DNA of 64,000 nt, from contig CM040091.1 in NCBI GenBank assembly GCA_022496805.1, positions 18,652,336 through 18,716,335 on the forward strand. The letters run 5' to 3'. Source of the DNA: Pohlia nutans (Eukaryota > Streptophyta > Bryopsida > Bryales > Mniaceae). The position numbers and the translations under genes were made by a program. Shown here piece after piece: positions 1 to 64,000 of the stretch. Numbering within the stretch: the stretch's first letter is position 1; the number at the start of each line of letters is the position of its first letter. Under the pieces are notes generated by a model. It did not search any database, was not told the DNA's origin, and was given only the letters and a program-made list of their open reading frames with translations.

Positions 1-129
1 CTACATATTTATAACATGATGAGCATTCTCGCTATATTTTAAAAAAAAATCATTTTTTTTCTTTGTATGTTTAGCAGCCCCATTTTTGGGTAGAAATCCA
101 GCTAATTTTAGCCAGTTTTGAGATCACTG
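1..129. repeat. Segment duplicated at 38364-38491
   Basis: This stretch upstream of the glucanase gene is nearly the same as 38364-38491. Both contain a run around 'gagcattctcgct' and end at 'gttttgagatcactgg', after which the two loci diverge sharply. The element type is unknown; the left limit lies outside the window. Confidence 0.7.
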
Positions 130-402
130 GATCCACCATGGCAAGAAGATTCCCAGTGCCAGCAGATCCCGACCTTTGGAGCCTGGCAAGACGTTGCCGA
201 TTTGTCCTGTGCGCAGAGTTAATTTTCCTCTCACAATGCGCAAGAAAAGCTGCACAAGTACGCAAATTACCACTTTGTGACGCCGAAAACGTGCATAACA
301 TGATTTAAATAATTCAAGCCGCGACGTCATCGTCGCAAGGAGTTGAAAATATGGTACCAACAAATGGCGTATGCTGCCGATGAAGTTCAGACTGATCAAG
401 GT

Positions 403-410
403 TATATAAA
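403..410 (+). promoter_or_regulatory. TATA box of the hevein-GH17 gene
   Basis: The string tatataaa lies about 80-87 bp upstream of the first in-frame ATG at 490. This spacing fits a short 5' leader. No other strong TATA-like element lies between 300 and 490. Confidence 0.55.
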
Positions 411-489
411 CTCGATCATCCAACTCATGACATTAGCCAATCGATCCATATATCGTCAATTGGGGTGATTGGACTCTGTGTCGAGATTC

Positions 490-1701
490 ATGGCTATGTC
501 GAGAGTCGTTCTCGTTGTAGCGCTCCTTATAGCGGTGGCATCAGCGCAAGACTGTGACGAGAATCGGAGATGCGGCGACGGCAGATGTTGTAGCCAATGG
601 GGCTATTGCGGCTGCACAACCGAACATTGCGGGTCGGGATGCGAAAGCCAATGCAACGGCTGCGGCGGCGGCGCCACGATCGGAGTCTGCTACGGGCGTG
701 TCGGCAACAACTTGCCATCACACACACAAGTCGTCGCGCTGCTGAGAGGCCGCGGCGTGAAGAGCGTGAAGATCTACGACGCAGCTCACGACGTCTTGCG
801 GGCGTTCGCGAACTCTGGCATCGACCTATCCGTCGCGGTCCCAAACCAGGAGGTGCGCGTCATCGCCGACAGCCAAGACGCCGCGAATGGCTGGGTTCAA
901 GACAACATCCGTGCGTTTGTGGGCGCGACAACGATCGGCTCCATCGCCGTTGGCAACGAATATCTGACTGACGGCCGCAACGATCCATCGAAGCTCCTGC
1001 CCGCCATGCAGAACATCCAGCGCGCTCTGGAGAGCCAAGGGCTCGGCAACATCAAAGTGTCCACGCCACATGAGTTCGGCGTGGTCGACATCTCCTTTCC
1101 ACCATCGGCTGGCACCTTCAAAGGCAATTACATAAACGTAATGCGAGGCATCTTGGAGTTTCTGCGTCAGAAAAACTCTGTGTTCATGGTGAACATCTAT
1201 CCGTTCTTCGCGTACCGCTACAATTCCGGCCAGATAAACTTGGATTACGCGCTCTTCAATCCCAGCTCGCCCTCAGTTTCCGACTCCGGAAGGACCTACA
1301 GGAATCTGTTCGACGCGCAGGTGGACTCCGTCATCGCCGCCATGAACCGCCTCGGCTATGGAAACTTGCCTCTAATGATTACAGAGTCTGGTTGGCCGTC
1401 CAGGGGTGGCGGTGTTGGAGCCACTGTGCAGAATGCGAAAACATACAACAACAATCTCGTCAAGCATGTGCTGCTAGGAAATGGCACTCCCATGCGACCA
1501 GGTGATCGGAATCCGACTTACATTTTCGCCCTTTTCAATGAGAATCAGAAGGGCGGTGATGAGATCGAAACGAACTTCGGCCTCTTCTGCCCCGATCAGA
1601 GGCCAGTTTACGACATCAACCTGTCTGCCGCGGTGTCTCGTCCCCACAATGTCTCTGCGCTGGATATTGATCAGGAGGTGGAAACTCTTGCTATTGAGTA
1701 G
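490..1701 (+). CDS. Secreted hevein-domain (CBM18) / GH17 beta-1,3-glucanase fusion
   Basis: Single-exon gene of 403 aa; the ATG at 490 is chosen because the frame upstream has only a TTG at 469. Residues 1-19 form a signal peptide ending ASA, then Q20-D-C. Residues about 20-58 are a hevein-type chitin-binding domain with the SQWGYCG core; it has ten cysteines instead of the usual eight. From about residue 63 a full GH17 domain follows: IGVCYGR start, acid/base Glu157 in VGNE, nucleophile Glu299 in ITESGWPS, and the NFGLFCPDQRPVYDI end. About 25 residues follow the fold and contain an NVS sequon, like the vacuolar propeptide of class I glucanases. Expected role: hydrolysis of 1,3-beta-glucan in fungal walls or callose, with targeting to chitin. 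Hevein domains are best known fused to GH19 chitinases, and GH17 to CBM43/X8; this pairing is uncommon to my knowledge. The domain calls are firm, the biological role is inferred. Confidence 0.93.
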   Translation: MAMSRVVLVVALLIAVASAQDCDENRRCGDGRCCSQWGYCGCTTEHCGSGCESQCNGCGGGATIGVCYGRVGNNLPSHTQVVALLRGRGVKSVKIYDAAHDVLRAFANSGIDLSVAVPNQEVRVIADSQDAANGWVQDNIRAFVGATTIGSIAVGNEYLTDGRNDPSKLLPAMQNIQRALESQGLGNIKVSTPHEFGVVDISFPPSAGTFKGNYINVMRGILEFLRQKNSVFMVNIYPFFAYRYNSGQINLDYALFNPSSPSVSDSGRTYRNLFDAQVDSVIAAMNRLGYGNLPLMITESGWPSRGGGVGATVQNAKTYNNNLVKHVLLGNGTPMRPGDRNPTYIFALFNENQKGGDEIETNFGLFCPDQRPVYDINLSAAVSRPHNVSALDIDQEVETLAIE

Positions 1702-2166
1702 GAGACGTACGTTTTGTCTAGAATGTTATGGGATTGTTGTATGAGTGAGGGTGAGAAGGTAGTGTCTAGATGCGAGTTCGCACTAGGAGAAGACCTGTCG
1801 TTTTTCATTCCCCATTTTGTGGAAACAGTGAACAGTGGTTGAATATTATGCTTATATTTTTGTTTTCTTGTGCCCAAAACCACTCTTCAGCACTCACACA
1901 GCCCAATCATGTGCATGCCACGGTTTTCATTGCTTTTTCATTTATAGTGTCGAAAAACGACACATTTAAAAAATGAATAAAAATGGCCCAAAATAGTCCA
2001 AAATAGCTTAGAAATAGAAATATACAGCTTAAAATAATTCATTCTATTTCTGTTCTTTAATCCTCATAATTTCCAATTTTTTACGTTTTTTTTTTTAATT
2101 GTTTTTTTGGCGAACCAGCTATGGTACTATGGTATGGCATCGACTTCAGTTAGTTTCGCAGACAGG

Positions 2167-2344
2167 CCAATTCCCTATACACAACCTCATTCACACTGCA
2201 CGTAATTTGAAGGAGGGTATTGGAGGGTATCAATGGACGAAGGGTATCAGATTTGTAGGCCAATTCCCTATCCACAACCTCATTCACACTGCACGTAATG
2301 GGAAGGAGGGTATTGGAGGGTATCAATGGACGAAGGGTATCAGG
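2167..2344. repeat. Two-copy 93-bp tandem repeat
   Basis: A unit beginning 'ccaattccctat' and ending 'gacgaagggtatcag' occurs twice in direct order (2167 and 2260) with few differences. It lies just upstream of the likely CtpA leader exon. A 90-aa open frame across it is a by-product of the repeat. Confidence 0.8.
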
Positions 2345-2460
2345 TTCTGCTCTTCCTCAAAAGCAGATTAGGGGAATAACCAAAGTCGCAGGACCGGTGG
2401 CTACAACGCCATCGCATTCCATCGTCGGCACGGGGACGCCATCGCGAGAAGCATTTCTTT

Positions 2461-2608
2461 CCGTGAGTAGGTTTTCGTAGAGATTTTTTTCGAGTAGATT
2501 TCAGAAGGTAGCATGAATTGAATCATAATTGACATGAGATAGAATGCATGGTGTAGTGTAATTGATCAGAGAACGTTGTCCTCAATTCTGTCTGTTTCGC
2601 ATTCACAG
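2461..2608 (+). other. Probable 5' UTR intron of CtpA
   Basis: A donor (tttcc|gtgagtag) at 2461 and an acceptor (attcacag|ggg) ending at 2608 flank an intron-like stretch just before the CtpA start codon at 2632. Inferred from splice signals only. Confidence 0.45.
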
Positions 2609-2631
2609 GGGCTCGTGAATTGAAGGGGGGC

Positions 2632-5600
2632 ATGGCGGAAGGCCTCCACTGTCCTCGGGGATTGATGACATCGTCTCTCGCCGTGTGCCGCAATGGCTCC
2701 GCAACGTCTTCATCTCCACTGCAGGTTCGTCTTGTTTCCTGGGATTTAGGGTTCATCTGATTGGATTGCGAGGAAGTAGTTGCAATTTTCAAGAGTTGAG
2801 CTCTTTGTAAAACAATGCGTTTCTGCCATGAGTAGTAAGGTAGAGGATACTCTTTCCGTCACTTTTGAGCATTTTAACCAGTATGCTTTCATTGGGATCA
2901 CTACAGTTACTCCAAGAACCAAATCTTTTTTTTTTTATCAAATTTTTCTCACTCAACTTATGAAGTTCTTATGCAAGCGGGAGGTTGTGGAACACTCTTG
3001 AAGGGACAGTAGACAACCCCGTTAGCCAATTCGTGCTTACAAATAACTTGCTAATTGAAGGCCAACCAAGTGTATTGGAAAAGATGAGTTGTTGTTGTCG
3101 ACAGGGATCAGTCAATACGAGACGGGATTAGGTCCCTCACGGTTTTAGTATCCTCTACCTTAGAAGTGTTAACGCCTAAAGTCCCAAGAAGCTTGAATTA
3201 GACCTTTTGATTTTAACCCCTAAAGGACCAAGGATTCATAGTTTTAAAATGACAAGTTTAAACAATCATATTTTGAAAATTATAATTTGAATGGGACCAA
3301 ATTTTATATCGCTAGAATCAGTGAAGAATATTACAAATGTTGAATTAAAAATAAAAATAAAATAAACATAAAAGAATCTACATAAAACCGACTCAAAAGC
3401 ACTGAAAAAAACAGGAACCACCTGGTGGCCTTATGGTCCTTTAGGGGTTAAAGTAGTTTTGAGTAAGTTCTATGTTTACTTCTTTTTTTTCAAATTTAGT
3501 TGTTTTTTTTACCATCGCACATAATGTTCTTCACTGATTCCAGTGATATAAAATTTGGTCCTATCTGAATTATACTTTTCACAATATGATCGTTTCAATT
3601 TATCATGAATCCTGAAGTGGTCCTTTAGGAGTTGAGCATTGTGGTGTTCTTGAGATGAGTGCCTGCTTTTGGCAGGTAGTATCGCTGAGGAGGCGTGCCA
3701 TCAAGGGTAGCGTGGAAAGTTTGACGGTTTTTTCGAGGCGAGGTCATTCGAGGCAAGGCTGTGTAGCGCTTGCAAGTTTGGAAGGGCCGAATGAGTTGTC
3801 GAGGGGAGCTGCCCTATTCTGCGGGTGGGCTCGGAGGCAGACAATCACGGCACTCAGGTGGGGAGGCCAGCTGTGGTGTCTGCCTTCGGCGCCCGTCAGC
3901 TTCGATGCAGTGGAGTTCGCAGAGCAATCGGTGAGAACTTGTTTACTTTTTTGCCCAACTGTTTTGACTTCTGTTGTTGAATTAAAGGTAGAGCCTACAC
4001 TTTAACCCCTAAAGGACCGTAAGGCCACCAGGTGGCTCCTGTTTTATGTAGATTCTTTTTTGTTATTTTTATTTTTATTTTTAATTCAACATATGAAATA
4101 TTCTTCACTGATTAAAATTTGGTCCCATTCAGATTATAACTTCCACAATAAGATTGTTTAAACTTGTCATTTTAAAACTATGAATCCTTGGTCCTTTAGG
4201 GGTTAAGCATTGCAAAGTGTATACGAGTGTGACTTTTGGGGGATACAAGAGCCAAATCTTTTGAGATCAAACCTTTATCATTATGTTTGGATTTCTTATG
4301 CAATCTCAAAGTAGGAGTTTCTAGACCACTTCTCCCTCTGTCCGGAAATAACTGTCCTAGTTTTGTGGCATGTTTTAACTTAATGCTTTTTTGGCCGTAT
4401 CAACACTCGAAAAATGGTACTCTCATTGTCTGCCCTGTTTGAAGGGGACAGGGCTTTCGTTTGAAGTATAAAACATAGGAAAAGTATTGCAAACAAAAGA
4501 TGTTAAAACTAGGTCAATAATTTCCGGACAGAGCGAGTATATACATTAGATGACCCCATTTCCATTCAAAGATTAGTGGCCATATACATTTAGCCAAGTC
4601 ATTTATACACCCAACTTGCTAATTGGAGGCCAACGAAGTTTATGAGTTGCTGTTCAATATAGGAGACGGGATCAGGTCCCTAATAGTTTTAGTATCCTCT
4701 ACCTGACGTCAAGTTTTTTCGCAGGCATTTCAGTCTCATTGGCAAGCTACGATGAAGAGACGCGGCTTAGTTTTCATCCTTAGTTCTTTGCTTGTAACTG
4801 GAGCTCTAGCGAGCTTTGCGCTTCAACCCTCATGTACGTTTATAAATCGTTTCATTGGATGATGGATATTTTTTTTTTCCCAGTCTTGGGTCAAGAAATC
4901 CTGTGACTAGCTGCAAGCAAAGTAAACCCTTGTTGGCATTTCTTCTGAAAGGCATGTTTGTGTAAACAGCTTCAAAGGACGCATTGTTGACATAGTTACT
5001 CTATGCCTGCTTTCAGTATCATTGACGGAAGAGAATCTTATCTTTCTTGAGGCGTGGCGGACTGTTGATCGTGCATATGTGGACAAATCATTCAATGGTC
5101 AGAGCTGGTTTAGATACCGCGAAGACGCTCTAAAAAAAGAGCCGATGAGAACACGAGAGGACACTTGTACGGTCTTTTTCCTCTTCCACAATTAAATCAA
5201 AACCTAATGTTGAAGTTGTCATATCCTTAAAGTTGATTTGGGCTATTTGTTATAAAAACATACGTAGCGCTAGACCTAAATTTGTGTAGGGATTACTGTC
5301 AGCACGGGGTTTGTTGCCGTGTTCTACGTCTTGCGTATTTCATCTTTCATGTTCAAGCAGGGATGTCAGCTGACTCAGCTTTAATCAGGATTGGCTCTGT
5401 GCATACCGTGGTTGCTCAGACGCAGCTATTCGAAAGATGCTGGCAACTCTGGACGACCCTTTCACTCGATTTCTGGAGCCTGAGAAATTCAAAAGCTTGC
5501 AGGTGGGTGAGAGTTTCTAGGGTTTTATTCGAAATAGTTTTTCTTCGCTTGCACATAAATGAGCACCTTCACAGCAACCTTTTCAATGCTTATGTTCTAT

Positions 5601-8169
5601 CTCCTTTTTTGAGCCTTGCCAAACTGAAATGGGTTATTTGTTATTACCTGGTCATGCAGTCAGGTACAAATGGTGCTGTGACGGGGGTTGGATTGGAAGT
5701 TGGCTTCAACACAAGTGACTCGAGTACCTCAAACGAAGATTTGGTCGTAGTATCTCCTGTTTCAGGAGGTCCTGCAGCGCGTGCAGGAGTGGTTCCAGGA
5801 GATTTAATCATGGCCATCGATGGTATCCCAACACATGGCATGGGTCTTTATGACGCAGCAAGGCGTCTGCAGTAAGTTTTTTCCATTCCTGGAGCTTTTT
5901 CCTCCAATGCTGAAAGATTGGATTTGGCACAAGCAGAAAGAATTCTTTTGGAGGTAACACATTGTTTAGTGAAAACAACGCAATTTCAGTGAAGAATGTT
6001 TGGTTTAATGTACCCTTACTCATCGCTAATTCTTGTTGAAGGTGGTAATATGAGACTCAGCTTTTGGCTTTTGCAACAGGGGTCCAGTACAATCTGAAGT
6101 TCAACTGACATTACTGAAGAAGGAATCTACAACTCCGAAGACAATCACGGTCACGTAAGCTCTTTCTCTTTTTCAATACAAACGATTCTATTTTCGAGTG
6201 GTGACTTCTAATCAGTCCCTAAACGGTTTGACTATCGATTCTCTTACACTGTCCTACATTGTTTTGTTAGGCGAGAGAAAATCACGCTGAATCCAGTCAC
6301 ATGGCGATTGTGTGAGGTTCCACAAAAAGATGGATCAGCTCCACTTAAGCTGGGCTACATTCGGCTCTCTACTTTTAATCAGAATTCCTCCAGTACGTCG
6401 TCCATGAAGCTTTCTTGTTACTTTTGAATGTTGATTAGTCGTATGGATTTCTTTTCACTTGGACCCTTTCTTCAAGTTTGCACTGGGTGACATCTGAAAC
6501 ATAGTTTTGGTATCCATCTCCTTCAATATTCCTGAAGATTGAGTTCATATTTCGATTGCTGTTCTCGCTTCTGGACTGAGATGAATGCAATTTTCCTTAT
6601 AGTTCTGTATTCTGATTTGTATTCGTTTTTTATGGAGCAGGTGCTGTGAAGAAAGCAATTGAGACTTTGCAAGAGAGTGGCGCAGCAGCATTCATACTTG
6701 ACATTCGTAATAACAGGTTTTTACTTCACATTTTACAGGCTAGGCTAGATTAGACTGGACCTTTAAGAACATTTAAAAAAAATTCTAATGGAAGTTGACT
6801 AGGTGCATCTCTTATCTTCCACAATGCTCGGTTGGTATATTTACACAAAATGACCATGCTTAGTTTTATATTTGCAAGAGTTCGGAAGATAATAAATTGG
6901 TTGTAAGCAAAGTGCTGCTGCAGTGACTCTGTTTATGGTATGTACTCTTCTTTTATGTCCCTAAATCTCATTGAATACTGTCTCTATAGAAGTCTTTGAC
7001 ATGAAAGTCACTTTCTGTTGCAGCGGTGGCCTATTTCCTTCCGGAGTTGAGATAGCAAAAATGTGGTAAGCTATAAGAACGTACTGTTTACTTTCAATCT
7101 ATTGTACGCTCAGTGAATTAGATGGTTTTGGGTTGTCATTATAAGCTAGAGCGATTCGTGCAGAGAAACAGCGGGTGCTCAAAATTGATTTCTCTGGATA
7201 TTCCCCTTCCGAATACCAGCAACGTTTTAACAGGATGATGCTAAGCTTGTGTTCGGATTGTTATCAGGCTGGATAAAGGCGTCATTGTGTACATTGCCGA
7301 TAGCATGGGCGTCCGAGATATCTATGACACTAATGGAAGCTCAGCTATCTCTACCAAAGAACCTCTAGCTGTATTGGTAAGCTGGTGATGGAGTTTTCAA
7401 AGGTCAAACAACATGGCTAATCTCGTGTAGTTAAGGACTCCGCCCTCAATTGAATGGCAGTTCTATCAGAAGTAGGTTCTGATTAGTCTTATGTAATGCT
7501 TTGTGGTTATACGACAGGTGAATAAGGGTACAGCGAGTGCGAGTGAAATTCTAGCAGGAGCTCTCAAGGACAACAAGCGGGCTGTAATTCTAGGGGAACC
7601 TACGTTTGGCAAAGGGTAAGAAATGGCTGCCATCATCTAATCTAGTTTACCATAGAATATGGAGCCTGGTTGCCTCGTGTTTTGAATCGCTTGCATTGGC
7701 CATTGTTTTCAGTTGTGCCGAACCTTGTCAGTTCTTAAGTCTTTGTCTAATTCATAACCTCTGGTGAGCAGGAGAATACAATCTGTGTTTCAGTTATCTG
7801 ATGGTTCAGGCATGGCGGTCACTATTGCTCGCTACGAAACTCCAGCTCATATCAACATCGACAAGGTGCACTAGCTCTCCACTCACCATTTGTTTTCCCA
7901 TTTGAATTTCGATCCCAACACTGGATAGTCTGAACTGCCTCACCTGTCGAAGACTCCTTAATTTATGACTCGGAAGTTTCTTCACCGAATGCTTGTGTTT
8001 TTTTGGAGTAGTATTTTAATATTGGTTTCATACGTGAATGTAGGTGGGTATTACACCTGATCGCCCACTTCCTGCTGCACTGCCCATGGACGAGGAGGCG
8101 TTCTGCCGTTGCCTTGAAGATCCTTCCTCAGACTGTAATCTCTCTTTCGCCTCTCTGTTTAGTGGATAG
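2632..8169 (+). CDS. CtpA: Thylakoid C-terminal processing peptidase (D1 protease), 14 exons
   Basis: Exons fitted by splice sites and phase: 2632-2724, 3676-3930, 4725-4833, 5017-5166, 5420-5502, 5660-5871, 6080-6154, 6271-6392, 6641-6716, 7024-7065, 7268-7376, 7518-7615, 7772-7865, 8044-8169. They give 547 aa with no frame break. Exons 1-2 encode an Arg/Ser-rich plastid transit region, and exon 3 a hydrophobic stretch ([19 protein letters not shown]) like a lumen-targeting signal. Then come the family hallmark [13 protein letters not shown], a PDZ domain (about residues 231-300, GVGLEVGF), and the tail-protease domain with Ser449 in GTASASE and Lys474 in TFGKG, spaced 25 residues as in Prc and D1 protease. 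In the family this serine protease trims the C-terminus of photosystem II D1 protein in the thylakoid lumen. All catalytic residues are present. Introns 1 and 2 are largely made of nested transposons. The start codon is the least certain part. Confidence 0.92.
2837..3161. mobile_element. TIR element (AAGGTAGAGGATACT ends) in CtpA intron 1
   Basis: The ends AAGGTAGAGGATACT and its inverse AGTATCCTCTACCTT bound 325 bp with no coding sequence. The right third is similar to 4608-4704 in the next intron, showing a dispersed family. Confidence 0.65.
3169..3635. mobile_element. TTAA-type MITE, interrupted by a second copy
   Basis: The outer element starts TTAACGCCTAAAG and ends with the inverse (CCTTTAGGAGTTGA). 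Its two halves are split by a complete younger element at 3213-3451. It lies in CtpA intron 1, ending 40 bp before exon 2. Confidence 0.75.
3213..3451. mobile_element. TTAA-type MITE nested in an older copy
   Basis: Starts TTAACCCCTAAAGGACCAAG and ends with CCTTTAGGGGTTAA, with the family interior (ATATAAAATTTGGTCC-type motif inverted). It is inserted inside the copy at 3169-3635. Confidence 0.85.
4002..4206. mobile_element. TTAA-type MITE in CtpA intron 2
   Basis: Starts TTAACCCCTAAAGGACC and ends GGTCCTTTAGGGGTTAA. About 205 bp, non-coding, same family as the copy at 3213. Confidence 0.85.
4332..4537. mobile_element. Stowaway-like MITE
   Basis: The inverted ends CTCCCTCTGTCCGGAAATA and the matching inverse at 4518-4537 follow the plant Stowaway (mariner) pattern CTCCCTCCGT. 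About 206 bp, non-coding. A TA target duplication is not clear here. Confidence 0.7.
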
Positions 8170-9367
8170 TTTGTTGGCAGGAAGAATGTGCACATTTACT
8201 GATCACCTTGCGCACCCAGGATTACGTGCTCAGCAAACTCTGCCTGATTCTGTCATGCTCAAGTCTGATCAGGATAAGCTTGATAGTCATGGCGAGGTTT
8301 GAGCAATGTGCAAAGTGCTCAGTTGTAATCTTATTCTTGATTTATTGAAGGTGATGTCCTAACGGAAATCCACCCCAAGTTCCCCTCTTATGTATTTGTC
8401 CTTCGCTACAAAACGGAAATCGGAAATTTATCGCTACTTTTCAGACGTTTGATGTTTTCATTTCTACAGTACTGAAACATCACTGGGAGCTCCGAAATGC
8501 ATTGAATCTCACCCCTCCCATATCACGAAATGACAGGGAATGTAAGAATCACATCCCCAACTCTTAATAAGTGTCTTTTGTTACTGATACACTAGTAAAG
8601 CCGATTTTTGAATGCTTCTCAACTTCAACCAATCACAACCCAAATTTTATTCTCAACTCTTGGCATTTGTCCTTCAAAGTGTAAAATAGGCCCTTCTAGG
8701 TTCCCTTTGAGTTTCATTTGCTTTTTATAGTTGAGTTCTTTCATAACAAGATTTAACTTACACCTTTCTTGTGGTTCATGGATAGACAAAAGGCTATTTT
8801 GTAGAAAACTATAAAAGGAAAAGGTTGGCAATGTCCAACTTTCTTAATTTTGTCGTGATACTATTGTAAGCATATTAATGTGTAATGAAAACGAACAATA
8901 AATCATACAATAATGAAAAAAATGCAATGCAAATGTAAATGAAGAAAAGAAATAAAATGAACATTGTTTGAATTGCTCTCATGTAGAATTAAATTTCAAA
9001 AGACATATTAGATTATGACTTTCATTACGGTTGTGCGTAGCATTGCATAGCCTTAGACTTTTATATAGTAAATGATTTCTCAAAAATCCACAAATATATA
9101 GACTAAAATTAAAAGGGGACGTCTTCCTTCAACATAAATGTTTGCTCTGTTAGGTAACTACTTCAAGATTTAAGATATACCACAAGTCATTAGCGCAATT
9201 GGTGTGACCAAAATAGTATGAATGTTTCATGCATTCACTCTATTCATAATTATAATCTTTTTCTTTACTTTGTATATCTTTCTACTTTATCTCTTTTACA
9301 TTATATTTCTAGCCCTGATTTTTTGTTTCATCTTTTACTTTATATCTTTTGCTTTTGAAACAAAGCG

Positions 9368-9375
9368 TATAAATA
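9368..9375 (+). promoter_or_regulatory. TATA box of RING gene copy 1
   Basis: TATAAATA ends 120 bp before the ATG. The same motif stands at the same distance in the other three copies (28596-28603, 36433-36440, 63161-63168 on minus). Confidence 0.6.
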
Positions 9376-9494
9376 AGCATTGTAGACATTCATTTTATTT
9401 CACAAATGTACATGATATTTGTATAATTCGAGTGGATGGTATAACGTTTTATTAAAAAAGAATTATTTTTTGTACTTTTAGACTTTGTAACGCA

Positions 9495-10019
9495 ATGACG
9501 TCATCAGTACTTGTAAATGTTGCTAGATTTGCGGATAATTTGTTGGATTCTGAAGATCGACAAACCCATTTACAGCTAAATAACGTAACATGTAGTGTTT
9601 GTCTTGAGAATGTATCAAGGGACCAATATACCACCAAGTGTGGACATTGCTTTTGTGTAGAATGCATATTAGAATGGTCTACAAGCCAAAGTTGTTCTAA
9701 TCAATCTTCAAAAACATGTCCATTATCTAGAAGCAATATTGAACAAGAATTGAAAATTTTTAGATTCGAATCAAAGTTTGATCCAAACTATCTAGACACG
9801 AACTATCTAGACACAATTTTACTCACACATTTGGTCTTTTTTGAACATATTGTGGTTCAAGAGTGCAACAATTTGTTGGGTCCGACATTGATAGCCTACA
9901 AGTTACCGGAAAATGTTTCAGAAGATGTAAAAAATTCCATCAGCAAAATTACTGAGAAGTTTATTTATATTTGTAATAGTCGTTGTGATAATAGAGTTAT
10001 CCGTAAACTAAAGGGTTGA
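9495..10019 (+). CDS. RING-finger protein, copy 1 (last zinc ligand lost)
   Basis: 174 aa, one exon, carried inside the Helitron-like element. A short N-terminal part (ARFADNLLD) is followed by a C3HC4 RING: CSVC, KCGH, FCVEC, then TCPLSR. The eighth ligand, Cys in the other intact copies, is Ser here (codon 9726-9728, tct instead of tgt). The C-terminal half ends with the family motif KLPENVSEDVKNS and a basic tail. RING proteins of this type usually act as E3 ubiquitin ligases; this copy may have impaired zinc binding. Nearest relative in the window is copy 3 (36560-37069). The protein outside the RING is not recognised. Confidence 0.8.
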   Translation: MTSSVLVNVARFADNLLDSEDRQTHLQLNNVTCSVCLENVSRDQYTTKCGHCFCVECILEWSTSQSCSNQSSKTCPLSRSNIEQELKIFRFESKFDPNYLDTNYLDTILLTHLVFFEHIVVQECNNLLGPTLIAYKLPENVSEDVKNSISKITEKFIYICNSRCDNRVIRKLKG

Positions 10020-10441
10020 GTGAACCTTAGTTTGACTAAAATTTGGAGAAATGAAAACTATTGAGAGAAATTCTAGGAAATCAAAAGAATGGGTGAGTGG
10101 GGACGGTTTAGGTATATATAGTGAGAATCTATTGTCAGAAAAGGGGCTAGCAATCACCTTCTTCATGTGTGAAGGTGAATAATAGAAACTTGAGTGAGAA
10201 GTTTTTTAGCACCAATTTTGGTGCTTTCAAAGTTTGTATCCACAGTTTTTTTTTAGTGCCCGACAGATGTTCTTTTTTGAGGAAAACCACGGTCCACTCA
10301 CCTACTTTTGAAGGACTTTACGAATAACTCTAATATGTAAAAGCTTTTCCATACACAAATTATATAAAACATAATTACAATTATATATTGCAACTATAGA
10401 AATTCCTATCTTTTGATTATTGACAGTCCTTTAATTAATTA

Positions 10442-10709
10442 CTAGTAAATCTCGAGTTACAATGCAACACATAACTAAATAAACATGATCAAGAAATATG
10501 GACTCCATTGCAAAAGAATGTTGATTGAAAGAAATTGAAAAACTTGATTATAGATGAAAACAATTTACAGAATAGGCAAATGGATGACAATGGATGAAAA
10601 TGATATATAATGAGATATTTGATGATAATTGATGGGTGTAAAACTTGGATGAAAATGTGACGGATTTTGTGACATAGGGGTCGTGACACTCTGCATTTAA
10701 TATAATAGA
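10442..10709 (-). mobile_element. Internal Helitron-end unit within copy 1
   Basis: On the minus strand this 268-bp piece begins TCTATTATATT at 10709 and ends with a small hairpin (GTTGCATTGTAAC) and CTAG at 10442, followed by T. It looks like a complete short non-autonomous Helitron, with the RING segment lying beyond its 3' end. The matching unit is 37509-37766. Confidence 0.65.
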
Positions 10710-10773
10710 TGTACATAAGTCAATCTGGCTATACTAGACCTTCTATACCAAATCTCGAGTTTGAAGCAAACAA

Positions 10774-10880
10774 AAAATTTGCTGCACGGTAATGCAAGGT
10801 AAATTTGCTGCAAGGTAGAGAACCTTCTGCAAGGTAAATTTGCTGCAAGGTAGAGAACCTTCTGCAAGGTAAATTTGCTG
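10774..10880. repeat. 35-bp tandem repeat
   Basis: A 35-bp unit (aaatttgctgcaaggtagag plus 15 bp more) occurs twice exactly (10801-10835, 10836-10870), with partial copies on each side. It lies just beyond the right end of Helitron copy 1. Confidence 0.85.
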
Positions 10881-12007
10881 ATGTGCCACTTGTTTGGGGA
10901 GTTGAGTTTTTCGCAATGAAATCCTGGTCTCTTTCCAAAAAAATCAAAAAGTAAAAGTATCAAATAAAGAAGCAAACAAATAAATCACAAGCACAAGTCT
11001 TACCTCCATCTCGTGATTTTTGAGTAAATCCTCTTGATTCTTTCCAAAAACATGCCTCTTAAATTTGTTCCGGCAAAATGGCAAGTAACTCGGGGGTCTT
11101 GGAGAATTGTGCAACTCAGTTTATACAATTGGATCTACAACCTAGCAAGATCCATACATTTCTGAGTTGGTAGTTGGGGGTCTTACAAATTGTAGTCATG
11201 GTAACGCCTTTCAAAGAGACAAGGGCCACATTCTGGCTCGAAAGCTCATTGCGCCCAAAAAAATGGAGCAAATACCCACACTCTAACATCCCTAAGAGCA
11301 TTCCCACTGGCGACTACTATCTTCAAATTCCTTACTAAAAATCCAGGTCTTGATTTGACTTGGGAAGACTTTTTGCAAAACAAGAGCTTTCGAGGTTGGT
11401 ATATTGTTTGTAGAAACCAGCTAGTTTCTTCTTGTCTGGAAAAATTTAGGTTTGGGTTGGTATATCAAGTTCGAAAATAGGAATAAGGAAGAATGTTCTG
11501 AAACGGTTAATACATTCAAAACCAATGTGCAGACTGCCATATAATGGTTAACCAAATTCAATGCCACTTACAAATTTGTAGAAATTACAATAGAATAATG
11601 AGAAAAATTACATTCTTCATAATTTGCTATTTTCCTATGCAAAAAAATACTATTCACCTTCAACTCCTACCACTAATAAGCCAAAGTTATGACATTCTAT
11701 CTTACCTTTGAGAGCAAACAAACAGTGGCTTCAGAGGCAGATCTCAGGCTCCATCCGAAAGTTTCATCTCTACACCAAAATTAGCAAGAACGCTCACACT
11801 GGTGGGCGTGTCATTAGGAAATCCAAATCACGAAGTTTCTCTCGGTGTTTCTAACAGAGATTTCGCTTGAACTGCCACGTTGTCATTCCCTCTCAGTCTG
11901 CTGCACTATTCCTGACACCTCCCATTCCTATCATAGGCAACAATTATTTAGACTTCTGCATCACTTTCAGTTCTTCAAGCTCCACCCAGGCTTCAGAATC
12001 CGTTGCT
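10881..12007. other. Gene-free AT-rich stretch
   Basis: No convincing gene, RNA or element is seen here. Short open frames lack family similarity and have no splice-consistent continuation. Confidence 0.5.
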
Positions 12008-12360
12008 GATTAGTGCTCAATTGGCTCTTTGCAGTGGAATCAATATTTGTTCCATTTGTACCCAAAAAGTAGAGATTAGTGCTCAATTGGCTCTTTGCAG
12101 TGGAATCAATATTTGTTCCATTTGTACCCAAAAAGTAGAGAGTAGTGCTCAATTGGCTCTTTGCAGTAGAATACAAACTTGTTGCATTTGTACCCAAAAA
12201 GTTTAGACTAGTGCTGAATTGGCTCTTTGCAGGGGAGAGTCAAAATTTGTTGCATTTGTGCCCAAAAAGTAGAGATTAGTGCTCAATTGGCTCTTTGAAG
12301 TGGAATAAAATTTTGTTCCATTTGTGCCCAGAAAGTAGTGGAGATTAGTGGTGAATTGAG
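12008..12360. repeat. 66-bp minisatellite abutting the O-methyltransferase start
   Basis: Five full units of 66-68 bp and a partial sixth begin at 12008, 12074, 12140, 12206, 12274 and 12342. Each contains 'caattggctctttgcag' or a close variant (one unit has ctttgaag) and 'gttccatttgtacccaaaaa' or a close variant. The array stops about a dozen bases before the ATG at 12372, so it forms the proximal promoter or leader. Confidence 0.9.
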
Positions 12361-12371
12361 GTGTGTGTAGA

Positions 12372-15300
12372 ATGGAGGTGCAAGACAAGGATATGGAGGC
12401 GTTTTACGTAATGCAGGAGCTCAACTACTTGTACGCCTACCCGCAGGCTTTCAAGGCGGCGCTGGACCTGCGAATCCCGGACATTCTGCACGCAGCCGGC
12501 GAAGCGCTCACGCCGCAGCAGATCGCCGACCGCCTCCCTCGCAAGTCTCGCGACGCGGCGCAGAAACTGGGTCGCATTCTTCGCCTTCTCGCCCACAAGG
12601 GCATCTTCACCCAATCCCCGGCATCACCCTCCCAATCCACCAGGTATCCATCGTCACTGCTCTCTCTTTTTATTTACATGTCACAGGGAACTTTGTCCAA
12701 TTCACTAGGAAGTCAACATTACTGCCAAACTGCTGTTTAAGGTGGTTACTCCATTCCCAACTGGCGCCTTAAACCAATGTTCAGCTAGGGGCATTTTCAG
12801 CAATCAATGCTGCAATGATGTTGGTTGTAGCATGAGTTACAATTGGTAATGGGTTCTCTCTTGTTGGTTTTAGTATATGTAAGTGTGGTTATGAATTCGT
12901 TGTTGTTGGTTTAAGCATCTTTAGTGTGTACAATACAAATCTTCTTTGGACAGAAACAACTCTACCTATGTGACGTGAATGGGATGTGTCATACTTCAAC
13001 TTTGAAAATTTATAACTAATTCATTCTTCATCCAAGAATTATGTTTCAACTTGTGTTGGAATCTATTTCTTCTTGCCTACCTCTAAAAAATAATAATACT
13101 AAATAACATCAATGTCTCATATCCGTATTTCTTATTCAATTGAGAATGGGGTAATCACCTTATAGCAGGTTTTTCAAGTGGTTGTTCAATTTAGGGCTAG
13201 AATGTAGTATCAGGAACCTCCCGTGTACTATCCCCAGTAGAATGTAGTTAGGAGTAAATTTGCGGAAGTGAGGTTCCTGATACTATATGTGTCCCCGATT
13301 TACCATCATTCTTGTACCCTCTACTGCCTAGTAATATGGTCAAGGTTCCTTGTGTGTCATGTGATGATGTGTTCTTTTTAACTCCTAAAGTACCAAGAAG
13401 CCTAAATCGGATCTCATGTTATTTTTTGGCATTCTATGGGGAGTTTCTTTTGTTCATTATCTTCACGATTGCAATCCAATGGTGTGGTGATGTGAACTCT
13501 GAGCCAATAGGACTAGACAGTTAGGTTGAGCAATAGGAAGCTTATTATGGGACAGAGGGAGTAATGTTCGTCACTAATTTTGGTAATGTAAAATTTGGTC
13601 CTACTTGAATTATATTTTGCACAACATGATTGAATTTGTAATTTTAAAACCATTAATCCTTGGTCCGTTAGGGGTTAAAAACGAACTGGTTTTTCTTTCA
13701 TCTTCACTTGCTCCGTAACATAAATCAACTGGTTTTCCTATATTACTAGGGTTCAAGTCTACTTGCCTTTCATAACATTCTCGAAAGAAAACTCTAACAC
13801 AAAGAAGAATCAAGATTCTCCAATCCTCACACTTGGACACTCATCCTCTAGTTCAAGGTAGTCCCTGAAATCAGTCACTAAACCTCTAAAGGACCAAGGA
13901 TTCACAATTTGAAAATGACTCAAATCTTTTTTCAGTGAATAAGAAGAAGATGGATGCATTGAAAGAAGGGAACTATGTTTTTATGTGAGGCATTATGAAC
14001 TAGTTTGAGTCGTATATTTGTAGTCGTAGAATCCCAAATTTCTTCTAAGAAGATGGATGCACTGATAGAAGGGAATGTTACTTACAGCGAGGCGTGTTTG
14101 AGGTATGGTTTGACATCGGTGTCGAAGTACTTCGTGACGGGCTCGGAGTTCGACTTGACGCCGTACGCGAGGATGATGCAACGGCAGGACATGCACGGGC
14201 CCTTCAACCACCTGCGAGAAGCCGTGGAGGAGGATGCCAACGGGTTCGTGCTTGCCAATGGGAGCGACATGTGGAGCTATGGCAGCGCCAACCCGGATTT
14301 CAACCAGGCTTTTAACGCGTCCATGCGGAGTCGGTCCAAGCTGCTGAATACTGTGATGGCCCGCGAGTACGCGGGGTTTAAGGATGCGCAATGCTTGGTG
14401 GACGTGGGCGGTGGCGTGGGTGGCGCGTTGGCTCAGATTGTGGCCGTGCATCCTCACATTCGCGGTCGAAACTTCGACTTGCCTCATGTCATCGCCACTG
14501 CTCCCTCCATTGCTGGTGAGAGCCTCTCACTAGAAGGAAATGTGTCGTTTTTCACTTACTATAAATGAAAAAGAAATGAAACGGCACTAGGCACATGGGC
14601 TGTGTTAATGCTGATGAGTAGTTTTGGTCACAAGAAGACAAAAACATAAGTATAATATTCCGGTACTATTCACTGTTCCCACGAAATGAGGAATGAAAAT
14701 CGACAGGTTTGCTACTAGTGTCTCCTCCACTCATGCTTTCTTTTTAAAAAAATCAAAATTAGTTAGTCTACTATGTACTTTTGATCACAACACATTAGGG
14801 GTGTCAGATATCTTGCTTCCCATTCTCAATCTTCAGAGAATGTATATGTGGCACTTTCTCCTTGAATTGTGGAGGACTCGTCCTCTGAAGATTGAGAAGT
14901 GGAAGAAATCTTTGTGTAGGAAACACACTAGGAGACAAAGAAGGAATTTTATACTTTCTTTGTTTCCTTCATCTTCTTTTCTTTTTGGTTTTGAATCTTT
15001 TGTTGTGAACTTTATTGTGTTCTTGTTTTTTTGTAAATTTTCTTTGTTTCCTTCTTTGTTTTTATACTTCCACATTTCTTTATGGTAAAATAACCTTATT
15101 GAATAAGAAACTAATAGATATTACATAAGCTTTAGAAAAATGATTCTCACAATAGGATGTTTTGAATGTTGTCCACTAATGTTGGTGATAAAAAATTTGA
15201 TATGTTAAGTGTCAAAAACAGTGTTGAAAAGATTGTCGAAAGCAACAACTTTTCTTTTTTTTGGGGGGGTAGTGAGAGTTTTCAATTTGCATTTACAAAT

Positions 15301-16757
15301 CACCTCCATTCTCCGAACAGGAAGCTTGCACTCTTTAACACTCCTCATGTTTCATTATCAGGATTTTATGACTAAGAGAAAGTGGATCTGTAGGTGTTGA
15401 ACATGTCCCTGGAAGTTTCTTAGAATTCGTTCCATCAGGAGACACCATTCTTCTGCAGGTATGCAATTCCTAACTCATTTCCAACTTCTCAACGTAGAGA
15501 GAATTTCTTACGTTTTCGTAACATTCTTGAAACAATGTGAAGGCAAAAGGCCTTCTGAAGAGGAAGGATCCTTCCTTTCATGTTCAAGAATGTTATGTTT
15601 GCTTCTTCCCCACACAAAATATACTTTAACTTGAACTCAATTATTCAACAACATTTCCATAACCTTATTAAAATCCATACAGTTGAGTTTTTTTTGCTCA
15701 TCAATATAGCTAAGCCATGTGAAACTTAAGATCAAAAACTAGGACAATTATTTTTGGACAAAGGGAGCATGAATTTTCAATAGTTATGTTTGTAGGTGAA
15801 CCCAAAATCAACCCTAGACTCTGAGAGGCTCACATATACCGAGTATGTGCATCTTCACAGGTAGAGATAGAGACATTCCCACATGGGATTTCATGGGACA
15901 AAATTCCCACAATCGTAGAGTATTTTGGTCTGGAAAAGTTACAATTGTGGGAAATTTGTTCGCGTTTCCGATATGGGAATCTTGTATTTATCTCCCTGTG
16001 CTTGTGCAATCAATATGTAGGTTTTAGTGTCGTATATATTGGGTCCAATGGTAGGGTACGTGTTGGGTCCAATGGTAGGGTACATGTTGGGTCCAATCGT
16101 AGGGTACATGTTGGGTCCAATTGTAGGGTATAGCTTGGGTCCAATTGTAAGGTACATGTTGGGTCCAATTGTAGGGTATCACGGGTACCGTGACACATTC
16201 ACCAGGTAGTAAATGGTACAAGAATGATGGTGAATTCTTGGTGAACACTTGCTAAATTGAACAACCATTTGTAAAACTTGCTATAAACTGCAGTTTGGTA
16301 ATAATATTTACTTGGTAGTGAATCAGTCAAGGTTCCTATGGTATATATTGGATCCAATTGTAGGATATATGTTGAGTCCAATCGTAGGGTCGCGTTTTAA
16401 GACAAGGTCCATTTTTGGTGTATTGATGATGTGTGAGTGGGGGCGTGTATTGTACAGCAAGTGCTGCATGACTGGGGGGATGAGGAGAGCGTCCAAATCC
16501 TGAAGAATTGTCATAAAGCGCTTCCGGAGAACGGCAAAGTGCTCATCCGGGAGCATGTGATAGAGCCTTCCCAAAACTCAGCTGCTAAAACCAGCGCCGC
16601 ATTGAACTCCGACATTTTAATGCTGGCGCTCTACCAAGGGCGAGGAAAAGAAAGAACCACCGCAGAATGGAAGTGTCTCTTGGAAGCTGCTGGCTTTTCT
16701 CACATCTCTTTTCTCACTCTTCAAGGCTTAGATCTCATAGAAGCTGTCAAAACTTAA
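12372..16757 (+). CDS. SAM-dependent plant O-methyltransferase (COMT class), 4 exons
   Basis: Exons 12372-12643, 14088-14515, 15394-15458 and 16458-16757 join in phase to give 354 aa, a normal length for the family. Exon 1 is the N-terminal dimerisation domain (QELNYLYAYPQAFKAALDL). Exon 2 carries the substrate region and the SAM-binding glycine motif LVDVGGGVGG (about 194-203), then NFDLPHVI. The 65-bp exon 3 gives VEHVPGSFLEFVPSGDTILLQ, and exon 4 the catalytic His259 in LHDWGDEE and KNCHKALPENGKVL. The enzyme should methylate a hydroxyl of a small phenolic such as a phenylpropanoid or flavonoid; the substrate cannot be read. Introns contain a TTAA MITE (intron 1), an inverted repeat (intron 2) and a minisatellite (intron 3). 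The exon 2 acceptor (ttacag at 14082-14087) was chosen because it alone keeps phase and family alignment. Confidence 0.9.
13207..13292. repeat. Short inverted-repeat element in OMT intron 1
   Basis: AGTATCAGGAACCTC and its inverse GAGGTTCCTGATACT bound about 85 bp. Likely a very small MITE remnant. Confidence 0.55.
13378..13678. mobile_element. TTAA-type MITE in OMT intron 1
   Basis: Starts TTAACTCCTAAAGTACCAAG and ends CCGTTAGGGGTTAA, with the family motif 'gtaaaatttggtcctact' inside. About 120 bp of unrelated sequence, ending in a Stowaway-like 'acagagggagta', interrupts it. Confidence 0.75.
13946..14080. repeat. Duplicated intron/exon edge before OMT exon 2
   Basis: 'aagaagatggatgcattga' (13946) recurs as 'aagaagatggatgcactga' (14047) with matching downstream bases about 100 bp apart. 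Only the second copy leads into the splice acceptor at 14087. Confidence 0.6.
14820..14898. repeat. Short inverted repeat in OMT intron 2
   Basis: 'ttctcaatcttcagaga' and its near-inverse 'cctctgaagattgagaa' are separated by about 42 bp and could form a hairpin in the pre-mRNA. Confidence 0.55.
15851..16007. mobile_element. Small TIR element (CACAGG...CCTGTG)
   Basis: The ends CACAGGTAGAGATAGAGACA and TTTATCTCCCTGTG are inverted. The body is homologous to 56157-56329, including 'acaattgtgggaaatttgt'. Non-coding, superfamily not certain. Confidence 0.6.
16038..16182. repeat. 24-bp minisatellite in OMT intron 3
   Basis: Six units of 24 bp (ttgggtccaatggtagggta plus 4) lie head to tail; a diverged remnant of about two units follows at 16345-16395. 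The array opens long frames on both strands, which are repeat artefacts. Confidence 0.9.
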
Positions 16758-17053
16758 GGTAGAGGACTCATAAACCGATCAACTTTCAGTTGAACAAGTT
16801 CCTCATGGAGTGTTCAAAAGAATTTTTTTGGGAGAATGTGCAAACTTTGTGGGAGAGCATTGATGATGGAATCAAAATTTTCCAAATTTTCTTTTTTTAG
16901 TTATGAATTTTGGAAGGTGATGTCATAGGTGTTCCTTAAACCAATCAAGCTGTGGTGTACATTTGAGGGTGGGCTTGAAGGCTAGAATCTTCTTTTTGAG
17001 AAGATTGGCCTAGTGCACGGTTTTTGGCCTGCACAAATTATGAGCCCTCTTCC

Positions 17054-17382
17054 TTAACCCCTAAAAGTCCCATCATCCAGAATTGGATCATGAACAGATT
17101 AGAAGCTTCGCATCTTTTTCATACAATTTTGAATGACTTTCATCCAAGTCACATTTGTAAACCTGTTAAGTTCTCCACCAATTACAATAAATCTCTTGTG
17201 ATGGGGACCTGTTGATAATATTGGAGAGGCCTCCAACTACAAGTATGTCAAATTTTTTGGGTAGATTTTATGCTTGCAATGGTTCTCTCAAGTACGCCTC
17301 ATGTACATTTGAGCCATGCTAATATCTATTTTCAAGGCTAGCATCTACTTCTGTTCAAAGGGCTGGTACGTTTAGGGGTTAA
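17054..17382. mobile_element. TTAA-flanked element, CCCCTAAAAGTCCCATC ends
   Basis: Starts TTAACCCCTAAAAGTCCC and ends CGTTTAGGGGTTAA. The interior differs from the GGACCAAG family. It abuts the next element, sharing one TTAA at 17379-17382. Confidence 0.7.
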
Positions 17383-17617
17383 CCCCTAAAGGACCATAAG
17401 GTCACCAGGTTGCTCCTGTTTTTGTCAATAATTTTAAGTAGGTTTTATGTAAATTCTTTTTGGTTAAATTTAAAAAATAAAAAATTCAACATATATACTT
17501 TTCTTCACTAATTCCACTGATATAAAATGTTGTTCCATTCAAATTATAATTTTCACAATATGATTGTTTAAACTTGTCATTTTGAAAACCATGAATCCTT
17601 GGTCCTTTAGGGGTTAA
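17379..17617. mobile_element. TTAA-type MITE
   Basis: Starts TTAACCCCTAAAGGACC and ends GGTCCTTTAGGGGTTAA, with the standard interior. Shares its left TTAA with the preceding element and its right TTAA with a following, 5'-trimmed relative that runs to about 17842. Confidence 0.85.
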
Positions 17618-17842
17618 CCAAGAAGCCCAAATTGAGTCTCATGTTTTTTCAACAATTTTGAATTAGTCCTATGTAGACTTCCTTTTATTCAAATTTCTCT
17701 CTCTTTTGATCAACACATGCAATGTTCTTCATTGATTCGAATGATATAAAACGTGGACGTGTGTGAATTATATTTCTCACAACATGATCAATTGAATTTG
17801 TCATTTTAAAATCATTAATCCTTGGTCCTTTAGAAATTAATT
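17614..17842. mobile_element. TTAA-type MITE, trimmed end
   Basis: Begins TTAACCAAGAAGCCCAAATTG, lacking the first dozen bases of the terminal repeat, then follows the family to 'tccttggtcctttagaaatt'. Directly adjacent to the copy at 17379. Confidence 0.65.
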
Positions 17843-17879
17843 TCCATGAAATAATTAGGATGCATTTTCTCACCCTTTG

Positions 17880-18300
17880 TTGTCTCTGCTCTTTTAGGGG
17901 AAAAACTAAGTAAATGCTTTGTTTTTAAGGAGTTACATGGCTGAACAGTACAAACAAGGTGTTAAAGTAAATGTAGAATAAATACTAAGGCAGGGACTAC
18001 GCGACTAGCCGCTTGTTATGTGTACATAACATTCAGTAGCATGCATTGTCTTTGCTTTGGGTGTACAGTAGATGGTGTGGACTATTCGACACCCAACAAT
18101 ACTTTATCAACAGATAAGTGAAGAAGTAGAGGGTCAAGGTGATGAGCAAAGTGCATGAAGGAAAGGCAGTGGGTATGAAGGCTACTGAATGTTATATATG
18201 TGGCTTAGTTAGTTGAACTACTACCCTAACACAATCTTTATCCACACAGTATCTCCACCATCATTGTCTCTAGATAGCCCTTTGGCTTTGAAAAAAACAG
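17880..18300. repeat. Dispersed repeat, shared with 51958-52085 and 56036-56380
   Basis: 'ggagttacatggctgaaca' and 'aaatactaaggcag' recur at 51995-52065, and 'agtagcatgcatt' with 'atgaaggctact' recur at 56050 and 56359. Non-coding dispersed repeat of unknown type. Confidence 0.6.
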
Positions 18301-18479
18301 GTGTGCATGGGTTGAATTTATTTGAAGGAAATCTAAAAAGTTTTCTTCCAAATATTACGTAACAACGTGCGAACAAAGATAGGGTCCAAATAAATCTTTG
18401 AAGGTAAAATTATAAATGATTTACATTAATATAGAATGCTCAAAACTAATTTCAAGAAGAAAGATGAAAATATTCTCAT

Positions 18480-19080
18480 AATATTACTAATTATATGTGT
18501 TGACTATTGAAAATTTACCAATTGAAATTAAAAATTGAAAATTAAACCAATGCACTACTGAGGATTTCCTTTAAATCTTTTATAAATTTCCTTTGTTGCC
18601 TAGAATTTTTGTTACTTGTTGGTTCTCATTGCCATATTTCCTTTGGTTTTGTTTAGTTGAGTTTCTTTTTGGAGGTTCGCCTTTAGAAGTAGTATAAAGT
18701 AAGTAAAAATCACAAAATGGACTAAGCTGTTTTTTTAATAATGAAATATAAATTTATTTATTAAGATAAAAAATACAAACAACACTCAATTTGCTATTTA
18801 TGCACTTGGTCAAGTGCGCTCATTTCATGAGCAAATCTGGCTTTAAAAAAATTGGCTAAATTTTTTTTTTAAAAGCAGGAACTTTTGTTTATTTACAATC
18901 ATTTATATAGTAAAAAGATAATTCGTTTTTTTAATATTATCCTTATCTTCATCTTCTCTTTTATCTTTTGTTTTATCTTCTTTTCTTTCTTGTATTCTTT
19001 CTTGTCTTCCTCTTGTCTTTTGTTTTTATTTTATTTTAGAGTCCTTAAGGTCATCTTCAGTTTGATGAATCTACAAATAA
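18480..19080. repeat. Paralogue of 24060-25860 lacking two insertions
   Basis: The order of sequence matches the 24-26 kb region, but without the SINE (24094-24460) and without the foldback element (24616-25566). It therefore serves as an empty-site reference for both. Confidence 0.75.
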
Positions 19081-19087
19081 TTTTGCT

Positions 19088-19362
19088 TTACTACACTCTT
19101 ATTTGTTCACTCTAAATGGTTAAAAGGTGTGTAAGATTTTAGTGGTTTATCATTATTAGGTGTGTAAGAGGTGCGTAAGAGCTTGGTGGTTTTCAAAAGT
19201 TTTCAAAAGTTTTTTAGCTCCTTTTTTGGTGCTAAAAAGCTTTTGAAAACTTTTGAAAATCACCAAACTCTTACGCACCTCTTACACACCTAATAATGAT
19301 AAACCACTAAAATCTTCCACACCTTTAAACTATTTGGAGTGAAGAAATAAGATTATAATGAA
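19088..19362. repeat. Long near-perfect hairpin (foldback element)
   Basis: Two arms of about 130 bp are inverse copies around a centre near 19226. Left-arm motifs such as 'gtttatcattattaggtgtg' reappear inverted at about 19280-19305. No coding capacity; a foldback MITE is likely. Confidence 0.85.
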
Positions 19363-22070
19363 GAAAAATTCATGGTATCTTCTTCAAAATTTGATGGACT
19401 TTAATAATAACTCCTTTTTCTTCATTCTTTTCTTTCCATTTTGGCTCTTCTTGTGCAACCGCAATTTGACACTTGCACGAAGGTTTTCTTCTTCTTCCTT
19501 CTTTGTTAGGGTTTCATTTACTACTTGTGCCGCTCAACCATACCAAACAAAAACAAAAAAAACAAAAAAACAAAAAAATTAAGAAAAAAATCAAAGCGGG
19601 TTTAGCCGTCGAATTAACCCTAAACGGCGGCGAAACATTATTTAAAAAATAAATAAATAAATAAAAACTAAAATTAAATTAAATAAATAAATAAAATGTT
19701 TAGGGTGGATATAACCGCCAGCTCTCCTCTCCCTTCCCTCTCCCTTCCCTCTCCTCTCCCTTCCCTCTCCCTCTCCTATCCCTTCCCTCTCCATATAGGA
19801 CCTATTCAAAACTATCCAAAAAAATGTTTTTTTAATTTTTATTTTATCAAAATTATAAAAAAAAAAATAGATGCCCAGTTGGGTTCCTTGGATCATAAGC
19901 CCAATCATACAAATCTGTATGATTAATTTCAAACAAATTGTTGTTTCTTCTTGTGTCCTTGGATATTTTCATCCAATCTTTTGGACTAACAACTCATTGA
20001 ATATGTTGCAAATTGAGATGTAATTTGTGTTTTTTTAGCTTCAAGGTTCCAAACTTTATAAGAGATATTACAAATTTTGGCAAAGAAAATTGGGGGCTCA
20101 AATTACTTATGAGGTGGGCCTTAACTCCTAAATGTTGGGGACGCATTCTCTAGCGTTTTGATGACCAAAATAAAGCACTTTGCGATCAAAATGAGTCCCT
20201 TTTCATCCAATGTATCAATATGCACACATGTGTGTGTAGTGCACATCAAGCAGTTCTAAAATTCACTATGGAGGTGTTTGTCCTATCTTAAGAGACAAAT
20301 AAATAATTAAAATGGATGATCTATATAGTAGTAGTGTATTTTGAATTTTCTAACCTTTTATACCAAAGCTCAATTTAGACCATGTATATGGTCATTGATG
20401 CGTTTGAGCACAAATCTAGTTTTCACTTCATTCTAAATTTCTGATAAAGTAAAGAGATTGAGTGTTTTATTGCAATTACAAGTTTAGCACCTATTTCAAC
20501 GAGGTGCTAAAATTACTAATTTTAGAACATGGATGGTTTTCATTTACCATGGTGTTCTTCATTGTGATTTGTACCTACAATAAAGAAATTGAAGTTAAAA
20601 CGTTTATTTTATTATTTATATGAGGTTTTTAATAATTGCTTCAAAAATTATGATGATTTAAAATTCTCATATATTTTTTTGAAATATTTATAACTCCTAG
20701 TAGATACATACTCTCATCTACCCAAAAATATAATGTTAGATTTTTCTCTTAATCATCATATCAAAATTGAATTTTGAATAAAGAGCTCAATCCCATGGTG
20801 ATTGGCTCTTCTTCTAGGAGTTAACTTAATCCTTGATGGCCAAGCGGCCCTGTTGTAGCCTTCTAAAATGAATTATTTATCCAAATCACCCCCTTCCAAA
20901 ATTTTCCAATGTGTGTATTGGAGTTCTTTGTTTCTTAGAACATTCAATATTAGCTATGCACTTAATAACGTTTACTTGCAACAATAACTGCACGACAATG
21001 CCTCAACAATGGGAAATAAAAACCCTAACCTTTGTGCAAGGAATGCCACAAAGTCACCGAGCACGAGGAAGGAATTCTACAGCTTACGCTTCTCAATTCT
21101 CTAATTGATGACTTCAACCACGCCACTCATAGATGTTGGTCACTTATTCATCCATTTTAGAAAATCCTACAATGTTCAAATTGGAGCTACTATGGAAAAC
21201 CCTCCCTTTTGTGACATCCTTATTTCTATTTCTTCTTTATTTTTAAAAATATTGTATGTTTTTTTGTGTTTTATTATATACAATGAAAATTTGGCATATT
21301 GCTATAGCTATCAATGAAAGATCAAATGATGATATTAAAAAAAATCACAAATGAATAAATAAAACCCTATGGTTCAATTTGCGTCAGTCTCTAAATGACA
21401 GCCAATATTTGCTTGAACTTTAAATGCTGTTTAAATGTATTTTGAGGTATTGCCATGTATTTGAATGGTATTTTCATATTTTTCAAAGTTTTTTAAATTT
21501 ATTTTAGTATTTACCCTATCAATAATATTGCAATATATTTCAATGGTGTTTCAGTGGTATTGCAATGTATTTCAATGTTATTTTTAATTATTTCAATTTA
21601 ATATATTATATTTAATGGGATATTTTAATGTATTTCAAACATTTCATTTCTTTCATTAGTGTTTCCATATATTTTGATGGTATTTTCAAGTAATTCAATG
21701 TATATCCAGAATAATCCAATGCTATTTTGATGATGTTGTATTGAACTGGAATGTTAAATTGATTAAAATAATAATTTAAAATTAAACAAATTAAAAAGGA
21801 ATTTATGCGTATAATCTTAACGACTTACATTTTTGCATCATATCTTCCACATTCTCTCTACACCAAAACCACCATATACTGTGGTCCACGAAATTTACAA
21901 GAGGCTTTATTAATAATTAATTTTTTAAGTATTGTGGTAAAATTCGTCCGAATGGATTAAATCTTATGTAAATGGATGAAAGCTTGATAAAGTGGATGAA
22001 TTAACCCATGACATTCACATACCCACAGTATATGGCGATTTTGGTGTACTTGTGCACAGCGAGTAGAGAC
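19363..22070. other. Gene-free, low-complexity AT-rich stretch
   Basis: Contains a pyrimidine-rich tract of CTCTCCCTTCC type at 19725-19795 and a degenerate repeat of 'tatttcaatggtatt' type between 21420 and 21740. No gene was recognised. Confidence 0.5.
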
Positions 22071-22073
22071 TCA

Positions 22074-22567
22074 GAGGCGGTTTACACTATGGACCAAGAG
22101 CCATGACCAAGAAAATTAAATCATTTTCATGATCATGGCTCTTGGTCAAGAGCCGTGACCATGAAAAATCAAAAATGCAATTTTAAATGACTTGGTCACT
22201 CTTTGTAGTGTAAAGTGGATTTAGACCGGGACAAGTTTAAGCTCATCATTCTCTCTTTTATCCTCCCCTTTTTCCTCCTTTCTCTTTAAATAATTGAACA
22301 CTAGCCAATCAATGATTTTTGAGCCCCATGGTCTCCTAGATTATAGTTGAGTCGAGGCATTTGCTTCGACTCAACTATAATCAAGGAGACCATGAAAACA
22401 TTATCCATTTGGGAAATTTTAGCATTTTTGGGGACCTCAAAGTTAGTGGTCATTCTCCTTTTTTCAAGGTAGTGTAAAGCCAAATGGGACCAAGAGCTCT
22501 TTTTGGGCCAATCACAGATTTTAGAATTCCATGGTCATGGCTCTTGGTCCATAGTGTAAACCGCCCC
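22074..22567. mobile_element. TIR element with TCA target duplication
   Basis: Inverted ends GAGGCGGTTTACACTATGG and CCATAGTGTAAACCGCCCC, flanked on both sides by TCA. 494 bp, non-coding, with internal inverted repeats. The 3-bp duplication and the end style resemble PIF/Harbinger MITEs. Confidence 0.7.
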
Positions 22568-23086
22568 TCAAGTAAATACTTCAAAACATTATAATAATTA
22601 GTGCAATAATGTTAATTTTTTTTTAAATATTGGTAATCAAAAATATTCATATGAATATTAAAAAAATTGATAAAAAATAAGATTCAAAACACAACTTCAT
22701 ATGCGAAATAACAAACTGAATCGTGTAATTATTCAAATATAGATGGAGAATGAGGCAATCTTACAAATGAAAACACAAAGACACTCAATAACTCCCTGAT
22801 TGGAATCATTGCCAAAAATAACTACCTGTCACCGTGTGATGTTTGAAACGCATTGTTGTGCAATGGAAATAAAGTATCCATTTGTCTCAAAAAACATAAA
22901 TATATAATTTAAAAACTATTGATGGTGATAACTTCCAAATTATTTCATAAATGCTATTAACCATTGATTTGCTTATACAAAAGAACAAAAATTAAAATTA
23001 AAATTAAAATATTAAAATATCTCCAAAATTTTCATTTTTTATTTTATTTTATTTTTAACTGGTAAAGCTAATAGAACTTACAACAA

Positions 23087-23690
23087 TTAACCCTTAAAGG
23101 ACCAAGGACCAAGGACCAAGGCTAATTCTTCAAGCTCTGTTACATCAATGTAGAATGAGTTTTGATCTTGAATTTTTGAGATTTTTTGAAGTGATTCTAC
23201 TCTTTGTAACAAAGATGGGATGGTAATTTGTGTACGTAGGTGATGTATAGATCAAAAGATAATATCATGCAAAGGAGAATAACCTAATTTCGGACGGCTC
23301 TTGAAAGTTTGCATACAATAAGCTATGCATCTAAATTTTTGAATACAATGAGCTAACACCCTTATACACATGATTGCCAAATCTATTTTACCAAACCCAA
23401 GAGTGAACTTTTCATTTTGGGCCTTTTCAAAAAGTTTCAAAGTTGGGCACAGGGGCCCAAAAAAACTTTGTGATTTATAATCTGACTCTTGAAGCTTGTG
23501 TTGACGAACCTAAACAGTTTGAAACTTGTAAGTGCTAATAAATTCAAGTTGGTTAAAATATCCTATGATTGAATCGATCAAAAAGATTCAAATAGATCAA
23601 AAACTATACGCCTTTTTTTTTTTTAATTATACTTTTAAACAACTTTGGAATGGTTGGAGAGAAACATATTTTTGGTCCTTTAAGGGTTAA
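23087..23690. mobile_element. TTAA-flanked element, 604 bp
   Basis: Starts TTAACCCTTAAAGGACCAAG, with the GGACCAA motif repeated three times, and ends GGTCCTTTAAGGGTTAA. Larger than the other GGACCAAG copies and non-coding. Confidence 0.7.
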
Positions 23691-24077
23691 AAGCACGTGA
23701 AATTTTCAAGTTCTTGCTATAATATTACATAACGGATCAAGAACTCAATAAGAATAATATAATGATTTTTATATATGTAAAATCAAAGTGAAGTTGTTTT
23801 AATAATGATAGTAAAAAATATATATATATATAAAAGTACTTAGATTGCAAAAATGAGTTCAATAATTTAAATATAGTTATTTAAAAAATCAAGAATACAT
23901 ATTTTGTAAAAATTAAAATAAACAATGGACTTATCTATGAAAATTTCAAAAAATCATAATATTAAAAGTAACTTGTTTTATACCAAACACAATAATAGAA
24001 AAATTAATGTGAAATCATCAACACTAGGTGCCTTTGGTGCTCTTATAATCTTGGTTTATAGTAGAAAGATTTATATG

Positions 24078-24093
24078 TGTTGACTATTGAAAA
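24078..24093. repeat. Target site duplication, left of SINE
   Basis: 'tgttgactattgaaaa' here matches 'tgttaactattgaaaa' at 24461-24476 with one mismatch. Confidence 0.85.
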
Positions 24094-24460
24094 GCACCAC
24101 GGGCCTTGGCTTGGTGGTTGGGGCTCATGGCCTCCAATGAGGAGGTTGTGGGTTCTATTCTCCATGCCGGCGTGGTGCTCACCGCCATAGTCCACCCAAC
24201 TATGGTGAGGGGTCCTTGGACCTTGTTGTATGGGTACCTCAAAGCCCTTTGGGGGGATACCATGTCCGGTATCTTCAAGGCACTAGTGGCTAGCTAGCTA
24301 GTAGCATAGTGGGTCACTATAGTGTCCATCCTCGAAAGGGGAGAGTAGTATTGTCCCAATTTCCCCTTGTCCGGTGGGCATTTTTTCATTGGCATTACGA
24401 ACGGACACTTCATTCACACCGGCCCCTAAAGGGACCGGAGTTTCTATCTATCTATCTATC
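24094..24460 (+). mobile_element. tRNA-derived SINE with LINE-like tail
   Basis: The head has RNA polymerase III promoter boxes: A box-like 'tggcttggtggttgggg' (about 24106) and B box-like 'gggttctattc' (24150-24160). The tail from 24315 is homologous to the LINE 3' end at 35500-35652 and finishes in CTAT repeats. It is flanked by a 16-bp duplication, and the paralogue at about 18497 shows the uninterrupted target. An open frame through it is not a gene. Confidence 0.85.
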
Positions 24461-24615
24461 TGTTAACTATTGAAAATTTACCAATTGAAATTGAAAGTTG
24501 AAAATTAAACCAATGCACTACAATGGATTTCCTTTAATTTTTTTATCAATCTCCTTTTTATTACATAGAATTGTCATTTGGATTGGGTTTTAGGACTTGA
24601 TGGTTCTTATTGCCA

Positions 24616-25566
24616 CAATACTTGTGACAAAAAAAACTGAGTATTGATTTGAAACTTTTCCATTCAAACAACCATATTACGAGCATCAATAGGCAAAGTC
24701 CAAAAGTGAATATGCAAAAGCTGTAGTGTGCCACATATAACACATTACTATGGAAGTTTGAAGAAAAACTCATTTCCAATTGTGATTTGAAAAAAATTGA
24801 AATTCAAAGTTAACCGTGTCTAAAACTCGATTTTGTGTGCTATAATTCGGAATTAATATAAATTTGGTCAATTTTTTTTAGAGCTTCAAAAAAACTTTTT
24901 GTGCCTTGGCATGTTGAAATACATCATTTTAGATTTTTTGACACAAAAATAGAAGGAAGTTGATATTTGTGAAATTAAAAATATTCACAATTTGACAAAA
25001 ATGCAAATGATGTTCGATTTCACAATATTTGAATAGTCTTTGGAATTGAGAAAATGGGATTGCATTGGCAATTTATTAGAGAGCATACTTAGGTTGCAAC
25101 ATAAACCATTGTTACATCTTAATGCCCTTGCATTTGATATAGTTGTTAAATATGCCAATGCTATCAATTTATATATTACAGTTGTATGATGCAATTTTTG
25201 GTCTAGGTTTTTTGTACAAAGACTAGAGTTCTCAATGCACATAGTCATGTCAACTTCCTTCAATTTTTGTGTACGAAAATCTAAAATGATGTATTTTAAC
25301 ATGTTGAGGCACAAAAAGCTTCTTTGAAGGTCTAAAAACAATTATAGTTCCCAATTATAGCATACATAACGGAGTTTCAGACATGGCTAACTTTAAAATT
25401 TATTTTCTTTCACATCACAATTGAGCTTTCCTTCAAACTTCCATAGTAATGTGTTACATGTCGCACACTACAACTTTTGCATATTCACTTTTGGACTTTG
25501 CCCATTGATGCTCGTAGTATGGTTGTTTGAATGAAAATGTTTCAAATCATTACTCATAATTGTTTG
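24616..25566. mobile_element. Foldback element with long terminal inverted repeats (MULE-like)
   Basis: Arms of roughly 350 bp (24616-24970 and 25230-25566) are inverse copies; for example 'ccattcaaacaaccatatta' on the left pairs with the region near 25520. The flanks TTATTGCCA and TCATTGCAG resemble a 9-bp duplication, and the paralogue near 18630 has one uninterrupted 'tcattgcca'. No transposase is visible. Confidence 0.7.
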
Positions 25567-25859
25567 TCATTGCAGTTGGATTCTTTTGTAAGAGGTTTGG
25601 CCTTTGGAGGTAGTATAAAGTGAATAGAGACCGCAAAATGGACCAAATTGTTTCTTTGTCATAATAAAACTATTAGTTTATTCATAAAAAATCACATCAA
25701 TTTCTTTTTCAAAACACAAACAACACGCTATTTGCTATTTATGCACTTGGCCAAGTGTGCTCATTTCATGAGAAAATTTGGCTTAAAAAGAATTGGCTAA
25801 AATGGTATTTAAGAAACAACAATTTTTGTCTATCTACAATCACTTACATTGAAAATAAA

Positions 25860-27420
25860 TAATTCATTTATTTTTATTTTATCCTTATCTATATCTTTTC
25901 TTTTGTATTTTCTATTATCTTGTCTTCTTTCTTGTCTTCCTTCTTATCATTTTTCTTGTCTTTTGTTTTTCCTATTTTTTCTTCATTATTTTCTTTCCAT
26001 TTTTGGCTCTTCTTGTTCAACTTCAGATCCAAGACTTGCACCAAGGTTTTTCTTTCCCCTTCTTTGTTAGGGTTTCGTTGGCCACTCGTACTGCAGAACC
26101 GTACCAAAAAGACAAGAAAAGGAGAAATGGGAAAAAAAATTATATAAGAGAAAAAAACAAAGGTCAGTACAGCCGCCAACTTAATTGTAAACGGCTGCAA
26201 AACATTTTTTATTTTTTTATTTTTTTTCATTCTTTTTTCCTTTTTTTTTCCTTTTGTGTTTTTCAGTTGTAGGGTGTCCGGCCATGCACCCTATCCGATC
26301 CCTCTCCCTTCCCCTTCCCTCTCCCTTTCCCTTCCCTCTCCCTTTCCTTTCCCCCTCCCACCCATTTTTCTCTCTTTTCCTTGTTTAAAACAGATAAAGA
26401 AAAAGAAGAAGAAAAATCAAACAAAAATAAGGAGAAAAAAAAAACATTTACGATAAGTACAACCGCTAGCGGTACTCTAAAATACGGCGGAATGATCATA
26501 ATAATTATTTTTTAAATTATTTTTTGCTCTTCTCAACCGTTGGCTATGTGGCCGCGCATCATATTCCTCCTCTCTTCCTCCCCTCTCCTCATATAAAACA
26601 GACGAAACAAAAAAAAAGTGAAAAAAAAGAATATGAAACAAAGAACAAAGAACAAAAAAAAAAAAAAAAAAAAAAAAACCATTCAAGGTAGGTACAGTTG
26701 CCAGCTATACCCTAAAAATGGTGGAAATTTTTAATTAAATAATTAATTTTTGTATTTGATTTGATTTTTCTTTTCTTAGCCGTCGGTGCAAGTTTGCGCA
26801 TCCTAGCATGTCCTCTCCCTTCCCTCTCCTTGCCCTCTCCTTCATCTATATATTTGAAGAGAGGAAAGGGGAAAGGAAAAGGGATAGAGTTGCACACCCA
26901 ACAGTTGAAAATAGCAATTTTTTAATTCTTTCTATTATTATTTTGCATTGTTTTCTTACAGCTGGCAAGTGTACCTACTTCTTATGTTTTTTCTTTTTTG
27001 TTTATATAAGGAGAAAGGAAGGAGAGGGAGAAGGAAGAAATGTAGAAGGGACAAGGTGCGCGGCCGTGCATCCAATGAGAGAGAACAACAATTTTTATTT
27101 TTATTTCTGATTTTGTCTTTGCCGCCATGTAGAGTTCAACCACTGACTATATCCACTCTCATTTTAATTTTAATTTTCAATATTTAATTCTAATTTTTTT
27201 TTTTGGAAGCGTCCAAAGGCACGAATGGCAAGCTAAATCCTAACAAAGAAGAGGAATAAAATAAAACACATACACAAAAAATACTAAAAAACCTTGGTGC
27301 GTGTAGCGGATGCGTCACTTTACAAAAAGAGCCAAAAATGGAAAGAAAAGAATGAAGAAAAATGGAAGAAACAAAATACAAGAAGGACAACAAGAAACAT
27401 AAAATATATAAGAAAAAATA
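25860..27420. repeat. Degenerate repeat field with polypyrimidine tracts
   Basis: Motifs of the form 'acagccgccaac...aaacggc' recur about every 250 bp (26171, 26460, 26694, and earlier at 19609), each near a CTCTCCCTTCC-type tract or its inverse. 'cttctttgttagggtttc' occurs at 19497 and 26059, and inverted near 27240. Some long open frames are low-complexity artefacts. Confidence 0.55.
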
Positions 27421-28595
27421 AAGATAAGAATCAAATAAATGAATAAAATGCCTATTTACAATGTATGGGATTGTCGAAAGACAAAAATCCTTGTTTTAAA
27501 GAGAATTCTTTGAACAATTTTTTAATGCAAATGGGGGCCAAGTGCATGATTATATAGTCAAGTGCGTGGATAGAAAATTGCGTGTTTAACAAAATCTCAA
27601 CCTCAAACAATTAATAAGACAAAAATATAAAGAAAAACAAAACTTCACGTTTCCTTTTTTATTTCCATTTTCACGGTCCATTTTAAGTGTCCTTTACTAG
27701 AATTTCAGTCAGGTCTACTTCGTAAAGGTGGAGGTGAATGAAATTTTGGAGGATACAAATATACGTACTTTTCACAAGCGAAAAAGATGCCTTTCATGTC
27801 ATCTTTTTCTCCCACCTCTTTTGTGTTGTTTTTTTTAGTATACCAGTAAAGCCGATTTTGGAATGCTTCTCAACTTCAACCAATCGCAACCCAAACTTTA
27901 TCCTCAACTCTTGGCTTTTGTCCTTTGAAGCGTAAAATAGGCCCTTCAAGGTTCCCTTTGAGTTTCTATTGCTTTTATTAGTTTAGTTCTTTCATAATAA
28001 GATTTAACTTACACCTTTCTTGTAGTTCATAGATAGACAAATGGCTATTTTTGGAGAAAACTTCAAAAGGCAATGTCCAACTTTCATAATTTTGTCGTGA
28101 TACTATTGTAAGCATATTAATGTGTAATGAAAACGAACAATAAATCATACAATAATGAAAAAAATGCAATACAAATGTAAATGAAGAAAAGAAATAAAAT
28201 AAACATTGTTTGAACTGCTCACAATCATGTAGAAGTAAATTTCAAAAGACATATTAGATTATGACTTTCATTACGGTTGTGTGTAGCATCGCATAGCCCT
28301 TTGACTTTTATAAATCCACAAATATATAAACTATAATTAAAAGGGAACGTCTTCCTTCAACATAAAGTTTTGCTCTATTAGGTAACTACTTCAAGATTTC
28401 AGATATACCACAGGTCATTAGCGCAATTGGTGTGGCCAAAATAGTATGAGTGTTTCATGCATTCACTCTATTTATAATTATAATCTTTTTCTTTACTTTG
28501 TATATCTTTTTACTTTATCTCTTTTACTTTATATTTCTAACCTTGATTTTTTATTTCATCTTTTACTTTATATCTTTTGCTTTTGAAACAAAGTG

Positions 28596-28603
28596 TATAA
28601 ATA
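28596..28603 (+). promoter_or_regulatory. TATA box of RING gene copy 2
   Basis: TATAAATA ending 120 bp before the ATG at 28723, as in the other copies. Confidence 0.55.
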
Positions 28604-28722
28604 AGCGTTGTAGACATTCATTTTATTTTACAAATATACATGATATTTGTATAATTCGAGTGGATGGTATAACTTATTATTAAAAAAGAATTATTTTTTG
28701 TACTTTTAGACTTTGTAACGCA

Positions 28723-29214
28723 ATGACGTTATCAATACTTGTAAATGTTGCTAGATTTGCGGATAATTTGTTGGATTCTGAAGATCGACAAACCCATTTA
28801 CAGCTAAACAACGTAGTATGTGGTATTTGTCTTGAGAATATATCAAGGAGCCAATATACCACCAAGTGTGGACATTGTTTTTGTGCAGAATGCCTATTAG
28901 AATGGTCTACAAGCCGAAGTTGTTCTAATCAATCTTCAAAAACATGTCCATTTTGTAGAAGTAATATTGAAGAAGAATTGAAATTTTTTAGATTTGAAAC
29001 AAAGTTTGACTTAAACTATCCAAAAACATTTTTAGACGAACTTTTGGACATTTTAGAATCTCAAGTTTTTCAAGAGTGCACCAATTTTTTGGGTCTAGCA
29101 TCGATAGGCTACAAGTTACCGGAAAATGTTTCAGAAGATGTAAAAAATTCCTTCATAAGAATTATTGAGCAGTTTAATGAAGTTGTTGAAATATATTATA
29201 ATAGAGTTAACTGA
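28723..29214 (+). CDS. RING-finger protein, copy 2 (intact C3HC4)
   Basis: 163 aa, one exon. All eight RING ligands are present: CGIC, KCGH, FCAEC and CPFC. The C-terminal part (LNYPKTFLDELLDILESQ, KLPENVSEDVKNS) is closest to copy 4 and differs from the tail of copies 1 and 3. Likely an E3 ubiquitin ligase by RING type; substrate unknown. The gene keeps its own TATA box and an open frame, which suggests recent activity or selection. Confidence 0.82.
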   Translation: MTLSILVNVARFADNLLDSEDRQTHLQLNNVVCGICLENISRSQYTTKCGHCFCAECLLEWSTSRSCSNQSSKTCPFCRSNIEEELKFFRFETKFDLNYPKTFLDELLDILESQVFQECTNFLGLASIGYKLPENVSEDVKNSFIRIIEQFNEVVEIYYNRVN

Positions 29215-29856
29215 AAAGTCAACCCCAAAAGGAAAGATTTGACAAACTCGTGTTGAAATAGAAATAGACAAAAAACTAATCTGTGACGAGTTGGGAGACA
29301 ATCTAAAACAAGGCCCTGTCAATATTCTCCACACCTAGCTATGGCTCCCACACCTTTCACCAAAGCTCCAAGCCCGTGGCCGACTATGGGACAATCTATG
29401 ACAAGACACTATTCCTCCCAAGTATAGCTCAAAAGAGAAGTTAGAAGTAGAAAAAAAAAGAAAAAGTTAGATAGTCTTCTTTTCGGTTAACTCTAATATG
29501 TAAAAACTTTTCCAAACACAAATTATGTAAAATATAATTACAATAATATATTGCAACTATAGAAATTCTTATCTTTTGATTATTGATACTCGTTTAATTA
29601 ATTATTAGGCTAGAAAGTCGTTCGAGCAGCCTCACCGGTTGATTTCGAAAGAGGATGAATGTTTCTGTTCATCAAAGCGACGAATTTCGTCAAGAGGATG
29701 CCATGCTCCTCCAAGCCTTCATCAGTTTCTAGGGTTTGGTGCGCATCAGAGCCCTTTGTTGCAAATTTCGATTTGTCGCACTGATCGGGAGAAGCCATCG
29801 CTCAGTCAAGGAGTTCCTTGTGAAATCTCTGGTTCTTCGACGCGGTGTCCTCTCTG

Positions 29857-30094
29857 GTGAGTACTTCGGGTTTTCTTCCTGCATTCGTTTTCATTTCCGT
29901 GTGTGTTTGTATGGTGGTTGATACTTTTCGGTCCCTCAACAGCCGCTTGGACCTCACGCTGTAGAAACTTAAATCTATTTGTCGGATTTTCCTCAAGCAT
30001 GTAGTTTTCTTTCTCTTTTCTAGGCTTAGGGTTGCACACAATATTTCTCCTCATAAATGCATTGTGTTTGGTTTATGTTGTGTTGAATTTGCAG
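29857..30094 (+). other. 5' UTR intron of the complex I B12 gene
   Basis: Donor ctctg|gtgagt at 29857 and acceptor tttgcag ending 30094 lie 13 bp before the ATG. Inferred from splice signals and the short downstream CDS. Confidence 0.55.
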
Positions 30095-30107
30095 ACGCAG
30101 TGAAGCT

Positions 30108-30326
30108 ATGGCGAACGAGGGGTTTAAATTGAGTAAAGGGAACAGCAGCCATGTCAGTACAGGGGCTTTCTTCAAGTCCCGAGATGACTACCGCAAGCAT
30201 CCGATTCTGAACGGGCATTTGCGGAGGGCTACCCCTGGCTTGGGCATTGCCCTGGGCCTCTTCGGTGTTTACCTCATTGTGGATGGCATCTCTTCGAAGT
30301 TCTCCGCTCCCAAGGACCACCATTGA
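30108..30326 (+). CDS. NADH:ubiquinone oxidoreductase subunit B12 (NDUFB3-like)
   Basis: 72 aa, a usual length for this small accessory subunit. The conserved core DDYRKHPILNGHLRRATPG is followed by one membrane segment (LGIALGLFGVYLIV) and a short polar tail ending KDHH. The protein sits in the membrane arm of mitochondrial complex I. The coding part is one exon; a leader intron lies upstream. RING element copy 2 ends about 250 bp before the donor site, so its insertion or deletion edge lies in the gene's promoter or leader. Confidence 0.9.
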   Translation: MANEGFKLSKGNSSHVSTGAFFKSRDDYRKHPILNGHLRRATPGLGIALGLFGVYLIVDGISSKFSAPKDHH

Positions 30327-30914
30327 GTTGGTTAGGAACTCGCTCTAATAACGATGCACGTTTTGGTTTGTACCTCATGAGTTGGTGTTATAATGCATTG
30401 CTCCTTCTGAGATGTGATCCAATTAGGGCATGTTGCAGGGGAGCAATTTTGTCATTTCACTGCTGTCATTCATCTTGAAGAAATTGATGTCTTAAGGTTT
30501 GCTCGAAGGAGCCAAAGAAAATTAGCTTTCTTTTTCTTTAGCTCTGCTAGGTTTAGATCATCCCAATTCAAACAGTTGCATACCCTAATGGATTGTTCAA
30601 GCTACTTTTCTGTTGCTTTTTCCTACAAAATTTAGTTCTCTGTGATGGATTCTCTAGTAATTTTCGAGGATAACTACATCGTCGCAGTTTGTATGGAAAA
30701 TGAACCTATAGCTTTGTCGTGGTTTTACAATGTGTTGTGATGATTGTTCTGTAAAAGCTTTAGTTCTGAAAAGCAGGAAAAGAGTACACAGTAGGCCTAC
30801 TGCAGGAACTCCCTGCTCATGAATGTGTGCCTTGATAAGTTACTCACCTCTTGCAAGGTTGTTAGTTAGTCGGTGTCTGTTTTTGAATTGAATTCTCCTG
30901 TAAGGTGGTACTTT

Positions 30915-31147
30915 TTAACCCCTAAATGTCCCATGGGGATAGTATATACGCTGTTGTATGATTGGGATTTTCTACCAACAGGAAACCCTAAATTGGGATC
31001 TCAGCAGCTCGTTAGAATCACATTGATCTAAATTTTAACTTCTCTTTTGACCTCAAACCCATTAGAAGTGTGGATTCATTCCAAGTACAATCAAAATACA
31101 ACGTATTCTACTGACCTCAAAGGCACGATCAGACGTTTAGGGGTCAA
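30915..31147. mobile_element. TTAA-type element
   Basis: Starts TTAACCCCTAAATGTCCCATG and ends CGTTTAGGGGTCAA (one change in the right TTAA). About 233 bp, non-coding, downstream of the complex I gene. Confidence 0.65.
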
Positions 31148-32173
31148 CTTACCTACAGTAGAAACATGACTATTGATGACGCAGCGCTGCACCTCTTGCT
31201 TACATGTCAGTCTGCCAAGCCCAACCTCCACGGTGGTCTGCAAAATGATTGTTTGCCTCTTTTATGGTCGGATGTTTGCAAACTCTGGCGGAATAAACAG
31301 TGAAACACTTATTTTTCAAAACGGGTATTGGACAAAACGGGTACCGGAGGATTTTGATAACATCAATTACAAAGTAGGTTGACCATTGTTGAAGTTTGGT
31401 ACGACGATAGAGCAAGTGCAATGGAGCACTCTTTTGAAAATTGGATCAAAAGAGAATCTTCACTTAAATCCACTTTTTAAAGTAATGAAGGAATGTCATT
31501 TTGTATTCTATGAATTTGGGACTATCGTGTAATTGCCACATAAACTCAGTTTCTAGTTGTAATTAGATTGTGATCCCATTGCAAAAGGGTGTTGGCTCCC
31601 ATTGCTCTAATGTGTTATGAACATTGAAGACAATAGCTCTTGCAGGGGTTGTCTTGGAGTTTCATTCAACTTCATCTTAGGAGCTTTTTTCTACCAATGA
31701 TTTCTTTTTCAATTTTTCTAAGTAACCAACTTTTTCACAATACTTTGGTGATACTTGGTGTTACCATGATGATACTTGGGTGACACCTAGGCAAAATCTG
31801 GCTACTAACACAACTATTTACTAAGTATTTGGATATTTTTCCTTTTACATTTTCAAAAATCCTTCATTAAAATTAGCCTATATTTCAAATGTAGCAGTTG
31901 GGCTATTCTTAGTTGGATTTTTCACTATCCTTTTAGCTAGTTATGGGGTTGACAAGATGATGAGATATATTCCTAGTCATATCATTGAAGAGAGAGCAAT
32001 CCCCAAGTTTACTATAAAATGCCGTTATGCTAGGGGCGCAATTGGTTTAGCATGCATACATGCATGGTTTGTTATACAATAGTTTTCAATTTTTCAAACA
32101 TTGATTCAATAAAAGTAAAAATATTATGATGGTTAAACTTGAGATTTGGCATTTTTGGACAAAAATTGTAACT

Positions 32174-32723
32174 TTAACCCCTAAGCTCCCGAGCGACCAC
32201 TTTCTGGTCGCTGCCCGGAAAAAACGGGCTGCCCAGAACAAAAAAATAATTTTTTGAAAAAATAAAAAATATTTTAAAATACTACATCAAGTCTACTTTC
32301 CAACCCGATTTGAATTATGGCAATCCGAGTTAAACTCCACCCGGGAGAATTTTTCAAAGTAGATCACCTCAACATTGTCTTAGTGTTACAAAATTTGCTA
32401 TTTGGAGAAAGTAATGATGATTCCTCCATCATTTCTCTTGCTTTTTTGAAGTTTACGATAGATAGCCCAACTTTAACCAATCGTACTAAATTTTGAACTC
32501 TAAAATTGAAAATTATAATTTATACAAATTTTCGAAGGTTAATGGTTTTAAATTCATTAAAAAATGATCTAAAGATTATTTTGGAAGTTTGACCGTATGG
32601 ATAATTTGTACAGATGATACTCTACATTTTGTCTATAGAACCAACCTTCATCAAACATATGGAAGGCACATATTATAACACATCTATGTTTTGTCCAATA
32701 CCCCTCGGGCTTTTAGGGGTTAA
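32174..32723. mobile_element. TTAA-flanked element, GGTCGCTGCCCG family
   Basis: Starts TTAACCCCTAAGCTCCCGAG and ends CTCGGGCTTTTAGGGGTTAA, a clean inverted repeat. 550 bp, non-coding. Relatives at 40493-41022 and 41019-41569. Confidence 0.85.
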
Positions 32724-32727
32724 CTCT

Positions 32728-33229
32728 TTAACCCTTTAGATCCCAATTCAACAATGGAGTTGATGTTCAAAGCAAAGTCGTAAATGTCAACGTGAAGATC
32801 ACATTTGTATGGTTGGATTTATCATATTTTTTATTAAGTGTTTTTAATTATTTTTGCAAGATTTTCTCTTGAAATTCGATCAAAAATCCCGCATTAACAC
32901 AAAAAAATTAAAAATATTGAAATGAAATTGGAATAACATGCTCTATGAGATGGTTTGGTTTCCATTATTTGATTCTACTTATTTTAGAAAATCATATTTT
33001 AGGTCTCACTTTTTGAACTAAGAATGAAACCTGACATAAACCAATTGTGTGATTTTTCCAAAAATCATACTAACCCATTTTAAAAATCCAAACCGTACAA
33101 GAGATAGTAAACTAGCACAAGAACAAAGAGAAATTTATGTGGATGAAAACTGTACAATTCGGATGAGAATCGGACAACTTGAATCTGTTCGTCGTCCACA
33201 TATTGGACGCAGGAGCGTCAAAGGGTTAA
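32728..33229. mobile_element. TTAA-flanked element, CCCTTT ends
   Basis: Starts TTAACCCTTTAGATCCC and ends GCGTCAAAGGGTTAA. Its interior ('gaagatcacatttgtatgg' and onward) is repeated downstream at about 33300-33640, indicating a partial tandem copy. Confidence 0.6.
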
Positions 33230-34299
33230 TGTCCCGATTCAACACTGATTTTGACAGATGCGTTATAAAATATTTGATGAATACAGAATTAGAGTTGATG
33301 TACAAAACTAAATTGTAAATGTCATTGTGAAGATCACATCTGCACAATTAGATTCATCATATTTTTTTATTAATAATTAAATTGTAATTAAATTTAAAGA
33401 TTTTCTTTTGAAATTCAATTTAAAATCCCAAATTCACTCAAAAAAAATTAAAAAATTGTTGTAAAGAATTTGAAATAACATGCACTACGAGATGGTATGA
33501 TTTCCATTATTTGATTCTACTTATTTTGGAAAATCATATTTTAGGTCTCACTTTTTGAACTAAGAGTGAAACTGGATATAAAGCAAATGTGTTATTTTAA
33601 AAAAATCACAATATTTTATATTGAAGATCCAAATCGTACTAATGATAGAAGAACCAAGAGAAATTGGGATGGATGAAAATTGTTGATGTATGTAATTAAT
33701 AGAGTACATTGAAATTGTTCATCATTTATTATGTGGATACTAAACAATCACAAAAGAACACCACATCTAGTTTTCGGGCATTGGTTCATATACTAGGACC
33801 CAATTGTTGAAATTTCAAATATTTCAACAAATACAATCACTCGGATTTAGCAAATTGAACGGAAAGGCTTTACTTTAGAATCAAACCCAAATTTTTCTTC
33901 ATCCTAGGTGGCAGTCTATGTGGCACAAATTTGGCGCCAAAATGTAGAGCTATGCCACAAAAATTGGGTCGAGGTTTTTCTTGACTCCTACTTTCAAATT
34001 TGAATTCAAACACCTCAAATGCACACCCACTGCTGGATCTCACACATCTTTATTGTCTATACAATTAGTCACTTATCAACTGAATTAGGGACACCAATCT
34101 GGTTGGGCCATGGTGCAAAATAGACGTCAACCCCTAAACACTTGAACAACCAAAATTTGGTTGCTCAAGAGTCAAACACAACCATAAATTAAGTTTTAAT
34201 AAAGAATTAATAGATGACTTTCATCCACCATAATGTTCTTCATTGTTATTAAACCAATTGTAGAATGTGTATGTGTATATATATATATATATATATATA

Positions 34300-35652
34300 C
34301 ACACTGACTTTCCCAACATTAACAAATGGACAACAAACTCCATCATAGACAACGAAATGTCCAATGACTTTTGGAATAATCCAGAAATAACAGACGCACA
34401 AAAAACAAGCATACTAAAATTTAGAACCGATCAATACATGGGTAATGCTAGAAAGCAATTAATTTTTGGCATACAAAAATTCCCCTCAAAAACATGTCCC
34501 ATCTGTAATTCACAAGATGCAAATACATGGCTACATATACTTTTAATATGCAAACAACACCATATACACGCACTAAGAACCAAAAGGCACAATAAAGCGG
34601 TGTGGGAATTAAGAAAATTAATACTATCCTCAAATAAATCAAGATGCTACACTCTCATGAATGCGGGCACATTCAACAATAACCCACAAAAAAACACAGT
34701 TCCTTCATGGTTATTACTATGTACTTGTAATCAACAAAGATGTCAATGTAATGCCAGATTCAAACCAGATATATTATGCATTGAAGGCCTCTCATATCAA
34801 AGCCCACCTCCTCTAAATCCCGATGATAACCTAACCATACAATTCATAGAATTCACATATACAAACGAGAGATTTTCACTAGAACAATTGGCAGAATTTT
34901 TTTTAAATACCAACCTCTAATTTATAACATCATACAACAAGGTTGGAAAGTAGATCCCATCATAGTCATTACAGCTAGAGCTAGAGGAACCACACACGTC
35001 CCCTCAATGAAACAACTAGAAACAAAATTCAACATTTGTGAAACCTCCATAAAACACACATTCAAAGCAATAAATACCGTTGCCATACAGTATGCCGGAT
35101 CTATCCTTTTACATAAAAGAGGTATAGAGAATAATCAAACAATACCAACAGATGTAGTACATTAAAAGAGGGAGGGTAGTGGTGAAAACCACTGCTAGCC
35201 ACTCTTTTCAACAACTAGCTCAACTTGTCTCAGGGGATAGAAAGGGCCGGTTGGTTGGTACAAACTTTCCTGCCATGATTACGCACTAGCAGCACCAAGC
35301 CATGTGTACCACATCACTACTCAACGAGCCCAACTAGTTTCGAACCCAAACCACATAATTGTGATACAACGCCCTTCACCAACCAACCAAAGAACTCATG
35401 ACTTGGCGATAAAACTTAACACTAAACATACCTTTATACAAACTAGCACTCATCCAACAATACTTCGCTTTTCTCCTTTGTTACTGTTACTTTGTTCTGG
35501 CTACTATAGTGTCCATTCTCGAATGAGGAGAGTAGTATTGTTCCAATGTCCCTTTGTCCTGTGGGCATCGGGTCATTGACATTACGAACGGACACTATAT
35601 TCACGCCGGCCCTTTCTTTAGGGTCGGTGTTTCTATCTATCTATCTATATAT
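34300..35652 (+). pseudogene. 3' part of a non-LTR (LINE-type) retrotransposon
   Basis: A 34300-34917 frame carries the C-terminal region of a LINE-like ORF: a CPIC...H...C zinc knuckle of the reverse-transcriptase-associated type, 'LRTKRHNKAVWELRKLI', and 'RFKPDILCIEG'. A T-run near 34900 shifts the frame, and the reading continues to 35163 ('IIQQGWKVDPIIVITARARG'). The 3' non-coding end from 35500 matches the SINE tail at 24315-24460 and ends in CTAT repeats. The 5' part with the polymerase core is missing, so this is a dead, 5'-truncated copy. Confidence 0.72.
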
Positions 35653-36432
35653 ATACTAGTAAAGCCGATTTTTGAATGCTTATCAACTTCAACCAATCAT
35701 GACCCAAATTTTATTCTCAACTCTTGGCATTTGTCCATTGAAGCGTAAAATATGCCCTTATAGGTTCCCTTTGAGTTCCTTTTTCTTTTTTTAGTTTAGT
35801 TCTTTCATAACAAGATTTAACTTACACCTTTTTTGTGGTTCATAGATAGACAAATGGCTATTTTTGGAGAAAACTTCAAAAGGAAAAAGTTGGCAATGTC
35901 CAAATTTCTTAATTTTGTCGTGATACTATTGTTAGAATATTAATGTATAATGAAAACGAACAATAAATCATACAATAATGAAAAAAATGCAATGCAAATG
36001 TAAATGAAGAAAAGAAATAAAATGAACATTGTTTGAATTGCTCACATGTAGAAGTAAATTTCAAAAGACATATTAGATTATGACTTTCATTACGGTTGTG
36101 CGTAGCATTGCATAGCCTTAGACTTTTATATAGTAAATGATTTCTCAAAAATCCACAAATATATAAACTATAATTAAAAGGGAACGTCTTCCTTCAACAT
36201 AAAGTTTTGCTCTATTAGATAACTACTTCAAGATTTAAGATATACCATAGGTCATTAGCGCAATTGGTGTGGCAAAAATAGTATGAGTGTTTTATGCATT
36301 CACTCTATTTATAATTATAATCTTTTTCTTTACTTTGTATATCTTTTTACTTTATCTCTTTCACGTTATATTTCTAACCCTGATTTTTTATTTCATCTTT
36401 TACTTTATATCTTTTGCTTTAAAAACAGAGTG

Positions 36433-36440
36433 TATAAATA
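36433..36440 (+). promoter_or_regulatory. TATA box of RING gene copy 3
   Basis: TATAAATA ending 120 bp before the ATG at 36560. Confidence 0.55.
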
Positions 36441-36559
36441 AGCATTGTAGACATCCAGTTCATTTCACAAATGTACATGATATTTGTATAATTCGAGTGG
36501 ATGGTATAACTTTTTATTAAAAAAGAATTATTTTTCGTACATTTAGGCTTTGTAACGCA

Positions 36560-37069
36560 ATGACGTCATCAGTACTTGTAGATATTGCTAGATTTGCGGA
36601 TAATTTGTTGGATTGTGAAGATCGACAAATCCATTTACAGCTAAATAACGTAACATGTAGTATTTGTCTTGAGAATGTATCAAGGGACCTATATACCACC
36701 AAGTGTGGACATTGCTTTCGTGCAAAATGCATATTAGAATGGTCTACAAGCCAAAGTTGTTCTAATCAATCTTCAAAAACATGTCCATCATGTAGAAGCA
36801 ATATTGAACAAGAATTGAAACTTTTTAGATTCGAAACAAAGTTTTACCCAAACTATCTAGACACAATTTTAAGCAGACTTTTGGACTATTTTCAACATAT
36901 TGTGGTTTTAGAGTGCAACAATTTGTTGGGTCCAACATTGATAGTGTACAAATTACCGGAAAATGTTTCAGAAGATGTAAAAAATTCCATCAGAGGAATT
37001 ATTGAGAAGTTTATTTATATTTGTAATGAACGGTGTGATAATAGAGTTATCCGTAAACAAAAGGGTTGA
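36560..37069 (+). CDS. RING-finger protein, copy 3 (fifth zinc ligand lost)
   Basis: 169 aa, one exon. The RING reads CSIC, KCGH, then FRAKC, then CPSC: the fifth ligand is Arg (codon 36719-36721, cgt instead of tgt). The rest, including KLPENVSEDVKNS and the basic end, is close to copy 1. With one ligand missing the second zinc site may be impaired. No stop or frameshift is present. Confidence 0.8.
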   Translation: MTSSVLVDIARFADNLLDCEDRQIHLQLNNVTCSICLENVSRDLYTTKCGHCFRAKCILEWSTSQSCSNQSSKTCPSCRSNIEQELKLFRFETKFYPNYLDTILSRLLDYFQHIVVLECNNLLGPTLIVYKLPENVSEDVKNSIRGIIEKFIYICNERCDNRVIRKQKG

Positions 37070-37508
37070 GTGAACCTTAGTTTGACTAAAATTTTGGAGA
37101 AATGAAAACTATTGAGAGAAATTCTAGGAAATCAAAAGAATGGGTGAGTGGGGACGGTTTAGGCATATATAGTGAGAATCTATTGTCAGAAAAGGGGCTA
37201 GCAATCACCTTCTTCATGTGTGAAGGTGAATAATAGAAACTTGAGTGAGAAGTTTTTTAGCACTGATTTTGGTGCTTTCAAAGTTTGCATCCATAGTTTT
37301 TTTTTAGTGCCCGACAGCTCTTTTTTGAGGATTACAGTCACTAATCACTCAAATCATGGTCCACTCACCTACTTTTGAAGGACTTTACGAATAACTCTAA
37401 TATGTAAAAGCTTTTCCAGACACAAGTTATATAAAACATAATTACAATTACATATTGCAACTATAGAAATTCCTATCTTTTGATTATTGATACTTGTTTA
37501 ATTAATTA

Positions 37509-37766
37509 CTAGCAAATCTCGTGTTGCAATGCAACACAAAACTAAATAAACATGATCAAGAAATATGGACTCCATTGCAAAAAAATGTTGATTGAAAGAA
37601 ATTGAAGAACTTGATTATAGATAAAAACAATTTACAAAATTGGCAAATGGATGAAAATGATATATAATGAGATATTGGATGTTAATTGATGGATGTAAAA
37701 ATTGGATGCAAACGTGACGGATTTTGTGACATAGGGGTCGTGACACTCTGCATTTAATATAATTGA
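37509..37766 (-). mobile_element. Internal Helitron-end unit within copy 3
   Basis: 258 bp on the minus strand: 5' TCAATTATA at 37766, and at the other end a perfect 8-bp stem (gtgttgca a tgcaacac, 37521-37537) followed by CTAG at 37509-37512 and a T. This is a textbook Helitron 3' end located inside the larger element. Confidence 0.75.
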
Positions 37767-39367
37767 TATATATATAATAATAATAATAAACATTGAAAAA
37801 CAGCGTTGGTATGCATCAATTGTCCGATTCCCTCCCCTCCCTCCCCACGAGTTTACTTTCTAATTTCCTTGAAATGTACAATTTACTAAAACGGACATAT
37901 TTGCTAAATTTAGCCTCACATTTTCATTGCCTTTCCAAAGCATCAATTAATTCCAAATTTGGTTGAGAAAATCCACTTTTTTCTTCATTATCATGTGGAA
38001 ACAAGCATGTGGGACTTTTTTGACATTTAAGAGTTAAGTGTGTCTTTTGCTCCCGTTGGTTCCCCCACCTATGGCATTAGGGCGTGTATTTTACTCTCTT
38101 TATAATCACAGGGGCCTCACATTACTCAGTTAATGCTTTGCATCCCTCAGGCGTGGTGAAGCTCACTTAGCCAGTCGCCGGGAGTGATCTCAGAACCACT
38201 TTAGGACATTTAGAACATTGTGCGACCTCCCACGTAAATGGTATCTACTTTTGCTACCCAATGCATACAATACTCACGATACCTCTATAATATCCGGCAC
38301 TACCCTTGTTACATTAAGGTAATACCATGATGATATCTGCGGATATCACCTTATGAAGTTGCTACATATTTATATGATGTTGAGCATTCTCGCTGTATTT
38401 CAATTTTTTTTTTACTTTCTTTCTTTGTATTTTTAGCAGCCCCATTTTTGGGGTAGAAATCCAGCTAATTTTAGCCAGTTTTGAGATCACTGGTCACCGG
38501 TAGGTGCAATCTGGTCCTCTTTTTGCATAGGAAATTGAACGGCGAACACCATCCAAGCTATGCAGGGAGGTGGCAGACGAGATCATAAGGGCAGGCATAA
38601 TCTCTCAATTAAGTCAACACAACAAATTAGGTCCGGACCATGAACCCGAGACCATGAAACCGACATTGGGCCTCGATTTTATTAATCTTTAGCAATTTTG
38701 AGTAGGTGCTACGTGATTGTGAACTTCCGATTTTCAAATTGATCTATTTACTGACCAGCAATATAAAATGTTCTTGCTGATTCTGGTGATATAAAATTTG
38801 GTTACAACCTCGATTGATCTAAATTCTGCTTTTCACAATATAATCCAATTATCGTCCTTAAAGGGGATTAGTCATGCTCATCGGTGAATCACGAACGAAT
38901 GAGTCCTGTCTGAATCAAACTCCGGTCGGGATGAGAATTCATTTCATCACAAGGTTCAAGGACAGCACAACGTAACTCACAGGCTCACTCAGTCATGCTT
39001 AGTGTGAATTCATACACGTTCCCGCACTGTCTCATTGATCATACATGTGTTACAAGTTCAACAATCGTGATTGTATTCAAAGAAAATTACTTAGGACGCG
39101 TTCACTTGTGAAGTATTTTTTGTATCAGTGTCTGAAGCTGGATTGAGGAGTTGGATTTGAGTGGAGTTGATCAAGAATTGACATCACAGTTTCGATGCGG
39201 GCAGCATAAAATGTAGAGGATGGTGAATTTCCGGATTTCCAGTAGTTATCCATAGAAATGGTAGAATTTACAATCAACGTGTCTGTGCTCGACGACCATC
39301 AATCGAAGTGGTGGATGAGACAGATTGGAAAGCCAAAGTTCCGTAAGGTTAGCGCTAGCGGTGCAAA
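37767..39367. other. No gene recognised; duplicated and relic MITE sequence
   Basis: 38364-38491 repeats the start of the window. About 38640-38880 is a decayed TTAA-type MITE (gggcctcgattt, tgatataaaatttggtt, gtccttaaagggg). The remainder shows nothing I can support. Confidence 0.5.
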
Positions 39368-39370
39368 TTA

Positions 39371-39733
39371 GGGCCGCTTCACACTATGGTCGTCCAAGTC
39401 GAGAGGCCGTGGGATTAAGAGTCCAAACTTTGTTGAGAGTCCAAAGAAATCTACTGAAAATAGGCATAAAATATAGTTTTCATTTTTTATGAAAAGAAAT
39501 CGACGGCCTCTCGACCATAGTGACGGGTCTTGCAAAATGTAGGACCTAAATTTCCTCTCGAGAGGCCGTCACCTTGGTCAAAAAGTGTTGCCATGTAAGC
39601 ATTTTGAAGGTCCACGGCCTTCGGACTTTGGCCTCTAGTGTGAAGGGTCGAGAAGCCGAAACCATGGTTTCTTGCAATTTGATTGGTGGAAACCGACGGC
39701 CTCTCGACCTTCGGCCATAGTGTGAAGCGGCCC
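39371..39733. mobile_element. Tourist-like MITE (TTA duplication)
   Basis: Inverted ends GGGCCGCTTCACACTATGG and the inverse, flanked on both sides by TTA. 363 bp, non-coding, PIF/Harbinger type by target site and end style. An inverse-oriented copy is at 45032-45377. Confidence 0.85.
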
Positions 39734-40492
39734 TTAATGTGCGAATTTTTGAAGGAAGTGGAATCTTAGAGACTGTCGCAAGTTGTCATGATGAAAAACA
39801 TCACTAAAGATGAATTGCACCGTCACACCGATTGTAATCTGCCATTATTTTGCCACTAATCTGGCGGATGAAAGACACTGAAACTCACACAGCTCAATGA
39901 CAAGTTGGCAGAAATCAATTGTTTACTATGAGCGTATCCATGATACCAATCATGCCATTGAAGCCTCCGAATTAACTCTCTCTAAGCATCCACAGAACGG
40001 CACGTCACTTACAGTCCCAGTGGTTTTTGTGAAACAACACAACTAAAGGCCCATTCGCACTTGGCCTTTGCAAAGACCGTGGATAAAAATTTAACACCCC
40101 TACAATTTTGGGAAAAATACCTTCTTTGTAGGAAAGGTGTCATCAATGAGGTTTGGAAAGGTGTTAGCAATAGTAGGGGGATTACATAATGGCCCCTCAA
40201 GTGCGACATCAGCTAAGACCATTCTTTAGTGTTCAAAACTAGGGAATATTTCCTATTTTGGTGCTCCTTTAACAATTGCCTACTATTGCTCGAATATTTT
40301 TTGTCCTCCTAAATGTTAGCTAATACCCATTCTTAAAAGTGTGCCATGTGTACATCCATGTAGGATTGGTAATTACTAAAGAATGTAGGTGGGAACACAC
40401 ACTTTTTTAAGGATGTAAGACCCCTTTGTAAGACCACCTCTAAGGCCAGGTGCGAACATACCTTAAAGGTGGTCAACACACAGGAAGACTTG

Positions 40493-41022
40493 TTAACCCT
40501 TAAGCACTCAAATGACCATTTTCCGGTCGCTGCCCGAGTCTAACGGGCTGTTCCGAAAAAAAAATTGAAAAAAAAAAATGTATTTTAAAATACTGCATCA
40601 AGTTTACTTTTGAACCCAGTTTGAATTATGGCAATCCAAGTTAAACTCCATTCGGGAGAATTTTTCAAAGTAGATCACCTCAACATTGTCTTAGTGTTAT
40701 GAATTTTGCTATTTGGGGAAAGTAATGATGATCCCTCCATCATTTCTTTCTTTTTTGAAGTTTACCCAATTTCAACCAATTGTACTAAATTTTGAACTCT
40801 AAAATTGAAAATTATAATTTATACATATTTTCAAAGGTTAATGCTTTTGAATTCATCAAAAAATGATTTAAAGTTATTTTTGGAGGTTTGGCAGTACAGA
40901 TTATTTGTAGAGATGATACTCTACATTTTGTCTATAGAACCAAACTTCATCAAACATATGCACGGCACATATTATAACACATCTTCGTTTTGCCCAATAC
41001 CCCTTGGGCTTGTAGGGGTTAA
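40493..41022. mobile_element. TTAA-flanked element, GGTCGCTGCCCG family
   Basis: Starts TTAACCCTTAAGCACTC and ends TTGGGCTTGTAGGGGTTAA. Body matches 32174-32723. Shares its right TTAA (41019-41022) with the next element. Confidence 0.8.
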
Positions 41023-41569
41023 CCCCTAAGTGACGGATCAACCATTTTATGGTCTCTGTCCTTTTTTTACGGGCAGCCGGAGATAGAAAAAACATTTTTA
41101 TAGAAAATAAAAAATATTTTAAAATAGGAAATCAAGTCTACTTTCCAACCCAATTCGAAACATGTCAATCCGAGTTAAACTCCACCCGCGAGAAATTTTC
41201 AAAGACAAACACTTCTACATTGTCTGACTAGTGTTAGAAAACTTACTATTTGGGGAAAGAAATGATGTTCTCTCCTTTGAAAAATCTGCTTTTTAAAATT
41301 TTAGAACAGAATGTTTAGTTTTAACGAATCATAAAAAATTCAAATTCTAAAAATAAAATTTGTAATTCTCATAAATATTTGAAGTTAAATGCTTCTAAAT
41401 TCATTATGAGAAGATAAAAAGCTATTTTTTGAAAATTGACCGTGTGGATAATTACTAAACATCAAGCTCCTCATTTTCTCTTTTGGACCAAACTTCATCA
41501 AAGTTGAAGAAGTAATTTTTAATAACACGTTTATGTTTTGCCTTTACCCCTCCATCATTTAGGGGTTAA
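41019..41569. mobile_element. TTAA-flanked element abutting the previous one
   Basis: Starts TTAACCCCTAAGTGACGG and ends ATCATTTAGGGGTTAA. Diverged relative of the 32174 and 40493 copies; non-coding. Confidence 0.8.
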
Positions 41570-42364
41570 AAGGGGGTTTAGGGCAACTGAAAAAAAAACA
41601 CGCAAGCCTGCCCAAGACGTGCCAAAACACTCAAACCAAAATTCTTGCTCTCACTAGCAAGCCATAACACCTAACCAAAAAAACTACCCATATTCTAGTT
41701 TTAAAATGACAAGTGCAATAGATCATTGTAAAAAACGCATTTGAGATGAGACCAAATTTTATATCACCAGAATCAATGATGAAAGTGCAGATTGCACCTG
41801 CGGGTGCAACATCAGGAACTTCAAGGCATGTGAATATGGTGCATTGAAATGCAATTAATATAATTTGGTTCCAACCTTCATGCCAACCGAGTATGGATAA
41901 AATGACACTAAAATGACCTATATGCAACCTTTGGTGTCAAAATGGCACCAAAATAATCTGGGCCAATTTTTTTATGGGGGCCAGGCGACTGGGCAAGTGA
42001 GTTTCACCGCGTCTGAGTGACGGTGGTTAATGCAGATCCTCTTGTTCTAAAAAAGTAAACAAAAATATATTCAAAAGTAATCCCAGGCGGTATCTAATGA
42101 GCGAAGAAGTTACCCAGTCCCCCGCTAAGTCCGGAGCCATCCCCCAATCTGGCAGGCTCTGAATTGCTCTGAATTGCAGAAGGATTCCAGTTTCCCTGAG
42201 CCCAAATAGCAACTGCCAAAATGAGTCAACTAACCGCGCCATCCCTGCCAAACGTAGCAGAACATACCGCAGCCCGGGCCTCTACTTCCCAGGAATCTCG
42301 CCGCTCCCCTGGATCACCTCTAACTTAGCGAAACCGTCACTAACTCAGCGACACTGCCATCAAC

Positions 42365-42790
42365 TTAAAGTAGACGACCTGTTTCCGATCACCTTAAGCA
42401 ATTCAGCATACTTCCGGTGGAGTAACAAATAGGAAAATAATTTTGCAGTGTAGAAATAGATTTGAAGAAGGTAACATATTTTTGAACAAATTTTGGGGCA
42501 ATATCGAATTTACTACGAATTTTCAAAGTGAAGATTCTCTCCAACCCGTTCTCGCAATATAGACTGACCTATTTCCAAGAACTGTAAAACTAGATTTCGA
42601 GAACACATGATATCATACTAACTTGGTCACAAGTTTCCATTCTAGGCGCCAACCCTTCCATATTAAGAAGAAACATGTTTCCGCCACCATTTACGAATGA
42701 ATTCGAAAATAATGTAGGCCTATTCACGAAAATAGGTCGCCCTATACTGCGTGATTGGGGGCCTGATCGGAAACAGGTCGTCTACTTTAA
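42365..42790. mobile_element. TTAA-flanked element with AGTAGACGACC ends
   Basis: TTAAAGTAGACGACCTGTTT at the left and its exact inverse at the right; about 426 bp. Same TTAA target as the CCCCTAAA families but a different terminal repeat. Shares its right TTAA (42787-42790) with the next element. Confidence 0.75.
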
Positions 42791-43436
42791 CCCCTTTAGG
42801 ATTGCTCAAGCCAAAATGGCCTACAGTTTGCAATACAGGCCGGTTTTAGGGTAGTTGGACTATGTATTTGCAAAAACTGAATTCTTCAACAATGTCTGCA
42901 AAGATGGGAACTAAATTACTGTGGAAAGAAAAAATAATAATTGAGCAAAAATACAGAAATTGTGCCTACGAGAAGTGCGTATTTTGCATATTCTTGGAAG
43001 GGACCCAGCTTGTATTTTGCAACCGTAATTGTTTGAGGGGGCCACGTATGTGATATTTCAAGAATTTTGGCGTGGCCAAGGCTCAATTATTTCATGTCAA
43101 AGTGAACTAGGTGAAGCCCTTCCACAGACGATAAGGAGAAAAAATAATAATAAAAATAAATGCGACTTCTAGGCCCTGCCGAAGGCTAAAATACGGACAA
43201 ATACAACACTTTTTTAGACTGCACAATACACCAAGAATTTTTGAAGAACTGAAAATCACTCAAAAATTGATCAAAAAATTGTCCTGCTACAAAATTGCTC
43301 ACATGTCCTACTAAAAAAATCTCATTGTATAAATATCTCTTGAAGGTACTCAAATATTGTTGTGTACACAGATACTTGGGCAAGAGCACTTGCAACTGGG
43401 CCTCATGAGCTGTATCAAACATCCTTTAGGGGTTAA
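42787..43436. mobile_element. TTAA-flanked element, 650 bp
   Basis: Starts TTAACCCCTTTAGGATTGC and ends CATCCTTTAGGGGTTAA. Non-coding; interior unlike the other families. Confidence 0.65.
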
Positions 43437-45028
43437 CTTAGCCAAAGTAGATTTATCCCGTAAGAACGCAATCAACCATTTTGTGGTCTTTGAAACTATG
43501 AATGAAATAATCAAACCCTTGTTGCTTGGCTCGGCTGAAGTTAAGGATAATGCTCTATGATTCCTTCGATCCCATTTTTAATATTTGAGATTAGGAGGTG
43601 CAATAGTGGGCTTCTAAAGAACGTTATCTTGACAGGTTTTGGCGGGCTTCCTAATATTTTTTTTAAAATAAAAAATAATTCAATGATTTCTAACAGTAGA
43701 TTATGTCTACTTTCAAACCCGATTTGAATCGGGTCAATTGGAATAAAATTTCACTTGTGAGAATTTTTAGAAAGGAACATGTCAACGTTGTTGTTTTGTT
43801 GAAAATTTTACTATTTCTGGAAATAGTGATATTTTGACATGAGTATTTCGAATTTGATTCCTTTTTTGTGATATAACATGCAATCACATCAAATTCTATA
43901 TGTTCATTTGAAAGAAAATTGTGTAAATACTGATGATGTTTTAGGTTTTTAATTATTTTTAATTATTTATTTATCTATTTATAATTATATTTTTTAACTC
44001 GTTTTTCTTGTCAATAAAACTTCATCAAAATTATAGAAGGGATATTTTATAACTCATTTTTGTTTTGATCTATAACAATAAATATATTTAAACATAATTT
44101 AAAGGACACTCGTTACTATAACTTTCTAAAAGCTTGGTAAAAGAAAAGTAATTAAAAGAGTGCCTAAAGTTTTGGAAAATTATTGACCTAGTTTGCCTCA
44201 AAAATAAAAATATCAAAAGGCCAACGGTTATATATAAATATAAATTATATATAAATAAATAAATAAATAAATATATATATGTTATCGCTCGATTTTGATA
44301 TACTATTTTTCGTGTTGCTCGACTGTGTTTTGCACTTTAATTAATTATAAGGGAAAAAGTTGCCCAAACCACTAGGCAGCCACGGTATGTAGGAAATATT
44401 GAGAGTTGAGTTAATTAAAAACAAGTACGCTCCATACATAGTCCATGCAGAGGCAATAATCTTATATAAACGATTTTCGACATGCCTTGTACATAAATAG
44501 TCCCTTGGTCCGTTCATAAATAAAGTCATAAGCTTGGAAGAACTTGTGGGAACTCTCCAGTTTAGCATTAGAGAGGTCACGAGTTACACTGTCATTGGCG
44601 GTGCATGGTCTTGCTTTAAATTATTTTTCAACTCATCATAAACTAGTTTTGTTATTTTTTTGAATTAAAAATGAGTCGAAGGTAAGTATGAGGTGAGTTT
44701 TCACTTTGAGACACTCTTTTCGGTTAACTCTAATGTTGACTTGATTTTTGAAAAGGCCCTCCTTCTTTTTCATCCATAGCCCCACTTTATACTTGGAGCT
44801 TGGGGCCGACCCAAACCCTTCAAATTTCAATCAATAGGACCGCTCGATTCTTTCAAATTTGGCCCTAAGACTAAGGTCGGGCCAAAATAAGCAATTTTTC
44901 CTACGTAGTGTTTTATGTGGCATGATTTTGGCGCCAGATCTTTGAGCGAGTTTGATGAAATCAGAACAAGATTTTCCTTGAGCCAGCCTTCTGTTCAACC
45001 CTAGCCTTCCATCTAGCCCCAACGTGTA
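43437..45028. other. Gene-free AT-rich stretch
   Basis: Contains an AAAT/ATAA microsatellite near 44250-44280. No gene or element with defined ends was seen. Confidence 0.5.
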
Positions 45029-45031
45029 TAA

Positions 45032-45377
45032 GGGCCGCTTCACACTATGGCCGAAGGTCGAGAGGCCGTCAATTTCCACCAATCAAATTGCAAGAAACCA
45101 TAGGTTCGGCCTCTCGACCCTTCACAGTAGAGGCCAAAGTCCAAAGGCCGTGGACCTCCAAAATGCTTCCATGGCAACACTTTTTGACCAAGGTGACGGT
45201 CTCTCGAGAGGAAGTTTGGGTCCTACATTTTGCAAGACCCGTCACTATGGTCGAGAGGCCGTCGATTTCTTTTCATAAAAAATGAAAACTATATTTTAAT
45301 GCCTATTTTCAGTAGATTTCTTTGGACTCTCAATCCCACGGCCTCTCGACTTGGACGGCCATAGTGTGAAGCGGCCC
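45032..45377. mobile_element. Tourist-like MITE (TAA duplication), inverse of 39371 copy
   Basis: Same GGGCCGCTTCACACTATGG ends, flanked on both sides by TAA. Reads as the reverse complement of 39371-39733. Confidence 0.85.
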
Positions 45378-45380
45378 TAA

Positions 45381-46757
45381 AGTGGGCCTTATTTGGCGAG
45401 TCATCTGTGCTTAAAGTACCCCCCGTTGGAGTTGCTCTAATTAACTCCTAAGTGCCCAATCAACCATATTATACTTGATTTTTGGTCAAACGTCCTAAAA
45501 AACAAGTGTTTAAGCTTTATTATAGTTGGTGTTTTCATTAGATGTTTAAGTTAAGTTATGATACATCTTTTGACCGTTGGGATTGGAGAATAGACTTCAT
45601 TTGAAGTTTTTCCACCGTTGAGAAATTTGGAATTTGAGTGTTCAAAATACAAAGGGCTTTCTAAGAATGCTCCAATCATAGGTTTCTTTTATTTTCTTCA
45701 CTTTCATATTTTTACTACTTGTAAATGTAACTTTTATCTATGTTAAATACAATTTTTGATATTAAATTTGACAAAAATATATTTATTTTGAATTTTTATC
45801 TTGTTTACATAATAAAATTTGTAAATATTCAAAATATCTTCCAATCATGTTGAAATTTTTGTCACACCTTCATAGTGCTAATGACTATCAATGAAAAATT
45901 ATAAATCATCCAATGTGATATTTCAAGTATGCAAATTGTAGTGATTTGACTTTTGCAGAATAGGTGAGGACATTTAGGGTAAGGAAGGATTAGTGTAACG
46001 TCCCGCTCAGTGGTCTCCACTCACACTCCTCGTGGTCTATGGATCATCAATGCGCGCCAGCCACCACGTAGCCTTCGCCGCCACTGCAAACGAAGCAGTG
46101 CCGCACCACCTCCGGTCCTCCCCGCGTTCCCTCACTTGCCCAGATCCGCGCCTCCCGCACCCTCCCGTCCCCTTGCCCACATTGCCCACATTGCTTGCCT
46201 GCCTGCCTGCCTGCCTGCCTGCGGATCTCGCATGCCCTGCACTACCCACACTCCTGCTCCTGCGCACCCCTTTCATCACCTCACACATGCACTAAGTTAC
46301 TGCACCTCACTGTTCCACCACTCGTGCTCGCACTCAGTCCGAGGGCCCGAGGTTACACGAGCTCTGTCAGAGCCCAGACGCGGCTTAATCATTGCATCCC
46401 ACATGTAGCAAGCAAGCAAGCAAACACCCTCGTGTAATGTCGTGCGTGTAATGGTGCCAGTTCGCTTTGTATGAAGTGGTTGCAGCACTGCACTGGAGAA
46501 AAGTTTGGGTTTGGATCTGGTGTGTGGCCGAAGCTCCACATTTTGGTATCTGGTCGTTACTTGTGCAACGGTGTAGTAGTGGTAGGAGAGTTTGAATGTG
46601 GTGAGCTGCCACGGAATTCCTGGTTCTCTTCTTTACAGAGTGCGGTGCTGGAATGGTGGTCGACACGCCGCAAAGAAGGATTTCCAGGGGTGGATATATT
46701 TTTTGAGCTGCTGCCGCTGTAGGTCTTCTTGTGAAGGAAGCGCTGACAGAGCCCTCC
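45381..46757. other. Upstream region of the malectin/LRR gene
   Basis: From about 46000 the base composition turns GC-richer than the flanks, with a TGCC microsatellite at 46196-46222. This part may hold promoter or leader exons of the receptor gene, but no TATA box or splice pair is convincing. Confidence 0.4.
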
Positions 46758-49700
46758 ATGGCGCGCTTTTTATTCTTGGGCTTCTTGTGCCTTTTAGGTC
46801 TTCTTTCTTCGACTCTTGCAGGTACGGCTCTTATGTCTTGTTTCCCTCGTCACGTTACTCACCGGGTTGCATCTTGCTGTTGTTCAGATATCCACCCTAA
46901 CCTCGGTTGTACCCACTTTCTTGTGTATGTTGTGGGTGGATTTCGAAATATTGTCACCTGTTTCTATTACCGTGTCTGATTCTGGGGTTGCATTTCTCCA
47001 TATTGGAATTTTGAAGGTAGAATTCACTTTCGGTTGTAGCCGCTTTCAGACTGCTTGATGATATGTACATTCTTGGTGGATTTCGAAATGCTGTCCTTCT
47101 TGTCACCCATTTTACATTACCATGTTCGAATCTGGGGTTGCATTTCTTCAGATATGCAAACCCCAGCTCTCTAGCAAGTTTTCTTTACAATGAAAATGGT
47201 TATTTCTATATCACTTTTGATCCTTGTTGTTCACATAAAACAATACATAATTTTACATGTTGCTTTTCATACATATCACTTATTCTAAACTTTATTACTC
47301 AAATTCCATAGTGCCAAGAGAAAAGTGCACCTTCTGCTGTTCATATTGGAATTTCGCACTTTTGAGAACGTGTTGTAAATTTTGCGTTGCAGATCAATAT
47401 CAACTGAACATAGACTGCGGTGGCTACCACAACTTCACGAACAACATCAACCAGACATGGATGGCGGACAATTACTTCTCCGGGGGTCAGTCCGCGAACG
47501 TTTCCACCCCCCAGAACTTCCTGCGCGACCAAGAGCGCAGCCTGCGATTCTTCCCGATCTCGCAAGGCAAGAAGAACTGCTACGAGATTGGGGTGCCCGT
47601 GGGCCGGTATGCGATTCAGATGTTCTTCGCATACAACAACTACGACAACCTGTCGCACTCGCCCAGCTTCGACGTGTCCGTGGAAGGAACTGTGGTGTTC
47701 AGCTGGCGTTACCCATGGGCTGATGATGCAAACAACTTCGGCGCGTACTCGGATCTCATCGCCTTCATCCAGGACGGCTCGGCCACCATCTGCTTCTACA
47801 GCATTGGCACCGACGCGCCGGTCATCGGTTCAATTGAGATTCTGCAAGTGGACGAGTACATGTACCAGGCAAACTCGACCGGACAGAACGTAATCGTCGT
47901 GAATTACGGCCGAATTACAGCGGGTGATACCTCCTTTGGCCCCGGGTTCGACAATGTCACTGATTACGGTGGCAGATCCTGGGAGAAAGATGACGATTAC
48001 ACCAACAACTTGAAGACATTTCTGACCACGGACGTGAACATTGCAGGTGCGGATGTGAGTCCCAATTACTGGCCCGTAAGATTATACCAGACGTGCCGCT
48101 ACACAGTGCAGCCTGGTGTGCCCGTCATCTACAATTATCTCGTGGATGCCAAGCTTGATTACCAGGTGTGGTTCCACCTCGCGGAGATCGACCCCAACAT
48201 TACTGCACCTGGACAACGAGTGTTCAACATCTCAGTGAACGACGTGATTGTCATGGCTGAACTTGATCTCTTCCAGCGCGTTGGATTAAACACTGCTTTT
48301 GACTTTCTCTACACCGTTCGCAACTTGACTGGTGGTGACCTCGTCATTAAGTTCACTCCTCAAGCTGGAACTCCCTTGGTGTGTGGGCTTGAAGTTTTGG
48401 CAATTCTGCAGGCGGACATCGCAACTAATCTCACCGAAGGTTAGTATCACACGCTCTTTGTAATTTTTTTGACTTTTGTTCTGTCTGTACAAGGTAACGA
48501 ACTCATTCACTTGTTTCGAGTAGCCTCTCTTATCAGTATGGATGTAGGTCATTGCCCCATTTTTGAGAAACGTTTTATTTGGATACTGCGTAAGTTTGGT
48601 TCAGCCTGTGAGTTTTCAGATATTGCAGATTGTCATATTCACTAGGTACTCTCAGTAACGTGGATTTTACTAACCCCGGAAGGTCTCCTTCAAGAGAGGG
48701 TTTACTAATTTTGTGGGACTTTTGTGTTGTCTGATTGCGTAATTTAAAAATGAACAAGGTGAATTGTTTTGCTGATATTGATTGTTACATGATACAGCGG
48801 CGGCTATGCATGCACTGAAAAGTGCATTGAATGTACCGGAAAGGATGGGTTGGAACGGAGATCCCTGTGCGCCCACGGAGTGGGATGCGTGGGATGGAAT
48901 TACATGCAACCTTGCAGCTGATGGTTCTTCACTCGTCATTACTCACATGTGAGCTTTCTTGCTTTCTCAACATGAATGTAACTGCAGCTGAAGCGATGCT
49001 TCTAATAGTTCCAATTTTTTTAAATAGTTAGTATATCACTGTTTTCTGTTTTTCCTGAACCAAATTCGCTTTTCAGGGACATTTCCGGGCAAGGGCTGAC
49101 GGGCATACTCCCACCTCAGATCACTGACCTGTCTCACCTGATCACACTGTAAGATTCCTCTGCACCCTTTCTCTTTTTGTGAATGAAATATACACATCAT
49201 TCTTGTACTCATGTCACAATTTCATGGTGTCAAGAAAAATAGAAAGTCTTGTTTAGAAGCTAATAGTCAATTATAGTAACTTTTAGAACTTGTTTCTGTC
49301 GTTCAAAAGTGTAGGATCTAGATAATTTTTGCTTTCTATTGATACATTTTGTTACATTCCTTCAAGCTTCTTATACGATTTTTAAACTGATATAAATATA
49401 AGTGACTTGTGCACTTGTGCTTGATTCTCGATCAAGAAGTGGACCTGTGTCGGTGGTATTTACTGGCTAAACATTGGATGGTGCTTTCCAATGCAGAAAT
49501 GCGAGCAGTAACCAAATTTCTGGTACCCTTCCTGGTACCTTGGGTGCAAGCGGCTTGGTTTCCTTGTAAGTGTTTGCTACCCCCATTTTAAGGGTACTTA
49601 GTGATCAGATCATATTAGTGGCTTACTAACATCTGCAATGCTTTTGGTTCCGTTACTGAAGCTAAATTACTGTTCTTACAGAGACTTGTCTTTCAACGCT

Positions 49701-51060
49701 CTGACGGGCCCAATTCCTGTCAGCCTGGGCTCTCCAGGAATGAATCACTTGTAAGAATCTTCACCATGAGAGCACGAGGTTTGCTTTTACTTGGCAATGA
49801 ATACATTTCAGACGACAGCTTTTTAATTTAGAGTGATTGTTTGTAGTCATATGCTCTGTTCTTTGGGAACTTAATTCTGAACGCCCAAAATAGGGTTTCT
49901 TTATTTTCTAACTCTATTGAATGGATCATATGGGGTACTTTTTTTCTTAATCTTGAAATGCAATCTTTCCATTGATATTAAAATCGGCCTGGTTTGCATT
50001 ATATTTTTTAACTATCTGAAACCGTGAATCTGTGTTAATTCTGAGTTTGCATGAGTCTTGATTCTGACGATGAAACTCCCAATGCTGTGCAGACGTCTAG
50101 ACGACAACCGGTTGTCTGGGCCTGTTCCAGAGACCGTGTACGCGATCGGGGTGCACGGCGGCTACATCAACTTGGCAGGAAACCAAGGTCTGTGTGGAGT
50201 GCCATCACTGCCAGACTGCCCTTACAAATGGAAAAAGGGAGGCATGTCTCCTGCAGCCAAAGCCGTGTTAGTGATAGGAGTGCTCATACTTGCTTCCATA
50301 TTCGCGTATGGGCTTTATCACTACATTCGAAGAAGAAATGCTCAGGAGGACTACAATTTCAACCTTCCCCATCAGCTCGTTGGTATGTCTCTTGACAATG
50401 TCATCAGGCGTCAATATGAGCAGCTATAATAGTCTATTTCTTATATATCCCATTTTTTAGATACATTCTTTACAAGGTGTCACAATTTTGACCAAACGGA
50501 ATTAATCAATTCTTTTTTTCTTCTAATACTCAACTTTGCAGTCTTTGTCTATTGTGCTCTTTCTCCCTTTGCAAGTAGTTGGAAGTTCATGGCTTGAGTT
50601 TTTGAGCTCATTTCCTGTCTAATCTTTATTAGTACCATGCCACCATTCCCAATGCCTCTCTATCCTCTCTCGAAGCTCCTGTATAGCCATTTTTATCCAC
50701 CCTGTGATTTGGTGTATACATTACGATCATCTATCACCTCGGAACGAACTTGTAAGGTGGAGCAGACAACTTATTGCTCTTGTTATGAATTGGTTGTTCA
50801 GGCGATTGATTACAGTCAATGCTAATTAGGAAAATTGATTATGTGGATACTCCTCGTGTAATTTGTTTCCTAATCAGTGGGCTCTCGAGGGCAAAGTAGG
50901 GTAGGGTGTTTGTGTACTGATGTGTACTTGTCTTTTTTAATCAGAGAGGACGAAGTGGTATCAACAACACAAGATGACCAAGCAAGCTGATCCCGAGGGA
51001 GTGTCAATGATCCAACCGAGCAGATTTGGATTCTCAGCCAATATAGCTGCTAAAGAATAA
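46758..51060 (+). CDS. Malectin-like/LRR receptor-like protein (RLP4 type), 8 exons
   Basis: Exons 46758-46821, 47393-48439, 48798-48948, 49077-49148, 49497-49565, 49682-49750, 50093-50382 and 50945-51060 join in phase to 625 aa, the size of Arabidopsis RLP4 (At1g28340). Residues 1-21 are a signal peptide ending STLA. Exon 2 encodes the malectin-like domain (INIDCGG-type start DQYQLNIDCGG, carbohydrate-binding fold in the family). Exon 3 has the WNGDPC...W.GITC cap, and exons 4-6 each encode one 23-24 residue LRR (DISGQGLTGILPPQI, ISGTLPGTLG, DLSFNALTGPIP). Exon 7 adds a last LRR, a CGVPSLPDC cap and one membrane helix (about 548-568, VLVIGVLILASIFAYGLYHYI). The short cytoplasmic tail ends NIAAKE, with no kinase. 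It is a cell-surface co-receptor type protein; ligand unknown. One LRR per exon is typical for this family. Confidence 0.92.
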
Positions 51061-53161
51061 ATTCTCTTGTGTTATAATGCCAGCTGGACACACAACAACA
51101 ACGAACTGATGGATGGGGGTCCTCTAACCGCTGAGACAAGATGTGTATTTACCCAGGGTCCAGACCTGTAGTAGTTAAGCCAACCATTTCATAGGGTGAA
51201 GAGATGCTACAAAAGTGGTATAACTTGCTTTGGCAGGTGTCCTCCCCTTCTCTTAGTTCAGGCAGAGAGTTGCAAGTTAGGATTGTGCGTCCACATGAAG
51301 GTGATGAGAGATCTTCAGTCCACTCTGTTTATGACCATCTGGTAGAATAACCCTTCCTTTTATGGCAGTGTCGCTGCTTCTAACCAGGTGTTGTAGGTGT
51401 ATATTACTCTTTATCATGTTGACATGGTTAAGTCCTCGCAATAGAGGTGAGGTAGAATTTAGGTAGTTAGCACGCAGGTTGCCTGCTGTTTGTTCTTTCG
51501 TGCAGGGGATAATCAATGCAACTGTGTCCAGTTTCTAACTTACAGATTTTGGGGGACAGTGGCTGCTCACAATTTAGAGAAAAGTGGGGCTTACAAGAGT
51601 CTTTGGCAATTGTGAGAGTTCACCCTTCTCCACTATAGACCCATGTATCACAAAATTCTTTCAGCAGTGTGAGAATCTACCCTTTTCTACTGTATGGGGG
51701 AGCTGTAGAGAAAGTTGAGTTGAATTGAAGGTCAAGTGTTTTCAACCCAACTGGGACCTCGTATGGGTTGGGTTGAATTAAGTTTGGGTTTAGTTTTTCA
51801 ACCTGGTTAAGTGTTTTCAACCAATCTCAACCTAATAGGGGCTGCAACGTCTGGGTTGGAATTGGGTTGAGGTGAATGGCGGAAGAGATACCATTCAATG
51901 TGGGCATCACGGTTGAGTATTTTTCTGTGGACGAAATTACTTTCTACATGCGACCTTTGTTGTCTTAGGGGAGACTACGGAAATGCTTCGTTTTCAAGGA
52001 GTTACATGGCTGAACAAAACAAACTAGTGGTAAAAGTAAATCTAAGATAAATACTAAGGCAGAGACTACGTGACTAGCTGCTTGTTAAAAACCATTTTCA
52101 ACCCAAAAACACCTAAAATTTTCAATCCAACTCCTTGTGTGTGTTTGTCTCCATTCATAAATGGCAACCAAAAGGACTCGTGTAAAGAGTATGCATGGAT
52201 ATGAGTGAGTAATGCATGTCCTTTTTGGTACCTCTCACTTGCGATGAAGTGAAAATTGTGCTAAAAAATAATTTACAATAGGAGCACCCAATTTTGACAA
52301 TGTACCCAATGCTGATAATTGCAATGCACGGAAGTCATTCTAGAATTGAAATTTAGGTAGAGCATAGATAGTTTATCATTTTTGTCAATAAACAATAAAG
52401 GCTCTATGATGTGCTTAGATTTGCATTCAAAAATGAATGTTGTGTTTAGAAATTTATTGGCATTGAGTACATTGTCGCAATTGGGTGCTCCTACCTTACA
52501 CTACTTTTTGAAGGGTGTTGAGGTGGCTCCTCGAGAATGTTATGTAAGTGAAACGTGGTACCAAAGCCATAATGATGGGCACGGTAGGGGCAAAACATGT
52601 ACAAGATTTAGTTATCCGTAAAGTTTAGCAAAACGGGGCAAAATTGGTTTTTTTTAGTTTCAAAGGTAGAAAAACGATTTTTGCGTCTGTTTCTTCAGAT
52701 CAATAGGATACTTGTGATCTTGGAAAATGGAGGCAATTTGGGCAACATGAATTCAAGTTTCTGTGAGGGCAATAGTTTGTTGAGATTAGCTCAAAACCAG
52801 AACATGTTCAAGGAACCAATTGAAGCTCATGATTGAAAGAAAGGCTTTTGTTCAAAGGGCCAACATGAATGAAGAGTCTGTTGTGAGAAGAAGTGCTATC
52901 AACTTGGCCACTAGGACCAAGTTTGCGCGTCATGATCGAAATTGTGAACTGTGTTAGAGCATGCTCACTAGTGATGCTGGTATTCCTTTTTCTAAACGTA
53001 ACGATGTACCAATCCAAATCTAAGTTTTGTATCTCGACAAGCAATGTACTAAACTTGAGTACTCTTGATGATAAAAGTCTTTCCAAGTCAAATTGGAACC
53101 TCAATTTTTAGCAAAGAAATTTGAGGATACCAGTCACCGGTGGGATGCTCGTGTAAGTTAT
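51061..53161. other. No gene recognised
   Basis: Holds a run of 'gggttgggttgaa' and 'caaccca' motifs at 51720-51880 and a copy of the dispersed repeat (51958-52085) also found at 17880. The first part is likely 3' UTR of the receptor gene. Confidence 0.45.
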
Positions 53162-53648
53162 CTATGCTTTTTTCCTTTGCAGAAACCCTTTCAATAAAGT
53201 TTTAACCAGCCTTGCATAGTCTTGCTCCGAGAATTCGGCGTCACTCGCAGAGTCCTCACTGCTGCTGCTGGAAAGGGTATCAAACCTCGCACCGTCGTAA
53301 CCGGCCTGCTCAGTAGTAGTAACTGTGCCACTTCCCGATGCGGAATTTGCTTCCCCGTGGTGTTGTTGCTGCAAGTTGTTGCAGGAGTTTCCTTCTTGTG
53401 AGGTACATGTGGATTCGTCCGAAAACGGGGAGGAATCCAAATGGTTGTTGTCCCAATGTGGCATCAGCGAGGCCGAAATCTCGGGCCTCCTCCTTGGACT
53501 GGAACTCAACAGCCGGCGCGTACTCCTCATGGACTTGGCCGCCGCTTGTACATGATTCCTCACTGGGGAGCTCATCTGGTCCACCTGCACTTGCCGCAAC
53601 GAATTTTAGACAAGAAAGCCTAAACCCTAAACCCCAAACCCTGTTTCA

Positions 53649-53881
53649 TTAACTCCAAAAGAACCAAGGATACATGGTTTTAAAATGAAAAGTTCAATTG
53701 ATCATACTATGAAAAATATAATTCAGATGAGACTAATTTTTATATCACTGGAATGAGTGAAGAACATTTCAGGTCAAACAACAAATAAATTTGAACAAAA
53801 AGAAGTTCATATAGGATTCACTCAAAATTGTTAAAAAAATCATTAGGCCCAATTTGGGCTTCTTGGTCCTCTAGGCGTTAA
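53649..53881. mobile_element. TTAA-type MITE in RNase H gene intron
   Basis: Starts TTAACTCCAAAAGAACCAAG and ends GGTCCTCTAGGCGTTAA, with standard interior. Confidence 0.8.
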
Positions 53882-54790
53882 GGAAGCTTTTGGTGCAATT
53901 AGTCAAAAGTGTAAAGTAGGATCTACTAAAAATAACTTACTCCCTCTGTCACACTAAGGGCCTCCTTCTATGTAGAGTCGGGTTGGTCCCAAAATTCACG
54001 TTTCCATTGATAAAAAAAAAGCACAAACCACTTCCATGCACATCTCAATAGAACAATCCACTATAGCAACAACTCCCTGAGGGTGCACCTGTCCTATAGG
54101 AATAATTATAATCACACACATAGGATTCCATGTGAGCATCGGGCCAATGGATAAAACTAAAGGACAAAAAATGAGGTTCCAACTTCCACCCATGCTTGAT
54201 GAGGGTTGAAAGCGAACTTACGAAGTCACCCACATCACCATGCCATCGGTGGGCTATGTGATTGGTTGCTTTGTGGAGAGTTTCTAATTTTAATTGCTTT
54301 AACAAGGTGTGCATAGAAGTGGGCTGTGCTATTTTTTAGGGGTGGAGATCTGATTATCAGAACCGGGCTTGACTATGTATAGAAGGAGACCCTAAAACGC
54401 CCACATAACTACTCTACAATAGAGTACTTATCTGGGTGTTTTAGTGGGATCGTAGGAGTACCATTCTTTAGCAGAGAGGCGGTATAAAAGAGTTCTAAGA
54501 GCATCTCCACCAACATTCTAAATAGCTCTAGGCTGGCTTTGGAAAAATGAATGTGCATGGGTTGGTCAACAATTTATTTGGAGGGAGACATTGAATACAA
54601 GAACTTAGTTTAAGGCCTTCAAAATGACTCAAGCTAGTGTATCTTCTCTTCTTATTGCACATCAATCCATGCGTGATGACTTGTGAGTGGCTTACTTATT
54701 ATAAAATTTTGAGTCTAATTGAGTGACGTTGGTAGGGAACTACATGGAATACCGGCCTGTAATTTTTGAATGACCTTCAAGGTAGTTATA

Positions 54791-55121
54791 ACAAAACATG
54801 GTTAAAAAAATCGCAGTCAAAATTAATTGCGGTTCCTTTTGCCAAGTTTTTGTGCATGCGCTCGTAGTGGGCTGTTAGCTTCTTTTGCAATTTCTAACTA
54901 CAATTTTTAAACTTTTGGAGTGTGTAATATACGGATGGAAAGGTGTTGAAAATACCTTCCCAATGGCATATTACACGCCTCAAAGTTCCAAAAACTTCAA
55001 TCGGAAATTGCAAAAAATATTGGCTGCGCGCGAAGTGGGCCTGCACCGAGGCGTGCACAAAAACGTGGCAAAAAGAACCGCAATCAATTTTGATTGCGAT
55101 TTTTTTTTAACCATGTTTTGT
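54791..55121. repeat. 331-bp palindromic element in RNase H gene intron
   Basis: The left end ACAAAACATGGTTAAAAAAA and its inverse at 55100-55121 begin arms of about 150 bp that pair almost throughout (for example 'ttgcggttccttttgcca' with its inverse near 55070). Transcripts of the host gene would form a long hairpin. Confidence 0.8.
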
Positions 55122-56156
55122 TGTAGTGAGTGCAATTTAGAGTTGCTGGTGGTGATGCTGTGAGTGTAGACTGACTGACCTGTGAGGAGACGTCGACATC
55201 GGAGCATAAGAGCCTGGATCGTCGACTCGGAGCAGGAGTGGGATCGTCACTCTTGGTTGCAGCAGCAGGAGCAGCAGCAACCCGTTTGGCTCCGACGTCA
55301 GTGGCATGGCGTTTGACGACATGGGGAGACACGGAGGCCACGGGCTTGACCTTGAGGTGAGGCACAGGCAGCGGCAATGGATGCGAGTGCGGCGGCATGC
55401 GCGAATGCAGCGTGGAGTGCTGCTGCGAGGCGTGCTTACTTACATTTTCGTGGGAGGTCCACTCCTGGTCGATGAACTCCGACAAGCTGTCCACCACCTG
55501 CACGACAACAATGTTTTGTGGATACATTCACAGTAACACGAGCCACAAAAACTGTAACTAGTGATTATTTTTATGAATTATTAAGTAATAATTTTATCAT
55601 TTGAATTGATCATGCAATACAAATTGGTAACTACATATGTTGTATGTCATTCTACCATATACTAGAATTTGACAATGTTTGAGAAATGATTGGTATACCA
55701 AAACGACTAAAATATGGCCGTAACCAGTTGAAGATATAATTTCCTAGCACTCATTAAGAGTCGTTAAATTTGGGCGCCCTTGAGTTGTTTGATTGTGAAT
55801 GCACCCTTGTTGCTAATTTAAGCCAAATTGCTACATAAAATCTAGGTTGACTAATTGATACAAAGGATTTTTGAAAAAAGATCTTGAAGGAATTAATAGC
55901 CAAATTTCCTACATGGAGTCAAGATGTCAAGATGTGTAGTCACTTTAAACCTAGATATCACCTAGGTATTGCCTAAGTAGCACATGTGTATTATCCTGAT
56001 ATTACCTATATTTTAATATGAAAAGAGTATCCAAGGACATAACATTTAGTAGCATGCATTGGCTTTGCTTGGCCCCAATGTAAGATGGTGCATCGTATTC
56101 CAGATCCAACATGGCTTCATTAGTAGCTAATTGAAAAGGTGGTGTCCCAAGGTGAT

Positions 56157-56329
56157 GACACAGGGAGAGATAAAGACATTCCTACAAGGGAGTTTCATAT
56201 GGCAAGTGAGAAATTGTAACTTTTCTAAGACGGTTGTAGTATATTTTTGATCTGGAAAAGGTACAATTGTGGGAAATTTGTCCTCGTTTCCCATATGGGA
56301 ATCTTATTTTTATCTCACTGTGTCATGGG
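56157..56329. mobile_element. Small TIR element (GACACAGGGAGA ends)
   Basis: Inverted ends ATGACACAGGGAGAGATAAA and TTTTTATCTCACTGTGTCAT; body homologous to 15851-16007. In the intron between exons 3 and 4 of the RNase H gene. Confidence 0.65.
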
Positions 56330-56706
56330 TAGAGTGCGTGAAGGAAAGGCATAAGGCATGAAGGCTACTAAATGTTATGGAGCTTGGATTGCTCTTCAAG
56401 CCATGGAAAAGTAGCAAAAATGCTAAATTGTCTCCTGACCAAAAAAAATAAATTCATTGCACCTGCAGCTCCTCGTCGATGGCGTCGTTGGCTAAGCGAT
56501 CCGCACGCAGGTTGTCCTCGCGCGAGATGCGCTCCATGAACAGCGCCCGGAAGTCCTTGCTCAGCGTCATCACTTTCCTTTGGTACTCCACCAGTCGCTC
56601 GTCTTACACGCTGCAGTGCCCTACCACCTGAGGACATTCCACTCCACACTTCGTCAGTCATTCCTTCCCATTTACAGTCTATCCTCCACACAATGACAAT
56701 TCCCAC

Positions 56707-56946
56707 AATGACCCAAAAAGGACCAAGAAGCCAAAATTGGGCCTCATGTTTTTTGAGCAGTTTTGAGTAGATCTTTTGTGAACTTTGTTCTTGTTCAAAT
56801 TTCTTTGTTTCTTGATCAACAAATACAATGTTCTTCACTTATTTTAGTGATATAAAATTTGACTCTATTTGAATTCTATTTTCCGCAATGAAATCAATGA
56901 AATTTTTCATTTTAAAACCATGAATCCTTGGTCCTTTAGGGGATAA
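56707..56946. mobile_element. TTAA-type MITE, worn ends
   Basis: Left end 'gacccaaaaaggaccaagaa' and right end 'cttggtcctttaggggata' with standard interior; both TTAA sites have mutated. Confidence 0.7.
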
Positions 56947-58302
56947 TATGACAATCCATACAATGACAATCCAATGACAATCCATAATATGACGATATTA
57001 CTATTTCAACCAATACACATGTGACAAGGCAATTCTATCACTATCTCAAATTCTAATAGAATCAACTAGTGCATTTGGTTGTTTTTGAGTTATTTTGTCC
57101 AAGCCCCACTTGAGTGAGATGAGTAAGATGAGTGAAAATGGATCATAATAGGACAAGAGAGTGGAGGTGAAATTTTGCCTAGTATGTGCCTTGCAGTCGA
57201 CATGGCTGGAGGCTATAGGTTCTGAGCAATTGAGACCCCATCTTACTATTGGAGGCTCACTACGAGTAGCTCTTGAGTAAGATGCCTCAATTAATTTAAC
57301 CATGATTTGAAGTAGTGTGACTAATCCATGCATGGTAGGGCTTTTGCATGACTGATCCTTCATCCTCTTTCTCCTCTGAATCTAGTGTTACTCTGGAAAT
57401 TGTACCAAATGCCAAAATTTGATTTTAACAATTATATAAAAATTCATCATAAATAAGGTAAGATTACCAAGAAGATTACTCAAGATTACAAAAAAGTTTG
57501 GCTCGTGTACCCTAAGTGATCTCTTCAATGAACTGGAACGTATGTGCACCTACAGTAGTGTCACTGCCTAAAGTCTAACCGTATCGTTCTTCAAATGAAA
57601 ATATTCATTATAAACATATACATCATTATGACATTAGGTTTATTATCAATAAATGGTGAACCTATTTTTAGCACTTTGAAAAATCATATATTATTTATAT
57701 GGTGTCAAAAGGATGCATACTAAAGTGTACTGGAGTCTTCTTTCAAATTCCAATAAGATTTTGGATATGACATAATAAAAATAATTTTAAGAAAATCCTA
57801 GTGACATTTCTCTACTCTCTAATAAGTGGCAACTATGACCTTATAATATGATCTCCAAATGAAAGCACATTCCTACATATTGATTGAAATGTTGAAAAAC
57901 ATGCGCACTCTTTCATGCTCGAGTTCACCCTCAAACTCACATCTATATTTGAAAAGTCCAACTTAAAGTTCACCATCCTCATACATCAAATGTGTTTTCT
58001 TAATAATCAATGAGCCAATCACAAGTATATGTTTAACTAAATTTAGGTTTGAATAGCCATTGTTTGACACAAAATGACCAATGTTTTTGTTTTTATGAAG
58101 GTGGTTGAACTCCTAAGTCTTCATACATGATACTTTATAGGGAAGAACTTTGGAAGAACTTGACAGAGGCTTACCTTACATAAAATAAAATAAATTGGAT
58201 ATGACTAGAGGCTATTTGAAAGGCCCCTCAACATTTTTCATCCAGTTTCATTGGTTGTGTGCTAAACCCTCCCAGCACAAGGATGGGGATGCTCTAAATA
58301 AT

Positions 58303-58538
58303 ATCCCCCAAAGGGCCAAGGATTCATGGTTTTAAAATGTCAAATTCAATTAATTATATTGTGAAACGTATAATTTAGATGAGACCAAATTTTATACCAC
58401 CAAAATCAATGAAGAACAATGCATGTGTTGGTCAAAAAATGAATAAATTTGAACAAAAAGAAGTTCACTTAGGACCTACTCAAAACTACTAAAACAAACA
58501 TGAGGCCCAATTTGGGTTTCTTGGTCCTTAAAGGATAT
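58303..58538. mobile_element. TTAA-type MITE, worn ends
   Basis: Left 'atcccccaaagggccaagga' and right 'cttggtccttaaaggatat', standard interior. Lies 40 bp from exon 2 of the RNase H gene. Confidence 0.7.
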
Positions 58539-58845
58539 CCTCAACATCTAGGGATGGTGAGGATTTGGGGGCATTACCTGGCTGTGGACGAGGCGAGAGT
58601 CGCCCTTCACGAGGAGGAACTCCACTCCAAGGGAGAGGGCTTTCTTCAAGCCAGCAATGAGAGCCTTGTACTTGGCCACACCCGAAGACACGCCGGGCCC
58701 AACTAATTTTTTCAACTCCACCACGGTGTGGCCACGGCTGTTCTTCAGCACGGCACCGATGCCGGCTGCATCAATTTTTTTACACACTTTTTATTTATTT
58801 TTAGCTAAATGAGTGGTGAGAAAAGAAAATTCTCGACTAAATTCA

Positions 58846-59076
58846 TTAACCCCTATAGGAATCATGGTTATAAAATCACAAATTCAATTGATCATATTCA
58901 ATCAAATTGTAATTCAGATTGGACTAATTCTATATCACCAAAATCAGTGAAGAACATTGCATATGTTGGTCAAGAAACAAATAAATTTAGAGAAAAGAAA
59001 GTCCACATAGGATGTAATCAAAACTACTAAAACAACATGAGGCTTGATTCGGGCTCCTTGGTCCTTTAGGGGTTAA
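58846..59076. mobile_element. TTAA-type MITE
   Basis: Starts TTAACCCCTATAGGAATCATG and ends GGTCCTTTAGGGGTTAA. Confidence 0.8.
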
Positions 59077-59101
59077 AGGAACTCTTGGTGGCAATTAGCT
59101 A

Positions 59102-59184
59102 CTCCTTCTGTTCCAAAATAAAAAGCTCGTGGAAACACTGCTTCCAGTTATAAAAGGTGATTTTTATTTCAAAACAGAGGGAGT
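59102..59184. mobile_element. Stowaway-like MITE with TA duplication
   Basis: Ends CTCCTTCTGTTCCAAAATAA and the inverse ...TTTCAAAACAGAGGGAG, flanked by TA on both sides. Only about 83 bp long. Confidence 0.75.
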
Positions 59185-59827
59185 AAAAGTTAAGATTTTC
59201 TACAAAAATATGTTAAAATGAGTTTAATACATACCATTCTATATAGTTTTAGGATTTCACTTTTTGCTATACACTTAGAATTTTTTTATATCACCCCTTT
59301 GGTAACCAACGTACACGAGTTCAAAACTTGCTATGTGGAAAGTGTCTAATTACAATAGCAGATATTCTCTACAAATATTGGAATGGAATATTGGAGAGTG
59401 ATAATAATGAGTTCAAGATAAAAAAAAAACCTCCTATAACCCTTGAGCCCATCCATGAAAACCACCTAATTTTCAACCATATGATTAAAACCACGTCAAA
59501 GTTCTTACACAAGAAGGAATAAATGCCCTCATGAGTGTCGTAGAAAGCTCTTATAGAATGTTATGAACGTATCAATCCGTTTCAAAAATATTGAAGAATC
59601 TAGAATATTCTACCAAAATGACTACCGTACTCAGTTGTTAGGGTCAGCAAAATAAACTATAGATGCCCAAATTTTCAAGAATTTATTTTTTCAAAAACAA
59701 CTCTATAGTGAAAGAGAAACTTTGGGAATATCCACTAAATCTTGAAGAATATTCGCATCAATACGGCACTTTAATTAAACATTTGGCAGGAGTTGCCGAT
59801 CTTGGTTGCCAAGTACGGTATCAAAAG

Positions 59828-60066
59828 TTGACTCCTAAAGCACCAAGGATTCATGGTTTTAAAATTAAAAACTCAATTGATCGTATTGTGAAAAATATAA
59901 TATTGATAGGACCAGATTTTATATCACGGGAATTAGTGAAGAATGTTGCATGTGTTGGTCAAGCAACAAATAAATTTTAACAAAAATAAGACTACATAGG
60001 ACCTACTCAAAAGTGCTAAAAAAATCACGAGTCCCAATTTGAGCTTCTTGGTCCTTCAGGGGTTAA
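59828..60066. mobile_element. TTAA-type MITE
   Basis: Starts TTGACTCCTAAAGCACCAAG and ends GGTCCTTCAGGGGTTAA; abuts the next copy over a shared TTAA at 60063-60066. Confidence 0.8.
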
Positions 60067-60300
60067 CCCCTAAAGGACCAAGAAACCCAAATTGGACCTC
60101 ATTTTTGTTTTAGCAGTTTTGAGTAGGTCCTAAGTGAATCTCTTTTTGTTCAAATTTGTTTATTTTTTGACCAACACATGCAATGTTCTGCACTAATTCC
60201 AGTGATATAAAATCTGGTCCTATCTTGGTTATATTTTTCACAATACAATCAATTGAGTTTTTCATTTTAAAACCATGAATCTTGGTCCTGTAGGGGTTAA
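60063..60300. mobile_element. TTAA-type MITE, inverse orientation to its neighbour
   Basis: Starts TTAACCCCTAAAGGACCAAG and ends GGTCCTGTAGGGGTTAA; its interior runs opposite to the copy at 59828. Ends 52 bp before the GC donor of the RNase H gene. Confidence 0.85.
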
Positions 60301-60559
60301 AGTTTGTAGTAAATTTGTTAAGCTTGAAGAAAAAAGAAGTAACATCACTGGCCTGCAGAGTGGTTGTTGGTTCCAGTGTCCCGGGTAGCGCCGTCAAAGA
60401 AGAGGATCCAGGGAGACTGGGGTTGAGGTCTGGCTCCCATCACATTCCTCTCGAAGAAACGCACATCATGCATCAATTTTTCCTCACTAAAACCTAAGCT
60501 CTCTTCTCCACTTTCTGATATCAATGCTTCTGCATTTGCTGTTGAAGCACTACACCTTT

Positions 60560-62460
60560 TCTATATACAAATGTTGACATATTGCATTGATATTTGTACT
60601 AATCAAACAACATCAATCCAGTCTAAATTCTTCTGCAATCTCTTCTGCAATCTCTTCTGCTCTTTATGATATCAATGTCCCTGCATTTGCATCACATTCT
60701 TTAGCACATTGCACCATTTTTGTTTAGATATTGCACTAGCAAAGTACCATTCTTTAAAGTCCAAACAAGATAGATAGAAACTTGAGGCCAACTTGAATAA
60801 AGTGTTTGTTTGTAATGACAATGGGATCATTGGTGCAAAACTACTCTCCCCTTTCGGGAATAAACACTCTAGTGAGTCAAGTCCAAACAACACCAACCCA
60901 AATATAGCCTAAAATTTAAACTCCTCTACAATCTCTCTTTTTTACTTTATAATATCCTTGCCTTTGCTTTTGAAGCATTGCATTGTTCTCTAAAATGACA
61001 TTTTGGAATATCTTGCAAACTTGTCAAACTATCAGTGATTGTAGCACACTTTGAAACCAAGTAGTAGTCATATTTCGGAAACCTTGGCATTTAGATTTAA
61101 GAGATTAGAGTGTAGATATAGATCTTGAAATACTAAAAAGGAAAATTGTTGTTATTTTGGTTTTATAGCCATACATATGCATTTATACTTACATCATATT
61201 TTTTTTATTGCGTCCCTCGAGCTTCCTCTTGTTGTATCGATGCATTTAAAAAATGGAAGAATAAACATCATGAATACTCAAGATTCAAAAGCATTATGGA
61301 TGATTTCAAAGTGCTATGTAATCTTCACTTAATTCCTATACATAGCCTCCAATGTAATTTTATTTTTTTGAGACATATATAATATTTCTAAAATTCATGA
61401 AAGCACTCGGTTATGAGCTTTGATTTTGAACATTAGGGGAAAGGGTTTGGGATAGTGATGAAGGAAATGGCCAAGAGAGAGAAGGGCAACAAGAGGCGTG
61501 ACGACTGGGTTCCAAGCGTTTTCATCATAAATGTGGTTTATAAAAATGATAGGTGGGAGACAACTCATATTCCAAATGTATGGAAAGTCTATAATGTCAC
61601 CTTTTTTAATATTACATCCTCTCTTTCTTTACCAAACCCTAGGAAATAATCATTCAATTTGAAGTTGTTGTTTTATAAATTCTAACAAAGAAAAATCACA
61701 AGACAAGTGCACAGAAAGTGTTTTTTTGTTTGTGAAACTTGTCTTTGCTCATGAGTGGATCACAAACAACATAAGTGAGTTAACCGGGGAATTAACTAAA
61801 GGGCCAATGCACAGTACGGTTTACTAAATTGGCCTTCAATTTTTGTCTACACTTTGTGCACTAGGTGCATACATTGTAAATTTTTGTCTAAAAGGCTAAC
61901 TTTAAGCCTATTTTGAAATATGTAGCAATGATACGATTACAAAATAATGAAGTGAATAAAATTTTAAATTTATGTACTTGTTAGCTATAAAATAAAAGTT
62001 TGGTTTGTCAAAATGATTTTCTCATGAAGATTTTGAGTATCAAAACTCTCAGTCTAATAACAGTTTGACCAATTTATGATCAATCGTTGAATGTAAACAT
62101 AGTCCAGGTTTGATTCTATACTTGATTTAAAAAAATGTCTCCTTGCAAAATTTCATTCTTAAGCACATTCAAAAAAGAAATCCATCAAAAATGTTTTTAA
62201 AATAGAGAAGATATTCATCTTTACCAAAACTAACACATTTTAAAAATTAAAAATTGAAAAATATTGGATGATATAATTCTTCTTCACATGTTTGAACATT
62301 GATAAATAATTATAACTTAAAATTCCATCCACAACCCTCATTTTTCCTTCTTTTTAAAAAATGTGGTAGTGCACTAGTACAATGCGACGATGCACTATAA
62401 TTTTGAAATAAAATTCCATCAACAAGTATCAATAATCTAAAGATAAAAATTTATGTAGTT
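60560..62460. other. No gene recognised
   Basis: AT-rich sequence with short frames only. Upstream exons of the minus-strand RNase H gene may lie here but none could be supported. Confidence 0.45.
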
Positions 62461-62567
62461 GCAATATATTATTGTAATTATAATTTACATAATTTGTATA
62501 TATATCTATATATCTATATATGAATATATACTTAAAAGCTTTATGATTTTATTCACTACAAAATTCA

Positions 62568-63041
62568 CTAAACTGTTGAAATAATTCTTTTGATGGAATT
62601 TTTTACATCTTGTGAAACATTTTCCGGTAATTCCCAAGATATGAATGTTGAACCGCTAAAATTGCTCGATTTGCTCCAATCTTGAAAAACTTGAGATTTT
62701 AATTTGTGCCAAAACTCGTCCAAAAAAGTGTTTGGATAGTTTAAATCAAACTTTGTTACATCAATTTCGAATCTGAATTTTTTCAATTCTTGTTCAATAT
62801 TGCTTCTACATAATGGACATGTTTTTGAAGATTTGTTAGAACAACTTTGGCTTGTAGACCATTGTAATATGCATTCTGCACAAAAGCGATGTCCACACTT
62901 GGTGGTATATTGGTGATTTGATACATTCTCAAGACAAATAGTACATGCTATGTCATTTAATTGTAAATGGGTTTGTTGATCTTGAGAATTCAATATATCT
63001 TTTGCAAATCTAGCAACATATACAATTACCAATGTTGTCAT
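62568..63041 (-). CDS. RING-finger protein, copy 4 (intact C3HC4)
   Basis: 157 aa, one exon on the minus strand. All eight ligands are present (CTIC, KCGH, FCAEC, CPLC); the residue after the His is Arg instead of Cys. The C-terminal part (LNYPNTFLDEFWHKL, ELPENVSQDVKNS) groups with copy 2 and is shorter at the end. A likely E3 ligase by domain; TATA box at 63161-63168 stands 120 bp upstream. Confidence 0.82.
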   Translation of the reverse strand: MTTLVIVYVARFAKDILNSQDQQTHLQLNDIACTICLENVSNHQYTTKCGHRFCAECILQWSTSQSCSNKSSKTCPLCRSNIEQELKKFRFEIDVTKFDLNYPNTFLDEFWHKLKSQVFQDWSKSSNFSGSTFISWELPENVSQDVKNSIKRIISTV

Positions 63042-63160
63042 TGCGTTACAAAGTCTAAAAGTACGAAAAATGATTCTTTTTTAATAAAAAGTTATACCAT
63101 CCACTGAAATTATACAAATATCATGTTCATTCATAAAATGAAATGAGTATCTACGAAGCT

Positions 63161-63168
63161 TATTTATA
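63161..63168 (-). promoter_or_regulatory. TATA box of RING gene copy 4
   Basis: TATAAATA on the minus strand, ending 120 bp before the ATG at 63041. Confidence 0.55.
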
Positions 63169-64000
63169 TACTTTGTTTTAAAAGCAAAAGATGTAAAGTA
63201 AAAGAGATGAAATTCAAAATCAGGGTTAGAAATATAACGTAAAAGAGATAAAGTAAAAAGATATACAAAGTAAAGAAAAAGATTACAATAATGCATAGGG
63301 CAAATGCATGAAACACTCATACTATTTTGGCCACATCAATTGCGCTAATGATGTGGCCAAAATAGTATGAGTGTTCTATATCTTAAATCTTGAAGTAGTT
63401 AACTAATAGAGCAAAGCTTTATCTTGAAGGAAGATGTCTCCTTTTAATTATAGTTTATATATTTGTGGATTTTTGAAAAGTCATTTTCTATATAAAAGTC
63501 TAGGGCTATGCGATGCTACACACAACCGTAGTGAAAGTTATAATCTATTAATATGTCTTTTGGAATTTACTTCTACATGTGAGCGATTCAAACAATGTTC
63601 ATTTTATTCCTTTTCTTCATTTACATTTGCATTGCATTTTGTTCATTATTGTATGATTTACCGTATGTGAGGGTCAAATTCGGACAATATTGTATCGAAA
63701 TCTAATTTCCACATCATATTTTGAGAGGTCCATGTCACCATAAACCAATCACAAGATGACATGTGGCATTTTTTGACAAAAAACAATTCATTAATGTTGA
63801 AATTGACCACGACGTAGGATATTGTTCATTTTCATTACACATTAATATCCTTAGAAAAGTATCATGACAAAATATGAAAGGAAGACATCGCCAACCTTTT
63901 TCTTTTACAATTTTTTTTAGAAATAGCCTTTTGTGTGTCAAGGAAGGTGTGGGTTAAATCTTATTATGATAGAACTAAACTAAATAAAGAAAAAAAAACC

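Follow-up and report, generated by a model that had tools for sequence, protein, structure and literature searches.

Very probable capture of a host RING-finger locus by a 268-bp Helitron through 3' read-through

Copies and ends of the RING-carrying segment

A 2.1-kb segment that carries a RING-finger gene between Helitron-like ends occurs twice in the window, that is, in the 64,000-nucleotide stretch analysed here (C7:18652336-18716335 of a 698-Mb genome of 332 contigs). A first-pass annotation had described two collinear 2.1-kb copies with common end points and unrelated flanks. Indeed, copy 1 (8592-10709, minus strand) and copy 2 (35656-37766, minus strand) align end to end with ~92% identity, and their minus-strand ends read A/TC...CTAG/T, where the slash marks the boundary of the segment, with unrelated flanks at both ends. 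The end bases reported by that annotation were rechecked and are correct: the 5' TC lies at 10709 and 37766 and the distal 3' CTAG at 8592 and 35656. Positions preceded by q refer to the 2118 bp of copy 1.

Two further copies with both ends are present in the genome: (i) one on contig C3 (C3:36273220-36274509), which reads A/TC...CTAG/T and from which most of q1066-1912 is deleted, and (ii) one on contig C11 (C11:2314463-2318016), which ends with CTAG/T, contains two insertions and begins with TA instead of TC, within a long TA repeat. The A/TC...CTAG/T rule is thus followed in full in copies 1, 2 and C3, with a deviation at the 5' end of C11, and the end points are constant in the four genome copies (5' TC in three of four). 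As judged by eye, the insertions of the C11 copy measure ~1038 bp, with inverted ends (5155-6192 of the C11 stretch), and ~442 bp, with ends that also look inverted (3852-4293).

These four copies, hereafter chimeras, were retrieved by two genome searches. The search with copy 1 (40 of 1542 candidates scored) gave 53 matches, 25 of which correspond to a nested repeat alone; the search without this repeat (40 of 153 candidates scored) added weaker matches of 69-78% identity. Taken together, the matches listed include the four chimeras, eight host copies and a 534-bp fragment on contig C19. The host copies comprise c3 (gene at 28723) and c4 (gene at 63041) in the window, C17, C7b, two copies in C8a and two in C8b (C8b1 and C8b2), the capitalised names denoting stretches of the contigs so named; the chimera C3 is distinct from the host copy c3. 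The genes at 28723 and 63041 had been annotated as two more copies of the gene in related sequence; both are host-locus copies devoid of the Helitron part, and their membership in the element is not supported. The C19 fragment (C19:8092078-8092611) consists of a piece of the Helitron-borne RING gene and part of the MITE-like repeat described below, shares 94% identity with copy 1 and lies in unrelated surroundings, and the 268-bp core described below is absent from the 10 kb examined.

Several other features of the window were recorded. Open reading frames of the window match the profiles Glyco_hydro_17 with Chitin_bind_1, Malectin_like and Methyltransf_2, a combination of plant-like appearance. 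The region of c4 (57419-63658) and the RING cluster at C8:19100475-19106763 form a large segmental duplication, with 84-90% identity in pieces. Related repeats of ~100-240 bp, in both orientations and some of them in inverted pairs, are found at 3213-3633, 17371-17833, 53649-53881, 56711-56949 and 58302-60300.

A 268-bp canonical Helitron within the chimeras

The 5' part of copy 1 (q1851-2118; 10442-10709, minus strand) begins with the 5' TC and possesses its own 3' CTAG (10442-10445) followed by T; its counterpart in copy 2 lies at 37509-37766 (minus strand). The 3' end of this core consists of a hairpin, then 12 nt ending with CTAG, then T. The hairpin is perfect in copy 2 (GTGTTGC-ATT-GCAACAC; 37521-37537, minus strand), where 5 of 200 shuffled sequences fold equally well, and in C11, and it is decayed in copy 1 (10454-10470, minus strand; 97 of 200 shuffles).

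The core also exists alone. Out of 564 candidates, 40 were scored, and all 40 match it over nearly its full length (89-100% identity). Thirty of these loci, including copy 1, copy 2 and C11, were fetched for inspection of their ends: the preceding base is A and the following base is T in 30 of 30, the core starts with TC in 27 and ends with CTAG in 29, and the hairpin sequence is kept in most of them. The ends of the family are TCTATTATATTAAATGC and CGAGATTTACTAG. With at most two mismatches allowed, the genome contains 182 matches to a 27-bp pattern of the hairpin end, against none to the reversed control. No consistent target-site duplication was found among the 27 solo core loci, whose flanks agree over 2 bp in six cases (6.0 expected from base counts), over 3 bp in one, over 4 bp in two, over 5 bp in none and over 6 bp in one, this last locus being within a TA repeat. 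No terminal inverted repeats were seen by eye in the core. Among the 30 loci, with simple repeats masked and E up to 1e-8, 3' flanks that match within 15 nt of the core end are limited to copy 1, copy 2 and C11, and by the same criteria no 5' flank is common to any of the 30.

The 268-bp core is a complete canonical non-autonomous Helitron of a high-copy family. The assignment of the RING-carrying segment to the Helitrons in the first-pass annotation is retained, and the constant ends of the four chimeras, the insertion of the core between A and T, the lack of a consistent target duplication in the solo copies and the empty site of the host copies described below agree with it. Its view of the whole 2.1 kb as a native element is not, the segment being a 268-bp core joined to captured host DNA.

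The host locus: empty site and distal end

The remainder of copy 1 (q1-1850; 8592-10441, plus strand) corresponds to a host segment that comprises the promoter, the RING gene and its 3' flank, in antisense orientation to the Helitron. At the junction with the core, host relatives retain the undisturbed target site. Indeed, c3 and C17 read TTAATTA/TTAGG and the second C8a copy reads TTAACTA/TTAGG, and in copies 1 and 2 the core is inserted exactly at that host A/T. In c3 this empty site lies at 29604-29605. Beyond it, c3, C17 and the second C8a copy continue together for some tens of bases, and c3 and C8a further. The copies C8b1, C8b2, C7b and c4 diverge ~10 bases before the site and are uninformative there, so that the empty site, present at the insertion point of the core, is documented by the three host copies that retain this point.

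At the distal end (q1), homology among c3, C8b1, C8b2, the first C8a copy and C7b extends to either side, reaching over ~850 bp outside q1 between c3 and C8b1; around the c3 counterpart of this end (27842-27843), too, the sequence matches other host copies in both directions. Since these five hosts align across q1, this position delimits the Helitron-borne copies but does not interrupt the hosts. The host sequence reads CTGG or CTAG followed by T at q1 in c3, C8b1, C8b2 and C8a; C7b is altered at this position, and in c4 a different flank follows immediately beyond q1. The distal CTAG of copy 1 (8592-8595, minus strand) can hence be regarded as a cryptic 3' terminus from host sequence. A hairpin was sought at the distal end, where 32 and 33 of 200 shuffled sequences fold equally well, as chance would give. 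This end, unlike that of a canonical Helitron, has no significant hairpin, and we therefore refer to the chimera as a Helitron whose 3' end derives from the host.

In a midpoint-rooted tree of 12 copies, from which the C19 fragment and the weaker 69-78% matches were left out, copy 1, copy 2, C3 and C11 form one clade (100/99) with c3 as sister (100/100), and the branching among the four chimeras is not resolved. The tree and the flank pattern are explained by one capture from a c3-type locus. A table of K2P distances includes misaligned stretches for C3 and c3 and gives no basis for dating.

The nested repeat and the RING cargo

A MITE-like repeat is nested in the captured segment of copy 1 (9994-10330, plus strand), with the ends GAGTTATCCGTAAA and TTTACGAATAACTC and TAATA on both sides, and also in copy 2 (37044-37397, plus strand). 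It lies where the RING ORF ends, supplies the final residues and stop codon in copy 1, belongs to a high-copy repeat family of the genome, and occurs alone at 89-96% identity in at least 25 further places. The host copy c3 carries a different MITE-like repeat with similar ends (GAGTTA...TAACTC) at the same TAATA site (29204-29493). Because of this different interior, c3 in its present form was not the donor.

Four RING ORFs of the window match Pfam RING models above cut-off: those of copy 1 (9495-10019, plus strand, 174 aa), copy 2 (36560-37069, plus strand, 169 aa), the host gene c3 (28723-29214, plus strand), which groups nearest to the captured copies in the tree, and the host gene c4 (62568-63041, minus strand). 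They were scored with the eight-ligand RING pattern (C3HC4). The eighth zinc ligand is missing in copy 1 (S, in the motif CPLSRS) and the fifth in copy 2 (R, in the motif CGHCFRAKC). All eight ligands are kept in six host ORFs (c3, c4, C17, the second C8a copy, C8b1 and C8b2), and two host copies are broken, namely the first C8a copy (a stop and a missing ligand) and C7b (interrupted, with a missing ligand). Among the other Helitron-borne copies, C11 keeps all eight ligands and has its upstream region split by the 1-kb insert, C3 is cut off inside the RING and the C19 fragment is in two frames. The gene had been annotated as a complete single-exon RING gene with its own TATA box; its RING nature is supported by the profile matches and a promoter with the TATA box TATAAATA is carried along (9368-9375, plus strand; also at 36433 in copy 2 and at 28596 in c3), but the gene behind it is not intact, each chimera of the window lacking one zinc ligand.

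Pairwise dN/dS is 0.41-0.87 between host copies (15 pairs) and 1.40-1.61 between chimeric copies (three pairs), with values of 0.75-2.11 in mixed comparisons. The derived N:S counts, 41:7 in the chimeras versus 20:8 in the hosts, do not differ significantly (Fisher test with three of the six host copies, p 0.23), and the chimeras do not differ significantly from neutrality (p 0.21). The ORFs of copy 1, copy 2 and C11 are all open over 151 codons, which has a 2% chance in a rough neutral simulation limited to the first 151 codons, with copy 2 as ancestor and 30% of indels assumed to keep the frame. This result counts against a pure-passenger reading and is biased by the fact that the ORFs of copies 1 and 2 were noticed partly because they are open. 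A protein search with the c3 RING protein yielded three candidates, none with E of 0.001 or less, and a phage tblastn search gave no match.

The RING cargo is probably a passenger, a candidate ligase that would be without function in most copies, given the missing ligands, the C-terminus supplied by the MITE-like repeat, the truncated copy and the frameshifted fragment; the N/S counts agree with this, although not significantly. At the sequence level, the cargo bears no clear sign of selection.

Candidate sources of the transposase

The Helitron_like_N profile has 76 matches in the genome (86 of 86 candidates scored), 22 of which share an identical score of 207.3 bits and the same open frame of 1350 aa. 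One of these 22 was read (C2:16659030-16663076) and encodes Helitron_like_N, PIF1 and Pif1_2B. The two copies compared at their ends have TCATACTACTAAAATC preceded by A and CCAACCGCTAG followed by T. Where read, these two RepHel copies share 99.5-100% identity; they have different flanks and show A/TC...CTAG/T ends ~6.6 kb apart. The 22-copy RepHel element is probably an autonomous Helitron that was active very recently and perhaps still is. In the two copies compared, its ends are not those of the 268-bp family.

The first-pass annotation had also proposed to look for an autonomous Rep/helicase partner sharing the ends of the element. No such partner was found by proximity: the 100 core 3' ends listed, out of 182, are all more than 72 kb away from each of the 76 Helitron_like_N matches.

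Proposed mechanism and alternatives

Very probably, the chimera is the product of a 3' read-through capture of the host RING locus by the 268-bp Helitron. The non-autonomous element inserted at an A/T dinucleotide a short way downstream of the RING gene in a c3-type copy, as the empty sites of the relatives show. Judging from the anatomy of the chimeras, the machinery would, in a later rolling-circle event, have started at the 5' TC end, passed the hairpin and CTAG stop of the element itself, copied 1.85 kb of the host locus (the antisense RING gene together with the promoter and the flank upstream of it) and terminated at a CTRR/T that happened to be present in the host. The product is observed at four places with unrelated flanks. 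It would have reached them either through re-transposition of a single chimera or through several read-through events at one donor locus, and the branching among the four chimeras in the tree is compatible with both routes. The transposase would have been supplied in trans by an autonomous Helitron. Several points weigh against this mechanism. Neither genome search listed a donor locus, with the core and host flank continuing past the distal end, and we therefore infer this intermediate; the distal end lacks the significant hairpin of a canonical Helitron; C11 begins with TA instead of TC; and the MITE-like interior of c3 differs from that of the chimeras.

A defective terminator, moreover, does not account for the read-through, the internal hairpin of copy 2 and of C11 being intact. 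Both the internal and the distal ends keep CTAG in copy 1, copy 2 and C11. It may tentatively be proposed that a host sequence without a hairpin is now reused as a Helitron terminator in the four traceable RING-carrying copies, over an intact internal hairpin/CTAG end, and that Helitrons of plants can run past a hairpin that is intact; the count is biased, however, as copies that stop at the internal end look like ordinary solo elements and go uncounted.

Other readings were considered. The whole 2.1 kb could be an old native Helitron family whose host copies lost the 5' part, in line with the coincidence of the left ends in the chimeras and with c4, which loses homology exactly at that point. 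It is nevertheless very improbable and was rejected, because host copies continue across the distal end, c3, C8b1, C8b2, the first C8a copy and C7b having common sequence outside it and hence no border there, and because an undisturbed A/T empty site is present in three host copies; moreover, the core is terminated by a complete 3' end of its own and is found by itself in many copies. A segmental or tandem duplication of the RING locus that did not involve transposition would be compatible with the clustering of the host RING copies on C7 and C8 and with the position of copies 1 and 2 inside the C7 cluster, but it deserves practically no credence and was rejected given that the flanks of copy 1, copy 2, C3 and C11 are unrelated up to the same base, with fixed A/T at the ends; two of the four chimeras, besides, are on other contigs.

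The first-pass annotation had further seen in these copies a mobile ubiquitin-ligase-like gene family, which would make the RING gene a maintained, beneficial cargo. The open ORFs of copy 1, copy 2 and C11, the eight ligands of C11 and the promoter with TATA box carried along speak for such maintenance, while the non-significant contrast in dN/dS with the hosts, the ligand missing from each of copies 1 and 2 (whose open frames were part of the reason for noticing them), the truncation of C3, the frameshift of C19 and the split upstream region of C11 speak against it. A functional mobile ligase family is thus unlikely and was rejected in view of the missing ligands and of N/S counts that show no sign of constraint: what had been taken for a gene family amounts to one captured host gene with four traceable copies, mostly damaged.

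Comparison with known systems

Most Helitron gene captures are known only as end products. A literature search on Helitrons, RING fingers and gene capture returned work on fungi and vertebrates, as judged by title. Amplification of a cytochrome P450 gene by a maize Helitron has reportedly been described by Jameson et al. in 2008; it resembles the present case in that a host gene copy was amplified, the cargo here being an antisense RING gene with its promoter.

Among the Helitrons of maize, one carries a copy of the cytidine deaminase gene, ZmCDA3 (PMC1657028), and is likewise a case of a host gene copy amplified by a Helitron; the present cargo differs from it as a single-exon RING gene, in antisense, acquired with its promoter in one 3' read-through. 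Other maize Helitrons have multiple 3' termini, of which only one keeps CTAG (PMC3288121). They are alike in having more than one 3' terminus per element, whereas here the internal and distal ends are both CTAG in copy 1, copy 2 and C11.

A close parallel is the 3' read-through of Helraiser and Helibat. In Helraiser, the 3' end can be bypassed, a flanking 1.6-kb cassette being carried in ~11.7% of events, and in at least 36% of events when the hairpin is deleted (PMC4778049). The likeness extends to the TC...CTAG ends, the hairpin near the 3' end, the bypass and the transport of flanking DNA up to a de novo 3' end. The present copies differ in being natural copies in a plant-like genome where the donor gene family persists together with the empty site of the host, and in the internal hairpin, which is intact in two chimeras (copy 2 and C11). 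The donor locus apart, which is missing, one genome displays the element in solo form, the host site without it, the source of the new end and four products. This is an unusually clear Helitron gene capture by 3' read-through, a known process and not a new kind of system, and it documents as a natural event in a plant-like genome what was known from a reconstructed bat element.
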